From the NCBI RefSeq assembly GCF_900188005.1, contig NZ_FZNR01000019.1, positions 62,001 through 126,000 on the forward strand: 64,000 nucleotides of DNA. The letters are read 5' to 3'. The position numbers and the translations under genes are program-made. Source of the stretch: Actinoplanes regularis (lineage in GTDB: Bacteria > Actinomycetota > Actinomycetes > Mycobacteriales > Micromonosporaceae). Each line of letters opens with the position of its first letter. Position 1 is the first letter of the stretch. Below, piece after piece: positions 1 to 64,000 of the stretch. The notes under the pieces are model-generated. The model was not told the origin of the DNA. It did no database searches and worked only from the letters and a program-made list of their open reading frames with translations.

Positions 1-1
1 C

Positions 2-661
2 GTGATCGCCTCCCGCCTCGCCACCTCCGGCCTGATCCGCGGCTTCCACCGGGCGCATCCCGAGATCGAGCTCGACGTGATGAAACTCTTCGACGTCGAG
101 ACGGCCGTCGCCGCCCTCCGGTCCGGCGCCATCGACGTGTCCTTCCGCGCCGTCGCCATGCCGGGCCGCCCCCTGCCCGAGGACGTCGAGTCGGTCCGGG
201 TGCTCGACGAGCCGCTCCAGCTGCTCACCGGCCCCGCTCACAGGCTGGCGTCAGCCAGGTCGGTGACCGTCGCCCAACTCGCGGGGCACCGGATCTGGAT
301 GCCCGGCATCGCCCCCGGCACCGAGTGGGCCGCCTACTACGACGACCTCGTCGCCGAGTTCGGCCTCACCATCGAGGCGACCGGCCCCAATCTCGGCGCC
401 GACGATCTCCTCGACACCGTCGCCGACACCCCGACGCTGGCCACCTTCATCGGCGAACAGACCCGCCTCGTCTGGCCCACCGGCCACGGCCTGCGCCGGA
501 TCCCGGTCACCGACCCGACGCCCGTCTACCCGCACTCGCTCCTCTGGCACCGCGACAATCGCCATCCGGCACTGGCCACCCTCCGCGGCCACCTCGGCGC
601 CAGGCCGGTCGGCCACGACACCGCTCGAACCTGGACACCGAACTGGGCCCGTAACTATTAA
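2..661 (+). CDS. LysR-type regulator, C-terminal part (5' end outside window)
   Basis: The visible 219 codons match the effector-binding half of a LysR-family regulator: an alternating alpha/beta fold with an AHPEIELDVM-type first strand, an RSGAIDVSF segment (AALxxGxxDxxF pattern) and a closing RHPALATLRGHL helix. The N-terminal winged helix-turn-helix that should precede it lies left of position 1, so the true start cannot be given. The gene stops with TAA at 659-661. What it regulates is unknown. Its target is probably to the left, because the next gene on the right has its own promoter-like region. Confidence 0.8.
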   Translation: MIASRLATSGLIRGFHRAHPEIELDVMKLFDVETAVAALRSGAIDVSFRAVAMPGRPLPEDVESVRVLDEPLQLLTGPAHRLASARSVTVAQLAGHRIWMPGIAPGTEWAAYYDDLVAEFGLTIEATGPNLGADDLLDTVADTPTLATFIGEQTRLVWPTGHGLRRIPVTDPTPVYPHSLLWHRDNRHPALATLRGHLGARPVGHDTARTWTPNWARNY

Positions 662-666
662 GAGTG

Positions 667-712
667 TTGACAGTTTGCCGTAACATCTATCACGCTCGAT
701 GTAATTTTCGAG
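667..712 (+). promoter_or_regulatory. Possible promoter/operator before the chitinase-like gene
   Basis: The gap between the LysR stop and the chitinase start is unusually AT-rich. It holds a consensus TTGACA at 667-672 and a small inverted repeat, CTCGA (695-699) and TCGAG (708-712), around TGTAATTT. No well-spaced -10 element is obvious, so only the -35-like hexamer and the dyad are seen. The role is inferred. Confidence 0.3.
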
Positions 713-725
713 CAGGGGAGATGTT

Positions 726-1940
726 ATGAGACGTTCGTACCGATGGGTGGCGCTGGTCGCGGCCGCCCTGACCGCCACCGCGGGGATCATGACGTCGCCC
801 GCCGTCTCCGCCGAGCCCGTCGGCTCGATCATGGTGGCGTGTGCGGCTCCCGCCTGGGCCGAGGGCACCAGCTACGCCGTCGGTGCCCAGGTGACGTACT
901 CCGGGCGCCTCTATCGGGCCCGGGTCGCGCACACGCCACCGGTCGGCGCCGGATGGAATCCCGTCGCGGCGGCGTCCCTCTGGGAGGATCTCGGCGCCTG
1001 CGACGCCACCACGCCGCCTACTACGCCGCCCACCACCGGGCCGACCTCACCGCCACCGGCGACGGCCGGGCTGCCGCATGCCCCGTACGTCGACATGGGC
1101 GCGTGGCCGACGCCCAGCCTGCCCGCGATGGTGAGCAGCGGAAATCTCAAGAACGTGACGCTGGCGTTCATCACCGCGTCCGCCTGCAAGGCCATGTGGT
1201 TCAACGCTTACGACCCGCGGCAGGGCTGGGCGCGCGACCAGGTTGACGCCGTCCGTGCCGCCGGCGGCGACGTGAAGATCTCGTTCGGTGGCGCGACGGG
1301 CATCGAGCTGGCGCAGGCGTGCACCACGGTGTCCGCGTTGCAGGCCGAGTACCAGGCCGTGGTGACCGCGTACCACCTGAAGTACATCGACCTGGACATC
1401 GAGGGCAGTGCGACCGCGGACCCCGCCTCGGTGACCCGGCGCTCGCAGGCGCTGGCGGCGCTGCAGCGTGCCAATCCCGGGCTGCGGGTGTCGTTCACGC
1501 TGCCGGTGCTGCCGGAAGGTCTGACCGCCGACGGGCTGAACGTGGTCCGCTCGGCGCGCGACGCCGGTGTCACCGTGGATCTGGTCAACGTCATGGCGAT
1601 GGACTACTACCGCAACGGCGATTACGGCAATTTCGCCGTCGACGCCGCGAACTCGACGTTCAACCAGCTCAAGTCGCTCTACGCCGGTCGTTCCGACGCC
1701 GAGCTGTGGAAGATGGTCGGGGTGACTCCGATGCTGGGCGCGAATGACGACGGCCACATCTACGACCAGGCCGACGCCCGGCAGTTGGTCACCTTCGCCC
1801 AGAACAAGCACCTCGGGATGTTGAGCTTCTGGGAGCTGGGCCGCGACAAGAACGCTTGCACCGGGGCGTTGTACATGTGCACGAACATCCCCCAGCAGCC
1901 GTACGAGTTCAGCCGCATCTTCGCCGCCTACCGGGGCTGA
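726..1940 (+). CDS. Secreted GH18 chitinase-like protein with N-terminal chitin-binding module
   Basis: 404 aa. Residues 1-29 form a signal peptide ending PAVSA. Residues about 39-92 look like a CBM5/12 chitin-binding module (AWAEGTSYAVGAQVTYSG, WxxxLxxxC end). A Thr/Pro linker follows (about 94-115), then a GH18 barrel to the C-terminus. The family signature DxDxE is present as D222-L-D224-I-E226, with E226 the expected proton donor, so hydrolytic activity is plausible. The ATG at 726 follows GGGGAG at 714-719. The protein probably acts outside the cell on chitin or a related glycan. The catalytic domain is of the compact bacterial type; the exact substrate is not readable from sequence. Confidence 0.88.
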   Translation: MRRSYRWVALVAAALTATAGIMTSPAVSAEPVGSIMVACAAPAWAEGTSYAVGAQVTYSGRLYRARVAHTPPVGAGWNPVAAASLWEDLGACDATTPPTTPPTTGPTSPPPATAGLPHAPYVDMGAWPTPSLPAMVSSGNLKNVTLAFITASACKAMWFNAYDPRQGWARDQVDAVRAAGGDVKISFGGATGIELAQACTTVSALQAEYQAVVTAYHLKYIDLDIEGSATADPASVTRRSQALAALQRANPGLRVSFTLPVLPEGLTADGLNVVRSARDAGVTVDLVNVMAMDYYRNGDYGNFAVDAANSTFNQLKSLYAGRSDAELWKMVGVTPMLGANDDGHIYDQADARQLVTFAQNKHLGMLSFWELGRDKNACTGALYMCTNIPQQPYEFSRIFAAYRG

Positions 1941-1954
1941 GCCCGCGCTCCTCC

Positions 1955-1987
1955 GGCCGGCCGGTACCGATGGTGAACCGGCCGGCC
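1955..1987. terminator. Hairpin terminator between convergent genes
   Basis: GGCCGGCCGGT at 1955-1965 pairs perfectly with ACCGGCCGGCC at 1977-1987 across an 11-base loop. It sits between the ends of the chitinase-like gene (+) and the next gene (-), so it may stop both transcripts. No U-tract, as usual in actinomycetes. Confidence 0.55.
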
Positions 1988-2021
1988 ACCGGACGGATCA
2001 GCCCGAAAGGTCCGGAGCCCT

Positions 2022-3038
2022 CTATGGCCGGCTCGGACCGGTGCGGATCGTGGGCGTGGCGTCGACGGTCCACGGAAGCGCCGGTCCCATCTGCGGAACC
2101 GTCGCCAGCAGGATCGACAGGTCGCCGCCGGTCGACGCTGCCGGCCGCCGGAACGCGAACGTGTGGGTGACGCTGCCACCGGCCGCGGGCGCCGCGACCG
2201 TCACGCTGAACGAGTCCGGCTCGGTGGTCACCGCGGGCCAGTCGTCGCCGGTGCGTTCCAGGCCGGTGGGCGGGTAGAACGACAGGGTGACCTTCTCCGG
2301 GTGGGTGCCGCCGACGTGGGTGACGGTCACGTCGACGGTTCCGTAGCGGTATCCGCCGGTCGGCTGTCCGAGCACCAGGTCGCCGGTGCTGATCCGGGTG
2401 TCGGTCACGTGCGGGTTCGGTGGCATCCGGGTCGGGCCGCTGACCTGTTCGAACCGGTCGCCGCGCAGGGCGTACCCGCGGGTCTGCCAGGTCTGCGGGG
2501 TCCGGTCGTCGCAGCAGCGCTGGTAGTCGGCGACCCGCGCGGTGACGACGCCGGAGCCGCTGACCCGGACGCTGTCGTCGCGGAGGTCGCGGACCTGGCC
2601 GGTGGTGACGGCCACCCGGCCGAGGGAGACGATGTGGCCGGCGGTGTCGCGGTCGTACGCGACGATCTGTTTGCTGCCGCCCTCGATCAGACAGCCCAGC
2701 ACGACGATGGTCTCCTCGGCGCCGTCGTGGTCGACGTCGCCGTAGGCGACCGACAGGATGATGACGGATTCCCCGTACGGCGGTCGGCCGTCGGGCACCG
2801 CGCGATGCGGGATCGGCACCGAGCCGTCGTCGAAGCGCAGCGGGCCGGACGGGCCCTGGACGTCGTCGGCGGGCCAGGCCGGCACGTCCAGTGTCGCCTC
2901 CCGCAGCGTGGCCAGCGGGATGTGTCCGTCAGGCGCGCTCTCCGACGCCGCGGACGCCGCGTGCAGCGGGAGTACGCCGAGCGGCAGGGCCAACGCCAGG
3001 GCGGCGAGCAGCGCTAACGATCGCGGGGGAGTTTCCAT
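2022..3038 (-). CDS. Secreted hypothetical protein with an EF-like DxDxDG loop
   Basis: 338 aa starting with ATG at 3038. The N-terminus has a signal peptide (hydrophobic ALLAALALALPLGVLPLHAA run). The mature protein is Asp/Gly/Thr-rich and beta-like. A DVDHDGAEE segment resembles the Ca-binding DxDxDG loop of FG-GAP/VCBS or dockerin-type repeats, in an AYGDVDHDGAEETIVVLGC context typical of FG-GAP blades. The C-terminal third (VDVTVTHVGGT ... FSVTVAAPAAGGS) looks like an Ig-like beta domain. I do not recognise a named family. It is probably an exported or surface protein; function unknown. Confidence 0.7.
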   Translation of the reverse strand: METPPRSLALLAALALALPLGVLPLHAASAASESAPDGHIPLATLREATLDVPAWPADDVQGPSGPLRFDDGSVPIPHRAVPDGRPPYGESVIILSVAYGDVDHDGAEETIVVLGCLIEGGSKQIVAYDRDTAGHIVSLGRVAVTTGQVRDLRDDSVRVSGSGVVTARVADYQRCCDDRTPQTWQTRGYALRGDRFEQVSGPTRMPPNPHVTDTRISTGDLVLGQPTGGYRYGTVDVTVTHVGGTHPEKVTLSFYPPTGLERTGDDWPAVTTEPDSFSVTVAAPAAGGSVTHTFAFRRPAASTGGDLSILLATVPQMGPALPWTVDATPTIRTGPSRP

Positions 3039-3101
3039 GGTGCAGACATTCTGCGCCGGAGAGTCCTCCCATGAGCGGATTTGGTGCTGAATTCACCCGT
3101 T

Positions 3102-3554
3102 TCAGGACCCGGTCATCGGGGGCTCGAACTCCTCGAACACCAGCAGCGTCCGGGTGTTCACCACGCCCGGCATGCCCTGGATCTCGTCGAGGACCAACCG
3201 GCGCAGATCGGCGTTGTCCTTCGCCCGGACCAGCAGGATCACGTCGAACTCGCCGCCGACCAGCGCGATGTGCACGACGCCGGGCAGCATCCGCAGCCGT
3301 TCGCCGACCGGGCGCCAGTCCGCCTGGTGCAGGTTCACCGTGACGTACGCCGACGTGCCCATCCCGGCCGCGACGTGGTCGACGTCGGCGCGGAACCCTT
3401 TGATCACATTCGTCTCGCGCAGCCGCTGGACGCGGGCGTACGCGTTGGCGCGGGAGATGTGCAGGGTCTCGGAGAGTTTCCGGATCGGCATGCGCCCGTC
3501 ACGGCTGAGTTCGGCCAGGATCCGCCGGTCGATGTCGTCGAGTGCGTCGGCCAC
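3102..3554 (-). CDS. Lrp/AsnC-family regulator (BkdR-like)
   Basis: 150 aa. An N-terminal AsnC-type helix-turn-helix (DDIDRRILAELSRDGRMPIRKLSETL then ISRANAYARVQRL) is followed by a linker and a RAM ligand-binding domain (YVTVNL, MLPGVVHIALVGGEFDVILLV). Length is standard for the family. It is transcribed away from the E1alpha-E1beta-E2 operon across a short shared promoter region. By analogy with BkdR of branched-chain 2-oxo acid dehydrogenase operons it probably senses a branched-chain amino acid and controls that operon. That role is inferred from position. Confidence 0.88.
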   Translation of the reverse strand: MADALDDIDRRILAELSRDGRMPIRKLSETLHISRANAYARVQRLRETNVIKGFRADVDHVAAGMGTSAYVTVNLHQADWRPVGERLRMLPGVVHIALVGGEFDVILLVRAKDNADLRRLVLDEIQGMPGVVNTRTLLVFEEFEPPMTGS

Positions 3555-3627
3555 CTGTCTTCATCTCCCTTCCCGAACGCCCGTTCAGTTGGACGTTTGG
3601 CCCTCTGAGGTCGTACCCGGAGCGCAA

Positions 3628-3657
3628 TGTTCTTGATCTTTCTCAGATTATGGAACA
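3628..3657. promoter_or_regulatory. AT-rich dyad in the Lrp/E1alpha divergent promoter
   Basis: In an otherwise GC-rich gap there is an AT-rich stretch flanked by TGTTC (3628-3632) and GAACA (3653-3657), an inverted repeat with a 20-base spacer. It lies just upstream of the chosen E1alpha start. Lrp-family proteins bind such degenerate AT-rich dyads, so this is a candidate operator; evidence is positional only. Confidence 0.3.
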
Positions 3658-3685
3658 GGAGTGTCCTGGGCCACACCATTACCGC

Positions 3686-4765
3686 ATGACGCCTGACTCC
3701 CGTCGGCTGCTGCCGTCCGACGCACCTGTGACCCTCATCGACGCCACCGGAGAAGCGGTCGGCGCCGTCCCGGACGACGCGACCCTGCTCCGCTCCCTCG
3801 GCGCGCTGATCACCGCGCGCCGGCTCAACGACCAGGCGTACGCGCTGGTCCGGCAGGGCCGGCTGGCCGTCTACCCGTCCTCGCACGGGCAGGAGGCCTG
3901 CCAGGTCGCGGCGGCGCAGGTCCTCGACGCGGCGGACTGGCTGTTCCCCACCTACCGCGACACGGTCGCCGCGGTGGTCAAGGGCGTCGATCCGGTCGAG
4001 GCGCTGAGCCTGCTCAAGGGCGACTGGCACTGCGGGTACGACCCGTACGAGCACCGGGTCGCGCCGCACGCGACGCCGCTGGCGACCCAGCTGCCGCACG
4101 CGGTCGGGGTCGCGCACGCGGCCCGGCTGCGCGGCGAGCCGACCGTCGTCATGGCGATGTGCGGCGACGGCGGCACCAGCGAGGGCGACTTCCACGAGGC
4201 GCTCAACTTCGCCGCGGTCTTCCAGGCCCCGGTCGTCTTCTTCGTCCAGAACAACGAGTACGCGATCAGCGTCCCGCTGTCGCGCCAGTCCGCGGCGCCG
4301 TCCCTGGCGCACAAGGGCATCGGGTACGGGATCCCCGGTGAACGCGTGGACGGCAACGACATGGCGGCGCTGCTCACCGTGCTCGGCGCGGCCGTGCAGC
4401 GGGCGCGGGCCGGGGAGGGGCCGCAGCTGGTCGAGGCGCACACCTACCGGATGCAGGCGCACACCAACGCCGACGACGCGAGCCGGTACCGCGATGAGGC
4501 CGACGTCGAGGCCTGGGTGCAGCGCGATCCGATCACCCGGCTGCGGGCCTACCTGCGCGACCGGGGTGCGCTGACCGACGACGTGGACGCGGGGTTCACC
4601 GCCGACGCCGAGCGGGCGGCGGCGCACCTGCGCGACGGGCTCAACCAGGACATCGAACCCAACCCCGAAGACCTTTTCGCGTACGTCTACGCGAGCGCGA
4701 CCCCGCAGCTGAGGGAACAGGCAGCGCTGGTCGCGGATGAACTGAGCCGAGAAGGAGCCCGGTGA
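3686..4765 (+). CDS. bkdA: 2-oxo acid dehydrogenase E1 component, alpha subunit
   Basis: 359 aa from ATG 3686. A longer in-frame start at 3542 would overlap the divergent Lrp gene and its promoter, so it is rejected. The thiamine-diphosphate motif runs from G160-D161-G162 to N189-N190 (GDG, 26 residues, NN), as in E1alpha subunits. It decarboxylates branched-chain 2-oxo acids (or pyruvate) together with the beta subunit encoded next and passes the acyl group to the lipoyl E2. The stop overlaps the E1beta start by one base (TGATG), so translation is coupled. Branched-chain specificity is preferred because of the adjacent Lrp regulator and the missing E3, but a pyruvate-type complex cannot be excluded. 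Confidence 0.85.
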   Translation: MTPDSRRLLPSDAPVTLIDATGEAVGAVPDDATLLRSLGALITARRLNDQAYALVRQGRLAVYPSSHGQEACQVAAAQVLDAADWLFPTYRDTVAAVVKGVDPVEALSLLKGDWHCGYDPYEHRVAPHATPLATQLPHAVGVAHAARLRGEPTVVMAMCGDGGTSEGDFHEALNFAAVFQAPVVFFVQNNEYAISVPLSRQSAAPSLAHKGIGYGIPGERVDGNDMAALLTVLGAAVQRARAGEGPQLVEAHTYRMQAHTNADDASRYRDEADVEAWVQRDPITRLRAYLRDRGALTDDVDAGFTADAERAAAHLRDGLNQDIEPNPEDLFAYVYASATPQLREQAALVADELSREGAR

Positions 4766-5754
4766 TGATCGACGTACACGAGAAGCTGTCGATGGCGCAG
4801 GCGCTCAACCGGGCGCTGCGCGACGCCATGGCCGACGACCCGTCGGTGGTCCTGTTCGGTGAGGACGTCGGCGCGCTCGGCGGCGTCTTCCGGATCACCG
4901 ACGGGCTGACCGCCGAGTTCGGCGAGGCGCGCTGCTTCGACACGCCGCTGGCCGAGTCCGGGATCGTCGGTATGGCCGTCGGCATGGCGATGAACGGCAT
5001 GCGCCCGATCGTGGAGATGCAGTTCGACGCGTTCGCCTACCCGGCGTTCGAGCAGATCGTCAGCCACGTCGCGAAGATGCGTAACCGCACCCGCGGGCGG
5101 GTCTCGCTGCCCATGGTGATCCGGGTGCCGTACGCCGGCGGCATCGGCGGCGTCGAGCACCACTGCGACTCCTCGGAGGCGTACTACGCCCACACGCCCG
5201 GCCTGCACGTGGTCGCGCCGGCGACCCCGGCCGACGCGTACGCGCTGCTGCGCGAGGCGATCGCCGCCCCCGACCCGGTCGTCTTCCTGGAACCCAAGAA
5301 GCTCTACTGGAGCAAGGAGGAGATCGAGTTCCCGGTACGGGCGCCCGGCATCGGCACGGCCGTGGTGCGCCGCGCCGGCACCGACGCCACGCTGATCGCG
5401 TACGGCCCGTCCGTACCGGTGGCGCTCGAAGCGGCCGAGGTCGCCGCCTCCGAGGGCCGCAGCCTGCAGGTCGTCGACCTGCGCTCGATCGTGCCGTTCG
5501 ACGACGAGACCGTCTGCGCGGCGGTCCGCTCCACCGGCCGCGCCGTGGTCGTCGCCGAGTCCGCCGGCTTCGCCGGGGTCGCCGCGGAGATCGCCGCCCG
5601 GGTCACCGAACGCTGCTTCACCAGCCTGGCCGCGCCGATCCGCCGGGTGGCCGGGTTCGACATCCCGTACCCGCCGCCGAAGCTCGAGCACTTCCAGCTG
5701 CCCGGCGTGGACCGGGTGCTCGACGCCGTCGACGACCTGCAGTGGGAGCAGTGA
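4765..5754 (+). CDS. bkdB: 2-oxo acid dehydrogenase E1 component, beta subunit
   Basis: 329 aa from ATG 4765; GAAGGAG at 4751-4757 is well placed for this start, and a GTG three bases earlier is the alternative. The sequence has the E1beta pattern: ALNRALRDAM, FGEDVGALGG, FDTPLAESGIVGMAVGMA, EMQFDAFAYPAFEQIVSH and a C-terminal transketolase-like domain with DLRSIVPFD. It pairs with the alpha subunit to form the ThDP active site. It overlaps both neighbours by one base, giving a tightly coupled three-gene operon. Confidence 0.87.
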   Translation: MIDVHEKLSMAQALNRALRDAMADDPSVVLFGEDVGALGGVFRITDGLTAEFGEARCFDTPLAESGIVGMAVGMAMNGMRPIVEMQFDAFAYPAFEQIVSHVAKMRNRTRGRVSLPMVIRVPYAGGIGGVEHHCDSSEAYYAHTPGLHVVAPATPADAYALLREAIAAPDPVVFLEPKKLYWSKEEIEFPVRAPGIGTAVVRRAGTDATLIAYGPSVPVALEAAEVAASEGRSLQVVDLRSIVPFDDETVCAAVRSTGRAVVVAESAGFAGVAAEIAARVTERCFTSLAAPIRRVAGFDIPYPPPKLEHFQLPGVDRVLDAVDDLQWEQ

Positions 5755-7106
5755 TGATCTTTCGTTTGCCCGACCTCGGCGAGGGACTCACCGAGGCGGT
5801 CGTCGTGCAGTGGCTCGTGGCCGAGGGCGACATCGTCGCCGTGGACCAGGGCATCGCCGAGGTCGAGACCGCCAAGGCGGTCGTCGAGGTGCCTTCGCCG
5901 TACGCGGGCCGGATCGCCACCCTGCACGCGAGCGCGGGCAGCACGCTCGCGGTCGGCGAACCGCTGATCACCGTGGAGACGGTGGCGGCCGCCGCGGCCG
6001 TCGCGGCCGAGGCGTACCGGGAGGAGGAGCAGGCGGGCTCCGGCAACGTCCTCATCGGGTACGGCACCTCGGGCACCGCGGTCACGGCCCGTAAGCGCAG
6101 GCCGCGCGCCGCCGCGTCTCCGGCCGCCGTCGTCTCCCCGGCCGCCGTCGCGTCTCCGGCCGCTGTCGTCTCCCCGGCGGCTGCCGTTTCCCCGGCCGCC
6201 GTCGCTTCCTCAGCGGCCGTTGCCTCCCCGGCCGCCGTCGCGTCTCCGGCGGCCGCCTCGAACGGGTGCGCCGGAGTGCGTCCGCCGCAGGTCATCTCGC
6301 CGCTGGTACGCAATCTGGCCCGCAGCAACGGCGTCGACCTCAGCAGGATCGAGCCGACCGGGCGCGGCGGCGTGATCACCCGCGCCGACGTCGAGCGAGC
6401 GCTGACCGAGCCCGCGGCGCCGGTCGCGGGGGAGCGGCGGGTGCCGCTCACCGGATTCCGCAAGGCCGCGGCCACCACGCTGAGCCGCAGCCGCGCCGAG
6501 ATCCCCGAGGCGACCGTCTGGGTCGATGTGGACGCGACCCGGCTGTGGCAGCTGCGGGAGAGCAACCCCGGCGGGCCCGGGCTGCTCGCCTACCTGGCCC
6601 GGTTCGTGGTGGCCGGACTGCGCGAATACCCCGTGCTCAACGCCCGGTTCGACGCCGACCGGCAGGAGATCGTCGAGTTCGACCGGATCGACCTCGGCAT
6701 CGCGGTGCAGGGCGAGCGGGGCCTGGTGGTGCCGGCGGTGATCGGCGCGGAGACGATGACCACCACCCGTCTCGGCGAGGAGATCCGCCGGCTCACCACG
6801 GTCGCCCGTGATGGCCGCGCCACGGCCCGCGAACTGTCGGCGGGCACGTTCACGCTGAACAACTACGGCAGCCTCGGGGTCGACGGCAGCGCCGCGATCA
6901 TCCCGTACCCGCAGGTCGCGATCCTGGGTTTCGGGCGGATCATCGACCGGCCCTGGGTCGTCGACGGCGAGCTGTGCATTCGCAAGATCACGCAGATGAG
7001 CTTCGTCTTCGACCACCGCGTCTGCGACGGCGGCACGGCGGCGGGCTTCATGCGCAGCGTCGCCGACGCCATCGAGAACCCGGCCACGGCGATCGCCCGG
7101 ATGTGA
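5754..7106 (+). CDS. bkdC: Dihydrolipoyl acyltransferase E2 component
   Basis: 450 aa from ATG 5754, one base into the E1beta stop. Domains in order: a lipoyl domain (about 1-75) with lipoyl lysine K41 in VETAKAVVEV; a long Ala/Pro/Val/Ser linker of repeated SPAAV units (about 119-168); a peripheral subunit-binding domain (about 180-215, SPLVRNLARSNGVDLSRI); and a catalytic acyltransferase domain ending with H421-R-V-C-D425-G426, the HxxxDG active site. It receives the acyl group from E1 and transfers it to CoA. No E3 dihydrolipoamide dehydrogenase follows, so E3 must be encoded elsewhere. Confidence 0.87.
   Translation: MIFRLPDLGEGLTEAVVVQWLVAEGDIVAVDQGIAEVETAKAVVEVPSPYAGRIATLHASAGSTLAVGEPLITVETVAAAAAVAAEAYREEEQAGSGNVLIGYGTSGTAVTARKRRPRAAASPAAVVSPAAVASPAAVVSPAAAVSPAAVASSAAVASPAAVASPAAASNGCAGVRPPQVISPLVRNLARSNGVDLSRIEPTGRGGVITRADVERALTEPAAPVAGERRVPLTGFRKAAATTLSRSRAEIPEATVWVDVDATRLWQLRESNPGGPGLLAYLARFVVAGLREYPVLNARFDADRQEIVEFDRIDLGIAVQGERGLVVPAVIGAETMTTTRLGEEIRRLTTVARDGRATARELSAGTFTLNNYGSLGVDGSAAIIPYPQVAILGFGRIIDRPWVVDGELCIRKITQMSFVFDHRVCDGGTAAGFMRSVADAIENPATAIARM
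6109..6260 (+). repeat. In-gene repeat encoding the Ala/Pro E2 linker
   Basis: About eight near-repeats of an 18-base unit (tct-ccg-gcc-gcc-gtc-gtc type) encode SPAAVV/SPAAVA. Such flexible swinging-arm linkers are normal between the lipoyl and subunit-binding domains of E2. The DNA repetition suggests the linker length can change by slippage. Confidence 0.75.
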
Positions 7107-7108
7107 CA

Positions 7109-7143
7109 GCCGGCCCTGGAGGGCTGCCTCCTCCAGGGCCGGC
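7109..7143 (+). terminator. Strong hairpin terminator of the bkd operon
   Basis: A perfect 14-bp stem (7109-7122 with 7130-7143) and a 7-base loop begin three bases after the E2 stop codon. This position and strength fit an intrinsic actinomycete terminator. Confidence 0.8.
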
Positions 7144-7320
7144 CTCGGCACAGTTCGCGGGTTACGCGTCCGCCGGTCGCTCAGTGGTGCCGGGATAGAC
7201 GACTGACCAGGGCCGCGCAGGGCCGATCGCGTCACCGGCCGTCGTGGCCGGGGTGCCGTCCGACAGCACGTCCGCTGCCAGCTCCGCGAAGCTGGACAAG
7301 TCCGGGTGGCCGCCGCGGCC

Positions 7321-7694
7321 GGCGGTTGGCGGATGGGTGCTGGCGCTCGCCAGCCACCGTCCGTGTCTGGTCGCCGTCCCGGCCGCCGCCGGCGGTTGGC
7401 GGATGGGTGCTGATGCTCGCCAGCCACCGTCCGCGTCTGGTCGCCGTCCCGGCCGCCGCCTGCGGTCCGGGGTGGACGCTGGCGCTCGCGGCCACCGTCC
7501 GTTTCGAGTCGCCGTTTCGAGTCGCCGTTTCGGGTCGCCGTTTCGGCTGCGGCCGGCGGTTGGCGGATGGGTGCTGGCGCTCGCCAGCCACCGTCCGTGT
7601 CTGGTCGCCGTTCCGGCCGCCGCCTGTGGCTCGTGGGTGGGCGCTGATGCTCGCCAGCCACCGTCCGCGTCTGGTCGCCGTTCCGGCCGCTGCC
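7321..7694 (+). repeat. Tandem array of about five 70-bp units
   Basis: Units at 7321-7390, 7391-7460, 7461-7554 (diverged and expanded), 7555-7624 and 7625-7694. They share a core GCTCGCCAGCCACCGTCCG followed by GTCTGGTCGCCGT and CCGGCCGC. Units 1, 2 and 4 are nearly identical. A sixth, decayed start follows at 7695. The period of 70 (remainder 1 on division by 3) argues against a coding repeat. Confidence 0.85.
7501..7552 (+). repeat. 13-bp microrepeat inside the third 70-bp unit
   Basis: GTTTCGAGTCGCC occurs at 7501-7513 and 7514-7526, GTTTCGGGTCGCC at 7527-7539, and a partial copy at 7540-7552. This local expansion explains why the third unit is 94 bases long instead of 70. Confidence 0.8.
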
Positions 7695-8019
7695 TGCGGT
7701 CCGGGGGTGGGCGCGTTTGCTTTCCCAGGGGTACGGCGGGATTGCGGAAACTTACGGTCCGGCTGGTGCTGATGGTCGTGTCTCGGCCTGGGATACAGCC
7801 GCCAGACCCAGCCGAGCGACTTCGGCTGGGCCACAGCGACGTAACAACCGCGTCGACGCGACCATGACGACCAGCCGGACCCTGACGCGAGCCGACGCCA
7901 CCGCGAACGCGGAAACTTTGCACGGGACCCCGGGCCGAGCACCGCGCAAACCCGAGATGTCGCCGCAACGGCCCACCTACCAGGACCACCCACCCGCATT
8001 CCGGGACGACCCCGCCCCG

Positions 8020-8157
8020 CCGCCCACCGCGAGCGGCGTGACCGGCCGCAACCCGCCGACCCTCGCCGCCTACTGCGGGCGGCGTGACCGGCTGCAACCC
8101 GCCGACCCCCGCCGCCCACTGCGAGCGGCGTGACCGGCTGCAACTCGCCGACCACAC
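8020..8157 (+). repeat. Three tandem 46-bp units
   Basis: Units at 8020-8065, 8066-8111 and 8112-8157 share GCGGCGTGACCGGC and GCAACCCGCCGACC blocks with a few substitutions. The period is 46, again not a multiple of three. No dyad, origin or terminator function is evident. Confidence 0.8.
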
Positions 8158-8476
8158 CGCATGGCGACCAATCACAGCTATCCACCCGCAAGCAATCCCC
8201 GAGAGGCCCGCCTACCGCCGCACCTAAGATCAACTTGAGGTGAGTGGTATTGGAGAGGGCTCGGCTGGCGCTGAGCGATCACCACACACAGCGCCAGCGG
8301 GACCGTGAGTTTCCGCGGTCGGTCTTCCTGGTATCGGGCGGCCTCGAAACCACGAGCGGTCTTTGTCAGCCGCAACCCGCCCCGCCCGATGCCCGGACAG
8401 CAGTCCATCCGACATCGGGCCTGAGATCAACTCGGGCCGGATGGCCGCTGCGGGTCATCGGCTTGGATCAGCTTGT

Positions 8477-10426
8477 TCACCCCGGATCGGGTTGGGCGAG
8501 CCGGGGGTTGACCCGGGCGGCCGCGGGGCGTGGCGCCGGGGGTCGTAACGGCCTGCCGAACGTGAGGCCGCGCAGGAGGCGGCCGAGGACGAGGCCGATC
8601 GGCACCGCGATGAAGATCATGACGATGTCCGAGTCGGCACTGTTGATCGGCGGGTTGTCGGCCAGCGCGGTGAACACGTTACCGAACGGCAGGATGATGA
8701 ACATGTACATCAGGGGCATCATCATCACCGGCAGGGTGACCGCGCCGACGGCCAGCGCGGCCGGATAGCGCAACCAGTGCTGCCAGGTTCTCGGGCGCGG
8801 TCCGGCGAGGACCACGACGGCGAGCAGCAGCAGCGCGGCCAGGACGAAACCCCCGTAGTACCGGGCGTCGTTCGGTTGCGGGTAGCGGTGACGCAGCGCC
8901 CAGGGCGCCGCTGCCAGGGCGACCCCGATCGGCGCCGCCACGACGGCACGCAGCACGCTGACGGAGCCGGCCGCGCGTACCGCCGCGACGACGGCGACCG
9001 CGGCCAGCATCGAACCGACCGCCGCGCTCCCGAGGTTGAGCGCCGGCTCGGTGTCGGTCGGCGACTCGTTCTGGGTCGCCATGACGGACATGATCGCCGC
9101 GACGGTCGCCACGGTCAGCAGAGCCCGCGGACGGGGTACGACCGGGACATCGCCCGCGACGGCGCAGGCGAGGACCGCGACGACGGCCGCGCAGATCGCC
9201 AGTCCGACAGTGCCGGAGGTCGGATCGATCCGGTCGAGGCAGATGTCGGCCGCGAGCCACGCACCGCCCCCGAGCAGCACGCCGCGGGTGGCCCGCCGGT
9301 CGCCCCGGACGTAGACGAGCAGGAGGAGAATCCCCGCGATCAGCGCGCCCCAGCGCAGCTCCCGAGCCCAGTACGTGTTGTTCTCACCGTAGGCGTCCGG
9401 GCCCGTCGGCTCGCTCAGGGGCTGAAGCACCGTCACGCCCAGCGCCCACACCACCGCCGAGGTGGCGGCCAGTGACACCAGCACGACCCGTTCCACGGTC
9501 ACCCGCCACCACCGGATCGGCTCGGCAGGCGTCAGGGCGGTGTCCGTCTCGGCCTCCGGTTGAGGCTCCGGCCGGTCGTGGACGGCCGGTGTGGACCAGA
9601 GCCGGACCGTCGAGCGACCGAACGCGACCGCGCACACGCTCCAGGGCAGCAGCAGGAAGGTGACGTTGACGATGTTGGTGAACAGGTAACTGTGCAGGCC
9701 GGGAAGGTCCTGCAGGAGCAGTGTGACGGACGACGGCGCGGCGGCCAGCGGGCCGACAGCCCCGGCCGCGACCCAGGACCAGGCCCGGGCGGGCCGGCCG
9801 ACGCTCGCCGCCCGTACCTCCCTTGCCGCCAGGGCGCCGGTCGCCGCGGCCCAGCAGACGGTCGTCACCAGGCACAGGACGAGTGTCATCTCGGTCAGCA
9901 TGGCCAGGACGAACGGGAACAGCGGGGCCAGTGGGAGGACCACGGTGGCGGCGACTCCCAGGCTGCCGGCGGGCCCGGCCTGCGGTGCGCCGCGTGAGCC
10001 GGCCCACCGGCCGATCACGACGGCATAGGCGGTCATCAGCGCGGTCGTCACGATGCTGGCCAGCATCCATTGGTTCACGTCGCCGATGGCCTGTTCGGGC
10101 AGCAGACCGCCGACGACCGAGCGCATGGCCATCGTGGTGCCCACTCCGAAGGCGCCGGCGACCAGGAGCCGCGACACCGTCCGAAGTGTCGCTCCGGCCC
10201 GCATCCACTCCCACCGGCCGCGCGGTGCGCCGCCCTCGTCGATGATCAGTGGAGTGGTCGCGAGGCTCAGTGCGAAGGCCAGGCGCTGCCAGCCGGTGCC
10301 GCCCTGCCGTTCCAAGGCGCTGAGCTCGGCTGCCCACTCCTGGGCCATGTCGTCGCGGACGTCGGCCGGCCACCGCCGGGTCGCGGCGCGCAGGCAGGCG
10401 GCGATGATCCGGTTCACGAGGCCCAT
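8477..10426 (-). CDS. Large polytopic membrane protein paired with PadR
   Basis: 649 aa from ATG 10426; earlier in-frame starts would lie inside the PadR gene. Residues 1-50 form an amphipathic cytoplasmic segment (RRWPADVRDDMAQEWAAEL), of the kind found at the N-terminus of PadR-linked membrane proteins. About 14-16 hydrophobic helices follow, with a charged loop near the middle (DRPEPQPEAETDTALTPAEP). The ATG lies 13 bases inside the end of padR, so the two genes are translationally coupled. PadR partners are often transporters or membrane stress proteins, but there is no ATPase or substrate signature here; function unknown. Confidence 0.8.
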   Translation of the reverse strand: MGLVNRIIAACLRAATRRWPADVRDDMAQEWAAELSALERQGGTGWQRLAFALSLATTPLIIDEGGAPRGRWEWMRAGATLRTVSRLLVAGAFGVGTTMAMRSVVGGLLPEQAIGDVNQWMLASIVTTALMTAYAVVIGRWAGSRGAPQAGPAGSLGVAATVVLPLAPLFPFVLAMLTEMTLVLCLVTTVCWAAATGALAAREVRAASVGRPARAWSWVAAGAVGPLAAAPSSVTLLLQDLPGLHSYLFTNIVNVTFLLLPWSVCAVAFGRSTVRLWSTPAVHDRPEPQPEAETDTALTPAEPIRWWRVTVERVVLVSLAATSAVVWALGVTVLQPLSEPTGPDAYGENNTYWARELRWGALIAGILLLLVYVRGDRRATRGVLLGGGAWLAADICLDRIDPTSGTVGLAICAAVVAVLACAVAGDVPVVPRPRALLTVATVAAIMSVMATQNESPTDTEPALNLGSAAVGSMLAAVAVVAAVRAAGSVSVLRAVVAAPIGVALAAAPWALRHRYPQPNDARYYGGFVLAALLLLAVVVLAGPRPRTWQHWLRYPAALAVGAVTLPVMMMPLMYMFIILPFGNVFTALADNPPINSADSDIVMIFIAVPIGLVLGRLLRGLTFGRPLRPPAPRPAAARVNPRLAQPDPG

Positions 10427-10749
10427 GTCGGCCTCGCCTTCACGCCCGAGCCCGTCGGAGCGTTCCGCTGCCGGTATGCGGCAAGCTCGGTCCGGGCGGT
10501 TGTGACGCCGTCCGGGGAGAGGCGGTACCAGCGGCGGGCCGGTCGTCCGGCCGCCACCGGGTCGATCTCCTCCCAGTGCGCGGTGAGCCAGCCGGCCCGC
10601 TGTAGACGGATGAGGATCGGATAGACGGTGCCGCTGGGGTAGCCGGTCGCCTGCATGATGTCGAGGCCGTACCGTTCGGCGGCCGGATCGGCGAGAAACG
10701 CCTCCAGCACTCCCGCTACGGCGGCCGTCACACGAGGGGATGACGCCAT
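10414..10749 (-). CDS. PadR-family transcriptional regulator
   Basis: 111 aa from ATG 10749 (MASSPRVTAAVAGVLEAFL). Upstream in-frame codons exist but would run through the repeated CTACATAGGG elements. The winged-helix motif is clear: RYGLDIMQATGYPSGTVYPI followed by LQRAGWLTAHWEE and the wing GRPARRWYRLSPDG. Length is usual for the short PadR class. It probably represses its own operon, which includes the overlapping membrane protein gene. Confidence 0.88.
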   Translation of the reverse strand: MASSPRVTAAVAGVLEAFLADPAAERYGLDIMQATGYPSGTVYPILIRLQRAGWLTAHWEEIDPVAAGRPARRWYRLSPDGVTTARTELAAYRQRNAPTGSGVKARPTWAS

Positions 10750-10760
10750 GCGGCAAAACT

Positions 10761-10793
10761 CTACATAGGGTCGAGGGATTTCGCTACATAGGG
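10761..10793 (-). promoter_or_regulatory. Direct repeat at the padR promoter, candidate PadR operator
   Basis: CTACATAGGG occurs at 10761-10770 and again at 10784-10793, a 23-base spacing (about two helical turns). Read on the minus strand each is CCCTATGTAG, containing an ATGT core as in PadR sites and a -10-like TATG(T)A. It lies directly upstream of padR, so autoregulation is likely but inferred. Confidence 0.5.
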
Positions 10794-10795
10794 TT

Positions 10796-12004
10796 TCAAC
10801 TGCGATCCTGGAGAACGTGAGCACTCAGCTCGGCGGTCGCGGCGCGAAGCTGGGCCAGGTTCAGGGCGACCAGGCGTCCGTCGCGCTTGACGATGTGTCC
10901 GTCCACCAGGACCGTGTGGACGTTCGCCGGACCGAGTGAGGTCACGACCGCTCCCGCGAGTTCGACGGTGCCGAGCAGGTGCGTCAGGCCGTCGAGCAGG
11001 ATCAGGTCGGCACGTTTGCCGGCGCTGACGGCGCCGACGGTGTCGCCGAGGCCGATGGCGTGTGCGCTGTCGGCGGTCGCGGCGGCAAGGATTCCGCCCG
11101 CCGGGTACATGGCGCCGGTGTGGGCGCGGTGGGAACGCAGGGTGTCACGCATCGGCTCGAACAGGTCCGGCGGAGCGTTGACGGCGACGTCGGTACCGAG
11201 GCCGGCTCGGCCGCCCGCGTCCGCGAACCGGCTGTAGGCCGAGGCGCCATGACCCATCGTGCCCTCGACGACCGGGGTCACGGTGACACCGGTACCGGTG
11301 TCGGCGAGCAGCTTGGCGTCGTCCGCGGTCATGGCGTTGACGTGCACGAGTTGCAGATGCGGGCCGAGCAGCCCGGCGGCGTGCAGGCGGCGCAGCGCCG
11401 AGCCGGGGCCGCCGCCGGCGTGCATGGAGACGACGAGGCCCAACTCCCGGCCGAGTTCGATCTGCCGTACGGCCTCGTCCCAGGGCCCGTAATCGGCGCC
11501 GAGGATCGCGAGCGCGCCGGTGACGCGGCCACGGCGGTCCGCCAGGCGCCGTACGTCCCGCTCGTCGTCGGGGTTGCCGTGCGCGACGACGGCGCGGAGG
11601 CCGGCCACGGTGTAGGCGTCCAGCACCGCGTCGGTGTGTTCCGGCGTCCGGGTGGTGTTGCTCCAGTCGAAGACCGTGGTGATCCCGGCGTCCAGCGCCT
11701 CCGCGGCGCCGAGCAGCGTGGCGAGGTGAGCCTCGTGTGGTCCGTAGGCGCTCAGCGCCCGGCCGAGCACGGCGGTGAAGTAGTCGGGCAGGCTCAGGTC
11801 CGCGCCGGTGCCGCGCAGCGGCGCCTGCCAGACGTGGCGGTGCCCGTCCACGAAGCCGGGCGCGACGACCAGCCCGTCCGCGTCGATCACTTCAGTCGCT
11901 TCCGGGGCCGGGACGGCACCGACCGCGACGATCTCGCCATCCCGGACGAGGACGTCGGCACGGTGCCCGGAAATCAGATGGCCACCTTTGATCATGAGAT
12001 TCAT
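10796..12004 (-). CDS. Amidohydrolase-superfamily deaminase/hydrolase
   Basis: 402 aa from ATG 12004, chosen because GGAGG sits five bases upstream; a TTG 12 bases earlier is less likely. Metal-binding signatures of the cytosine deaminase/AtzA-like subgroup are present: GFVDGHRHVWQ (HxH), SMHAGGG, LVHVN and LGTDVAVN. The N-terminal composite beta domain and C-terminal GKRADLILLD motif are also typical. It should hydrolyse a C-N bond of a cyclic or amino compound in the cytoplasm. The divergent MarR gene suggests substrate-induced expression. Specificity cannot be read. Confidence 0.85.
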   Translation of the reverse strand: MNLMIKGGHLISGHRADVLVRDGEIVAVGAVPAPEATEVIDADGLVVAPGFVDGHRHVWQAPLRGTGADLSLPDYFTAVLGRALSAYGPHEAHLATLLGAAEALDAGITTVFDWSNTTRTPEHTDAVLDAYTVAGLRAVVAHGNPDDERDVRRLADRRGRVTGALAILGADYGPWDEAVRQIELGRELGLVVSMHAGGGPGSALRRLHAAGLLGPHLQLVHVNAMTADDAKLLADTGTGVTVTPVVEGTMGHGASAYSRFADAGGRAGLGTDVAVNAPPDLFEPMRDTLRSHRAHTGAMYPAGGILAAATADSAHAIGLGDTVGAVSAGKRADLILLDGLTHLLGTVELAGAVVTSLGPANVHTVLVDGHIVKRDGRLVALNLAQLRAATAELSAHVLQDRS

Positions 12005-12014
12005 CTGCGCCTCC

Positions 12015-12048
12015 AAAGCTTTCTAAAAAGCTATCTATAAAGCTTTCT
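12015..12048. promoter_or_regulatory. Triple 12-bp repeat, candidate MarR operator
   Basis: AAAGCTTTCT (12015-12024), AAAGCTATCT (12027-12036) and AAAGCTTTCT (12039-12048) recur with an exact 12-base period. The first and third contain the palindrome AAAGCTTT. The AT-rich array fills the gap between the divergent amidohydrolase and MarR genes, so it is a strong candidate for a cooperative operator controlling both. Confidence 0.65.
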
Positions 12049-12070
12049 GCCGCGCAAGTATGATTCCCGG

Positions 12071-12574
12071 GTGGGCAGGGACACGGTTGACGAGATCGCC
12101 GAGGCGTGGGATCGGGAGTTGCCCGGCGTGGTCGGCGCCGAGCTGGAGCTGGGCAAACGGGCCGCGCGGCTGGCCGCCCTGCTCACCGCGCCCGCCGAGG
12201 TGCAACTCGCCCGGCTCGGCCTGACCAAGGCGGAGTACGACATCCTCGCGATCCTCCGGTCGACCGGAGAGCCGTACCGGCTGCGCCCGTCGGTGCTCGC
12301 CCAGCGACTCGCGCTGACCTCCGGCGGCACCAGCAACGTGCTGCGCCGCCTGACCACGGCGGATCTGATCGAACGCGACGCCGACCCGTCGGACGCGCGC
12401 AGCTCCTGGGTGCGGCTCTCCGCCCGCGGGGTGGCGGTGGCCGAGGAGGCGGTCCGGGCGGCCAGTGCCGCGCAGGCCGCCGCGCTCCGCGACGTGGCGC
12501 CGGGTACGGCCCGGGCCGCGATCGATGCCCTTCGGGAGGTGCTGGTCGCGCTCGGCGACACGGTCCAGCCGTAG
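12071..12574 (+). CDS. MarR-family transcriptional regulator
   Basis: 167 aa from GTG 12071, with no clear ribosome binding site (possibly leaderless). The winged helix is seen in LTKAEYDILAILR, LRPSVLAQRLALTSGGTSNVLRRL and the wing IERDADPSDARSSWVRLS. N- and C-terminal helices for dimerisation flank it. Divergent from the amidohydrolase, which it probably controls through the triple repeat between them. It ends nine bases before the convergent P450 gene. Confidence 0.88.
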   Translation: MGRDTVDEIAEAWDRELPGVVGAELELGKRAARLAALLTAPAEVQLARLGLTKAEYDILAILRSTGEPYRLRPSVLAQRLALTSGGTSNVLRRLTTADLIERDADPSDARSSWVRLSARGVAVAEEAVRAASAAQAAALRDVAPGTARAAIDALREVLVALGDTVQP

Positions 12575-12583
12575 GCGAGCCGC

Positions 12584-13810
12584 TTACGCCGGATGGACCC
12601 CGCTGAACGCGACCGGTAGGTGGGTGGGACCGCGCAGGATCGGGCTGATCCGGTACGGCGGCGGGTCGGCGATCAGGCGCGGGTCCCGTAGTCGTTTGGC
12701 CAGCTGCGTCAGCGCGAGCTGCGCCTCCAGCCGGGCCAGCGGGGCGCCGACGCAGTAGTGGATCCCGCTGCCGAACGCCAGGTGCATGTTGCCGGTGCGG
12801 TCGGGGTCGAACCGGTCGGGGTGCGGGATGAATTCCGGGTCGCGGTTGCCCGAGGCGAGGACCAGCACCAGCGGGTGTCCCTTTTTGATCGTCGTGCCGC
12901 CGAGCTCGATGTCGGCTACCGCGCTGCGGTTCGGCAGGAAGTGCACCGACGGCTCGTACCGCAGCAATTCCTCGACCAGCCGGATGCTGAAGTCGGGCTC
13001 GGTCCGCAGCCGCCGCAACGCCTCCGGATGGCGCAGCAGGGTGAGCCAGCCGTTGGCGATCAGATTGACCGTGGTCTCGTGCCCCGCGATCAGCAACAGC
13101 ACCAGTGTGGCGAACAGGTCACCGCCCTCCAGACGCCCCTCGGGGCCGTCGTCGGTGACCAAGCCGGAGATCATGTCCGGGCCCGGGTCGCCGCGCCGTT
13201 GCTGGGCCAGGTCGAACATATACGCGGCGAGCTGTTTGAACGCGTCGGTCCGTGCCCGCCAGCGCTCGGGCGTCGGATCGCCGAACGCGTTCACGATCGG
13301 CTCGACCCACGCCTGGAAGCGCGGCGCGTCCTCGGGCGGCACCCCCAGTAGTTCGGTGATCACCTCGACCGGGAACGGGTACGCGATGGTGTCGACGATG
13401 TCGGCGTCGTCCTTGCCGGCCAGGCCGTCGACGAGCCTGGTGACGATGGCTTCGAGGGTGGGCGTGAGCTCGTCGATCAGGTCGGGCCGGTGCGGCGGGC
13501 CGAACTGGCGCATCGTGATGCGGCGCAGCGTGTCGTGCCGGGGCGGATCGGTGCGGATCAGGGCGTTCGGCAGTTCGCCGGGCGCGTCCGGGGGCGGGGC
13601 CTTGTCGGCGTACTCCGGCAGCAGGTTGGATGGGTCGGAGCTGATCCGGGGGTCGTGCAGCAGTGCGTCGATCTCGCGGAAACCACCGACCACGAACGTT
13701 CCGTCGGCCTCCTGCCACACCGGCTGGGCGCGCAGCTTCTCGTACAGCGGCCACGGGTCGGCCCGGTTGGCGTAGTCGACGATCTGCTCGAACGGGCTGG
13801 CCGCGGTCAT
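12584..13810 (-). CDS. Cytochrome P450
   Basis: 408 aa from ATG 13810, overlapping the upstream reductase stop as ATGA. P450 hallmarks: I-helix IAGHETTVNL, K-helix ExxR in EELLR, and heme loop FGSGIHYCVG with C353 as the iron ligand. Size and style fit bacterial class I P450s. Electrons would come from the ferredoxin-reductase fusion encoded immediately upstream. The substrate is unknown; the N-terminus has no membrane anchor. Confidence 0.92.
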   Translation of the reverse strand: MTAASPFEQIVDYANRADPWPLYEKLRAQPVWQEADGTFVVGGFREIDALLHDPRISSDPSNLLPEYADKAPPPDAPGELPNALIRTDPPRHDTLRRITMRQFGPPHRPDLIDELTPTLEAIVTRLVDGLAGKDDADIVDTIAYPFPVEVITELLGVPPEDAPRFQAWVEPIVNAFGDPTPERWRARTDAFKQLAAYMFDLAQQRRGDPGPDMISGLVTDDGPEGRLEGGDLFATLVLLLIAGHETTVNLIANGWLTLLRHPEALRRLRTEPDFSIRLVEELLRYEPSVHFLPNRSAVADIELGGTTIKKGHPLVLVLASGNRDPEFIPHPDRFDPDRTGNMHLAFGSGIHYCVGAPLARLEAQLALTQLAKRLRDPRLIADPPPYRISPILRGPTHLPVAFSGVHPA

Positions 13811-15432
13811 GACCGGCTCCCCGATGCCGCCGGGGAGGAGTGGATCAGAGTGGCCTGGCGCTCGCTGGGATCGTGGCCGGTGACGACGACGGTCGCGTCG
13901 CGCGCGGGCAACACCCGCTCGGGGAACTCGGCCGGGACCGGCGAGCCGTCGACCGGCGGGTCGGTCACGTCGTACGGCAGGGGGAACGGCGCCGCCTGTT
14001 CGATCAACCGGTGGTAATGGTCGAGCCATCTGCCGTGGTTCCAGCTCACCGCACCGACGAGCCGGCCCTTGTAGCCGTATGCCGCGACGAACCGCCGGTT
14101 CTGCACGGAGCCCTGGGTGACGGCGATCTGGTCGGCGATCGGCGGCACCCCCACCGACTTGATGTTGTTGCCGAACTGCACGGACCAGAAGACCGGGATC
14201 TCGAGGTGCGGCCAGCGATCGGTCTTGTCGCTGATCATGTTGTGGGCGGCGACCCGGGCCTGGGTCACCGCGTTGCCCCAGTGCTCCATCGCCAGGAACT
14301 GGTAGCCGAACACCGGCTGTGGTTGCCGGGCCACATCGCCGGCCACGAACACGTCCTCGGTGACCAGGCCCGAAGCGTCGAAGGCGCGGCATCCGGCGTC
14401 GCAGGCCAGCCCCCACATCCCGACCGCGAGGCCGGAGCCCTCCAGCCATTCGACGTTGCGGATCCCGCCCAGCGCGACCACGGCCACGTCGACGTCGATG
14501 GTCGTTCCGTCCGACAGCAGCGCGCGGCGCAGTCGCCCCTGCTCGCCCTGCAACGAGGCGACTCTCGTGCTGGTGCGCAGGTCGACACCGTGCTCGCGCA
14601 TGATCTCCGCCGAGATCCGGCCGATCACGCCGCCCAGCGCGCCGATCAGAGGGCTGGGCCCGGCTTCGGCCACCGTCACCGGGACGCCCAGTTCGGCGCA
14701 GACCGACGCCAGCTCGGAGCCGGTGAATCCGGCACCGATGATCAATACCCGGCGCGGGCCGGCGTTCAGGCGCTCGCGCAGTACGGCGGCATCGGCCCGG
14801 GTACGGACCGTGAACACCCCGTCCAGATCGGCCTCGGCCGCCACCGGCCAGGGGCGGGCCCGTACGCCGGTGGCGACGAGCAGGCGGTCGAACGCGACGT
14901 CCGTGCCGTCGGAGAGGCTCACTGTGTTGTGTTTCAGGTCGAGCGCGGTGGCGGCGACGCCGAGCCGCCAGTCGGCGTCGATGTCACGACGGCGGGGCAG
15001 CGTGGTGTCGGTCGAGGACGCCCAGCCGGTCTGCACCTGCTTGGACAGCGGCGGCCGATCGTAGGGCTCCGCCGGCTCGTCACCGATCATGGTCAGTGAG
15101 CCGGTGAAGCCCTCTTCGCGGAGCGTCTCGGCGGCCGTGAGCCCGGCCAGTGAGGCGCCGACGACGACGATGCGGCCTTCGCCGCGTGCCCGATCGCCCC
15201 CGCTGGTCCGCGCCGGTTCGATCGGCGGCACGGGCACGTCGTCGGCCAGGTCGACCCGGAGCGCCTGCACCGGGCAGGCGGCCGCCGCGCGCAGCACCTT
15301 CACCCGCTGCTCGTCGGAGGGGACCGGGTCGAACAGCAGTGCCTCGTCGCCGACCATCCTGAAGACCTCGGGGGCCAGGAACGCGCACTGCGCATACCCC
15401 TGACATCTGGTCAGGTCCACTACTACGCGCAT
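13807..15432 (-). CDS. Ferredoxin fused to FAD-dependent ferredoxin reductase
   Basis: 541 aa from ATG 15432. Residues 1-60 are a single-cluster ferredoxin: C10-x5-C16 and a later CP pair (C53-P54), the [3Fe-4S] pattern of P450 partners. After a linker (about 62-85) comes a Rossmann FAD domain (VVVGASLAGLTAAETLR), an NAD(P) domain (VLIIGAGFTGSELASVCAELG) and the second FAD motif (DVFVAGDVA). The C-terminal part resembles the reductase dimerisation domain with an extension. It should carry electrons from NAD(P)H through FAD and the cluster to the coupled P450. Having both carriers on one chain with the ferredoxin first is uncommon. Confidence 0.88.
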   Translation of the reverse strand: MRVVVDLTRCQGYAQCAFLAPEVFRMVGDEALLFDPVPSDEQRVKVLRAAAACPVQALRVDLADDVPVPPIEPARTSGGDRARGEGRIVVVGASLAGLTAAETLREEGFTGSLTMIGDEPAEPYDRPPLSKQVQTGWASSTDTTLPRRRDIDADWRLGVAATALDLKHNTVSLSDGTDVAFDRLLVATGVRARPWPVAAEADLDGVFTVRTRADAAVLRERLNAGPRRVLIIGAGFTGSELASVCAELGVPVTVAEAGPSPLIGALGGVIGRISAEIMREHGVDLRTSTRVASLQGEQGRLRRALLSDGTTIDVDVAVVALGGIRNVEWLEGSGLAVGMWGLACDAGCRAFDASGLVTEDVFVAGDVARQPQPVFGYQFLAMEHWGNAVTQARVAAHNMISDKTDRWPHLEIPVFWSVQFGNNIKSVGVPPIADQIAVTQGSVQNRRFVAAYGYKGRLVGAVSWNHGRWLDHYHRLIEQAAPFPLPYDVTDPPVDGSPVPAEFPERVLPARDATVVVTGHDPSERQATLIHSSPAASGSRS

Positions 15433-15491
15433 GATTCCAGTCTTCCCGTCAGGGGCGACCGATCACTGCGAATCGGGCAACATGTGCCGGC

Positions 15492-16061
15492 TCAGCCGGG
15501 GAAAAGCCGGTCGAGGTGGGCATCCAGTACGGCCAGCGCCTGCTCCGCGGTGTACTGCCCGCTGACCAGGTAGAGGCCCAGTCCTTCCATGAGCGCGAGC
15601 AGACCGCCCGCGGCCTCGTCGGCGCCGGGGCCGGGGAGCAGGGAGGCGACGAACGACCGCAGCTGGGCGGTGTCGTCGCGCAGCGCGGCGGCGGCCGCCG
15701 GGCGTACCGCGGCGTAGGCGAGGAAGGCCAGCGCCACCTTGGCGGTGTCGCCGCTCTGCTCGTCGAGCGGCAGCAGGGCGGCGATGAACGTACGGATCAG
15801 CAGCCGCGGCGGCGGCTCGGCGCCCAGCCGGGTGACCGCCGCGGTGACCCGGACCTCGCCACGGTCGCGCACGACGGCCATCGCGAACGCCATCATCTCG
15901 TCCTTGGTGGCGAAGTAGTGCTGCACCATGCCCGCCGAGACGCCGGCCTCCGCCGCCACGTGCCGCAGACTGACCGCCTCCAGCCCGCGCTCCGCGGCGA
16001 CGCGCATCAGGGCGTCGGCGATCAGCGTCCGGCGTTGCAGATGGTCGACCTTCTTCGGCAT
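15492..16061 (-). CDS. TetR-family regulator
   Basis: 189 aa from ATG 16061. The N-terminal helix-turn-helix is typical (RTLIADALMRVAAERG, VSLRHVAAEAGVSAGMVQHYF, TKDEMMAFAM). The ligand domain (about 70-189) is variable, as usual. It lies 17 bases after the membrane-protein gene on the same strand, so the two probably form one operon repressed by this protein. Confidence 0.87.
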   Translation of the reverse strand: MPKKVDHLQRRTLIADALMRVAAERGLEAVSLRHVAAEAGVSAGMVQHYFATKDEMMAFAMAVVRDRGEVRVTAAVTRLGAEPPPRLLIRTFIAALLPLDEQSGDTAKVALAFLAYAAVRPAAAAALRDDTAQLRSFVASLLPGPGADEAAGGLLALMEGLGLYLVSGQYTAEQALAVLDAHLDRLFPG

Positions 16062-16078
16062 GGCACAGATGGTGTCAT

Positions 16079-16729
16079 TCAGGCCGCTGTGACGGCTTCC
16101 GGGCCGCGCGGGAAGCCGTCCGCGTCGTCCGCGTACAGCCGGATCTCGTCGACGGGCTCGCCCGAACCGTTCGGCAGCGGGAACGTCATCGGGCGGCGCA
16201 GCCGTACGTCGATGCTGGTCTGCTTGCCGACCCCGACGTTCAGCACCCGGCGCTCGCCGTCCTGCTCGAACTGCACGGACCTGTTGGTGGGCAGCGAGCG
16301 GTAGCACTTGCGGACGGATTCGACGTCGTCCCACGCCACGGTGAAGTCGACGGACGCGCCGTGGCGCACCCGGATGCCGCCGGCGCCGACGACGTGCGGG
16401 TGGATGGTCATGGTGGCCAGGAAGCCGAGCATCCAGAGCAGGCCCCAGACGCCGAGCACCAGCACGATCCAGCGGGCCGGCCGCCACGGCACCACGTTGG
16501 TGACGATCAGGTCGAAGACCGGGACCTCGATCGCGGACAGGACGATGAAAACCATCAGGATCGGCTTGATCACGCCGACGTATCCGAACGGTTCGTGGCC
16601 CGGCGTCGATACGCGGTGCCGGCCCCGCAGCCAGAGGTACATGCTGCGCCAGGTGGCCCGCTCCATCTCGGCCGCCCGCTGGAGCAGGGTGCCGGCGCTG
16701 CTGCGGGCGGGTGTACTCGTCTCGCTCAT
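16079..16729 (-). CDS. Membrane protein of unknown function, upstream of TetR
   Basis: 216 aa from ATG 16729 (an ATG at 16750 is possible; still earlier codons run through operator-like DNA). An N-terminal basic region is followed by two hydrophobic helices (VIKPILMVFIVLSAIEVPVF and WIVLVLGVWGLLWMLGFLAT) and a soluble beta-rich C-terminal half (GIRVRHGASVDFTVAWDDVE), resembling a PH-like domain after a two-helix anchor. No known catalytic motif. It shares an operon with the TetR gene. Confidence 0.7.
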   Translation of the reverse strand: MSETSTPARSSAGTLLQRAAEMERATWRSMYLWLRGRHRVSTPGHEPFGYVGVIKPILMVFIVLSAIEVPVFDLIVTNVVPWRPARWIVLVLGVWGLLWMLGFLATMTIHPHVVGAGGIRVRHGASVDFTVAWDDVESVRKCYRSLPTNRSVQFEQDGERRVLNVGVGKQTSIDVRLRRPMTFPLPNGSGEPVDEIRLYADDADGFPRGPEAVTAA

Positions 16730-16754
16730 GGTCGTCCTGTCCGGGGGCATCACA

Positions 16755-16802
16755 ATGCAACTGTATGGCAAAAGCGTAGCGCTTTTACGATGCAACTGCA
16801 AT
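16755..16802. promoter_or_regulatory. Complex dyad/direct repeat, candidate TetR operator
   Basis: ATGCAACTG at 16755-16763 is repeated at 16790-16798 (35-base spacing), with an inverted repeat AAAAGCG (16770-16776) and CGCTTTT (16780-16786) centred between them. It lies just upstream of the membrane-protein/TetR operon and next to the end of the nucleoside hydrolase gene. Function inferred from position and symmetry. Confidence 0.5.
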
Positions 16803-16805
16803 GTT

Positions 16806-17777
16806 TCATCGTGGGCTCGGTCGGCCCGACGCTCCATCGGCATTCCGTACCGCTGTCATGAGCAAGCGCCAGAAGGCGTCGACGTCCAGGTCCACCGCGA
16901 CGTCCGCGTTCGGGCTCCGCGCGGTACGGCGATGGAGATCCACAACGGTCGCGCCGCGGGTGAGGGCCCCGCTCAACTCCACGGCGACCGGGGCCGCCAC
17001 CGTCCGGACGATCGACGGATCGATGACCCGTGCCACCGCGACCGGATCGTGCACCGGCGGATGCTCGAAGCCGAACACCCGGTGGTACGTGCTCGCGAAG
17101 TACGTCATCAGCTCCGCGCAGATGCCGCCCAGCCGGGTGCCCATCGCGTGGAACTCGGCGATGATCTCCGTGGTCGCCAGGGCCCGGTGCGTGACGTTCA
17201 ACCCGATCATCGTGATCGGCAGCCCGGAGCGCAGCACGATGTCGGCCGCCTCCGGGTCGGTGACGATGTTGAACTCGCCGTACGGCGTCGTGTTGCCCCG
17301 CTCGGTCGAGCCACCCATGAAGACGATGCGGCGCACCTGCGACGTGACCTCGGGATGCCCGCGCAGGAGCAGGGCGACGTTGGTCAGCGGCCCGGTGGCG
17401 ATCAGGGTGACCGGCTCGGCGGAGCCGGTGATCAGCCGTCGCGTCAACTCGACCGCGTGCACGCCGGAGACCTCGGGAACCGGCACGTCGAGGTCCGGTC
17501 CGTCGAGCCCGGACAGGCCGTGGATGTCCTCGGCGACGGTGAGGTCGCCGAGCAGTGGCCGGTCGCAGCCGGCCGCGACCGGAACGCCGGTGATGCCGGC
17601 CAGGGCGAGGATCCGCAGGGCGTTGCGCGTCGTCTTCTCGAGGGTCTGGTTGCCGGCGACGGTGGTGACGCCGAGCAGGCGCAGCCGGGGGTCACCCGCG
17701 GCGAGCAGTAGGGCCAGTGCGTCGTCGTGTCCCGGGTCGCAGTCGACGATCACCGGGCGGGCGGTGGGTTCCCTCAC
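16806..17777 (-). CDS. Inosine-uridine-type nucleoside hydrolase
   Basis: 323 aa from GTG 17777. The family signature is at residues 12-19 (DCDPGHDD), whose Asp residues bind the catalytic Ca2+. Also conserved are GVTTVAGN, ATGPLTNVA, FMGGS and the late VHDPVAVA motif with the Ca/substrate-binding Asp. It cleaves ribonucleosides to base and ribose in salvage. Start choice is uncertain because no ribosome binding site is evident. Confidence 0.88.
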   Translation of the reverse strand: MREPTARPVIVDCDPGHDDALALLLAAGDPRLRLLGVTTVAGNQTLEKTTRNALRILALAGITGVPVAAGCDRPLLGDLTVAEDIHGLSGLDGPDLDVPVPEVSGVHAVELTRRLITGSAEPVTLIATGPLTNVALLLRGHPEVTSQVRRIVFMGGSTERGNTTPYGEFNIVTDPEAADIVLRSGLPITMIGLNVTHRALATTEIIAEFHAMGTRLGGICAELMTYFASTYHRVFGFEHPPVHDPVAVARVIDPSIVRTVAAPVAVELSGALTRGATVVDLHRRTARSPNADVAVDLDVDAFWRLLMTAVRNADGASGRPSPR

Positions 17778-17826
17778 CCGGACGACGATAGTTTCCGCGG
17801 CTTGTAAAGTGACCTTCTTGAATCCG

Positions 17827-17840
17827 TGGGAGCGCTCCCG
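17827..17840. promoter_or_regulatory. CebR-like (LacI-family) operator box
   Basis: TGGGAGCGCTCCCG matches the Streptomyces CebR consensus TGGGAGCGCTCCCA at 13 of 14 positions. It lies 126 bases before the start of the secreted RCC1 protein and 50 bases before the divergent nucleoside hydrolase. No lacI-type gene is in the window, so the regulator would act in trans. Confidence 0.6.
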
Positions 17841-17965
17841 TAATCTTCGGGCGACGTCCGGCGCCCCCGGACCGCACCCTCATCGCCCCCTTGGTCGCCG
17901 ATGACCTCTCGGGGAAACGCCGTACCACTTTCCCGGCATTGACGTCGTCCGAGAGGAATCAGCAA

Positions 17966-19129
17966 ATGAAAATGGCCCGATGGTGGCGGTCGGCGGGAAC
18001 CGTTCTCGCCGCCGCCCTGATGTCCGCCGGGATCACCGTGGCCGGCGTCGGACCCGCGTCCGCGAGCGCCGCTCCACCAGCCCCGACCGTGGCAGCGGGC
18101 TACGCGCACACCTGCGCGATCCGTTCCGGCGGGGCGCTGTGGTGCTGGGGTAGCAACGGCCGGGGCCAGGTCGGTGACGGCACCACCACGAACCGGACCA
18201 TCCCCACCCGGGTCGGAGATGCCACCACCTGGACCACCATCGACGCCGGGACCAGCCACACCTGCGCCGTCCGTACGGACGGGACACTGTGGTGCTGGGG
18301 CAGCAACAACCGGGGTCAGCTCGGCGACGGCACCACCACCAACCGCAGCGCTCCGGTCCGGGTCGGAACCGGAACCACCTGGGTCGTCGTCAGCGCCGGC
18401 GACGCGCACACCTGCGCGGTCCGTACCGACGGAACGCTCTGGTGCTGGGGTTTCAACCGCCTGGGGCAGCTGGGTGACGGCGCCGTCGTCTACACCGCCA
18501 CCAGCCCGCTGCAGGTCGGCACGGCGACCAACTGGGCGAGCGTCGCGACCGGCTTCGCGCACACCTGCGCGACCCGCACCGACGGCACCCTGTGGTGCTG
18601 GGGCGACAGCACGGCCGGCCAGCTCGGCCTCGGCATCCTGAGCTACCAGACGACCCCCGCCCGGGTCGGCACCGCGACGACCTGGGCCGCCGTGACGGCC
18701 GGCTACACCTTCACCTGCGCGGTCCGCACCGACGGCACCCTGTGGTGCTGGGGCGACAACGGGTACGGACAGCTCGGTGTCGCCGGCACGTACCAGACCG
18801 CACCGATCCAGGTCGGCAGCACGGCCACCTGGACCGGCGTCAGCGCGGGCTTCGACACCGCCTGCGGGACCCGCTCCGACGGAAGCCTCTGGTGCTGGGG
18901 CAACAACACCGCCGGACAGGTGGGCGACGGCACCACCACCCACCGGTCCACCCCGACCCGGGTCGGCAGCGCCACCACCTGGACGAGCAACGCCGCGACC
19001 GGCTACCACAACTGCGTCCTGCGCACCGACGGCGGCCTGTGGTGCTGGGGCAACAACGCCGCCGGCGAGTTGGGCGACGGCACGACCACCCAGCGGTCCG
19101 CCCCGCAGCAGGTGACCCTGCCGAGCTGA
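17966..19129 (+). CDS. Secreted RCC1-repeat beta-propeller protein
   Basis: 387 aa from ATG 17966, with GAGAGGA at 17951-17957. A signal peptide covers about residues 1-34 (GTVLAAALMSAGITVAGVG, PASASA). The rest is seven RCC1-like repeats of 47-51 residues, each with HTCAVRTDGTLWCWG and GQLGDGTTT segments: enough for one seven-bladed propeller. Each repeat carries two Cys (TC...LWC), suggesting a disulfide per blade, which suits an extracellular protein. No enzyme motif. Probably a binding or scaffold protein; the CebR-like box upstream suggests carbohydrate-linked control. Confidence 0.85.
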   Translation: MKMARWWRSAGTVLAAALMSAGITVAGVGPASASAAPPAPTVAAGYAHTCAIRSGGALWCWGSNGRGQVGDGTTTNRTIPTRVGDATTWTTIDAGTSHTCAVRTDGTLWCWGSNNRGQLGDGTTTNRSAPVRVGTGTTWVVVSAGDAHTCAVRTDGTLWCWGFNRLGQLGDGAVVYTATSPLQVGTATNWASVATGFAHTCATRTDGTLWCWGDSTAGQLGLGILSYQTTPARVGTATTWAAVTAGYTFTCAVRTDGTLWCWGDNGYGQLGVAGTYQTAPIQVGSTATWTGVSAGFDTACGTRSDGSLWCWGNNTAGQVGDGTTTHRSTPTRVGSATTWTSNAATGYHNCVLRTDGGLWCWGNNAAGELGDGTTTQRSAPQQVTLPS

Positions 19130-19139
19130 GGCACGGGAC

Positions 19140-19167
19140 GCGCCCGCCGGCACCGGCCGGCGGGCGC
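19140..19167. terminator. Hairpin terminator between convergent genes
   Basis: A perfect 11-bp stem (19140-19150 with 19157-19167) and a 6-base loop lie between the end of the RCC1 gene (+) and the end of the CadD-like gene (-). Confidence 0.65.
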
Positions 19168-19177
19168 GCCTGGCGGA

Positions 19178-19810
19178 TCACAGGCCGAACGCGCCACCCT
19201 CGACGAGGATCAGCAGGCCGATGCCGATGAGCACGATCGGCAGCAGGATGTGACCCCACCTCGACAACGCCTCGGCGATCACCGGCCGGGTGGCGAAGAA
19301 CCGCCCCGCGGCACACCACACCGCGACCCCGATCAGGAACACCGACACGTAGACGACCATGCCGCCGGCCCCGGCCACGGCGAAGACCGGCACGTACACG
19401 CCGATGTTGTCGCCACCGTTGGCCAGCGTCACCGCCGCGACCTGCAGGATGCCGGGCCCACCGGCCGCGGCGGGTTCCGCGGTGTCGTCCTCACCGTCGC
19501 GGCGGCCGCGCCATACCCGCCAGGCCGCCCGCAGACCCAGGAAGAGCGGAACCAGTCCCAGGTACGGGATGGCCTGATCCGGCAGCAGCCCGGCGCCGAA
19601 CGCCCCGGCGATCGAGGCGACCAGGATCGCCAGAAAGCCCAGATACTGTCCGAGTACGACACGCAGCACGCCGAGTCGGCCCGCGCCGGCGGCCTGACCG
19701 AAGAACAACGCCAGGATCAGGATGTCGTCGATGTTCGTCACCGCGAACATCCCCACGGCCTGACCGACCAACCCCAGATCCACTCCAGCCTCCACCATCC
19801 GAGTCGGCAT
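19178..19810 (-). CDS. CadD-family cadmium/cation transporter
   Basis: 210 aa from ATG 19810 (ATG 19798 is an alternative). Six hydrophobic helices and the family motifs FAVTNIDDILILALFF near the N-terminus and LANGGDNIGVYVPVFA in the second half are typical of CadD/LysE-like cadmium resistance transporters. The acidic loop between (GEDDTAEP) is cytoplasmic-like. It should export or bind Cd2+ or a related cation. It starts three bases after the stop of a frameshifted gene on the same strand. Confidence 0.82.
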   Translation of the reverse strand: MPTRMVEAGVDLGLVGQAVGMFAVTNIDDILILALFFGQAAGAGRLGVLRVVLGQYLGFLAILVASIAGAFGAGLLPDQAIPYLGLVPLFLGLRAAWRVWRGRRDGEDDTAEPAAAGGPGILQVAAVTLANGGDNIGVYVPVFAVAGAGGMVVYVSVFLIGVAVWCAAGRFFATRPVIAEALSRWGHILLPIVLIGIGLLILVEGGAFGL

Positions 19811-19813
19811 ACC

Positions 19814-20081
19814 CTAGTCGGCGCTCGGCGGGCGGACGTCGCGCCCGGTGCTGAGTGCGGGAAACCAGGTGATGTCCACGGGGGTGCCGTCGTCGCTGTT
19901 GGCCATGTCCGCGACTCGCTTCGCCGCACCGCGCGTAGCAGAGCCAGCTGTGGCGGCGGCCGCTGTCGAAGCCCAGAAACTCGAAGCCGTGAATCGTGCC
20001 GGGCGGGGCCGCCGTGGTCCAGTCCTTTCCGGCGGTGCTCCAGCGGAAGCCGGCCAGTACGCAGGTCTCGGTGCCCGTCAC
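19814..20081 (-). pseudogene. Frameshifted small gene upstream of the CadD-like gene
   Basis: Two adjoining minus-strand segments have strong GC3 coding bias but lie in different frames. The first runs from about GTG 20081 to about 19930 (VTGTETCVLAGFRWSTAGKD ... FLGFDSGRRHSWLCYA). The second runs from about 19928 to the TAG at 19814-19816 (AKRVADMANSDDGTP ... WFPALSTGRDVRPPSAD). Removing one base near 19930 would join them into a roughly 89-residue protein ending three bases before the next ATG. Either a real frameshift mutation or a sequence error. I do not recognise the family. Confidence 0.5.
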
Positions 20082-20138
20082 CTGATCATCGTCGGTCGGG
20101 TCGGCGCCGCGAGGTGTCCGGGGGCTAGCCTGCCCTCT

Positions 20139-20747
20139 ATGGCGAACGCTGAGCTGGAGGAGCTGATCGTCGCAGACGCCGAGGCGCTGCGCGCGTGGTT
20201 GCTGGATCACCACACCACCTCGGCCGGGGTGTGGCTCGCCCTGACCAGGAAGGGTGGCACCGTCACCACACTGACCTGGCAGCAGGCGGTCGACGAAGCC
20301 TTGTGTGCCGGTTGGATCGACGGACAGGCCCGCAAGGGCGATGCGGAGACGTCGTGGATCCGGTTCACCCCGCGCCGGTCTCGCAGTTCCTGGTCGCGGC
20401 GCAATGTCGAACATGTCGCCAGGCTGGAGGAGCAGGGGCGGATGCTGCCCGCGGGCCGCGCCGCCGTGGAGGCCGCGAAGGCGGACGGGCGGTGGGCAGC
20501 CGCCTACGCGCCGCCCTCGGAAGCCGAGGTGCCCGACGATCTCAAGGCCGCGATCGCCGCCGAACCGGCCGCCCAGGCCATGTTCGCCGTCCTCACCAAG
20601 AGCAACCGCTTCGCGTTGATCTACCGCGTCAACGCCGTCAAACGGGCCGAGACCCGCGAGCGGAAGATCGGCGAGTTCGTCGCGATGCTGGCCCGCCACG
20701 AGACGATCCACCCCCAGAAGGCCAGACCGCAGCCCAGCCCCCAGTGA
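20139..20747 (+). CDS. YdeI/OmpD-associated-family protein
   Basis: 202 aa from ATG 20139. Motifs fit the YdeI family: LRAWLLDHHTTSAGVWLALTRK, TWQQAVDEALCAGWIDGQ, SWIRFTPRRSRSSWSRRNVE and a C-terminal helical domain with VPDDLKAAIAAEPAAQAMF and RRxE-like ends. These are small cytoplasmic proteins linked to resistance to antimicrobial peptides in enterics; the biochemical role is not established. It converges with the LAL regulator, ending five bases before it. Confidence 0.8.
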   Translation: MANAELEELIVADAEALRAWLLDHHTTSAGVWLALTRKGGTVTTLTWQQAVDEALCAGWIDGQARKGDAETSWIRFTPRRSRSSWSRRNVEHVARLEEQGRMLPAGRAAVEAAKADGRWAAAYAPPSEAEVPDDLKAAIAAEPAAQAMFAVLTKSNRFALIYRVNAVKRAETRERKIGEFVAMLARHETIHPQKARPQPSPQ

Positions 20748-20752
20748 GCCGG

Positions 20753-23458
20753 TCAGCGGCGTGCGACCAGGTCGCGTACCTCGGTCCGGGAGGAGACGCC
20801 CAGTTTGCGCAGGATGTTCGAGACGTGGACGGCGGCCGTCTTCGGGGAGATGTAGAGGCGCCGGGCCAGCTCCGTGTTGGTCAGCCCGTCACTGATCAGC
20901 ACCGCCACCTCCCGCTCCCGGGGCGTCAGGGCGGCCGGGCCGCTGATCGCGGGCGCCGCGTCGACGGGCGTGATCCCCAGCCGGGCGCGGACCTGGTCGA
21001 GTTCGGTGACCCGCCAGCCACCCCAGCCGGCGAGCAGGGTCGCGGCCGCCGCCAGTTGCTCGGTGGCCTCTACCCGCCGGTCGGCCGCGAGCAGGCAGCG
21101 GGCGGCGTGCACGCGTACGGTGCCGCGGGTCTCCGGGCCGAGGATGTGGGCGTCGGTGATGGACAGGTAGCCGGCCAGCGCCTCGGCGTGCCGGCCGTGC
21201 GCCTCCGCGAGCTGGGCGTCGATGAGGGTCCGGTGGGCGTCCCAGACGTTGGCGTCGAGCAGTTCGGCGCCCATCAGGTCGAGCCGGTCCGCCGGCAGGC
21301 CGAGCTCGATCGCGGCGGAGATCAGGTCGTGGGCGTGCTCACCGCTGCGCCACGTCTGTTCCCGTACGACCGCGATGACGTCGTCCAGGGCCGCTTCGGC
21401 GCGCGGGAGGTCGCCGAGGCGGCAGGCGAGGTGGAACGTCAGGCCGGGGATCGTGATGGGCAGGTTGCTCGGTAGCGGTGTCAGGTCGGTGATGAGCTGC
21501 TCGACCCGGCCCAGCTCGCCCGCCTCCAGGTAGAGGCCGGCGAGGAAGACGCCGTGGTAGTCGGCCCAGCGGCCGCTGCGCTGATAGCCGCGGTTCTGCT
21601 CGCGGCCCTCCTCCAGCGCCGCGATCGCGGCGTGCAGGTCACCGGCCCGCTGGGCGAGCCGGGCCCGGCCCTGGAAGTACGTACCGACGGCGAGCGACTC
21701 GAAGCCGGCCCGCTCCGCGTCGACCCGCATCCGTTCCAGGATCTCGGCGTGCTCGACCGGGGAGGTGGGCGGCTCGCCGTGGACGAGGACGTTGAGGGCG
21801 CGGGCGGCCAGCACCCACTCGCCCGCGTTCTCCGCCTCGTCGACCAGGCTGGAGAGGATCTTGCGGCCCTCGGCCGCGGTCCGCGGGCGCTCGGCGAGCG
21901 TCGAGCCCTTCTCGACCAGGGCGGCCAGGCGGACGGCCGGCAGGTCGAACTCGTCGGCCAGCGCCAGGGCGTGATCGGACCAGAGCAGCGCGGCGTCGAG
22001 CTCATCGCGCAGGTAGGACGACTGCGCGATCGCGGTCATCGCCCGGGCCTGATCGGCGCCGGGCGGGAGCTGAGCGATCAGGGTCTCGATGTCCTGGGTC
22101 AGGGCGCGCATCTCGCCGGTGTCACGGGACTCCCACGCGATGCGGACCAGCAGGTACAGCGATTCGGCCCGATCGGTCGTGGTGCCGGCGAGGTCCCGCC
22201 AGCGCCGGCCGTGCCGCAGCGCGTCGTCGAGCAGCCCGGCCAGCCAGGCCGCCCGGGCGGCGCAGGAGAGCAGACCGGGGTCGTCGGGGACCTCGTCGAG
22301 CCCCATCTCCGCCAGTTGCAGCGCCTGGTAGGCGGAGCCGATGGAGAGGTAGAGGGCGGCGCCGTGGCGGGCGGCGGCGATCATGTCGTCGTAGCGGCCG
22401 GCGCCGCAGGCGTGATGCGCCACCATGGCCGGGTCGGAGGCGCCACTGTTCAGCAGCACGTCGAGCGCCGCCTCGTGCAGCCGCCGGCGCTGCCGGCCGA
22501 GCAGCCGGCCGCCGATCGCCTCCCGGACCAGCGCGTGCCGGAACGCGAACTCGTCCTCACCGGACTCGACCAGGACGCCGCGGGTGACCAGGTCGCGCAG
22601 CACCGTGATCAGCTCGTCCTCGCCGGTGCCGGTCACGTTGGCGAGCAGGTCGAACGGGATCCGGTGGCCGAGCACGGTGGCCGCCTCGACGATCCGGTGG
22701 CTGACCGGATCCAGATCGTCGACCTGGCGGCGCAGCACGTCGGCGAGGCTCCAGGGCAGGGGCTGCTCGACGAGCGCTTCCACGTCGTACCCGGGAAGGG
22801 CACGTAGTAGTTCTTCCAGAAAGAACGGATTTCCGCCGGTACGAAGGTGGAGCGCCGTCGCGGCGCGCAGCGGCGCCGGGGCGCCGGTCGCGGCCGTCAG
22901 CAGCGCCGCGGTCTGCACGGGGGTCAGCCGATTGAGCCGCACGTGGGTGACGGTGTGCCGGCGCTCCAGCCGGGCCAGCAGCCCGGCCACCGGCTGCCGG
23001 CGGGTCACCTCGTCCGGCCGGTACGTCCCGAGCAGCAGCCGCGGCCCGTGCTGGTCGGCGATCCGCTCGAAGAGCGCGGCGCTCTCCGAGTCTGCCCAGT
23101 GCAGGTCCTCGAAGAGGATGACCGCGGGGGCGTCGCCGATCAGCTCGGCCAGCACGGCCAGGCCGGTGTGCAGCCGCTCGACCGGGCTGCGCCGGGGGTC
23201 GGCGAGGGCGGCCAACTGCTCCTCGTCGACCTCCGGGCGGCCGTCGAGCGCGTCCAGGAGAACCTCGTACGGCCGGGACAGCGAGCCGGGCTCCGCCTGA
23301 CCGATCAGGACCACGGTCTCCGGCGGCACGGTCGCCAGCAGCTCCTGCACCAGCCGGGTCTTCCCGATGCCCGGTTCGCCGGCGATGATCGCGACGGCCG
23401 GCTCACGCGCCGAGGCGAGCCGTGCCAACCGGCGCAGCTCGCTCTCCCGCCCGATCAT
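20753..23458 (-). CDS. LAL-type LuxR-family regulator with AAA ATPase domain
   Basis: 901 aa from ATG 23458; the stop of the preceding small gene overlaps this ATG as TGATG, which decides the start (GTG 23491 is an alternative). Walker A is GEPGIGKT at 27-34 and Walker B VILFEDLHWAD at about 113-123. A long helical TPR-like middle follows, then a C-terminal LuxR helix-turn-helix (LTPREREVAVLISDGLTNTE, LYISPKTAAVHVSNILRKLG). Such MalT-like activators bind ATP and an inducer to switch on a pathway. No obvious target sits beside it; the neighbours differ in strand and function. Confidence 0.88.
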   Translation of the reverse strand: MIGRESELRRLARLASAREPAVAIIAGEPGIGKTRLVQELLATVPPETVVLIGQAEPGSLSRPYEVLLDALDGRPEVDEEQLAALADPRRSPVERLHTGLAVLAELIGDAPAVILFEDLHWADSESAALFERIADQHGPRLLLGTYRPDEVTRRQPVAGLLARLERRHTVTHVRLNRLTPVQTAALLTAATGAPAPLRAATALHLRTGGNPFFLEELLRALPGYDVEALVEQPLPWSLADVLRRQVDDLDPVSHRIVEAATVLGHRIPFDLLANVTGTGEDELITVLRDLVTRGVLVESGEDEFAFRHALVREAIGGRLLGRQRRRLHEAALDVLLNSGASDPAMVAHHACGAGRYDDMIAAARHGAALYLSIGSAYQALQLAEMGLDEVPDDPGLLSCAARAAWLAGLLDDALRHGRRWRDLAGTTTDRAESLYLLVRIAWESRDTGEMRALTQDIETLIAQLPPGADQARAMTAIAQSSYLRDELDAALLWSDHALALADEFDLPAVRLAALVEKGSTLAERPRTAAEGRKILSSLVDEAENAGEWVLAARALNVLVHGEPPTSPVEHAEILERMRVDAERAGFESLAVGTYFQGRARLAQRAGDLHAAIAALEEGREQNRGYQRSGRWADYHGVFLAGLYLEAGELGRVEQLITDLTPLPSNLPITIPGLTFHLACRLGDLPRAEAALDDVIAVVREQTWRSGEHAHDLISAAIELGLPADRLDLMGAELLDANVWDAHRTLIDAQLAEAHGRHAEALAGYLSITDAHILGPETRGTVRVHAARCLLAADRRVEATEQLAAAATLLAGWGGWRVTELDQVRARLGITPVDAAPAISGPAALTPREREVAVLISDGLTNTELARRLYISPKTAAVHVSNILRKLGVSSRTEVRDLVARR

Positions 23459-23652
23459 CACCGGGCTGGCACCGCCACGGAGGGTTCGCACGACGCCAGG
23501 GTACCGGTGGGGTGTCCGCGTACGGCGGTGGCCTTCTTCGATCGGCGCAGCCGCAGGACGCTTGCCAGCAGGCGCTCGCGGTCGGCCTCGGCGATCAGCT
23601 CGCGCCGGCGGTCGTTCGCGAGGGTCAGCATCAGTTCCGGGTGCATCATCAT
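23458..23652 (-). CDS. Small protein leading into the LAL regulator
   Basis: 64 aa from ATG 23652, preceded by AAGGAGA. The first half is a charged helix (LMLTLANDRRRELIAEADRE) followed by a basic stretch (RLRRSKKATAVRG). Similar short MHPELMLTLANDRRREL-type proteins are frequent in actinomycetes, with no assigned role. Its TGA overlaps the regulator ATG by one base, so it may be a coupled leader gene rather than a regulator itself. Confidence 0.6.
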   Translation of the reverse strand: MMMHPELMLTLANDRRRELIAEADRERLLASVLRLRRSKKATAVRGHPTGTLASCEPSVAVPAR

Positions 23653-23772
23653 GGCTTGTCTCCTTGTTCGCCGTCGATGGATGAATCATCGATCGGCGGG
23701 GGAGCGGCCACATCGGAAGCGTTTACCTATCTTCGCTGGTCAGCATGGTTTAGAGGCGGTGCTCAGGGCGTC

Positions 23773-23784
23773 TAGGTATACCTA
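23773..23784. promoter_or_regulatory. 12-bp palindrome TAGGTATACCTA
   Basis: A perfect palindrome in the gap between the divergent small-gene/LAL operon and the next plus-strand gene; a related TTTACCTA lies at about 23724-23731. The symmetry suggests a protein site, but no regulator can be assigned. Confidence 0.35.
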
Positions 23785-23834
23785 TCCACGCCGGCTGTCG
23801 ATTACTTCCGGGGGCGTTCGTAGTCCTAATGAGA

Positions 23835-23853
23835 GACCGGCGCAGGGCCGGTC
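23835..23853 (+). other. Hairpin in the leader of the DUF6069-like gene
   Basis: GACCGGC (23835-23841) pairs with GCCGGTC (23847-23853) over a GCAGG loop, about 24 bases before the start codon and just before the GGAGGA ribosome binding site. It could stabilise the mRNA or influence initiation. Confidence 0.35.
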
Positions 23854-23876
23854 CGTGCCGCACCGGAGGATTTGCG

Positions 23877-24290
23877 ATGACCGCCGTACGTACCGATGCC
23901 CCGACCGCCGCCTTCCCGATCCGCCGGATGCTCCTCGCCGGTCTCGCCGCCATCGCCGTGGCCGGCGCGGCCACCTCCGCCGCCGCGGCCGGTGGTCGCG
24001 CGGCGGGGATCAGCCTCGACGTTTCGGGTGAGTCCATCCCGGTGGCCGGGTTCGCGATGCTGACCGCGGTGTTTTCGCTGGTCGGCCTGGTGATCGCCGC
24101 GGTTCTGGCCCGTTTCGCCCGGCATCCGCGCCGGGTCTTCGTGCGAATCACCGTGGCGCTGACCGTGCTGTCGCTGGTGCCGGACCTCATCGCGGACGCC
24201 GCACCGGCCACCAAGGTGCTGCTGATGGCGACGCACCTGATCGCCGCGGCGATCGTCATCCCCGTCGTCGCGCGCCGGCTGTCCGCCTGA
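23877..24290 (+). CDS. DUF6069-like small membrane protein
   Basis: 137 aa from ATG 23877 with GGAGGA at 23865-23870. Four hydrophobic helices (LLAGLAAIAVAGAATSAAAA, FAMLTAVFSLVGLVIAAVLA, ITVALTVLSLVPDLI, KVLLMATHLIAAAIVIPVVA) separated by short charged loops, one of them RFARHPRRVF. This is the layout of the actinobacterial DUF6069 family. Function unknown. Confidence 0.75.
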   Translation: MTAVRTDAPTAAFPIRRMLLAGLAAIAVAGAATSAAAAGGRAAGISLDVSGESIPVAGFAMLTAVFSLVGLVIAAVLARFARHPRRVFVRITVALTVLSLVPDLIADAAPATKVLLMATHLIAAAIVIPVVARRLSA

Positions 24291-24424
24291 TCCGCCGGCC
24301 GGTGCTCCCGGTGCGGAAAGGTACCCGGGCCAGGGTCGACCGGCCCTACTGCGGAACCCGGGTGCGGATCATGGTGGAGGCACGCCCGTCGGACAGCACG
24401 GACGATGACATCGAGGAGGCGACC

Positions 24425-24751
24425 GTGACCGTCATTGATCTGGTCCTCGAGCCGCAGGTGCGCGCCTACGGCGAGGTCACGCCGGAGGCCGAGGATTACG
24501 CCCGCGAGAAGGTGATGGTGGCGCTGCGGCATGCGCCGGCCCCGGTGCTGCGTGTCCGGCTGACGATGGATGGCGCGGCTTACGGCGACCGTATCGACGC
24601 GCATGTCGATCTCAGCGGGTTCGGCGTCCACGTGCACGCCGTCGGGGAGACGATGCAGGAGGCGACCGACCGGCTGCAGGAGCGGCTGCGCTCGCGTCTG
24701 CATCACCTGACCCGCCGTCCCGCGCAGGGAGCCCGGCGCCGGGTCGCGTGA
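24425..24751 (+). CDS. HPF/RaiA-like ribosome-associated protein
   Basis: 108 aa from GTG 24425, chosen for GAGGAGG five bases upstream; ATG 24371 and GTG 24302 would give longer forms without a ribosome binding site. The beta-alpha-beta-beta-beta-alpha pattern is that of the sigma-54 modulation/S30EA domain: EVRAYGEVTPEA-like strand 1, EDYAREKVMVALRHAP helix, VLRVRLTMD and DAHVDLSGFGVHVHAVG strands, and a final helix TDRLQERLRSRL. The family binds the ribosome and promotes hibernation. The long C-terminal dimerisation domain is absent, so it is the short type. Confidence 0.72.
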   Translation: MTVIDLVLEPQVRAYGEVTPEAEDYAREKVMVALRHAPAPVLRVRLTMDGAAYGDRIDAHVDLSGFGVHVHAVGETMQEATDRLQERLRSRLHHLTRRPAQGARRRVA

Positions 24752-24839
24752 CTCCGGGCCGGCGGAGGCGACGAGGGGGTCCGGGGCGAGGACTCGCACC
24801 GGCCCCCCGGCAATTGATGATTGGCGATATGGTGGCGCG

Positions 24840-26633
24840 ATGCGACTCGCCGCATCGATCGCCGTCATCGCCGTCCTTCTCACGCCCTCGGTGGCTGCCG
24901 CCGCGCCGTCGACCGATCCGCCCGGCACGCAGCCGGTTCATGATTACGCGCAGGCCATCCGGGAGCAGGTCTGGGTGCAGACCGGGGTCGACAGCGACTC
25001 CGACGGCAAGCCCGACCGCGTCGCCGTGCGGATCATCCGGCCCGCGACCACCGAACGGGTGCCGGTGATCTTCCAGGCGAGTCCGTACTACGCCGGGCTC
25101 AACGACGTACCCAATCATGACGACATCGACCGTGGTGGCGCCGCGAGTGCCGCGCGGGCCGTGACCGCCGACCGCGCCGCGGAGATCTACTTCGGGGGTT
25201 ACCTGGACAACTACTTCGTGCCGCGCGGCTACGCGGTGGTCTTCGCGGACAGTCTCGGCACCGGCGGCTCGGACGGCTGCCCGACCACGGGCGGGCGCAA
25301 CGAGACGCTCGGCATGAAGGCGGTCGTCGACTGGCTGAACGGCCGGGCCAAGGCGTTCGACGCGGACGGCGGGCAGGTGCGGGCCGGCTGGTCGACCGGG
25401 CGGACCGGGATGATCGGCGTGTCCTACAACGGCACGCTGCCGAACGCGGTCGCCTCGACCGGGGTGCGGGGCCTGGAGACGATCGTGCCGATCGCCGGGA
25501 TCTCCAGCTGGTACGACTATTACCGGGGCAACGGCGGGGTGGTCGCGCCCGGCGGTTACCAGGGCGAGGACGCCGACGTGCTGGCCCGGGCCGTGCTGAC
25601 CAGGGCGAACCCGGAGGTCTGCGCGGGTGTCATGGACGACCTGGAGCGGGAGCAGGACCGGGAGACCGGTGACTACAGCGCGTTCTGGGCCGAGCGTGAC
25701 TACACCCGCGACGTGGACAAGGTGCGGGCCAGTGTCCTGCTGGTGCACGGGCTGCACGACGACAACGTTCGCACCCTGCAGGCCGGGCAGTGGTGGGACG
25801 CGCTCGCTGCGCGGCACGTCCCGCGGAAGATCTGGCTGCACCAGGCGGGGCACACCGACCCGTTCAACATCCGCAGGGACGTGTGGCTGTCGACGCTGCA
25901 CCGCTGGTTCGACTACTGGCTGTACCGGATCGACACCGGGATCATGCGGGAGCCGATGGCCGACGTCGAGGTCGCCCCGAACCGGTGGGAGACGGCGCGG
26001 ACCTGGCCGATTCCGGACAGCCGGCCGGTGTCGCTGCGGCTGGGCGACGGGCCGCGGCAGACGTTCGTCGACAACCCGGCACGCACCGCGGACGATCTGG
26101 CGGCCGACGAGACGGCGGCGGATCCGAACCGCTTCTCCCACGTTTCCGCGCCGCTGACCCGCGAGACCCGGGTCTCCGGGACGCCGCGGATCACCGTGCG
26201 CGCTGACCTGGCCGGTGACTCGCCGTATCTGACCGCGCTGCTGGTCGACTACGGTCCGGCCGAACGGTTCGCCGGGGTGCGGACGCTCGCCGTGCAGGAC
26301 TGTGTCGGCCCCGGCATCACGGGCGATCCGGGCTGCTTCAACCGGCGGGAGTACGTGACGGCCAGCACGCCGTACGAGATCGTGACCCGTGGCTGGCTGG
26401 ACGTTCGTAACCGCTTCTCACCGGCGCGGACCGCACCGGTCCAGGCCGGCCGGGCGTACACGTTCCGGTGGGAGCTGCAGACGACCGACCACGTGTTCGC
26501 CGCCGGTCACCGGATCGGTGTGGTGATCATCTCCACCGACCGGGACCACACGCTGCGCTATCCGGCTGGCACTACGATCGGTGTCCACCCGGCCTTCTCG
26601 AAGCTGGACCTGCGCCTGACGCCGGGCCGCTGA
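24840..26633 (+). CDS. Secreted X-Pro dipeptidyl-peptidase (S15) family protein
   Basis: 597 aa from ATG 24840. Signal peptide to about residue 21 (SIAVIAVLLTPSVAAAA). The S15/CocE alpha/beta-hydrolase core has the nucleophile elbow GVSYNG with S195, the acid in HGLHDDNV (D307 or D308) and H338 in HQAGHTDPF. A C-terminal jelly-roll domain (about 370-597; DLAGDSPYLTALLVDYG, GHRIGVVIISTDRDHT) completes the family layout. It should remove X-Pro dipeptides from peptides outside the cell, or act as a related esterase or acylase. Confidence 0.88.
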   Translation: MRLAASIAVIAVLLTPSVAAAAPSTDPPGTQPVHDYAQAIREQVWVQTGVDSDSDGKPDRVAVRIIRPATTERVPVIFQASPYYAGLNDVPNHDDIDRGGAASAARAVTADRAAEIYFGGYLDNYFVPRGYAVVFADSLGTGGSDGCPTTGGRNETLGMKAVVDWLNGRAKAFDADGGQVRAGWSTGRTGMIGVSYNGTLPNAVASTGVRGLETIVPIAGISSWYDYYRGNGGVVAPGGYQGEDADVLARAVLTRANPEVCAGVMDDLEREQDRETGDYSAFWAERDYTRDVDKVRASVLLVHGLHDDNVRTLQAGQWWDALAARHVPRKIWLHQAGHTDPFNIRRDVWLSTLHRWFDYWLYRIDTGIMREPMADVEVAPNRWETARTWPIPDSRPVSLRLGDGPRQTFVDNPARTADDLAADETAADPNRFSHVSAPLTRETRVSGTPRITVRADLAGDSPYLTALLVDYGPAERFAGVRTLAVQDCVGPGITGDPGCFNRREYVTASTPYEIVTRGWLDVRNRFSPARTAPVQAGRAYTFRWELQTTDHVFAAGHRIGVVIISTDRDHTLRYPAGTTIGVHPAFSKLDLRLTPGR

Positions 26634-26976
26634 AAAGCCGCGAACCCCAACTTCAACCCCTTTCTTCCGGTACGACCGGTGGAGCCCCGCGACCAGGCCT
26701 TTCGGCCGAGCCCCGGGGCGGTCCCGCGCGGGATCGTCACGTGACTCGGCTTGTGGCCTGGTCGCGGGGCTCCGTCGGTCGTACCGGAGAAATAGGGTGA
26801 AGAGGGACCAAAGGTGACCGGGAGCTGGAACTATGAAGCCGAAGGCGACGTGGGTCTCCGCTTGTTCTGTTCTGAGACGGTTCGCCCAGGTAGACGGAGA
26901 ACACATTTTACCTATCGGATTAGTGGGTTAAGGTGATCATCTTCCGAGTCCACCGGTAACCCTCCGGAGCAATGTG
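26634..26976. other. 343-base intergenic region with a long inverted repeat and AT-rich promoter area
   Basis: No gene seen. The first part holds the 33-bp inverted repeat listed separately. The last 70 bases before metQ are AT-rich (ACATTTTACCTATCGG, TTAGTGGGTTAAGG near 26900-26933) and probably include the metQ promoter. I looked for a SAM riboswitch core and do not see one. Confidence 0.6.
26667..26787. repeat. Long inverted repeat, 33-bp arms
   Basis: Arms at 26667-26699 and 26755-26787 are complementary with two mismatches; the 55-base spacer contains further pairing (GCCGAG near 26705 with CTCGGC near 26746). The structure could end the S15 gene transcript, but it is much longer than a usual terminator. 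Its outer part GGGGCTCC-GGTCGTACC recurs at 62793-62811, so it is a dispersed element. Confidence 0.75.
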
Positions 26977-27936
26977 ATGTCTGTGCCGACACCGTCCGAT
27001 CCGAATCAGTCCGACGAGCCGCGCCTGCCGGCCCGCCAGCGCAGCCGCTGGCCGTGGATCGCGGCGGCGGCCGCGGTCGTCGTCGCGGCGGGGGTGACCA
27101 TCGCGATCACCACGGGCGGTGACGAGGGTGGCGACGACAAGGCCCAGACCGTGCGGATCGGGGTCGTCGACGCGTCGCAGCCGTACTGGAAGACCTACAC
27201 CGACCTCGCCGCGAAGCAGCTGAACGTCACCGTGACACTGGTCAACTTCACCGACTACAGCCAGCCCAACCCGGCGCTGCGGCAGAACCAGATCGACCTC
27301 AACCAGTTCCAGCACATCCAGTACCTCGCGGACTACAACGTCACCGCGAAGGACGACCTCCAGCCGATCGGTGCCACCGCGGTCTACCCGCTGCCGCTGT
27401 ACTCGCTGAAGTACAAGTCGCCGGCGGAGCTGCCGGCGAACGCCAAGGTCGCCATCCCCAACGACGCGATCAACCAGGCGCGCGGCCTGCTGATCCTGCA
27501 GTCGGCCGGGCTGATCACGCTGAAGAACGGCGGCAGCGCCTTCTCCGGCACCGCCGACATCGAGACCAAGAAGGTCGACGTGGTGGCGCTGGACGCGTCG
27601 CAGACCGCCGGCGCTCTGCAGAGCGGCTCCGTGGCGGCGGCGATCGTCAACAACAACTACGCGACCAGCGCGAAGCTGCCCCAGACGGCGGTCGTGTTCA
27701 AGGACGATCCGGCCAGCACCAGCGCGGCGCCGTACGTGAACATCTTCGTCGCCCGGGCCGCTGACAAGGACAACGTGACGTACCTGAAGCTCGCCGAGCT
27801 CTACCACGACCCGGCCGTGGAGAAGGGCGTCCAGGAGGCCAACGCCGGCGCCGCGGTGCTGCGCACGGTGCCGCCGGCCGAGCTGCAGTCGCTGCTCAAG
27901 ACGGTGCAGGACCAGGCCGTGGCCGCGGGCAAGTAG
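26977..27936 (+). CDS. metQ: MetQ/NlpA-type substrate-binding protein
   Basis: 319 aa from ATG 26977, with GGAG at 26966-26969. After a basic N-terminus there is one transmembrane helix (WPWIAAAAAVVVAAGVTIAI, about residues 25-45), then the NlpA periplasmic-binding fold: VRIGVVDASQPYW, VTLVNFTDYSQPNPAL, DLNQFQHIQYLADYN, VAIPNDAINQARGLLILQSA. It should capture methionine (possibly another ligand) for the MetNI transporter that follows. Unlike typical family members it has no lipobox cysteine, so it appears to be held by its N-terminal helix. Confidence 0.85.
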   Translation: MSVPTPSDPNQSDEPRLPARQRSRWPWIAAAAAVVVAAGVTIAITTGGDEGGDDKAQTVRIGVVDASQPYWKTYTDLAAKQLNVTVTLVNFTDYSQPNPALRQNQIDLNQFQHIQYLADYNVTAKDDLQPIGATAVYPLPLYSLKYKSPAELPANAKVAIPNDAINQARGLLILQSAGLITLKNGGSAFSGTADIETKKVDVVALDASQTAGALQSGSVAAAIVNNNYATSAKLPQTAVVFKDDPASTSAAPYVNIFVARAADKDNVTYLKLAELYHDPAVEKGVQEANAGAAVLRTVPPAELQSLLKTVQDQAVAAGK

Positions 27937-27949
27937 AGCCGGCGCGCAC

Positions 27950-28981
27950 GTGTCACACGTACGTCTGAGCCAGGTCACCAAGTCGTTCACCCGGGGCCGC
28001 AACGGGCCCCGGGTGGTCGCCCTCGACGATGTCAGCCTCGAGGTCGCCAAGGGCGAGGTGTTCGGCGTCATCGGCCACTCCGGCGCCGGCAAGAGCACGC
28101 TGATCCGGCTGATCAACGGCCTGGAGACGCCGACCAGCGGCCAGGTGCACGTCGGCGACCACGAGATCACCGCCCTGTCCGAACGCGACCTGCGCGGGGT
28201 CCGCCAGGACATCGGCATGATCTTCCAGCAGTTCAACCTGTTCCGGTCGCGCACGATCGCCGGCAACGTCGCCTACCCGCTCAAGGTGGCCGGCGTCGCG
28301 AAGGCGGAGCGGGACCGGCGGGTGGCCCGGCTGCTCGACTTCGTCGGGCTCCTCGACCGCGCGCACGACCACCCGGAGCAGCTGTCCGGCGGGCAGAAGC
28401 AGCGGGTCGGCATCGCCCGCGCGCTGGCCACCGAGCCCTCGCTGCTGCTGGCGGACGAGGCCACCAGCGCGCTCGACCCGAAAACCACGGCCGAGGTCCT
28501 CGACCTGCTCAGCCGGGTGAACCGGGAGCTGGGCGTCACCATCGTGCTGATCACCCACGAGCTCGACGTGATCCGGGCGGTGGCCGGCCGGGTCGCGGTC
28601 ATGGACGGCGGAAGGATCGCGGAGACCGGCACGGTGTACGACGTCTTCGCCCATCCCCGCAGCACCGCGGCGGCCGACTTCGTGCGTGGCGCCCTGCGCG
28701 ACCGGCCGTCACCGGAGACCGTGGCGCGGCTGCGCCGCACCCACAGCGGGCGGATCGTCACCGTCGGGGTCCAGGACCGCACCGGTTTCCAGACCGCGCT
28801 GGCCAGGACGTTCCTGGAGCACGGCGTGGCCGCGGGCGTCATCTTCGGCGGCGTCGGCGAGCTGCAGGAGCGGGCGGTCGGCAGCCTCACCTTCGAGCTG
28901 ACCGGCCCGGCCGAGGGGATCGACGCGGCGCTGGCCACCCTGCGGGCCGACGGCGTCGACCTGACCGAGGAGGAGGGCTGA
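27950..28981 (+). CDS. metN: Methionine ABC transporter ATP-binding protein
   Basis: 343 aa from GTG 27950. Walker A GHSGAGKS at 42-49, Q-loop FQQFNLF, signature LSGGQKQR, Walker B LLLADEATSALDP and switch His in LITHELD are all intact. The C-terminal 90 residues (HSGRIVTVGVQDRTGFQTAL ...) form the NIL regulatory domain that in MetN senses intracellular methionine. Thirteen bases separate it from metQ, and the metI start follows one base after its stop. Confidence 0.9.
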   Translation: MSHVRLSQVTKSFTRGRNGPRVVALDDVSLEVAKGEVFGVIGHSGAGKSTLIRLINGLETPTSGQVHVGDHEITALSERDLRGVRQDIGMIFQQFNLFRSRTIAGNVAYPLKVAGVAKAERDRRVARLLDFVGLLDRAHDHPEQLSGGQKQRVGIARALATEPSLLLADEATSALDPKTTAEVLDLLSRVNRELGVTIVLITHELDVIRAVAGRVAVMDGGRIAETGTVYDVFAHPRSTAAADFVRGALRDRPSPETVARLRRTHSGRIVTVGVQDRTGFQTALARTFLEHGVAAGVIFGGVGELQERAVGSLTFELTGPAEGIDAALATLRADGVDLTEEEG

Positions 28982-28982
28982 C

Positions 28983-29642
28983 GTGGACGAGTTCCTCACC
29001 AACCTGCCGGAGTTCCGTGCGGCGATCTGGCAGACGTTCTACATGGTCGGCATCTCGGTGGTGCTCGGCGGCCTGCTGGGCCTGGCCCTGGGCCTGGTGC
29101 TGTACGCGACCCGCCCGGGCAGCCTGATGTCGAACCGGGCCGTGTTCGTCGGCGTCAACATCCTGGTCAACGTGGTGCGGCCGATCCCATTCGTGATCTT
29201 CCTGATGGCGATCCAGCCGCTGATGAAGGCCATGATCGGCACGACCATCGGCACCGACGCGGTCACCTTCGCCCTGACGCTCGCGGCGGCGTTCGCGGTC
29301 AGCCGGGTCATCGAGCAGACCCTGATCGCGGTCGACCCGGGCGTCGTCGAGGCGGCCCGCGCCGCCGGCGCCCGGCCGCTGAGCATCCTGCTGACCGTCG
29401 TCGTCCCCGAGGCGCTCGGCCCGGTGATCCTCGGCTACACGTTCATCTTCGTCGCGGTGGTGGACATGTCGGCCCAGGCGGGGCTCTTCGGCGGCGGCGG
29501 GCTGGGCTCCTTCGCGATCACCCACGGTTCGCAGCGTTACAACTGGGTGGTCGTCTACATCACGGTCGCGGTCATCATTCTGATCGTGCAGGCGGGGCAG
29601 TTCGCCGGTAACGCGCTGGCCCGTCGCGCGTTGCGCCGCTGA
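28983..29642 (+). CDS. metI: Methionine ABC transporter permease
   Basis: 219 aa from GTG 28983. Five hydrophobic helices and the permease EAA loop (EAARAAGARPLSILLTVVVP) typical of MetI. The C-terminal GLFGGGGLGSFAITHG region also fits. With metQ and metN it makes a complete D/L-methionine importer operon. Confidence 0.9.
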   Translation: MDEFLTNLPEFRAAIWQTFYMVGISVVLGGLLGLALGLVLYATRPGSLMSNRAVFVGVNILVNVVRPIPFVIFLMAIQPLMKAMIGTTIGTDAVTFALTLAAAFAVSRVIEQTLIAVDPGVVEAARAAGARPLSILLTVVVPEALGPVILGYTFIFVAVVDMSAQAGLFGGGGLGSFAITHGSQRYNWVVVYITVAVIILIVQAGQFAGNALARRALRR

Positions 29643-29645
29643 CGG

Positions 29646-30197
29646 TCAGGTCTCGGCCTTCCGGGCCCGGAAGGCGACCATGTTCATCCGGTTCCCGCAG
29701 CGGACGGTGCAGAAGCGCTTGGACCCGTTGCGGGACAGGTCGACGAAGAGGCCGGTGCAGTCGTCGGCCGCGCAGACCCGCAGGCGACCCATCTCGTTCA
29801 TCCGGATGACGTCGATCAGGGCGAGCGCGGCCTCGACCCGGATCCGCTCGGCCAGCGGAGCGTCCGGCTCGGTGGCGTGCATGTGCCAGTCGGAGTCGTC
29901 GTGCCGGGTCAGGTAGGGCAGGGCGCGGGCCTCGCGCAGCATGCGGTTGACGACCTCGACCGCCTCGTCGCGCCCGAGCGTCCAGACCTCCCGGATCTGC
30001 GCGCGGGCCTTGCGGACCTCGCGCACCTCGGCCTCGTCGCGGTCGATGCGGCCGGTGAACGTGTTGTGCCTCAGCAGCTCCTCCAGGTGGGCGACGGTGG
30101 CGAGCTCGTCCGTGCCGGAGCGGGACGCGCCCGGCTCGGTGTTCGCGAGCACGACCGCGAATTCGAGCGCCTCCTCGGTGTCAGGGGCAAAAAGCAA
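29646..30197 (-). CDS. ABATE/CGNR zinc-finger regulator
   Basis: 183 aa from TTG 30197, chosen because GAGGAG lies five bases upstream. N-terminal helical ABATE-like domain (EEALEFAVVLANTEP), then the C-terminal CGNR finger: CAADDCTGLFVDLSRNGSKR followed by FCTVRCGNR, with four Cys to bind zinc. It is divergent from the EamA exporter, a common pairing, and probably controls it. It converges with metI, three bases apart. Confidence 0.85.
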   Translation of the reverse strand: MLFAPDTEEALEFAVVLANTEPGASRSGTDELATVAHLEELLRHNTFTGRIDRDEAEVREVRKARAQIREVWTLGRDEAVEVVNRMLREARALPYLTRHDDSDWHMHATEPDAPLAERIRVEAALALIDVIRMNEMGRLRVCAADDCTGLFVDLSRNGSKRFCTVRCGNRMNMVAFRARKAET

Positions 30198-30267
30198 TTT
30201 GACTCCTCACTTGACCCACCTTAGCGTCAGGGGCATATCCAACTTAGCCCATGACTGAGGAGCCGTC

Positions 30268-31257
30268 GTGAAGCTCACCCCGCAGTCCGCCGGGCTGGTC
30301 GCCGCAGTGACGTCGGCCGCTTCGTTCAGCACGTCCGGAGCGTTCGTCAAGCCGCTGCTGGAGGCCGGCTGGTCACCGGCCGCCGCGGTCACCGCCCGGG
30401 CGTTCAGCGCGGGTCTCCTCCTGCTGCCGGTCGTCCTGCTCTCGCTGCGCGGCCGGTGGCACGCGGTGTGGCGGGGCCGCTGGCGGCTGCTCGCCATGGG
30501 CCTGCTCGCGGTCGCGATCACCCAACTGGCCTACTTCGCGGCGATCCGGCGCGTCCCGGTCGCCACCGCCCTGCTCATCGAGTTCCTGGCGCCCCTGCTG
30601 CTGGTGCTCTGGGTCTGGGTGACCAGCCGGCGCCTGCCACGACCGGCGGTGCTGCTCGGCTCGGTCCTCGCGATCGGCGGTCTGATCCTGGTGATCGGCC
30701 CGGGCGCGCTGCAGGCCGTCGACCCGGTCGGCCTCGCGCTGGCCTTCGTCGCCGCCATCGGATGCGCCGTCTACTTCGCTGTCGCGGGTCGCCCCACCGA
30801 CGGCCTTCCGCCCGTCGCGCTGGCCGGCATCGGTCTCCTGATCGGCGGCGTCGTTCTCGGGCTGACCGGCGTGACCGGCCTGGTCCCGATGAAGGCGGTC
30901 CTCGGCGACGTGACCCTGTTCGGCTCGTCGGTGCCGTGGTGGGTGCCGCTGACCGTGGTCTCGGTCTTCGGCACCGCGATCGCGTACGCCACCGGCATCT
31001 TCGGATCGAACCGGCTCGGCTCCCGGCTCGGCTCGTTCGTCGGCCTGCTCGAGGTGGTGTTCGCCTCCATCCTCGCCTGGCTGGTCGTGGGGGAGCAGCT
31101 CACCCCGCTGCAGATGCTCGGCGGCGTGCTGATCCTCGCCGGCATCGCCGCCGTCCCGGCCGAGACGCCGCCCCCGGTCCCGTCGGAAGCGGCCGAGCCC
31201 GCGATCCGTCCCGAGTTCGTCGTCACACCCGCGGGACAAGACCCCCTGATCGGGTGA
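30268..31257 (+). CDS. EamA/DMT-superfamily exporter
   Basis: 329 aa from GTG 30268 with TGAGGAG at 30256-30262. Ten hydrophobic helices in two EamA halves (TSAASFSTSGAFVKPLLEAG at the start; GSFVGLLEVVFASILAWLVV and EQLTPLQMLGGVLILAGIA at the end, with the conserved Glu before the last helix pair). Such proteins export small metabolites such as amino acids. The C-terminal tail after about residue 300 is soluble and Pro/Glu-rich. Regulation by the divergent CGNR protein is inferred. Confidence 0.85.
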   Translation: MKLTPQSAGLVAAVTSAASFSTSGAFVKPLLEAGWSPAAAVTARAFSAGLLLLPVVLLSLRGRWHAVWRGRWRLLAMGLLAVAITQLAYFAAIRRVPVATALLIEFLAPLLLVLWVWVTSRRLPRPAVLLGSVLAIGGLILVIGPGALQAVDPVGLALAFVAAIGCAVYFAVAGRPTDGLPPVALAGIGLLIGGVVLGLTGVTGLVPMKAVLGDVTLFGSSVPWWVPLTVVSVFGTAIAYATGIFGSNRLGSRLGSFVGLLEVVFASILAWLVVGEQLTPLQMLGGVLILAGIAAVPAETPPPVPSEAAEPAIRPEFVVTPAGQDPLIG

Positions 31258-31302
31258 AATGCTGTTGACTGAGCAAGCATCTGTCTGAACCTTGGAGGAA
31301 CG

Positions 31303-32346
31303 ATGCGTACCGTCAACGCAATCGCCGCGACCTCGGCAACCGCCCCGCTGGTGCGGACCACCGTCGAGCGTCGCGATCCGGGGCCGCGGGACGTCCTGAT
31401 CGAGATCCGGTACGCCGGGATCTGCCACTCCGACATCCACACCGTGCGTGGCGAGTGGGGTGAGGTCGCCTACCCGCTCACCGTCGGTCACGAGATCGTC
31501 GGGCACGTCGTCGAGGTCGGCGCCGAGGTCACCAAGCACGGGATCGGTGACCGGGTCGGCGTCGGCTGCATGGTCAACTCCTGCCGGGAGTGTGAGAACT
31601 GCCGGGCCGGGCTGGAGCAGTACTGCACCGGCGGCAACGTCGGCACGTACGCGAGCGTCGACCGGGACGGCACCATCACCCAGGGCGGCTACTCGACGCA
31701 CGTCGTCGTCGACGAGGACTTCGTGCTGCGCGTGCCGGAGAACATCCCGATCGAGGCCGTCGCGCCGCTGCTCTGCGCGGGTATCACCACGTACTCGCCG
31801 CTCGCGCACTGGAACGCGGGTCCCGGCAAGAAGGTCGCCGTCATCGGCATGGGCGGCCTGGGCCACATGGCCGTCAAGATCGCCGCTGCGATGGGCGCCG
31901 AGGTCACCGTCCTGTCGCAGACGCTCAGCAAGAAGGACGACGGGCTGGCGTTCGGCGCCGAGAACTACTACGCGACCAGCGACCCGGCGACCTTCGAGGC
32001 CCTGGCGAACACCTTCGACCTGATCATCAACACGGTCAGCGCGCAGACCGACATCAACGCGTACCTGCGGCTGCTGCGCCTCGACGGGACCCTGGTCAGC
32101 GTGGGTGCCCCGCCGGAGCCGCTGCCGGTGCGGGCGTTCGTGCTGTTCGGTGCCCGGCGCTCGTTCGCCGGTTCGAGCATCGGTGGCATCGCCGAGACCC
32201 AGGAGATGCTGGACTTCTGCGCGGAGAAGGGGATCGCGCCGGAGATCGAGCTCATCGACGCCGACGCGGTGAACGAGGCGTACGAGCGGGTGGTCGCCTC
32301 CGACGTGCGGTACCGGTTCGTGATCGACATCGATTCCCTGCGCTGA
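31303..32346 (+). CDS. Zn-dependent NAD(P) alcohol dehydrogenase (CAD/YahK-like)
   Basis: 347 aa from ATG 31303 with TTGGAGGA just upstream. Catalytic zinc site: C in GICHSDIH and H-E in [13 protein letters not shown]. Structural zinc: four Cys in [17 protein letters not shown]. Rossmann motif [11 protein letters not shown]. The set matches the cinnamyl-alcohol-dehydrogenase-like broad aldehyde reductases (YahK/AdhC type). It probably interconverts aldehydes and alcohols in the cytoplasm. Single gene, ended by two strong hairpins. Confidence 0.88.
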
Positions 32347-32354
32347 TCGCCGAG

Positions 32355-32417
32355 CGTGAGCGCCCGTCCCCGGGCGCTCACGCGGCGTCCCCGGGTGCGC
32401 GCAACCCGGGGACGCCG
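32355..32417. terminator. Two consecutive perfect hairpins
   Basis: Hairpin 1: 12-bp stem 32355-32366/32371-32382 with a TCCC loop. Hairpin 2: 14-bp stem 32383-32396/32404-32417 with a 7-base loop. They abut each other between the convergent alcohol dehydrogenase and multicopper oxidase genes, suggesting a bidirectional terminator pair. Confidence 0.8.
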
Positions 32418-32434
32418 GTCGGAACCGTGCTCGG

Positions 32435-34186
32435 TCAGTGGTGGTCGCCCTCGTGCGGGTTGATCGCCATCACCTCACCGGGCATCACCACGAACGGCCG
32501 CATCATGCCCTCGTCCTCGTGCTCCAGCAGATGGCAGTGGTAGACGTAGCGGCCCGTGCCACCCTCGAACCGCCCTGCGACGGTGACCAGCTGATTGCCG
32601 TCGACCCGGATGGTGTCCTTCCAGCCCTGCTCGTTCGGATCGAGTGTGCCGGCGTGGTCGAAGGTGGCGATCGCGTTGTCGGGATCGGCGAGGTTGATCG
32701 AGTAGATGTCGCGGCGGATCGCCTGGAATCGGACCAGGTGGATGTGCATCGGGTGCATGATGCCCGGCGTGGCCAGGTTGATGAAGTTCCATGCTTCCCA
32801 GGCGCCCGCCTCGACCATGAAGTTGAGTGTGCCGTTGAAGCTGGTCGAGATCCGCTCGAACACCCGCGTCCCGTTGTCGGGGTCGGTGATCGTGACGGTC
32901 GGCTCGGTCGCGTCCGCGACGCTCGGGATCTGGCGCAGCTCCCACATCTCGGGATGCGGTCTGGTCGGACCCGGCATGGTCAGCGCGATCCACCGGTGCC
33001 CGTGATCCGCCGGAAGGGTGTCGTGGGTGATCCGGGTGAACGAGGTGGAGGTCCGGGACGGCAGCGTGAACCAGTCCCATACCGGGAAGACACCCACCCG
33101 GAACTGCATGACCGGCGTCGGTGGCGCCGGCGGCGCCAATGGTGTCCCCAACGTGTTCAGCAGACGCAGCTTCTTCCCCCGCTGCCCGCTGAAATCGATC
33201 AGGATGTCGGCCCGCTCCGCCGAAGCCAGGGTCAGCTGGGTGAGGGGGATCGGTTCGGGCAGCAGTCCGCTGTCGGTCCCGATCTGGTACATCGCGCCGG
33301 TCACCGGCGCTCCGTCCTTGTCCACCAGGGCCAGCTGGTAGGTGCGGGCGTTGGAGGCGTTGAGCACCCGGAAGCGGTACCAGCGCGGCTCGACGTCCAG
33401 GTACGGCCAGATCACGCCGTTGACCAGCGTGTACGGTCCGGCGAACGGCAGGGTCACATCGGCGTTGGTACTACCTGGCGCCCCTACCACTTTGTGCAGC
33501 AACTGCCCGGTCAGCTGACCGGTCGCGTCGGTGTCCAGGTTGCGGTCGGCGATGATCAGCGGCACCTCGTGCGAGCCGTCCGGCAGATGCAGCGCGTCCT
33601 CCTCCGCGTCGCGGATCAGGTACATGCCGGCCAGCCCGGTCATCACGTTCCACCGGGTGATGTCCATGGCGTGGTCGTGGTACCACAGTGCGGTGGACGC
33701 CTGGTCGTTCAGGTATTCGGCCAGTTGGGCGTCGCCGGGCGAGATCCCGTTCTCCGGCCAGCCGTCGCTGCCACCGTCGACATGCGCGCCGTGCAGGTGC
33801 ACCACCGTCCACGGCGGAAGCGCGGCGACCTCCGGGATCGGCGTGGCGCCCTCACGTCCGGGACGGTCGCTCGGTGACGGATCGCCGGGGTTCGGTGCGT
33901 CCACCTTCACCGCGACCACCGGGAATCTGCCGCTCAGATCGTTGCGCCAGGCCACCCGGAGCCGCTGACCACGACGGACCTCGATGGTCGGTCCTGGGGA
34001 GACGCCCTCGTAGGCCCAGAGCAGGGTAGGCGGCAACGAGGAGTGCAGACGGGTCCACACCGGTCGCGCGGAGATGGTCAGCAGACTTGCGGAATCGGTG
34101 CCGGGCCGCCGCATCGGCGGAATCCGTAGTGGATCGACATATGGCACCAGACTGGTGACCGCGGACAGGGGTAGCGTGGATGTCAT
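32435..34186 (-). CDS. Multicopper oxidase (CotA/bilirubin oxidase-like)
   Basis: 583 aa from ATG 34186, with AAAGGGGAC upstream; an ATG at 34270 would add 28 unrelated residues. Three cupredoxin domains with copper ligands VHLHGAH, WYHDHAM, HPMHIHLV and the T1 site YHCHLLEHEDEGMM, whose axial Met suits a moderate-potential site. There is no Sec or Tat signal, so it resembles spore-coat CotA-type enzymes more than secreted laccases. It oxidises phenols, bilirubin-like compounds or metals using O2. Confidence 0.88.
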   Translation of the reverse strand: MTSTLPLSAVTSLVPYVDPLRIPPMRRPGTDSASLLTISARPVWTRLHSSLPPTLLWAYEGVSPGPTIEVRRGQRLRVAWRNDLSGRFPVVAVKVDAPNPGDPSPSDRPGREGATPIPEVAALPPWTVVHLHGAHVDGGSDGWPENGISPGDAQLAEYLNDQASTALWYHDHAMDITRWNVMTGLAGMYLIRDAEEDALHLPDGSHEVPLIIADRNLDTDATGQLTGQLLHKVVGAPGSTNADVTLPFAGPYTLVNGVIWPYLDVEPRWYRFRVLNASNARTYQLALVDKDGAPVTGAMYQIGTDSGLLPEPIPLTQLTLASAERADILIDFSGQRGKKLRLLNTLGTPLAPPAPPTPVMQFRVGVFPVWDWFTLPSRTSTSFTRITHDTLPADHGHRWIALTMPGPTRPHPEMWELRQIPSVADATEPTVTITDPDNGTRVFERISTSFNGTLNFMVEAGAWEAWNFINLATPGIMHPMHIHLVRFQAIRRDIYSINLADPDNAIATFDHAGTLDPNEQGWKDTIRVDGNQLVTVAGRFEGGTGRYVYHCHLLEHEDEGMMRPFVVMPGEVMAINPHEGDHH

Positions 34187-34521
34187 CGATGTCCCCTTTC
34201 GGTGTCTCGACGCCGGCCATGCCGTTCGGGGGTCGTGGCATTTGGGGAGCAAAATGGACTGCCTGGCCATGTGAGCCCCGTGGTAGGCGAATCCGGCCGA
34301 CTCATCGATGGCAACACGCCACTTCGGTCATAGCCAGTCTTTGGTCTCGATCGGGTCGTTCATCCGCCTGTTCGGGTGCGGCGCTTACCACGTACGAAAA
34401 GGGCGTCGCGCATCGGCGGATCAGATTCTTGTCCGCCGATGCGGGTCCGCTGCGCCCCGACGTCACGCTGGTCCGGGCGGGTATCTTTACGACCGGTCGG
34501 TCTTTTTGTTAAGGTCAGGGC
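34187..34521. other. 335-base divergent intergenic region
   Basis: Between the multicopper oxidase (-) and the TetR gene (+) I find no gene. It has lower GC than its surroundings and mixed codon character in all frames. The only clear signal is the palindrome at 34490-34499 next to the TetR start. Confidence 0.55.
34490..34499. promoter_or_regulatory. CGACCGGTCG palindrome, candidate TetR operator
   Basis: Perfect 10-bp palindrome followed by GTCTTTTTG, 22 bases before the TetR start. Many TetR proteins bind ACCGGTCGGT-like sites at their own promoters, so autoregulation of the TetR/thioesterase operon is likely. Confidence 0.5.
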
Positions 34522-35145
34522 ATGAGGCAGGACGGCAGACTGGCACGCGGGGAGCGCACCCGCACCGCGGTGCTCGATCAGGCGCTGGTCCTGGCCACCG
34601 TCTCCGGGCTCGACGGGCTGTCGCTGAGCCAGGTCGCCGATGCGCTCGGGGTCAGCAAGTCAGGGCTCTTCGCGCACTGGCGCTCCAAACTTCAGCTGCA
34701 GCTCGCGGTCATCGATCACGCTCGGCAGCAGTGGACCGACCTGGTGATTCGTCCCGCTCTCGCCGAGCCGGCCGGGGTCCGGCGGCTCTGGGCGGCGCAC
34801 GATCGCCGGCTCGCCTTCTACGAGGCGGGGACGCTGCCCGGCGGCTGCTTCTTCGGCAACGCGCACTTCGAGTTCAACGCGCGACCGGGGGTGATCCGCG
34901 ACCGCCTGGCCGAGGAGCAGAGCGCGTGGATGACGTTCCTGACCGGGGTCGCCACCGAGGCGCTCGACCTGGGCGAGCTACGGGCCGGGACGGATCCGGC
35001 GCAGCTGGCCTACCTGATCGAGGCGCTGGGGGTGTGCACCGTCATGCGGCCCGAGCCCGCGAGTTTCCGGTACGCGCGGCTGGCGCTGCACGCTCATCTT
35101 CGTACCGTCGCAATTGATCCCGATAATCTTCCGGAGCCGAAATGA
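34522..35145 (+). CDS. TetR-family regulator
   Basis: 207 aa from ATG 34522. HTH: RTAVLDQALVLATVSGLDGL, LSQVADALGVSKSGLFAHW, KLQLQLAVIDHA. The C-terminal domain contains PGGCFFGNAHFEFNARPG, as in the TetR_C subgroup (YcdC/AcrR C33-like) with a conserved GGC. Its TGA overlaps the thioesterase ATG (ATGA), so it is co-transcribed and coupled with that gene, which it probably represses. Confidence 0.88.
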   Translation: MRQDGRLARGERTRTAVLDQALVLATVSGLDGLSLSQVADALGVSKSGLFAHWRSKLQLQLAVIDHARQQWTDLVIRPALAEPAGVRRLWAAHDRRLAFYEAGTLPGGCFFGNAHFEFNARPGVIRDRLAEEQSAWMTFLTGVATEALDLGELRAGTDPAQLAYLIEALGVCTVMRPEPASFRYARLALHAHLRTVAIDPDNLPEPK

Positions 35146-35603
35146 CAACCGCGACCCAAACCCTTTCCATCGCCTTCGGCGACACCGTCCGGATGCCGAT
35201 CCATTTCGACGATCTGGACGCGATGGGAGTTCTGCACAACTCCCGGTACGCCGTTCTGGTCGAGCGCGCGACCGCCCTCTGGTGGACCGAGCACGGCGTC
35301 TCGTTCTCCGGCGGCCGACCCACCACACCGGACGCTTTCAATGTCGTCCGTGAATACGGAATCACGTTTCACCGGCCGGTCACCGGCACCGGCGACATCA
35401 CCGTGCATTTCTGGATCGACCGGCTCGGCACCAGCAGCGCGGAGTACGGATTCCGGGTCACCTCGCTCGACGGCGCGACCGTCTTCGCCGAGGGGCGCCG
35501 GGTGAACGTCCGCGTCGATCGGGCCACGATGCGTCCGGCACCGTGGACCGACCAGGGCCGGCGCATCGCGGCCACGCTGCTGCGACCGGACAGTGCGTCC
35601 TGA
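35142..35603 (+). CDS. Hotdog-fold acyl-CoA thioesterase (4HBT/FadM-like)
   Basis: 153 aa from ATG 35142, overlapping the TetR stop by four bases. The 4HBT motif is present: MPIHFDDLDAMGVLHNSRYA, with the catalytic Asp in DAMGVLHN, then VREYGITFHRPVTGTGDITV and FAEGRRVNVRVD strands. It should hydrolyse acyl- or aryl-CoA thioesters. Pairing with a TetR regulator suggests induction by an acyl compound. Confidence 0.85.
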   Translation: MTTATQTLSIAFGDTVRMPIHFDDLDAMGVLHNSRYAVLVERATALWWTEHGVSFSGGRPTTPDAFNVVREYGITFHRPVTGTGDITVHFWIDRLGTSSAEYGFRVTSLDGATVFAEGRRVNVRVDRATMRPAPWTDQGRRIAATLLRPDSAS

Positions 35604-35611
35604 TCCGCTGG

Positions 35612-36082
35612 TCAGACGACTCGCACGGTCGCCTGGACGCGGGTGCGGCGACTGAAGCCACGTGAGGGAGGCCGGGTGCTTCCCGCACGGGTGACGACCT
35701 CCGCGCTGGAGATCCCGGTGTCCGACTTCGTGCGGTTGACGGTGCGGCGCAGGGTCGGGTGCCGGGTCTCCCAGGCCTCGCGGACCTTGGAGGGCAGGTG
35801 CAGGTCCCGCCAGACCTTGCGCAGCATCGACGGGTTGATCAGATCCTGCACCTCGTTGCAGCCGGCGGCCTCGCAGAGGACCTGTTCGTAGGCGTGCCGA
35901 AGCTGGGCGGGGTCATCGAGATCGTATCGACGGCTGCTGGCGTGCCCGCAGGCCATGTGGTGCGGCACCTCGAGGACACCGACGCTGTGGCCGTGCAGGT
36001 CGTCGATCCGGTCGGGGACGGCTGGGGCCCGGGTTCCGGCGCTACGGATCTTGCGGCCGTCCCGGGTGGCGACGTATGACAT
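35612..36082 (-). CDS. Hypothetical protein with Cys/His pairs
   Basis: 156 aa from ATG 36082. It starts MSYVATRDGRKIRSAG and has HHMACGH and CEAAGC clusters (about residues 41-75) that could bind a metal, then a helix LRKVWRDLHLPSKVREAWE and a basic, low-complexity tail (TRPPSRGFSRRTRVQAT). Codon use is normal for the window. I do not recognise the family; a nucleic-acid-binding role is possible but unproven. Confidence 0.6.
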   Translation of the reverse strand: MSYVATRDGRKIRSAGTRAPAVPDRIDDLHGHSVGVLEVPHHMACGHASSRRYDLDDPAQLRHAYEQVLCEAAGCNEVQDLINPSMLRKVWRDLHLPSKVREAWETRHPTLRRTVNRTKSDTGISSAEVVTRAGSTRPPSRGFSRRTRVQATVRVV

Positions 36083-36166
36083 CTCCTCAGGCTAGGCGCG
36101 CCGACGGCGGCTCCCCCCGATCTCCCCGCGACCGGTGACGCGGGTCCGTTGGAGTGCCTGGTGAGA

Positions 36167-36197
36167 CGGCCCCGGCGGGGTGTCGCCGCCGGGGCCG
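36167..36197 (-). terminator. Hairpin terminator of the aldo-keto reductase gene
   Basis: Perfect 12-bp stem (36167-36178/36186-36197) with a 7-base loop, eight bases beyond the reductase stop codon. Confidence 0.7.
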
Positions 36198-36204
36198 CAC
36201 CGGG

Positions 36205-39901
<3,697 letters not shown>

Positions 39902-40037
39902 TCCAGGTCTGTCCGTTCGGCCGATAGCGACAACCACTCCGCACTCGTCGTGCACCGGAAGGGGGAACGGACGACCGTGACGATGGTTCTCGGCTCGGGA
40001 AGACCGGAGCCTGCACCCGTCGTCGAAGGGAACCGCC

Positions 40038-40349
40038 ATGACCGAGCTGTCCGCCACCATCACCCCGGCGCTCAGCGTGGCCCGGCCACGTCCCGCCGTG
40101 CCCTGGGCGCAGGCCGGCCTCCCGCGAGTTCGGGTGGAGGTCACCGAGGACCCGATCTACCCGTACGTACTGCAGGTCGGTGACCTCGCCGCCACGCCGA
40201 TACCGATGACGGTGCCCGCCGTGGGCGCCCTGCGCGACGCGTTGACCGCGGCGCTGACCCAGGCCGTACCGGGGAAGTCGGAGGACTTCGTCGCGGACTG
40301 GGCCAGGACGCACGGGGCCGCGATCGTGTCACCGACCGTGGAAGGGTAG
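40038..40349 (+). CDS. Unknown small protein, first of a pair
   Basis: 103 aa from ATG 40038 with GAAGGG upstream. The middle is strand-rich (LPRVRVEVTEDPIYPYVLQVG), then a helix (VGALRDALTAALTQAVPG) and a short tail. No known motif recognised. The next small gene follows after eight bases with its own ribosome binding site, so they are likely one operon. Confidence 0.6.
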   Translation: MTELSATITPALSVARPRPAVPWAQAGLPRVRVEVTEDPIYPYVLQVGDLAATPIPMTVPAVGALRDALTAALTQAVPGKSEDFVADWARTHGAAIVSPTVEG

Positions 40350-40357
40350 GTATCGCC

Positions 40358-40540
40358 ATGAACACCGCGACCGTGGAACACCCCGTGGTCCCGGCACCGT
40401 CCGCCGGAGCCACCCAGCGGTACGCCACGCCGACCGGCGCGCCGTGTCCGTACACCCTGCGTTCCGACGGCTCGGTCGACGGCGACGGTGCCTGCCGTGG
40501 TTGCGGAGCCTGCCTGCTCGGTGCGGGCTGGGAAGCCTGA
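40358..40540 (+). CDS. Unknown 60-residue Cys-containing protein, second of a pair
   Basis: 60 aa from ATG 40358, preceded by GGAAGGG. The N-terminal half is Ala/Pro/Thr-rich; the C-terminal half holds four Cys: APCPYTLRSDG and CRGCGACLLG (C-x2-C-x2-C). This could bind metal or be a precursor peptide, but no modifying enzyme is adjacent. Role unknown. Confidence 0.55.
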   Translation: MNTATVEHPVVPAPSAGATQRYATPTGAPCPYTLRSDGSVDGDGACRGCGACLLGAGWEA

Positions 40541-40602
40541 GTCCGTCTCCTTCTATGCTTTCCGGTCATGAGCCTTCTGGACCGGAACGCCGGGAATCCG
40601 CC

Positions 40603-41133
40603 GTGGTGAGCCGTCTCGTGACACCCCGGACGATCCTGCGCGAGTGGCAAGAGGACGACCTCGACGCGTTCGCGAGGATAACCGCGCAGCCGGAGGTCAT
40701 GCGCTGGATCCGCGACGGCCGGACGCTGGACCGTGCCGGCACGGCCGAACGGATCGGCGCGTTTCAACAGCACTGGGCGGAGCACGGTTTCGGACTGTTC
40801 GCTCTCGTCCTGCGGGAGACCGGTGAACTGGCGGGGTTCACCGGTCTCGCCGTGCCGACCTTCCTGCCCGAGATCATGCCGGCCGTGGAGATCGGCTGGC
40901 GGCTCGGCCGGGAACACTGGGGGCGGGGCCTCGCGACCGAGGCGGCGCGGGCCGTCGTCGACCACGCGCGCGCCGATCTCGGCCTGAAGCGGCTGGTCAG
41001 CATCCATCAGGTCGGCAACGACGCCTCCGCCCGCGTAATGATCAAAATCGGCATGCACCTCGACCGCGAGACCGTCTCACCGGACAACGGGCGATCCGTC
41101 CGGGTCTACGCCATGGACCTCGCCGACTCATGA
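40603..41133 (+). CDS. GNAT-family N-acetyltransferase (RimJ/RimL-like)
   Basis: 176 aa from GTG 40603 (GTG 40606 or ATG 40555 are alternatives; GGGA lies seven bases upstream of 40603). The fold pattern fits: RTILREWQEDDLDAFARI, the acetyl-CoA loop GWRLGREHWGRGLATEAARA and the final NDASARVMIKIGM, as in RimJ/RimL acetyltransferases. It acetylates an amine on a protein or small molecule. The stop region overlaps the end of the convergent NB-ARC gene by six bases. Confidence 0.85.
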   Translation: MVSRLVTPRTILREWQEDDLDAFARITAQPEVMRWIRDGRTLDRAGTAERIGAFQQHWAEHGFGLFALVLRETGELAGFTGLAVPTFLPEIMPAVEIGWRLGREHWGRGLATEAARAVVDHARADLGLKRLVSIHQVGNDASARVMIKIGMHLDRETVSPDNGRSVRVYAMDLADS

Positions 41134-43323
41134 TTTTGCCGCGTCCCGGGCGAGTTTCAGGGCCTCCCTGCTCTTCTCGAAGCGGGGATGGCCGGCGCCG
41201 AGGACGCGTTCGACGTCGGAGATGACCCGCTCGAACAGGTCGATGGACTCGTCGAGCCGTCCGGCCGAGCGGTACACGTCCGCCAGTTCGGCGCGGGAAT
41301 ACAGCGTGTGCGGGTGGTCCGGACCCAGCACCCGTGTCCGGACGGCGATGACGTGCTGGAGCAGGTCGATCGCCTCGGCTGTACGGCCCGCCGACCGGTA
41401 GGTGGCGGCGAGATTCGCGCGTGAGCCGACCGTGTCCGGATGTTCCGCACCCAATACCCGGTCGCAGTCGACGACCAGCCGCTGGAACATGTCGATGGCC
41501 TCGTCCAGCCGTCCGGCGGAGTGGTATGCGGCGGCGAGGTAGTCCCGTGAGCCGAGAGTGTCCGGATGACCTGTTCGCACGGAATCGGCGAGGACCTGTT
41601 CGAACAGGTCGACGGCCTCCGCCAGACGGCCCGCCGACTCGTAGGCGTGTGCCAGATCCCGGCGGACGACCAGGGTGTAGGGGTGGTCGTCGCCCCGCGT
41701 CCGGGCCTGGTCGGCGACGACCCGTTCCAGCAGGCCGACGGCTTCGTCCAGACGGCCCGCCGACTCGTAGGCGAGAGCGAGGCTGCCGCGGGTCGTGATC
41801 GTGTCCGGGTGATCGGCGCCCTGTGCTTGCTCCAGGCCGGTGAGAGTGGCCTCCAGCAGGGGCACGGCACGGCCGAGATCGCCCACCTCGTGCAGGGCGA
41901 CGCCCGCCCACGCGACCAGGGTGAGCAGGGACGACGACGGGTCCGCGGTGTGCTTGCGCAAGGCGAGGACGTGGGCGACGAGCTCGACGAGTTCGCTGCG
42001 CCGCCGTGCGACCCGTTGCAACGGCGGCTCTCCGGTGAGCGTCCCGAGCATCCCGGTCGCAGCGGCGAGTGCGGCGATACCGGATCTGCCCGCCTGGTGG
42101 CGGACCACTCGCGCGGTCAGCCGGTGCACCGACACCACGACGCGGTCCACCTCGCCGTCGTGGACCTCGCCGCTCAGGGTGATCAGCGTTCCGTCGGTGA
42201 GCAGGCCGAGCGCGCGGTCGAGCCCGTTCCGCAACCTCAGGGCCGGCGCCGCCCGGCGCAGCAGGACGCGGCTGACGCCGTCCGGGGAGAGCAGGGACAG
42301 CAACGTCAGCAGCCGGACGGCGTCGCCGCCGCGGTCGATGCGGCGCAGTGCGGCGATGCTGAGCCGGGTGGCCTTGATGACCCCGGGGTGGTCCGCACCG
42401 GCCGGCCGGCGCAGCGCCTCCCGCAGGTCCGGTCCGTCCAGCGCCGTGAGGTACTGCCGGTAGGAGATCCGGCCGCGCCGGATGTAGGCGGCGGCCTGGG
42501 CCAGTCCCAGCGGCAGCCGGCCGAGCTGCCGGGCCACCTCGTCCGCGTCGGCGCCGCCGGGCAGCCCGGTCGCCTGGTGCAGGAACGCCTGGCACTGCGA
42601 GCGCGTGAACATCCCCACCGGTACGACCGTGACGCCGGGCATGCTCGCGAAATCGAGCCGATTGCTGGTGATGAGCACCTTCGCCGAGCCGGCCACCGGC
42701 AGGTGCCCGGCGAGCGAGTCGGGACCGTCCACGTTGTCAAAGATGAGCAACAGTCGCTGACGGCTGTCGTTCTCGAGCCAGCCACGCAGCGCCCGCGCGG
42801 CGGCCTCGGGCCCGCGTTCGGCGTCGTCGACCAGCCCGAGCTCGCCTGCCAGCAGCGCCATGCCCGGCACCGGGCCGCCCTCCGCGTTGATCCAGGCCAC
42901 CAGGTCGAAGCTGGCGGCGCGCCGACGGGCGTACGCCGCGGCCAGCTGCGATTTCCCCGCGCCACGCGTACCCGTCAGCACCACCAGCGCCGCCCGGTTC
43001 CGGCGGCCGAGCGCCCGGCGCAGCGTGGCCTCCTCGGCTGACCGGGCCTGCACGTGCCACGCAGGCCGCGGAATCGCGCCGAAGACGCGCCGCCCGGATC
43101 CGACGGCGTGCGGCGTCACCCTCGTGGCGGACCGTTGCCGGAGGACCTCGACGGCGACCGACAACACGACGAGCAGAGCGGCCGCCGCCCACACCGTGGC
43201 CGGCCACCATCGCCACGAGACCTCCAAGGTGTCGGTGGCGAGGTTCCCGACCAGGGCGAAGGCCGCGGTCAGCACGATGACGGTGCCCGGCGACGGTGTC
43301 CACCGGCGGTGACGGCGATTCAT
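41128..43323 (-). CDS. Membrane-anchored NB-ARC/TPR STAND ATPase
   Basis: 731 aa from ATG 43323. Two N-terminal transmembrane helices (about 14-30 and 41-60) are followed by an NB-ARC NTPase with P-loop GTRGAGKS (118-125), Walker B LLLIFDNVD (about 191-199) and a GLPLGLA-like motif (LGRLPLGLAQAAAY). The C-terminal third is at least six kinesin-light-chain-type TPRs of about 42 residues (RLDEAVDLFERV, LGADHPDTLxSRxxLA). STAND proteins act as signal-sensing switches, some in antiviral defence. There is no effector enzyme domain; the membrane helices could be the effector or only an anchor. Confidence 0.82.
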   Translation of the reverse strand: MNRRHRRWTPSPGTVIVLTAAFALVGNLATDTLEVSWRWWPATVWAAAALLVVLSVAVEVLRQRSATRVTPHAVGSGRRVFGAIPRPAWHVQARSAEEATLRRALGRRNRAALVVLTGTRGAGKSQLAAAYARRRAASFDLVAWINAEGGPVPGMALLAGELGLVDDAERGPEAAARALRGWLENDSRQRLLLIFDNVDGPDSLAGHLPVAGSAKVLITSNRLDFASMPGVTVVPVGMFTRSQCQAFLHQATGLPGGADADEVARQLGRLPLGLAQAAAYIRRGRISYRQYLTALDGPDLREALRRPAGADHPGVIKATRLSIAALRRIDRGGDAVRLLTLLSLLSPDGVSRVLLRRAAPALRLRNGLDRALGLLTDGTLITLSGEVHDGEVDRVVVSVHRLTARVVRHQAGRSGIAALAAATGMLGTLTGEPPLQRVARRRSELVELVAHVLALRKHTADPSSSLLTLVAWAGVALHEVGDLGRAVPLLEATLTGLEQAQGADHPDTITTRGSLALAYESAGRLDEAVGLLERVVADQARTRGDDHPYTLVVRRDLAHAYESAGRLAEAVDLFEQVLADSVRTGHPDTLGSRDYLAAAYHSAGRLDEAIDMFQRLVVDCDRVLGAEHPDTVGSRANLAATYRSAGRTAEAIDLLQHVIAVRTRVLGPDHPHTLYSRAELADVYRSAGRLDESIDLFERVISDVERVLGAGHPRFEKSREALKLARDAAKS

Positions 43324-43391
43324 CTGGCGAACTCCGGCCGGATCCTGGATCAGGGTGGCGATTCGGTGATCGGTACTCGGGATCGAAGAAA

Positions 43392-44231
43392 TCAGGGCTT
43401 TCGCCGCGAACGGTAAGGGTGTCGAGCCGCCCCCTGGCCCGTCGGCGCGATCGGTTCCCAGTCCGCCTGCTGCCAGGCGCGGCGGAGCAGGTCGGTGAGT
43501 CCCTGATCCTCGGGGAGGAACATCTCGTCGATCGCGGCGATCGGCTGTGCCGGACAGTGTGAATTGGTTGCGGCGGCGCCTGTCATCCGGTCCAGCGAAT
43601 CGCGCGTCACGCGGCGGGTCGTGTCGGGAACGCCGAGCCGGCGCAGGCCGAGCCGGAGTACCTGCATGGTGATGCCGGCCAGGAGAGGACCCTCGGGCCA
43701 GACGACCTCGGCACCGTCCCAGAAGGCGATGTTCCACGCCGAGCCCTCACGCAAGGAGCCGTCCGGCGCGGTGAGGAGCGCGTCGTCGAAGCCGGCCTCG
43801 CGAGCCCGCAGGCGATGGTAGGCCAGGCCCAGCGTCGCCAGGTGCTTGAGCTCGGGGAGTTCTCGCTCGTACTGAACGGTCCGGACCCGCAGGGGTGGGC
43901 GGGCCGCGTCCTCGACCGGCTCGGAGACGGACACCATGATGTCGGTGCCGGCCCTGCTGGCCGGGTCCGGAAGGACGGTGACCTGGACCGTGGCATCGTC
44001 CAGGTCACCCAGCGCATGGTCGACGAGGGTCCTGACCCGGTCACCTGACGGCGGGGCGGCAGCCGGGAAGAGCACGGCGGAGCTTTCGCTCAATCGGCGC
44101 AGGTGGAGGGAGAGGCCGGCGACCGCCCCGTCACGCACCTGCATGGAGGTGTAGTGACCGTAGTTCCATGTGGCTGCCCGATGCACCGCTTCGACCGTCG
44201 CGGACTCGCCGTTGATCTCCACACGTATCAC
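43392..44231 (-). CDS. Class IV PLP-dependent aminotransferase-family protein
   Basis: 279 aa from GTG 44231. Fold-type IV features: the PLP lysine in ELKHLATLG, FDDALLTAPDGSLREGSAWN (substrate loop), WPEGPLLAGITMQVLR and the Thr-rich GAAATNSH phosphate contact. It is related to branched-chain aminotransferase and aminodeoxychorismate lyase, and also to uncharacterised members of the family. The precise reaction cannot be assigned. The C-terminal tail is basic and short. Confidence 0.82.
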   Translation of the reverse strand: MIRVEINGESATVEAVHRAATWNYGHYTSMQVRDGAVAGLSLHLRRLSESSAVLFPAAAPPSGDRVRTLVDHALGDLDDATVQVTVLPDPASRAGTDIMVSVSEPVEDAARPPLRVRTVQYERELPELKHLATLGLAYHRLRAREAGFDDALLTAPDGSLREGSAWNIAFWDGAEVVWPEGPLLAGITMQVLRLGLRRLGVPDTTRRVTRDSLDRMTGAAATNSHCPAQPIAAIDEMFLPEDQGLTDLLRRAWQQADWEPIAPTGQGAARHPYRSRRKP

Positions 44232-44442
44232 CGCGCAATGGTGGCACGCGGCGCGGACAGCCGCGTTGGCGAACGCCTCGCTTGAGTCCTCAGCGCGGCC
44301 TCGAGCGTCGCCGCCCGGCCGCCGTCCTGCGGTGTTCGCCGTCGACTTTGGTCTGGTGGGAATAGCCCGATGGCAGCTGTGGCCGCCGGTATGAGACCGG
44401 GAGAGTTCGATTCGTGCCGGTCCTGATGGGGGTTGGCGCCGA

Positions 44443-45531
44443 ATGGGCGAGGCCCGCGTTTCGAGCCGGGAGGACGAGCAGGTGGACAGTCGTGCCGCGG
44501 CAGGACCGGACGCATCCGAGCAGGTGACCGAGCCGCGGCGGCGATGGCGTGGCTGGGTGCCGGCGGTCGCGTTGTTGGTGCTTGCTCCGTGGACCGCCGA
44601 ATGTTCCTGGGGCGGGTTCGCCGTCGCCGACTATCCGATGGTGATTCTGTTTCTGGGGCCGCTTTACGGTGGCGCCGCGGTGCTCATCCGGGAGACTTCT
44701 CGCCGTACGGGCGGTGGCTGGCCGGTCATCGTGCTGCTTGCCGCGGCGTTCGGTGTCGTGCAGGCGGCCCTGGTGGACCAGTCGTTGTTCAACCCCGGCT
44801 TTCTCGACGACACCGAGTTCGCCGACCTGGCACCGGGAGCGAACGCGACCCTGGTGCCGGTGTTCGGGTTCAGTGTCGAGCAGGCGATCACCTATGTCGG
44901 CAACCACGTCCTGCTGAGCATCTGCGCACCGATCATGCTGGTGGAGGCGGTCGTGCGGCCGCCGTATCGCGACCGGCCGTGGCTGGGCGGGCGCGGGCTG
45001 CTGGGCCTCGGCGTGCTGTACCTGCTCGGTAGCCTGATGATCTTCTCGGACGACGAGGACGGGCGAAAGGGCTTCCTGCTCGCCCCGGCTCAGGCGGGGC
45101 TCGCGGTGGCAGTGGTGCTCCTGTTGGTCGGCGCGGCGATGCTGCCACGGTGGCGGCGCACGTTGCGGCGGCGCGTGGGTTTCGTTCCGCATCCGCTGCT
45201 GTTCGGGCTGCTCGTTCTCGGTGTCCACCTGGGTCTGTGGTTCGTCTCCGGCCGGCCCGGCGTCGGTGCGTGGGTCGTGGCCGGTGGAACCGTCCTGATG
45301 CTGGTCGGGGTCTGGTCCCGGCGCGCCGGTTGGATGCGGCGGCATGTCGTGACCGGCTGGTCCGCCGGCCTGATCGCCGCCGCGGCCGGGGCTTTCCTCG
45401 CTCCCGCCTACCGGCCGGTGTCGGCGCAGGCGGCGCTCGTCAGCGACGTGACCGTCGGCGTGTTGACGGCAGCGCTGGTGATCGCGGCGTACCGGCGGGC
45501 TCGTGCCGCGGACCTCGAGCAGGCGAAGTGA
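44443..45531 (+). CDS. Polytopic membrane protein of unknown function
   Basis: 362 aa from ATG 44443 (GTG 44458 possible). A hydrophilic N-terminus of about 35 residues is followed by eight or nine hydrophobic helices (VPAVALLVLAPWTAECSWGG, GWPVIVLLAAAFGVVQAALV, HVLLSICAPIMLVEAVV, GLLGLGVLYLLGSLMIF, AGLAVAVVLLLVGAAML and others). One longer loop, FNPGFLDDTEFADLAPGANA, probably faces outside. No transporter or enzyme signature. Confidence 0.7.
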   Translation: MGEARVSSREDEQVDSRAAAGPDASEQVTEPRRRWRGWVPAVALLVLAPWTAECSWGGFAVADYPMVILFLGPLYGGAAVLIRETSRRTGGGWPVIVLLAAAFGVVQAALVDQSLFNPGFLDDTEFADLAPGANATLVPVFGFSVEQAITYVGNHVLLSICAPIMLVEAVVRPPYRDRPWLGGRGLLGLGVLYLLGSLMIFSDDEDGRKGFLLAPAQAGLAVAVVLLLVGAAMLPRWRRTLRRRVGFVPHPLLFGLLVLGVHLGLWFVSGRPGVGAWVVAGGTVLMLVGVWSRRAGWMRRHVVTGWSAGLIAAAAGAFLAPAYRPVSAQAALVSDVTVGVLTAALVIAAYRRARAADLEQAK

Positions 45532-45593
45532 CCGACGGTTTTGTGCCGAGGATTTCGAGTGGGCGGAGCAGGGCGGGGGAGGGATCAGCGGCT

Positions 45594-46091
45594 TTAGAAC
45601 GAGAAGCCGAAGCGGACGGTGCCACCGCTGGTCAGGACCGTGGTCACGGTCAATCTGTGCCCGGTGGGGGCGGCGGCCAAAGCCAGCCGATCGGAGACCG
45701 GCTGCACCGGCGTGGCGATGCCGTTGATGGCCATGGACCATTTCCGTACGGCGGATTCCGCGCAGAGGTGGATCAGCCTCGTGTCGCCGACCGGGGGCTC
45801 GGGGCGCACGCGCAGGGTTCGCCCACCGCTCGACAGAGCCTGCGACAGCCGGTCCGGGCAGGGGCCGGCCCGTTCGTGCTCGTCGAGCGGCACCCCGGTG
45901 ACGAGCAGGGTCGTGGCGAGCATCAGCAGCAGCCCGGCCGGCACCCAGCCCCGGACCCGGAGGTGTTCCTGCCGCGGCACGGGGCGGCGGCGACGCGTGG
46001 TGACGATCAAGGTGCCGCCATGGTGTCGAACCCGGAAGGGAGAGCTCAGGCTTTCTCCCTTGGGGTTGAGTCTTCCGCGTTCCTCGGTCAT
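45594..46091 (-). CDS. Small membrane-anchored hypothetical protein
   Basis: 165 aa from ATG 46091, with GGGGGA just upstream. A basic cytoplasmic N-terminus (TTRRRRPVPRQEHLRVRG) precedes one transmembrane helix (WVPAGLLLMLATTLLVTGV). The outer part has two Cys (GPCPDRL and IHLCAES) and ends in beta-like strands with a terminal FGFSF. No known family. Confidence 0.6.
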   Translation of the reverse strand: MTEERGRLNPKGESLSSPFRVRHHGGTLIVTTRRRRPVPRQEHLRVRGWVPAGLLLMLATTLLVTGVPLDEHERAGPCPDRLSQALSSGGRTLRVRPEPPVGDTRLIHLCAESAVRKWSMAINGIATPVQPVSDRLALAAAPTGHRLTVTTVLTSGGTVRFGFSF

Positions 46092-46211
46092 CTGTCCCCC
46101 GTTTTCTGTTTCCGCAGGTAGGTCGTCCGACAAGACCGAAAAGTTCCGTAGCGTGACGTCCGTGCGAAATATCGGCTGCGGGCCGGCGCCCGGCTGTCTA
46201 CGCTGCGCGCC

Positions 46212-46901
46212 ATGGCCAGTCAGCTGTACGCGCTCAGCATCGCCGCCGACCAGCCGGAGCGGCTCGCCTTCTTCTGGGGCGAGCTTCTCGGTCGGGAGAT
46301 CGCCGCCGACACCGACCTGCTGCCGGGCGACGACCCCGGGTTCCGGATCCGCTTCGAGCCCGGCCGGGCGCCGAGGACCGGCCGGAACCTGATGCATTTC
46401 GATCTGACGAGTACGTCGTGGGAGCACCAGGAGCGGACCGTCGCCCGGGCGCTGGAGCTCGGCGGCCGGCACCTCGACATCGGTCAGCTCCCGGAGGAGG
46501 ACCACGTGGTGCTCGCCGATCCGGAGGGCAACGAGTTCTGCGTCATCGAGCCGGGTAACAACTTCCTCGCCGGCTGCGGCTTCGTCGGGGCGCTGTCCTG
46601 CGACGGCACCCAGGCGCTCGGCTACTTCTGGAGTGCCGCCCTGGACTGGCCCCTGGTCTGGGATCAGGACCAGGAAACCGCGATCCGGTCACCGCGCGGC
46701 GGCTCGAAGATCACCTGGGGTGGCCCGCCGCTGATGCCGAGGACCGGCACCGACCGGCTGCGCCTCGACCTGATCGTGCCGGACGACGAGGCCCGGCAGT
46801 CCGAGATCGAGCGCCTGGTCGCCCTCGGGGCGACGATCGAGGACGACGGCCGGCTCCTCGACCCGGACGGCAACGAGTTCCGCCTGCTGACCGTTGTGTG
46901 A
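46212..46901 (+). CDS. Two-domain VOC (glyoxalase-like) protein
   Basis: 229 aa from ATG 46212. Two VOC modules: residues about 5-115 (LYALSIAADQPERLAFFWGE, NLMHFDLTS, VVLADPEGNEFCVIEP) and about 122-229 (ALGYFWSAAL, RLRLDLIVP, RLLDPDGNEFRLLTVV). Potential metal-binding His and Glu occur at the usual strand positions of the first module (MHFDLT and CVIEP). Members include dioxygenases, glyoxalases and antibiotic-binding proteins; the role here is open. Confidence 0.82.
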   Translation: MASQLYALSIAADQPERLAFFWGELLGREIAADTDLLPGDDPGFRIRFEPGRAPRTGRNLMHFDLTSTSWEHQERTVARALELGGRHLDIGQLPEEDHVVLADPEGNEFCVIEPGNNFLAGCGFVGALSCDGTQALGYFWSAALDWPLVWDQDQETAIRSPRGGSKITWGGPPLMPRTGTDRLRLDLIVPDDEARQSEIERLVALGATIEDDGRLLDPDGNEFRLLTVV

Positions 46902-46953
46902 CGCGTCGCGCACGATGCGAGATCCGGGTGCCGGCCGGTCCTAGGATCATGGG

Positions 46954-47742
46954 GTGCCCAGGCTGGACCGCATCGCGCTGATCTCCGACGTCCACGGCAA
47001 CCTGACCGCGCTGGAAGCGGTGCTGGCCGACATCGACGCCCGCGGCATCGAACAGATCTACAACCTTGGCGATTACGTCGGCAAGGGCCCGCGTGGGCGT
47101 GAGGTGGTCGACCTGTGCCGGCGGCGGTGCGCGGTCAACATCCTCGGCAACTGGGACGATTTCCTGCCCGACCCGGCCCGGACCTACGACACCGAGGGGA
47201 TGCGCTGGTGGCTGGCGCAGCTCGGGGAGGGGCAGGGGGAGTGGCTGCGCGGCCTGCCGTTCTGTCATGACTTCTGGCTCAGCGGGCGGCGGGTCCGGCT
47301 CTTCCACGCGTCCGCGTCGAGCGTGCACAACCGGGTGCGGTTCGACCACGACGAGGCGGAGTTCCTCGGCATGTTCGCCAACACCCCGGCGACCGGTTCC
47401 GGCCCCGAGCCGGTCGTCGTCGGGTACGGCGACACCCACGACCCGTTCTACGAGGTCGGTACGGACGGTCGCACCCTGTTCAACACCGGTTCGGTCGGCA
47501 ACGCGATGGAGGACGCCACTCCGGTCTACGTCATTCTCGAAGGAGTTCTCGGCGCCGAGACGCCCGCGTCGTTCTCCGTCCAGTTCGTCCGCGTGCCGTA
47601 CGACGTCGAGGCCGAGCTGGCCGAGGCCGCCCGCCTGGGCATGCCCGAACTGGCCGAGTACACCTCGGAGCTGCGCCACGGGATCTACCGCGGCAGGATG
47701 CACGACCCGGCCGGCCCGCCCTATCACCGGCGGGGAGGTTGA
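46954..47742 (+). CDS. Calcineurin-like metallophosphoesterase
   Basis: 262 aa from GTG 46954. Metal motifs: D12-V-H14-G-N, LGDYVGKGP, LGNWDD in the GNHD position, and GYGDTHDPF in the GHTH position. Two of the usual His (GNHD and the first of GHTH) are replaced by Trp and Asp, which may change metal affinity. The family acts on phosphodiesters or phosphomonoesters. Its stop codon lies within the TTGACA -35 element of the following operon. Confidence 0.82.
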   Translation: MPRLDRIALISDVHGNLTALEAVLADIDARGIEQIYNLGDYVGKGPRGREVVDLCRRRCAVNILGNWDDFLPDPARTYDTEGMRWWLAQLGEGQGEWLRGLPFCHDFWLSGRRVRLFHASASSVHNRVRFDHDEAEFLGMFANTPATGSGPEPVVVGYGDTHDPFYEVGTDGRTLFNTGSVGNAMEDATPVYVILEGVLGAETPASFSVQFVRVPYDVEAELAEAARLGMPELAEYTSELRHGIYRGRMHDPAGPPYHRRGG

Positions 47743-47788
47743 CAAACCTCGCCGCGTTATCGAATATCGATACATCGACTATCGATAT
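47739..47788 (+). promoter_or_regulatory. Promoter and XRE-type operator of the DUF2975 operon
   Basis: TTGACA (47739-47744), a 17-base gap and GAATAT (47762-47767) form a good promoter. Overlapping it, ATATCGATA (47764-47772) and TATCGATAT (47780-47788) make a perfect 9-bp inverted repeat with a 7-base spacer. ATCGA starts at 47759, 47766, 47774 and 47781, nearly one per 7-8 bases. The XRE protein encoded two genes on is the obvious candidate ligand. Confidence 0.65.
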
Positions 47789-47798
47789 GGGGGCACGG

Positions 47799-48401
47799 AT
47801 GAGGCTCATCGACAACCTGCGCCGGCCTGACTGGCTGGACGAGCTGCACAGCCTGCTGCTGTTCGCGGTGACCGGGACCGGTCTCGCCGTCGTCGGCGGT
47901 GTGATCGCGACGCTGTCCGGCCGGGCGCTCGAGGTGGACGTCGCGAGCGACGGAGCGTTGCGTCCCGACGCGCTGGTCGGCGCGCCGCCCGGGGTGAGCC
48001 TCGGCAACGTCCTGCACCTGCGGGTCGAGGATCCGGACGGCGCCCAGCTGACCTGGGCGATCCTGACGACGCTGCCCCGGCAGCTGCTGATCCTGGCGGC
48101 GCTGGTGCTGCTGTGGCGCTCGGTCGGCCGCGCACGCCGCGAAGATCCGTTCGGGCCGGGGATGGCCGGCGGGTTCCGGCGGCTCGGCCTGCTGCTGGTC
48201 GTCGGCGGCCCGGTGGTCTGGGTGGTGGAGTTCGTCGCCCGGTTCGCGCTCAGCGGCACCGCCGGGGTCGGCGGGACGTACGCGAGCATGGACTTCCTGG
48301 TGCCGTTCGCGTGGCTGTTCTGCGGCTTCGGAGCGTTCGCGATCGGCGAGGTCCTGCGTCGCGGGCGGATGCTGCGCGCCGAACTCGACGGGGTGGTGTG
48401 A
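47799..48401 (+). CDS. DUF2975-family membrane protein
   Basis: 200 aa from ATG 47799; ATG 47787 and TTG 47739 are also in frame but lie in the promoter and operator. Four hydrophobic helices: LLFAVTGTGLAVVGGVIATL, LLILAALVLLWRSVG, LGLLLVVGGPVVWVVEFVAR and LVPFAWLFCGFGAFAIGEVL, the DUF2975 layout. An outer loop (VDVASDGALRPDALVGAPPG) lies between helices 1 and 2. DUF2975 genes are regularly followed by a small XRE regulator, as here (TGATG overlap). Function unknown. Confidence 0.82.
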   Translation: MRLIDNLRRPDWLDELHSLLLFAVTGTGLAVVGGVIATLSGRALEVDVASDGALRPDALVGAPPGVSLGNVLHLRVEDPDGAQLTWAILTTLPRQLLILAALVLLWRSVGRARREDPFGPGMAGGFRRLGLLLVVGGPVVWVVEFVARFALSGTAGVGGTYASMDFLVPFAWLFCGFGAFAIGEVLRRGRMLRAELDGVV

Positions 48402-48643
48402 TGCCGCCGGAGGACGACCACCGGGTCGAGGTGCACCTCGACAAGCTGCTGGCCGAGCGGGGGATCACGCTGACCGAGCTGGCCGACCGGGTCGGCATCA
48501 CCCTGGCGAACCTCTCCGTCCTCAAGAACGGGCGGGCGCGGGCGGTTCGGTTCAGCACCCTCACCGCCCTGTGCGACGTGCTGCGATGCCAGCCCGGCGA
48601 GCTGTTCACCGTGCGCCGGGAGGAACGGCCGCCGGGTCCGTGA
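48401..48643 (+). CDS. XRE-family (YozG-like) regulator
   Basis: 80 aa from ATG 48401, overlapping the DUF2975 stop by one base. The Cro/C1 helix-turn-helix covers most of the protein: VHLDKLLAERGITLTELADR, VGITLANLSVLKNGRARAV, FSTLTALCDVLRCQPGELF. It belongs to the short Cro/C1-type class linked to DUF2975. It probably represses the operon through the TATCGATA dyad upstream. Confidence 0.87.
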   Translation: MPPEDDHRVEVHLDKLLAERGITLTELADRVGITLANLSVLKNGRARAVRFSTLTALCDVLRCQPGELFTVRREERPPGP

Positions 48644-48719
48644 CGGTGCGGCTCGCCGCGACCAGCCTGAAGAGGCGGCCGGCGAGGCGGTGTGAACGAT
48701 CTTGAGGCTGTTGCGGTCC

Positions 48720-49778
48720 TCAGGTGTTGGCGCCGCGGGCGGCGACCGGCCAGCGGTCGACCTCGGTGCCGCCCGAGACGACGATCAGCTCGTCGGCCAG
48801 GTTGACGGTGGCGCAGACGTGGTTCGGGACCACCCGGAGGACCTCGCCGAGGTGTGGGACCGGAGCGCCGTCGGGAAGCACCACCGTGGCGTGGTGTTCG
48901 GAGAGGGCGGTGATCCGGGCGTCCGGGTGGTCGAGGAGGCGGCCGCCGCCCGTCGCCCAGACCTGCTGGTCGGCGCCGAGAACCTTGCTGCCGGCGTCAA
49001 GGATGATCTTCTGGCCGGAGCGGCTGACCACGGTGGACGCCACGCTCAGGGCGATCTCGTCCCAGGTGCAGGTGCCCAGCTCGAGCTGCTGCGCGTCGCC
49101 GAAGACGTAGACGCCCGGGCGCAGCTCGGTGAGCGTGCCGCCGGTCAGGGCCGCCGTCGGGGTGGAACCGCCGCTGCGGACGGCCGCCTCCAGGCCCTCG
49201 GCGGTCACCGCGCCGGCGGCCGCTTCCAGGGCCGCGGCCTCGTCGTCGGCGGCCTGCTTCTGGCGGCCGGGGCCGTAGCCGTGCCCGGGGAAGGTGAAGA
49301 TTCCGCGTACGGAGAGTCCGGCGCGCTGGGCCGCGACGGCGACGCCGCCGGCCGCCTCGGGCGCCACGCCGCTGCGGTGATGCCCGCTGTCCACCTCGAT
49401 CAGGACCTCCAGGCCGGGCAGCACCCGGGCCAGGGCCTGCGCGCTCTGCGCGGAGTCGACGCCGACCCGCAGCGCGACCCGGTCGGCGAGGGCCCGCAGG
49501 CGGGCGGCCCGTTGCGGCGAGGGCCAGACGGGGTACGCGATGAACAGGTCGGACAGGCCACCATCGGCGAAGATCTCTGCCTCGCTGACGGTGGCCACGG
49601 TCAGGCCGGTCGCGCCCAGCTCGACCTGGCGGCGAGCGATCTCGACACACTTGTGGGTCTTCGCGTGCGGGCGCAGCGCGAGACCGAGCCCGGCGGTGTG
49701 CGCGGCCATGGCCCGCAGGTTGCGGTCGAGAACGTCCGCGTCGACGGTCACGCAGGGCGTGGGCAGATCAGCGAGCAA
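48720..49778 (-). CDS. D-threonine aldolase/D-serine dehydratase-like PLP enzyme
   Basis: 352 aa from TTG 49778, chosen for GAGAGG five bases upstream. Fold-type III PLP enzyme with an alanine-racemase-type barrel: PLP lysine K40 in RPHAKTHK, EVDSGHHRSGV, and a C-terminal domain with PNHVCATVN, where His and Cys bind the metal in this family. It cleaves or dehydrates D-hydroxy amino acids. It lies beside a LysR gene on the same strand but 32 bases apart, so shared control is possible. Confidence 0.87.
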   Translation of the reverse strand: MLADLPTPCVTVDADVLDRNLRAMAAHTAGLGLALRPHAKTHKCVEIARRQVELGATGLTVATVSEAEIFADGGLSDLFIAYPVWPSPQRAARLRALADRVALRVGVDSAQSAQALARVLPGLEVLIEVDSGHHRSGVAPEAAGGVAVAAQRAGLSVRGIFTFPGHGYGPGRQKQAADDEAAALEAAAGAVTAEGLEAAVRSGGSTPTAALTGGTLTELRPGVYVFGDAQQLELGTCTWDEIALSVASTVVSRSGQKIILDAGSKVLGADQQVWATGGGRLLDHPDARITALSEHHATVVLPDGAPVPHLGEVLRVVPNHVCATVNLADELIVVSGGTEVDRWPVAARGANT

Positions 49779-49810
49779 GGCGGCCTCTCGGGGGTGTCAC
49801 GGTCCCTCAA

Positions 49811-50704
49811 TTAAAGATCATCGGTTCTGAGCAGCGCGATGATCCCGGCGACCTCGCGGACGGCGGGGGAGGACTCCCGAGCTCGGGTGGCGATCGCCAG
49901 GTCGACGGTGACCGGGCGGGCCAGCGGGACGTAGGCGACGCCGTCGAGGGCGAGGCTGCGGACCGGCTCGGGGACCAGGGCGACGCCCAGCCCGGCGGCG
50001 ACGAAGACGACCAGCGTGGCGGTCTCGCCCACCTCCATGATCGAAGCCGGCTGGAAACCGGCGGCGGCGCAGGCGGCCAGGACGTGCTCGTGGATCGACG
50101 AGCGGTGGCCGGAGAAGTGCATGACGAACGGCTCGGCGGCCAGGTCGGCCAGCTCGACACAGTCCTGGGCGGCGCGGGGATGGCGGTCGGGCAGGACCGC
50201 GACCAGCGGCTCGGCGCGCAGGACGCGGACGTCGATCCCGGGCCGCGGTGCGCCGTCGGGCCGGAGCACCACCAGGTCGTACGTACCGTCGGCCAGGCCG
50301 TCGACCAGGGCCGGGCTGAGCAGCTCGCCGTGCAGCTCCAGCCGGATGTCCGGAAGCAGCCGGTGCACCTCGCGGGTCGCCTGGGGAAGCAGGTCGTACG
50401 TCGCGGTGCCGATGAAGCCGACCGACACCCGCCCCGCCCGGCCCGCCGCGACCAGGGCCATCTCGGCGGCCGCCCGGTCGGCCGAGCCGAGCACGGCGCG
50501 GGCGTGCTCGGCGAAGCGGCGGCCGGCCTCGGTCAGCTCGACGCGGCGGGTGGTCCGGCTGACCAGCTCCACGCCGAACTCCCGCTCCAGCTGCTTGACC
50601 TGCTGCGACAACGCCGGCTGGGCGATGTGCAGCCGCTCGGCGGCCCGGCCGAAGTGCAGCTCCTCGGCGAGCGCCGCGAACGAGCGCAGATGCCGTAGTT
50701 CCAT
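49811..50704 (-). CDS. LysR-type regulator divergent from pcaFIJ
   Basis: 297 aa from ATG 50704 (ATG 50710 is possible). The N-terminal winged helix is intact: MELRHLRSFAALAEELHFGR, AAERLHIAQPALSQQVKQLE, then a two-lobe effector domain. The style (LRHLRSFAALAEELHFGRAA) is that of BenM/CatR-like regulators of aromatic catabolism, which sense pathway intermediates. Divergent placement suggests it activates pcaFIJ. Confidence 0.9.
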   Translation of the reverse strand: MELRHLRSFAALAEELHFGRAAERLHIAQPALSQQVKQLEREFGVELVSRTTRRVELTEAGRRFAEHARAVLGSADRAAAEMALVAAGRAGRVSVGFIGTATYDLLPQATREVHRLLPDIRLELHGELLSPALVDGLADGTYDLVVLRPDGAPRPGIDVRVLRAEPLVAVLPDRHPRAAQDCVELADLAAEPFVMHFSGHRSSIHEHVLAACAAAGFQPASIMEVGETATLVVFVAAGLGVALVPEPVRSLALDGVAYVPLARPVTVDLAIATRARESSPAVREVAGIIALLRTDDL

Positions 50705-50715
50705 GCACACAGGTT

Positions 50716-50731
50716 ATCAATCGCGCATGAT
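50716..50731. promoter_or_regulatory. LysR-type dyad between regulator and pcaF
   Basis: ATCA at 50716-50719 and TGAT at 50728-50731 flank CGCG, giving ATCAATCGCGCATGAT with dyad symmetry. It sits in the 70-base divergent gap, where a LysR recognition site is expected. Confidence 0.45.
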
Positions 50732-50774
50732 TCAGTATTGGTCTCGATCGGTCCGCGCGGCCTACGTTGGGGAC

Positions 50775-51946
<1,172 letters not shown>

Positions 51947-51950
<4 letters not shown>

Positions 51951-52606
51951 CCGCGGTCTGTTGCGACACCGTCGCGGAGGCGGTCGCCGGAATCCGCGAC
52001 GGGTCGACCGTGCTGATCGGTGGCTTCGGGCTGGCCGGGATGCCGGTGCAGCTGATCGACGCGCTGATCGGGCAGGGCGCCACCGACCTCACCGTGGTCT
52101 CCAACAACGCCGGCAACGGTGATACGGGGCTCGCCGCGCTGCTGGCGAAGGGCCGCGTACGCAAGATGATCTGCTCGTTCCCGCGACAGTCCGACTCGTG
52201 GGTCTTCGACGGCCTCTACCGGGCCGGGAGGATCGAACTCGAGGTGGTGCCGCAGGGCAATCTCGCCGAGAGGATGCGCGCCGCCGGCGCGGGCATCGGC
52301 GCGTTCTACTGCCCGACCGCGGTCGGCACACCGCTCGCCGAGGGCAAGGAGATCAGGGAGATCGAAGGGCGGACGTACGTCCTGGAGTACCCGATCAAGG
52401 GCGACGTGGCGCTGATCGGCGCCCACCGCTCGGACCGGATGGGCAACCTGGTCTACCGCAAGACCGCCCGGAACTTCGGCCCGGTCATGGCGACCGCCGG
52501 GGAGCTGGTGATCGCCCAGGTGAGCGAGATCGTCGAGACCGGCGAGCTCGACCCGGAAGCGATCGTGACCCCGAGCATCTACGTCGACCGGGTGGTGGCG
52601 GCATGA
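51947..52606 (+). CDS. pcaI: 3-oxoadipate/3-oxoacid CoA-transferase subunit A
   Basis: 219 aa from ATG 51947. Family I CoA-transferase alpha subunit: DGSTVLIGGFGLAGMPVQLI, LTVVSNNAGNGDTGLAALL, the GIGAFYCPTAVGT motif (GAFYTPTG-like) and GDVALIGAHRSDRMGNLVY. It transfers CoA from succinyl-CoA to 3-oxoadipate together with subunit B. Its stop forms an ATGA overlap with the first small reading frame of the 77-bp repeat, not with pcaJ. Confidence 0.88.
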
Positions 52607-52683
52607 GCGAGCTTGCGAGCGAGTCGGTTGGCTCAGTTGTCAGCTCATGTCGACGCCGGAGCGCAGCGGAGGTGGCGGTATGA
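52603..52683 (+). CDS. Small reading frame in first 77-bp copy
   Basis: 26 codons, MSELASESVGSVV... ending in TGA at 52681-52683, which overlaps the next ATG as ATGA. It probably keeps ribosomes moving from pcaI towards pcaJ rather than making a functional peptide. Confidence 0.3.
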   Translation: MSELASESVGSVVSSCRRRSAAEVAV

Positions 52684-52756
52684 GCGAGCTTGCGAGCGAA
52701 TCGGTTGGCTCAGTTGTTGGCTCATGTCGACGCCGGAGCGCAGCGGAGGTGGCGGC
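52603..52756 (+). repeat. Tandem 77-bp MIRU-like element between pcaI and pcaJ
   Basis: Two copies, 52603-52679 and 52680-52756, differ at four positions (21, 39, 40 and 77 of the unit). Each begins with ATGAGC at a stop/start overlap and ends with GGAGGTGGCGG, so each supplies a ribosome binding site seven bases before the next ATG. The copies separate pcaI from pcaJ, genes that otherwise would overlap directly. Size, ATGA-flanked insertion and internal reading frame resemble mycobacterial interspersed repetitive units. Confidence 0.85.
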
Positions 52757-52760
52757 ATGA
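52680..52760 (+). CDS. Small reading frame in second 77-bp copy
   Basis: 26 codons, nearly identical to the first copy, ending in TGA at 52758-52760 that overlaps the pcaJ ATG at 52757. The two frames and pcaJ form a chain of ATGA overlaps. Confidence 0.3.
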   Translation: MSELASESVGSVVGSCRRRSAAEVAA

Positions 52761-53395
52761 GCCTCGACAAGCATGAGATGGCGGCTCTGGTGGCTCGCGA
52801 CATCCGGCCCGGCTCCTTCGTGAACCTGGGGATCGGCCAGCCCACCCTGGTCGCGGACCACCTGCCGGCCGACGCGGGCATCGTCCTGCACACCGAGAAC
52901 GGCATGCTCAACATGGGTCCGGCCGCGACCGGCGCCCTGATCGACCCGGACCTGATCAACGCCGGCAAGGTCCCGGTGACCGAGCTGCCCGGATCGGCGT
53001 ACTTCCACCACGCCGACTCGTTCGCCATGATGCGCGGCGGCCACCTGGACGTCTGTGTGCTCGGTGCCTTCCAGGTGTCGGCGCGCGGCGACCTCGCCAA
53101 CTGGCACACCGGCGAACCGGACGCGATCCCGGCCGTCGGCGGTGCGATGGATCTGGCGGTCGGCGCGAAGAACGTCTACGTGATGATGACGCTCTTCGCC
53201 AAGGACGGCACCCCGAAGCTGGTCCCGGACTGCACGTATCCGCTGACCGGGCTCGGCTGTGTCGATCGTGTCTACACGGACCTGGCCACCTTCGTCATCG
53301 CCCCCGAGGGCGTCGTCGTCCGGGAGACCTACGGCATCACGTTCGCCGAACTCGGCGAGCGGCTGGCGGTGCCGCTGCTGCGCCTCGACGGGTAG
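52757..53395 (+). CDS. pcaJ: 3-oxoadipate/3-oxoacid CoA-transferase subunit B
   Basis: 212 aa from ATG 52757; its GGAGG ribosome binding site lies within the upstream repeat copy. Beta-subunit motifs: NLGIGQPTLVADHLP, the catalytic Glu in HTENGMLNMGP (ENG), LGAFQVSARGDLANW and YPLTGLGCVDRVYTDLATF. With pcaI it forms the active transferase. Confidence 0.88.
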   Translation: MSLDKHEMAALVARDIRPGSFVNLGIGQPTLVADHLPADAGIVLHTENGMLNMGPAATGALIDPDLINAGKVPVTELPGSAYFHHADSFAMMRGGHLDVCVLGAFQVSARGDLANWHTGEPDAIPAVGGAMDLAVGAKNVYVMMTLFAKDGTPKLVPDCTYPLTGLGCVDRVYTDLATFVIAPEGVVVRETYGITFAELGERLAVPLLRLDG

Positions 53396-53426
53396 CGGCA
53401 CGGGACGCCGGAGCGTCTGCGAGGTC

Positions 53427-53497
53427 TTGACGGGCTACTGGCTGATATCTATCTTTGCCGCAAGTGTTTTCAGAAAGTTTCAGCCCTGTTGCAGCAA
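53427..53497 (+). promoter_or_regulatory. Amylase promoter with two TTGCnGCAA operators
   Basis: TTGACG (53427-53432) and TATCTT (53450-53455), 17 bases apart, form a promoter. Two 9-bp palindromes follow: TTGCCGCAA (53455-53463) and TTGCAGCAA (53489-53497), 34 bases apart. Streptomyces amylase promoters carry CTTGCAG repeats bound by the LacI-family MalR, so maltose-type repression is a reasonable inference. Confidence 0.5.
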
Positions 53498-53554
53498 GGT
53501 GCGTCGTCTCCACCGCCCGTCCCCGCATGCCCCGTATCCCCCCAGGAGGTCGAT

Positions 53555-55315
53555 GTGGACTCCCAGCAGCCGGCCATGCCACGCCGCCCGCGGCGACGGA
53601 GGCGGCTCGCCTCCGTGCTCGCCGCCGCCACCCTCACCCTCGGTGTCGGCGGCTTCGGCGTCGTCTCCGTCATGACCGGCCTCGACGCCGAGGCGGCGCC
53701 GGTAGGCAACAAGGACGTCACCGCTGTGATGTTCGAGTGGTCGTTCGCCTCGGTGGCTCGCGAGTGCACCAACACGCTGGGCCCGCTCGGCTACGGCTTC
53801 GTGCAGGTCTCGCCGCCGCAGGAGCACATTCAGGGTGCCCAGTGGTGGACCTCGTACCAGCCGGTCTCGTACAACATCGCAGGGCGCCTCGGTAACCGGG
53901 CCGCGTTCACCTCCATGGTCAACACTTGTCACGCCGCCGGCGTCAAGGTCATCGCGGACACCGTGATCAACCACATGAGCGCCGTCTCGGGCACCGGGAC
54001 CGGCGGCACCGTGTTCACCAAGTACAACTACCCCGGGTGGTACTCGAACGCGGACTTCCACTCCTGCCGCAACCCGGTCAGCGACTACACGAACCGCGTC
54101 AATGTGCAGGAGTGCGAACTCGTCAACCTCGCCGACCTGAACACCGGCAGCGACTACGTGCGCGGCAAGATCGCCGGGTACATCAACGACCTGGCGTCGC
54201 TCGGTGTCGACGGCTTCCGTGTCGACGGCGCCAAGCACATCGCCGCCGCCGACCTCGCGGCGATCAAGGCCCGGCTGAACAATCCCGGCGCGTACTGGAA
54301 GCAGGAGGTCATCTTCGGCTCGGGCGAGGCCGTGCAGCCGACCGAATACAACGGAAACGGCGACGTCCAGGAGTTCAGGTTCGCCCGCGACCTCAAGCGG
54401 GTGTTCCTCAACGAGAACCTCGCCTACCTGAAGAACTTCGGCACCCCCTGGGGTTACCTGCCGAGCGACAAGGCCAGCGTGTTCGTCGACAACCACGACA
54501 CCGAGCGGGTCGGCGACACCCTCAGCTACAAGAACGGCTCCGCGTACACCCTCGCGCAGGTCTTCACCCTGGCCTACCCGTACGGCGCACCGGACATCAA
54601 CTCCGGCTACGAGTTCAGCGACACCGACGCCGGGCCGCCGAACAACGGCACGGTCAACGCCTGCTATTCGGACGGCTGGAAGTGTCAGCACGCGTGGCCG
54701 CAGATCGGCAACATGGTGGCCTTCCGCAACGCCGTCCGGGGCACCGCGGTCACGAACTGGTGGGACAACGGGGGTGACCAGATCGCCTTCGGCCGGGGCA
54801 GCAAGGGCTACCTGGCGATCAACCACGAGAGCGGTTCGCTGACCCGCACCTTCCAGACGTCGCTGCCCGCGGGCACCTACTGCGACGTGCAGCACGGCAA
54901 ACCGGCGAACGGCGGCTGCACGGGTACGACGTACACGGTCAACTCCGCCGGCCAGTTCACCGCGACGATCGGCGCGGGTGACGCGGTCGCCCTCTACGTC
55001 GGCGCCACCACCGCCAGTTCCACCACCAGCGCCTCGTTCCGGGTCAACGCCACCACCAGCGTCGGCCAGAACATCTTCGTCACCGGCAACCAGGCGATCC
55101 TGGGCAACTGGGCCCCGGCGAGCGCGGTGGCGCTCTCGCCGGCCGACTACCCGGTCTGGACCGGTACGGTCGCACTGCCGCCCGGCACCCGGTTCGAGTA
55201 CAAGTACCTGCGCAAGAACGCCGACGGCAGTGTCACCTGGGAATCCGGCGCCAACCGGACCGCCACGGTGCCCAGCAGCGGGGTGGTGACCCTCGGCGAC
55301 ACCTGGCGCCCCTGA
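53555..55315 (+). CDS. Secreted GH13 alpha-amylase with C-terminal CBM20
   Basis: 586 aa from GTG 53555, chosen for AGGAGGT at 53544-53550. A long Tat/Sec-like signal with an Arg cluster ([20 protein letters not shown]) precedes the GH13 barrel. Catalytic residues: D224 (GFRVDGAKH), E251 (WKQEVIFG) and D315 (FVDNHDTER); region I is IADTVINHM. It resembles Streptomyces amylases. The last about 100 residues are a CBM20 starch-binding domain ([46 protein letters not shown]). It degrades starch outside the cell. Confidence 0.93.
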
Positions 55316-55348
55316 CCCGAGACCGACCGCTCCCGGACGGGAACACCA

Positions 55349-57091
55349 TCAGCGCGACCAGTCGGCGCCGGTGCGGGCGGCGTAGGAGGCCACGGCGTCG
55401 TCCAGCGTCGGGAAGAAGCGCGTGGGATCGATCGTCCGGGTCAGCTTGTAACGGTCGACCTTCGCGCGGACCATGGACTTCAACTCGGCGAAGACCAGCG
55501 TGATGCCGGCGGCGGTCAGCTCTTCGTCCAGCTCTTCCAGCATGTCCGCCGCGGTGGTGTCGATGTCGGTGATCGGCTCCGCCGCGATGACGATCCACGT
55601 CGGCCGCGGGTCGGTGCGGGCCAGCCGGCGGATGTGCTCGCGGAACACCCGGGAGTTGGCGAAGAACAGCGGAGCGTCGAACCGGAACAGCACCAGACCG
55701 GGGAGGTGCTCGGCGTCCGGGTACACCTGTACGTCGTGGTAGCCGCTCACGCCCGCCGCTCGCCCGAGCACCGCCTGATAGGGCCACCAGGCCCGCCGGA
55801 AGATGTTGAGCACGGAGAGCGCGACCGCCACCGCGATGCCGGCCAGCACGCCCAGCAGCGCCACGGCCAGGAAGGCCACCACCGCCAGGCTGAACTCCGT
55901 CCGGCGCTGTTGCCGCAGCCGCCTGAGGGCGGGCAGGTCGACCATCGACATCGAGGCCGCGATGACCACGGCGGCAAGGATGGGCAGCGGGAGGTTGCGC
56001 AGCAGGCCCGGCACGAACAGCAGGATCAGGCCGATGGTGACGGCCCCGACCACTCCGGTGAGCTGGGACTTCGCGCCCGACTGCTCGGCCACGGCGGTGC
56101 GCGAGGCGCTGGTGCTGACCGGGAAGCCCTGGAAGAGGGAGGCGGCGATGTTGGCCGTGCCGATGCCGATCATCTCCTGATTGCCTCGCACCTCCTGGCC
56201 GCTGCGGGCGGCGTACGCCGACGCGTTGGAGATCGTGTCGGTCAGCGACACCAGGGCGATCCCGACCGCGCCGCCGAGCAGCACGCCCAGGTCCGACCAG
56301 GAGACGTGCGGCACGGTCAGCCGGGGCAGGCCCTGCGGCAGCGCGCCGACCAACTCGACCCCGTTACCTTCCAGGCCGAACACCGAGACGGCGATGATCG
56401 AGACGACCACGGTCGCCAGCACACCGGGCACCTTCGGCAGCCACCATTGCAGCACCTTGATCAGGGCGATCCCGGAACCGCCGACGAGCAGCGCGGCCGG
56501 CACGATCTCGCCCGCCGCGACGCCGCGGACGAAGGCCGTCGCCTCCGGGATCAGCCCGTCCGCGTCCACGGAGAATCCGCACAGCTTCGGCAACTGGCTG
56601 ACCAGGATGGTCAGCGCCAGCCCGCACATGTAGCCGATCCGGGTGGGCTTGGACAGCAGGTCGGCGACGAAGCCCAGGCCGGTCACGCCGGCCACCGTCA
56701 TCAACACACCGACGAGCAGTGCGAGCATCGAACCGAGCGCGATCGCCTTGACCGGGTCGCCGCCGGAGCCGAGCACCCCGACGAGCACCGCGGCGATCAT
56801 CGGGCCGAGCGACGAGTCCGGCCCCAGCACCAGGGTGCGCGAGGGCCCGAAGACGGCGTACGCCAGCAGGCAGAGCATCGTCGTGTACAGGCCGGTGATC
56901 GGGGGCAGGCCGGCCAGTTCGGCGTACGCCATGCCCTGTGGCACCAGCAGGGTGGTGAGCACCAGGCCGGCCGTCACGTCGCGGCCGAGCCAGGCCCGCC
57001 GGTAGCCGGCAGCCGTTTCGACCCCCGGCATCCACGCGCGCATCGGCATGCCGCAATCCTTGGTGGTCTGCCGGCGCGCCGCATCATCCAT
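55349..57091 (-). CDS. SulP-family anion transporter with STAS domain
   Basis: 580 aa from ATG 57091 (ATG 57049 possible). SulP core: RDVTAGLVLTTLLVPQGMAY, AELAGLPPITGLYTTM, AVFGPSRTLVLGPDSSLGPM and FPVSTSASRTAVAEQSGAKS, with about 11-14 helices. A cytoplasmic STAS domain (about 455-575) has DIDTTAADMLEEL. It should carry sulfate, bicarbonate or another anion. It converges with the amylase gene and has no carbonic anhydrase beside it. Confidence 0.9.
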   Translation of the reverse strand: MDDAARRQTTKDCGMPMRAWMPGVETAAGYRRAWLGRDVTAGLVLTTLLVPQGMAYAELAGLPPITGLYTTMLCLLAYAVFGPSRTLVLGPDSSLGPMIAAVLVGVLGSGGDPVKAIALGSMLALLVGVLMTVAGVTGLGFVADLLSKPTRIGYMCGLALTILVSQLPKLCGFSVDADGLIPEATAFVRGVAAGEIVPAALLVGGSGIALIKVLQWWLPKVPGVLATVVVSIIAVSVFGLEGNGVELVGALPQGLPRLTVPHVSWSDLGVLLGGAVGIALVSLTDTISNASAYAARSGQEVRGNQEMIGIGTANIAASLFQGFPVSTSASRTAVAEQSGAKSQLTGVVGAVTIGLILLFVPGLLRNLPLPILAAVVIAASMSMVDLPALRRLRQQRRTEFSLAVVAFLAVALLGVLAGIAVAVALSVLNIFRRAWWPYQAVLGRAAGVSGYHDVQVYPDAEHLPGLVLFRFDAPLFFANSRVFREHIRRLARTDPRPTWIVIAAEPITDIDTTAADMLEELDEELTAAGITLVFAELKSMVRAKVDRYKLTRTIDPTRFFPTLDDAVASYAARTGADWSR

Positions 57092-57215
57092 CGCTGACGA
57101 GCAGCCGCCTTCGATGTGACTTGGGACACGTCCGGGTTTTGTCAGGTTGGTGTCCAGGACGCGTCAGCCGGATTTGTTTGCATGGGTTCATCCCTACTTC
57201 TCGTTGAGGAGACCG

Positions 57216-58415
57216 ATGCCCGGCGCACCGTACTATCCGATGCAGCGCGAGGCCCGCTGCCCGTTCGCCCCCGCTCCGGCGGTGCGTGACATGCCCCCGC
57301 TCGGCAGGGTGCGGATCTGGGACGGCAGCGAGCCGTGGTTCATCACCCGGCACGCCGACCAGCGCGCGCTGCTCAACGACCCGCGGCTGAGCATCGACGA
57401 GAAGCGGCCCGGCTATCCGCACATGACCAGGTCCCGGGCGGCGATGGCCCCGCACATCCCCGAGCTGATCACCAACACCGATCCGCCACAGCACACCCGG
57501 CTGCGTCGTACGGTCAACGCCCCGTTCCTGGTCAAACGCGTCGAGCTGCTGCGTCCCCGCATCCAGGAGATCCTCGACTCCCTGATCGACGACCTGCTCG
57601 CCGGCCCGAAACCCGCCGACCTCGTCCAGACGATCGGCCTGCCGGTCCCCACCCTGGTGATCACCCGGATTCTCGGCGCGCCCTACGAGGACCACGAGTT
57701 CTTCCAGGCCGCGAGCCACCGGGCGATCAGCCACGACACCGATCCGGAGGACGCCGCGCGATCCAGCCGGGAGCTCGGCGAATACCTCGGCGCGCTGCTG
57801 GTGAAGAGGATGGCCGAGCCCGCCGACGACGTACTGTCCGAGATGGGTGCCCGGGTCAAGGCCGGCGAGATGACCCACGCCGAGGCCGTCACCATGGGCG
57901 CCGCCATCCTGATCGCCGGCCACGAGACCAGCGCCAGCATGATCTCCCTGGGCACGCTCGCCCTGCTGCACAACCCCGGGCAACTCGCCCTGCTGCGGGA
58001 CAACAGCGACGACCCGAAGTTCGTCGCCGGTGCGGTCGAGGAGTTGCTGCGCTATCTGACGATCGTGCACAGCGGCATCCGGCGCATCGCGATCGAGGAC
58101 ATCGAACTGCACGGCACCACCATCAGAGCCGGTGACGGCGTCGTCTTCGACCTGGCCGGCGCCAACTACGACCCCGCCGAATACCCCGAGCCGGACCGCC
58201 TCGACCTGACCCGCCGCGCGCGTTCGCACCACGCCTTCGGGTTCGGCCCCCACCAGTGCCTCGGTCAGTCCCTGGCCCGGGTCGAGCTGCAGGTCGCCTA
58301 CAGCACCCTCTATCGGCGGATCCCCACCCTGGCCCTGGCCGTGCCGTTCGAAGAGGTTCCGTTCGCGATGGACGGGGTCGCGTACGGCCTCAAGTCGCTG
58401 CCGGTCACCTGGTGA
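57216..58415 (+). CDS. Cytochrome P450
   Basis: 399 aa from ATG 57216 with GAGGAGA at 57206-57212. I-helix LIAGHETSASM, ExxR in EELLR, heme loop FGFGPHQCLG with C348. The overall layout (PMQREARCPFAP N-terminus) resembles CYP105/CYP107-type soluble actinomycete P450s. A ferredoxin gene follows after 11 bases and an SDR gene after that, making a small oxidation cluster. Confidence 0.92.
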   Translation: MPGAPYYPMQREARCPFAPAPAVRDMPPLGRVRIWDGSEPWFITRHADQRALLNDPRLSIDEKRPGYPHMTRSRAAMAPHIPELITNTDPPQHTRLRRTVNAPFLVKRVELLRPRIQEILDSLIDDLLAGPKPADLVQTIGLPVPTLVITRILGAPYEDHEFFQAASHRAISHDTDPEDAARSSRELGEYLGALLVKRMAEPADDVLSEMGARVKAGEMTHAEAVTMGAAILIAGHETSASMISLGTLALLHNPGQLALLRDNSDDPKFVAGAVEELLRYLTIVHSGIRRIAIEDIELHGTTIRAGDGVVFDLAGANYDPAEYPEPDRLDLTRRARSHHAFGFGPHQCLGQSLARVELQVAYSTLYRRIPTLALAVPFEEVPFAMDGVAYGLKSLPVTW

Positions 58416-58426
58416 GGGAGCGGACC

Positions 58427-58624
58427 GTGAGGATCGAATTCGACGAGAGGAAGTGCGTCGCCGCCGGCCAGTGCGTGATGGCCGCCCCGGACGTGTTCGA
58501 CCAGCGCGACGTCGACGGCGTCGCGATCGTCCTCGACCGCGAACCCGGACCCGAGCACCACGACGCCGTCCGTGATGCCGCCGCGGCCTGCCCCGCCGCG
58601 GCGATCCGCCTGGTCCAGGCGTGA
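58427..58624 (+). CDS. [3Fe-4S] ferredoxin for the adjacent P450
   Basis: 65 aa from GTG 58427 with GAGGGAG at 58414-58420. Cluster ligands C10-VAAGQ-C16 and the C-terminal ACPAAAI Cys; Ala sits where a fourth Cys would be, typical of single [3Fe-4S] P450 ferredoxins. It hands electrons to the P450 encoded just upstream. No reductase is in this cluster. Confidence 0.9.
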   Translation: MRIEFDERKCVAAGQCVMAAPDVFDQRDVDGVAIVLDREPGPEHHDAVRDAAAACPAAAIRLVQA

Positions 58625-58661
58625 AGGTCGTCGAAGGGTCCCTGGCCACCGAGGAGACCCG

Positions 58662-59483
58662 ATGAGTACGTCCGACGTCGTCGTCATCACCGGAGCCGGC
58701 GGCATGGGCACCGCGGTCGCCCGCCGTATCGGCAGCGGCCGCACGGTCCTGCTCGCCGATGCGTTCCCGGACCACCTGGACCGGGCCGTCGCCGCCCTGC
58801 GCGCCGAGGGCTACCGCGTCCTCGGCCGGGTGACCGACATCGCGGACCGGACGTCGGTGAACGAACTCGCCGAAGCCGCCACCGCGGCAGGCCGCCCGAC
58901 CGCAGTGGTGCACACCGCCGGTGTCTCCGCGGCGACCTCCACCGTCGCCAGGATCCTGGAGGTGGACCTGGCCGGGACCGCGTACGTGATCGACGCGTTC
59001 GAGCAACTGGCCGTACCCGGCCTGTCAGTGGTGTGCGTGGCCAGCATGGCCGGTCACTATGCCCAGCTCAGCCCCGCTGCCGAGCGTGCTCTGGCGATCG
59101 CGCCGGCCGATGAACTGCTCACCCTGGACGTGGTCACGTCGCTCGGCGACGACCCGGTGGCCGCCTACATCGTGGCCAAACGCGCCAACCAGGTCCGGGT
59201 TCAGGCCGCGGCGCTCGCCTACAACCGGCGTGGCGCCCGGATCAACACGATCAGCCCCGGCGTCGTCTCCACCGCGATGGCCGAAGCCGAGCAGAGGTCG
59301 GCTTCCGGCGAACAGATGATGGCGATGCTCGACGCCTGCGGTATCGGGCGGACCGGAACGCCGGCCGAGATCGCCGAAGCGGCCGCGTTCCTGACCGGGC
59401 CTGACTCGCGCTACATCACCGGCACCGACCTGCTCGTTGACGGAGGCCAGGCTGCCTGGCTGCGCTGGCACCGCCCGCGGTAG
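58662..59483 (+). CDS. Short-chain dehydrogenase/reductase
   Basis: 273 aa from ATG 58662 with GAGGAG upstream. Cofactor motif GAGGMG at 11-16, DIADRTSV adenine region, catalytic Y169-x3-K173 (YIVAK) and a C-terminal ITGTDLLVDGG. The usual catalytic Ser is in VCVASMAGHYAQ. It probably oxidises the alcohol made by the P450, or reduces a ketone. Converges with the alpha/beta hydrolase. Confidence 0.88.
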   Translation: MSTSDVVVITGAGGMGTAVARRIGSGRTVLLADAFPDHLDRAVAALRAEGYRVLGRVTDIADRTSVNELAEAATAAGRPTAVVHTAGVSAATSTVARILEVDLAGTAYVIDAFEQLAVPGLSVVCVASMAGHYAQLSPAAERALAIAPADELLTLDVVTSLGDDPVAAYIVAKRANQVRVQAAALAYNRRGARINTISPGVVSTAMAEAEQRSASGEQMMAMLDACGIGRTGTPAEIAEAAAFLTGPDSRYITGTDLLVDGGQAAWLRWHRPR

Positions 59484-59486
59484 AAC

Positions 59487-60176
59487 CTAGGCCGCCGCGA
59501 TCTGCGCCCTGACGAGCCCGGCGAGCGTCGCGGTCTCGGCCATCACGCCGATGTGGCCGCGACGGGGCACGGTCACGAGGCGGCCGTCGGCCGCGGCCAG
59601 CAGAAACCTTCTCTCCTCGGTACGGAAGGGGTCCCGCGCGCCGTTGAACAGCAGCGCCGGTCCCGGGTAGCGACGCAGATGCGCGACCGCGTCCAGGGCG
59701 GCCAGCTCCGACACCACTTCGGGCATCACCGCGCAGCGCACCCCGCCCGCGGTCATCGCGTCGGCGACCGGGCCCGGCAGGGCTCGCCGGAAACCGCGCG
59801 CGCTGAGCCGGTCGGCGAGCTCCGGCCGGCCGGCCGCAAGCCGCGCGACGAGCCGGAACGTGGCGAGGAAGAGCCCCTGCGGCTGGACGGTGCAGCCGCC
59901 CGCGACGAGGGCGGCGACCCGGTCGGGGTGCCGGCCGGCGGTGGCGATCGCCAGGTAGCCACCGAGAGAGTGCCCGACGAGCACGGCCCGGCCGCCGACG
60001 GCGTCGATGGCGGTCACGATGGCGTTCACCGCCCCGTCGACGGTGAACGGCTCTGCCCGCCGCTCCCCGTGTCCGGGCAGATCCGGAGCGGCGGTGCGCC
60101 CGCCGACCAGCGCGGCGACCGGATTCCACATCGTGTGGCTGAGCCGTATGCCATGGACGAACACCGTTGCGGTCAT
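59487..60176 (-). CDS. Alpha/beta hydrolase
   Basis: 229 aa from ATG 60176. Catalytic triad: S70 in VGHSLGGYLA, Asp in FNGARDPFRTEE and His in RRGHIGVM; oxyanion motif VFVHGI. The start lies 18 bases from the 38-bp palindrome it shares with the divergent TetR gene, so expression is probably repressed by that protein. Likely an esterase or related hydrolase; substrate unknown. Confidence 0.87.
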   Translation of the reverse strand: MTATVFVHGIRLSHTMWNPVAALVGGRTAAPDLPGHGERRAEPFTVDGAVNAIVTAIDAVGGRAVLVGHSLGGYLAIATAGRHPDRVAALVAGGCTVQPQGLFLATFRLVARLAAGRPELADRLSARGFRRALPGPVADAMTAGGVRCAVMPEVVSELAALDAVAHLRRYPGPALLFNGARDPFRTEERRFLLAAADGRLVTVPRRGHIGVMAETATLAGLVRAQIAAA

Positions 60177-60194
60177 GTCACTCCTCCGTCGTCG

Positions 60195-60232
60195 GCCTCA
60201 AATGCAACGCAACGTTGCGTTGCATTTGAGGC
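60195..60232. promoter_or_regulatory. Perfect 38-bp palindrome, candidate TetR operator
   Basis: The half-site 60195-60213 (GCCTCAAATGCAACGCAAC) is perfectly repeated in inverse on 60214-60232, with no spacer. It contains nested TGCAACG/CGTTGCA dyads. It fills the gap between the divergent hydrolase and TetR genes, so it is very likely the shared operator. Confidence 0.75.
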
Positions 60233-60245
60233 TAGAGTAGCGGCC

Positions 60246-60863
60246 ATGCCCATGCAGAGTGGTCCCCGTCGTAGCGCCGAGATCTTCGACGCGACCCTGC
60301 GACTGCTCGCCGAGCGCGGCTACGAGAGGCTCACGATCGAAGGCGTCGCGGACCGCGCCGGCGTCAACAAGACCACCATCTACCGCTGGTGGCCCTCCAA
60401 GCCCGCCCTGCTGGGCGCGGCGCTCGGCGGGGCACCCCTGCTACGGTTCGCCGTGCCGGACACCGGCAGCCTGCACGGTGATCTCACCGCCCTGGTCCGT
60501 GCCCTGGTCGACGTGCTCACCGAGTCGTCCTCGGCAGCCCTCGCGGCCGCCGCGCTCGGCGCCGCGTCACAGAACCCGGAACTGGCCGCGCTCGTCCAGA
60601 CCTTCTTCGCCGACCGTCTCGCCGCTGAGCTGCCCATCTTCAGGCGCGCCGCGGCACGTGGCGAACTCCCGGACGGCACCGACCCGATGCTCGTGATCGA
60701 CGCGCTCGCGGGCGCGGTCTGGGTGCGGGTGCTGCTGCGCCGGCTTCCGGTCGAAGAGGATTTCGCGGAGAACCTCGCCACGCTGCTGTGCCCGCGAGTG
60801 GGCACGTCACCGGCGGCGGGGGGTCCCCGTGACACCGATGGCACCCGTGGTCGTACAGGATGA
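60246..60863 (+). CDS. TetR-family regulator
   Basis: 205 aa from ATG 60246. HTH: RSAEIFDATLRLLAERGYER, LTIEGVADRAGVNKTTIYRW and WPSKPALLGAAL. The C-terminal part resembles TetR_C of the AcrR/YhgD group (LVRALVDVLTESSSAALAAA). Divergent from the alpha/beta hydrolase, with the 38-bp palindrome between. The downstream nitrilase gene starts five bases after its stop and could be co-transcribed. Confidence 0.9.
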   Translation: MPMQSGPRRSAEIFDATLRLLAERGYERLTIEGVADRAGVNKTTIYRWWPSKPALLGAALGGAPLLRFAVPDTGSLHGDLTALVRALVDVLTESSSAALAAAALGAASQNPELAALVQTFFADRLAAELPIFRRAAARGELPDGTDPMLVIDALAGAVWVRVLLRRLPVEEDFAENLATLLCPRVGTSPAAGGPRDTDGTRGRTG

Positions 60864-60867
60864 TCGG

Positions 60868-61656
60868 GTGCAGATGTCCATCGTGATCGCCCAGGTTCCC
60901 GCCGTCTGGAACGTCGACGCCAATCTGGGCACCGTGCGGGAAGTGCTCGGCCGGACCCGTCCCGGTGACGTGGTCGTACTGCCGGAGGGAATGCTGTCCG
61001 GCTACGGCGAGGACCTGACCCCGCTGGACACGCTGGACCCCGCTGAGGTCGATCACGCGGTCACCCGGGTGGCTCGGCTCGCGGCCGGCAAGCGGGTGCA
61101 GGTCTTCTGCGGCTCGCTGCTGCCGTGGAACGGCGGATGGTGCAACGCCGGCCTGTTCTTCCCGGCCGAGGGCGACCACCAGGTCTACCGCAAGATCAAC
61201 CTCGCGATGAACGAACGCGGCCGCCTGCTCGCGGGGGACCGGCTGCCGACCGTCGACATCCCGCATCCGCAAGGGAAGATCACCGCGGGTGTGCAGCTGT
61301 GCCGCGAGATCCGCTTCCCGGAGCAGTGGCAGCACCTCGCGGCCGCCGAGGCCCGGCTGTTCGTCTACCTCACCAACGCCGCCAACACCCGCGAGCCCGA
61401 GGGCGTCTGGCGCAGTCACCTGATCAGCCGGGCAGCCGAGAATCAGCGCTTCCTCGCCTCGTCCAACATCGCCCACCCCGACCAGCACTGCCCGAGCATG
61501 CTCGTCTCCCCACGCGGCGAGGTGCTCGGCGAACTGCCCGCCGGCCGCTCGGACGTGCTGCGGCACACCATCGACCTGGACGAGACCGGAAGCTGGTACC
61601 TCGACCAGCGCCGACAGGACGTGCTGTCCCTGGACTACCACCCGCGTGACCTCTGA
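60868..61656 (+). CDS. Nitrilase-superfamily carbon-nitrogen hydrolase
   Basis: 262 aa from GTG 60868, with AGGA seven bases upstream (ATG 60874 is an alternative). Catalytic triad Glu-Lys-Cys is complete: E40 in VLPEGMLSGY, K109 in YRKINLA and C145 in GVQLCREIRFPE. The cytoplasmic enzyme should hydrolyse an amide, nitrile or carbamoyl group. Branch cannot be set by eye. Confidence 0.87.
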   Translation: MQMSIVIAQVPAVWNVDANLGTVREVLGRTRPGDVVVLPEGMLSGYGEDLTPLDTLDPAEVDHAVTRVARLAAGKRVQVFCGSLLPWNGGWCNAGLFFPAEGDHQVYRKINLAMNERGRLLAGDRLPTVDIPHPQGKITAGVQLCREIRFPEQWQHLAAAEARLFVYLTNAANTREPEGVWRSHLISRAAENQRFLASSNIAHPDQHCPSMLVSPRGEVLGELPAGRSDVLRHTIDLDETGSWYLDQRRQDVLSLDYHPRDL

Positions 61657-61686
61657 GGACCGGTCGCGCCCGTTAGGCTGTGGGTC

Positions 61687-62616
61687 ATGCGGCTCGGGGT
61701 CACCCTTCCACAGGCCAGGCAGTACGATCCGGCGCGCGACGTCACCGAGTTCGCGCGGGCGGCCGAGGAGATCGGCTTCGACAGCCTCTGGGCCTACGAG
61801 CGGATCCTGTCCCCGGAGGACACCAGCGGCGAGCACGGCCTGTACAACATCCCGGACCTGCCCTGGCCGGAGAGCTACTCACACGTCGCGGACGCGCTGG
61901 TCACCCTGACCCTGGCGGCGGCCGTGACCCGCCGGGTCGAACTCGGCACGGGCGTGCTCGTGCCCGGACTGCACCTGCCGCTGCGGCTCGCCCGCAGCCT
62001 GGCCACCCTGGACGCGGCGGCCGGCGGGCGGGTGATCGCCGGGCTGGGCAGCGGCTGGTCGATCGACGAGTTCCAGGCGACGGCGCCGCGGCCGATCGCC
62101 GAGCGGGGCAGGGCGCTCGACGAGTTCCTCGACATCGCCGAGGCGGTCTGGGGGCCGGACCCGGTCTCGTACCGGAATGATCGCTACCGCCTGGCGCCGA
62201 GCCGGGTGAATCCGAAGCCCGCCCGGCGGGTGCCGATCTATCTGGCCGGTTCGAACCGGACGGCGCTGGGCCGGATCGCCCGCCGCGCCGACGGCTGGCT
62301 GCCCACCGCGATCGCGCCGCAGCGGGTCGGCCCGGTCCTGGCGGACCTGCGCGCCCGGGCGGCCGAGGCCGGCCGGGACCCGGCCGGGATCGGGTGTGTC
62401 TTCCAGGTCGCTGTGCGCAGCCTGGCCGAGGTGCCGTCACAGGGGCGTCAGCCGTACGCCGGCAGCGTCAAGCAGGTGGTCGAGGACATCGCGGCGCTGG
62501 CCGAGGCGGGTGTCGAGCACGTGTACGTGACCCTGGCATCGGCCGCCGGCGACCTCAGCGAGCTGATCGACGCCGCCCAGACCCTGCACACCGAGGTCCG
62601 CGCCGCCGGCCTCTGA
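61687..62616 (+). CDS. LLM-class F420-dependent oxidoreductase
   Basis: 309 aa from ATG 61687. The luciferase-like barrel has RLGVTLPQA, GFDSLWAYERIL, RVELGTGVLVPGLHLPLRLA, GRVIAGLGSGWSIDEF and RRADGWLPTAIAP, the pattern of F420-using LLM enzymes common in actinobacteria. It probably reduces or oxidises a small substrate with F420; FMN cannot be ruled out. Starts 30 bases after the nitrilase-type gene, likely in one transcript. Confidence 0.87.
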   Translation: MRLGVTLPQARQYDPARDVTEFARAAEEIGFDSLWAYERILSPEDTSGEHGLYNIPDLPWPESYSHVADALVTLTLAAAVTRRVELGTGVLVPGLHLPLRLARSLATLDAAAGGRVIAGLGSGWSIDEFQATAPRPIAERGRALDEFLDIAEAVWGPDPVSYRNDRYRLAPSRVNPKPARRVPIYLAGSNRTALGRIARRADGWLPTAIAPQRVGPVLADLRARAAEAGRDPAGIGCVFQVAVRSLAEVPSQGRQPYAGSVKQVVEDIAALAEAGVEHVYVTLASAAGDLSELIDAAQTLHTEVRAAGL

Positions 62617-62784
62617 TCACGAACGGTCAACCGGCGACGATCGCCTGTCAACCGGCCGAGCGGGACAGCCATGGCGTTCCGGGCTGAGCACGACCCGGCG
62701 GACCATGGACCGCGGCGCGCGGCAGCGGCCCGCAGGGAGCACGGGCCTCGCGCGAGACCGGCACGGCAACGAGGCCGCGAGGCC

Positions 62785-62812
62785 TGCCCACGGGGCTCCA
62801 TCGGTCGTACCA
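62785..62812 (+). repeat. Dispersed element copy related to the 26.7-kb inverted repeat
   Basis: CGGGGCTCCATCGGTCGTAC at 62791-62810 matches the 26764-26783 arm with one change (A for G). The bases before it (GGCCTG) also match in part. No inverted partner is seen here. The rest of the 62617-62861 gap shows nothing recognisable. Confidence 0.6.
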
Positions 62813-62861
62813 GGGAATATGGATCTTGAAAGCCTGTTGCCGGTCGCTCTAAGGTCGGTGC

Positions 62862-64000
62862 GTGCCGATCCCCCTGCGCTGGCGGCTCCTCGATGCGGAG
62901 ACCGGTGCCACTGCTGTCGAATGTACGGACATCGACGGGCTCTTCGTCGACCGCAAGTTCCCGGTGGAGCCGGCGTACGAGCGTTACACCCTGTTGAGCT
63001 GCGCGCCGGCCGGACCACTGCTCGCCGCGATCGACGGAACGGGACCGGCCTGGTTCGGCAACTTCCTCATCAACGGAGCGCACCTGGGCGGTCGGCCGGT
63101 GAGCGAAGCCTGCGGGCCTGACTGTTATGAGTGCTACTCCACGGGGGAGGAGTTGCTCGATGTCCGTGTCGTCGGACAGCGGCCTGCCGCGGACGGGTCC
63201 GGCCTGCTCGACGTCGACCTCGAAGGCCACCGCCGTGTACAGGACAACAATCGTGGCGGCACTGTCGCGCCCGCTGTCTCCGGCTATCGGCTGGCCGTAT
63301 GGCCGGCGGTCAACGGGTCTGAACTCGAGACGACACCGGTCGGCGAGTGCCGGGGCATCGCCGGCCTGTTCCACGAGCGGCCGGAAATCTGGCCATCGGG
63401 TCCACCGGTGACCTTGCTGGGTTGCACTCCCGGGCTCACCGGATCTGTCCAGGCTGAGTTGGCACATGTGCGTGTCGACGGCACGGCCCACAAGATGGGC
63501 TGGGGAAGCCGTGTGCACGGCAGGGTTGTGGCCGTCGGCCCGTCCGCCGTCGGTGACGACCTGGTCGACATCACCTTGGACGCGCGGATCCCGGAGCCGC
63601 TGGCGGCCAACGACCGTCCGCTCTGGGACATGTGGCGTGCCGGCGGCCCCACCGGGCCGAACCTGTGGGCGAAGCTCGATCGCAGCGATCGCTATCTCTG
63701 GGTGCGAGCCGCCGCGGCTCACCGGAGGTACGCCCCGGACAAGCCCGCGGGCAGGGTTTACCACCTGGACGGCCGCCACGTCACCGACTTCGACGCCTTC
63801 TTCTGCGCGATCGGTGAGGCGATCAACGGCCCTGGCGGCTGGTTCGGCGGCGATCTCTTCTGGTTGCACGAGAACGCTGCCACCGGCGACGGCGGTGCGA
63901 CCCCCGGGTTCCGCATGATCTGGCACGAGTCCGAGGTCGCGCGCACCCACCTGGTCCCCGGCTTCGACCGCAAGAGCTGGCTGCCCGCCGTCACCTTCGA
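62862..64000 (+). CDS. Barstar-domain protein with unknown N-terminal region (3' end outside window)
   Basis: Open from GTG 62862 (AAGG seven bases upstream; in-frame TAA at 62850) to the window end, 379 codons. Residues about 298-370 match the barstar (barnase inhibitor) fold: VYHLDGRHVTDFDAFFCAIG, EAINGPGGWFGGDLFWL, FRMIWHESEVARTHL. The preceding 290 residues are not recognised but have several Cys (CGPDCYECY) and repeated strand-like segments. Barstar proteins inhibit RNases or serve as immunity to toxins. Codon use is less GC-biased (more TTG, TGT, CAT, GTT) than neighbours, hinting at later acquisition. No toxin is visible before the window ends. Confidence 0.8.
   Translation, partial: MPIPLRWRLLDAETGATAVECTDIDGLFVDRKFPVEPAYERYTLLSCAPAGPLLAAIDGTGPAWFGNFLINGAHLGGRPVSEACGPDCYECYSTGEELLDVRVVGQRPAADGSGLLDVDLEGHRRVQDNNRGGTVAPAVSGYRLAVWPAVNGSELETTPVGECRGIAGLFHERPEIWPSGPPVTLLGCTPGLTGSVQAELAHVRVDGTAHKMGWGSRVHGRVVAVGPSAVGDDLVDITLDARIPEPLAANDRPLWDMWRAGGPTGPNLWAKLDRSDRYLWVRAAAAHRRYAPDKPAGRVYHLDGRHVTDFDAFFCAIGEAINGPGGWFGGDLFWLHENAATGDGGATPGFRMIWHESEVARTHLVPGFDRKSWLPAVTF

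Follow-up and report, generated by a model that had tools for sequence, protein, structure and literature searches.

The window analysed here, a stretch of 64,000 nucleotides from Actinoplanes regularis, carries on its forward strand a row of thiolase, pcaI and pcaJ genes, as assigned from the list of open reading frames (ORFs) and from protein family models. The thiolase gene (50775–51950, + strand) encodes a pcaF-like acetyl-CoA C-acyltransferase, which scores above the cut-off of NCBIfam TIGR01930 and below that of TIGR02430 (pcaF). The other two genes encode the subunits of a 3-oxoacid CoA-transferase: subunit A by pcaI/scoA (51947–52606, + strand, 219 aa; TIGR02429, pcaI_scoA_fam, E = 8e-103, above the cut-off) and subunit B by pcaJ/scoB (52757–53395, + strand, 212 aa; TIGR02428, pcaJ_scoB_fam, E = 1e-76, above the cut-off). 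The names pcaI and pcaJ are used at the family level, as TIGR02429 and TIGR02428 do not tell pcaIJ from scoAB. The thiolase gene and pcaI meet in an ATGA stop/start overlap (51947–51950, + strand), which is the same type of site in its empty form.

Between pcaI and pcaJ, two repeat units of 77 bp follow each other on the + strand (unit 1, 52603–52679; unit 2, 52680–52756), differing at 4 of 77 positions and also detected with TRF (period 77, 2.2 copies, 94% matches, span 52594–52762). The stop codon of pcaI (TGA, 52604–52606) overlaps the ATG at 52603, which is the first base of unit 1. Relay frame 1, which opens at this ATG (52603–52683, + strand; 26 codons and TGA), shares 4 nt with the end of pcaI and another 4 nt with the start of relay frame 2. 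The same 4-nt overlap joins relay frame 2 (52680–52760, + strand; 26 codons and TGA) to the start of pcaJ; the relay peptides are MSELASESVGSVVSSCRRRSAAEVAV and MSELASESVGSVVGSCRRRSAAEVAA. Each unit brings a GGAGG placed 7 nt before the next ATG (52668–52672 in unit 1; 52745–52749 in unit 2, before the ATG of pcaJ; both + strand). This arrangement matches to the base the original prediction of two 77-bp copies at the pcaI/pcaJ ATGA junction, each with a 26-codon frame and a GGAGG. Sites of this kind, [AG]TGA flanked by ORFs of at least 60 and at least 80 codons, make up just 87 of the 128,000 strand positions in the window. TRF also reported further tandem repeats in the window, at 7312–7714 (period 70, also 94 and 13) and at 8015–8153 (period 46).

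Copies across the A. regularis genome

Searching the A. regularis assembly (G000; 10.03 Mb in 76 contigs) with the window dimer gave at least 51 matches (a lower bound, with 40 of 134 candidates scored), and searching it with R1, a sequence-only profile built from 63 units mainly of loci carrying the exact head of the unit, gave at least 131 matches (again a lower bound, with 150 of 12,788 candidates scored). The census was based on 86 loci of this genome, among which the window copy is L068, with units re-called by two nucleotide profiles, and came to at least 88 arrays and at least 138 units. Most arrays hold one copy (51) or two (26), with three copies in 9 and four in 2. The left edge was ATGA in 81 of the 88 arrays, GTGA in 3 (for two of which, L234 and L243, the head is truncated and the edge extrapolated) and CTGA in 1, while 3 had no TGA at the expected place. 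The expectation that other stop/start junctions of this genome would carry copies was thus borne out by the 81 arrays that begin at ATGA. Plasmid and phage records gave no match when searched with the 154-bp array of the window.

On the downstream side, 83 of the 88 arrays had a relay that led into a same-strand ORF of at least 80 codons, by an overlap of 4 nt in 69 and by in-frame fusion in 14. The 80-codon criterion flatters these counts, as DNA so rich in GC often contains long frames by chance. The remaining five comprise two broken arrays (L221 and L212, the latter with only an 11-codon ORF after the element) and three that were unscored in the relay count and have same-strand ORFs of 65, 382 and 147 codons from the right edge. 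On the upstream side, an ORF of at least 60 codons ended at the element in 73 of 85 arrays and was absent in 12, whose elements may lie on the start codon of a first gene. The genes preceded by the element in this genome also include those for transporters, response regulators, glycosyltransferases and secretion ATPases, among others. The argument that the element serves two subunits needed in equal amounts is therefore not specific to it, as genes of many other types lie downstream.

Altered copies and empty sites

Copies that depart from the canonical geometry allowed us to ask how far the relay is kept. The geometry was changed in 39 of 85 arrays, and the relay was kept in 37 of these (23 by overlap, 14 by fusion; P = 2.8e-5 if the frame alone gave two thirds), or in 33 of 39 by a stricter count that admits only domain-supported fusions (P = 0.010). 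The overlap survives losses of 12 nt (L032, L048 and L049) or 3 nt (L031), and one extra base at the unit boundary produces a continuous frame in L034, L035 and L054. Truncations can make the element head the N-terminus of the next protein. A domain scan of 12 of the 14 fused frames (L052 and L234 were left out) returned a Pfam or NCBIfam match in frame for 10, including ABC_tran, T2SSE, Glycos_transf_2 and VTC, with the permease and response-regulator matches lying below the NCBIfam curated cut-offs, and no Pfam or NCBIfam domain for L215 and L228. As a separate observation, the element or its fused head starts similar ABC ATPase genes with a KTFPGV motif in L036 and L037 of A. regularis and in L091 and L129 of named genomes.

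Differences from the consensus in 69 units fell on codon positions 1, 2 and 3 in 195, 137 and 216 cases, and since all three positions vary, the open frame appears to be kept more than the peptide. GGAGG was present in 71 of 73 aligned units. Identity was 0.952 among units of the same array (45 pairs) versus 0.850 among units of different arrays (2583 pairs; reached by 0 of 1000 permutations), and identical pairs were found 9 times within arrays and never between them. This higher similarity within arrays suggests that tandem copies multiply locally.

REP/BIME and MITE repeats are small, dispersed and non-autonomous, and REP/BIME elements have an inverted-repeat stem. The present repeat, being likewise small, dispersed, non-autonomous and free of a transposase within the unit, could be taken for an ordinary intergenic repeat of this sort that is tolerated where it landed, with its frame and GGAGG as by-products. 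However, it is tied to start codons, with 81 of 88 arrays starting exactly at ATGA and 83 of 88 leading into a same-strand ORF, and the relay is mostly kept in altered copies. In addition, no inverted-repeat stem was seen above shuffles in the five units folded, and no covarying pair was found. We consider this explanation very improbable.

Relatives were used to compare occupied and unoccupied sites. Of 60 genomes searched for PcaJ within the genus, 51 matched, including A. regularis itself, and 30 of these 51 loci were examined, 29 of them from relatives. The exact head was found at pcaIJ in one of the 29 (L252, genome G348), as a single unit with 91% identity to the best-matching A. regularis unit and 88% to unit 2 of the window. 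Other relatives have a bare overlap, for example ATGA in L249, L251 and L253 or GTGA in L254 and L261, while some have other spacers of 38–53 nt, or of about 130 nt in L259. Unit number at this junction thus varies by species, from 0 through 1 (G348) to 2 (A. regularis), and the concern that relatives carry the same spacer as an ordinary pcaIJ leader did not hold, with a unit in 1 of 29 loci. ATGA-type junctions at both edges and the empty sites in relatives support the interpretation of the pcaIJ element as an insertion. At another junction, in front of dmpG, 26 loci were compared (from 30 of 40 matching loci), and bare ATGA in L307, L309 and L315 stands beside two units in A. regularis (L045). 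The edges of the L045 array are ATGA on the left and GTGA on the right, which may reflect drift of a start codon that the insertion had released.

Among the pcaIJ and dmpG junctions that lack the element, several have exactly the form of natural ATGA gene pairs (−4 overlap) with termination–reinitiation coupling, whereas the occupied junctions have at least one tiny frame interposed and a GGAGG added. Because several sister species already have the ATGA overlap without the element, coupling would be preserved by the insertion and not created by it. Three loci differ in other ways. The insert of about 130 nt in L259 is a different one, with a frame MTACTERH...EEGAA whose TGA overlaps the pcaJ ATG, so that the relay rule may hold for unrelated inserts too; L270 has several short ATGAG...ATGAG segments between the pcaIJ genes, which are not the MSELASES unit; and in L327 a head lies at the very edge of the locus, away from the dmpG junction.

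Taken with the geometry and recurrence of the arrays, the empty sites of relatives, the relay kept in most copies and the local similarity of tandem copies, these data lead us to interpret the element, with a probability of about 0.78, as a dispersed insertion repeat that encodes no transposase and survives at start codons by preserving translational coupling. It is a real and widespread feature that, as its frames read, keeps translation open through its site. The pcaIJ element would be one array of a repeat dispersed over ATGA starts (GTGA in some lineages), mostly at stop/start overlaps. Since the unit runs from its ATG up to the next ATGA, it has a small frame of its own with a 4-nt overlap between its stop and the following start, and it would also supply a Shine–Dalgarno (SD) sequence. 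Ribosomes ending pcaI would then start relay frame 1, pass to the start of relay frame 2 and from there to the start of pcaJ, and the translational coupling of the operon would survive the insertion. Such passage of ribosomes along the relay is predicted from the frames, and the element probably is, or was, mobile. Its position on start codons would reflect either selection or a mechanism specific for this target. Tandem copies would arise locally, and decayed copies would persist while the relay is intact or where in-frame fusion has turned the head into a new N-terminus of the downstream protein.

Distribution beyond A. regularis

The exact 23-nt head of the unit was found in at least 100 stretches of a species-level genome collection and recurs in many genera of Actinomycetota, including Pseudonocardia, Kutzneria, Actinoplanes, Amycolatopsis, Kibdelosporangium, Actinophytocola, Saccharothrix, Rhodococcus, Nocardia and Trebonia; as the search used the exact 23-mer, identity of the head among these loci is by construction. 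The 101 arrays in 100 of these loci comprised 74 overlaps, 19 fusions (counted by frame, without a domain check), 4 that run off the locus and 4 broken ones, in 3 of which the chain passes one start and enters an ORF of 27, 33 or 57 codons (under the limit of 60). Two units also precede the pcaJ/scoB gene (TIGR02428) of a Pseudonocardia metagenome-assembled genome (L124), from a genus that differs from that of the window. In the named Actinoplanes loci L072, L077, L106 and L144, units end in RRRS[AE]AE, as they do in the window.

Profile R1 matched at least 127 of 298 genomes of the order, in at least 36 of 77 genera (E ≤ 1e-3). In a phylum-wide draw at E ≤ 1e-5 it matched at least 3 of 396 genomes (A. 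regularis, one of the same order and one other of the phylum), and at least 14 other genomes of the same family or order in that draw gave no match. Both counts are lower bounds, with 16 candidates scored per genome in the order and 12 in the phylum draw, and the difference in E-value means that the two figures are not directly comparable. Among 32 loci found by profile in these searches (leaving out L170 of A. regularis), the first base was G in 20 and A in 12, and 30 reached a downstream ORF of at least 60 codons, with L178 broken and L180 unscored; this set is less biased than the exact-head loci but not independent of them, since R1 derives mainly from these. The GTGA form is present in other families and reaches seven tandem units in L183. 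Synonymous positions of the head are conserved too (30 of the 32 loci have A at position 21, for example); R1 itself favours such heads, and the pattern hints at a constraint at the DNA or RNA level, or at recent spread. The middle of the unit differs greatly from genus to genus, but its frame is maintained.

This pattern bears on whether the unit is a gene for a conserved microprotein (MSELASES...) that was duplicated in between the genes of operons and whose function lies in the peptide itself. Canonical units with an intact 26-codon frame and the recurrence of the MSELASES head across genera would fit such a gene. However, substitutions fall on all codon positions, the middle diverges strongly between genera with the frame kept, copies are fused with one another or with proteins downstream, and conservation of the head extends to synonymous positions, which together make the microprotein reading very improbable. 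An insertion repeat that preserves coupling is our preferred reading of these features too. Two loci in this material are of a different kind: L195 (genus g24, same family) has another head, MSERQRANHQHSAVVPHGDAERSEVAA, with a similar tail, the same relay and two copies, and L131 (1664, + strand) has the head peptide repeated within one ORF, MSELASESMRQGELASESMRQGELASES..., apparently by a short-period duplication of the head.

Comparison with mycobacterial interspersed repetitive units

The original prediction had likened the element to the mycobacterial interspersed repetitive units (MIRUs), which were reportedly described by Supply et al. in 1997 with DTGA as the target. The prediction had drawn on size class and logic, and both can be compared with published accounts. 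In the accessible text of a 2025 review, MIRUs are apparently mobile, insert at start codons and carry an internal ORF coupled at a spacing of −4 (PMC12548453), and units of 53 and 77 bp are given for the M. tuberculosis complex in the accessible part of another paper (PMC2453075). As to hosts, the available part of a third paper names M. leprae and the M. tuberculosis complex as the only carriers of MIRUs (PMC4213456), and the review places them in many mycobacteria (PMC12548453). The present element is MIRU-like in its site (ATGA in 81 and GTGA in 3 of 88 A. regularis arrays, with empty sites in relatives), in a small frame overlapping the next gene by 4 nt (69 of 88 arrays, with fusion in 14; a likeness of geometry only), and in its size and tandem variation (a unit of 77 bp, with 1–4 copies in A. 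regularis and 0–2 at pcaIJ between species).

For a direct comparison, RegX3 matches came from 77 of the 78 genomes of a genus taken to be Mycobacterium on the strength of RegX3 identities of up to 99%, and 30 loci were examined. The regX3 start was found in 27 of these, 14 with at least one unit of the 53-bp type or longer; the other junctions were a 22-nt remnant-like spacer in L284, an overlap of −4 in 9 and an overlap of −1 in 3. In L299, a 10-codon frame between senX3 and regX3 is followed by five 18-codon frames, which read as a relay into regX3. Profiles of the present family gave no hit to the senX3–regX3 units of the 30 loci up to E = 10. In pairwise alignments to MIRU units, the scores of two of four units were reached by 2 and 4 of 500 shuffles, and those of the other two by 304 and 92. 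Comparing the last 36 nt before regX3, we found that 6 of 14 MIRU tails resemble the present tails above all 102 control junctions and that the other 8 were reached by 1 to 21 controls, in a comparison where only 11 of the 102 controls are SD-matched and the MIRU rows are related to one another. The heads differ, and the similarity, which is suggestive, is confined to the 3′ tail, GAGCG[C/A]AGCG ... GAGG.

These results uphold the claimed MIRU relationship in part. The architecture agrees (ATGA-to-ATGA insertion, relay frame, tandem copies and the 77-bp class), but no profile hit was obtained at MIRU units. As far as its frames and junctions can be read, the element clearly works like a MIRU, given that the senX3–regX3 repeat of L299 reads as the same kind of relay; membership among MIRUs by descent would be a further step and is unproven.

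The senX3–regX3 region also provides the model for another explanation, in which the element is a regulatory leader acting as promoter, attenuator or structured RNA. In M. tuberculosis, the MIRU-bearing intergenic region can drive senX3-independent expression of regX3, according to the accessible part of one study (PMC4213456). Within the present element, however, no sigma-70-like promoter (the promoter type scanned for) or terminator was found, five folded units had z values of −1.4 to +1.8 relative to shuffles, and the consensus fold had no pair changed on both sides. We regard a leader as improbable, and a coupling-preserving insertion repeat remains the reading that we prefer.

Repeats of this kind outside mycobacteria were not found described in the open literature, including the accessible parts of PMC12548453, PMC4213456, PMC2453075, PMC2267715 and PMC9189399; subscription papers lie beyond this scope, and absence is thus unproved. 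Within the open text available, 'MIRU-like' had a single match, to a Trichodesmium species name, and 'MSELASES' had none in the open literature, again with subscription papers beyond the scope. The element would bring the working principle of MIRUs to a soil-type actinomycete, with more than 100 units in one genome. Its empty sites and many altered copies form a natural experiment on termination–reinitiation with known ancestral states. They also point to a route from short repeats to N-terminal protein extensions, which matters for the annotation of start sites, and they make it possible to test in harmless bacteria how repeats of this sort came to occupy start codons, a question of long standing.

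A broader proposal, which we put forward tentatively and consider unlikely as it stands, is a superfamily of start-codon parasites without a transposase of their own, spread over a bacterial order and beyond, of which MIRUs would be one branch. Its members would combine a constant head and a common SD-bearing tail with a middle that is free to vary, would spread through a mechanism with start codons as its target, perhaps acting at the level of RNA or the ribosome, and would decay into new N-termini of host proteins. As for hosts, A. regularis belongs to family f1 and the genus with the RegX3 matches to family f8, and the present family occurs in many non-mycobacterial genera. Heads were also found in records named Mycobacterium and Mycolicibacterium (L109 and L096), where the rest of a canonical unit does not accompany them.
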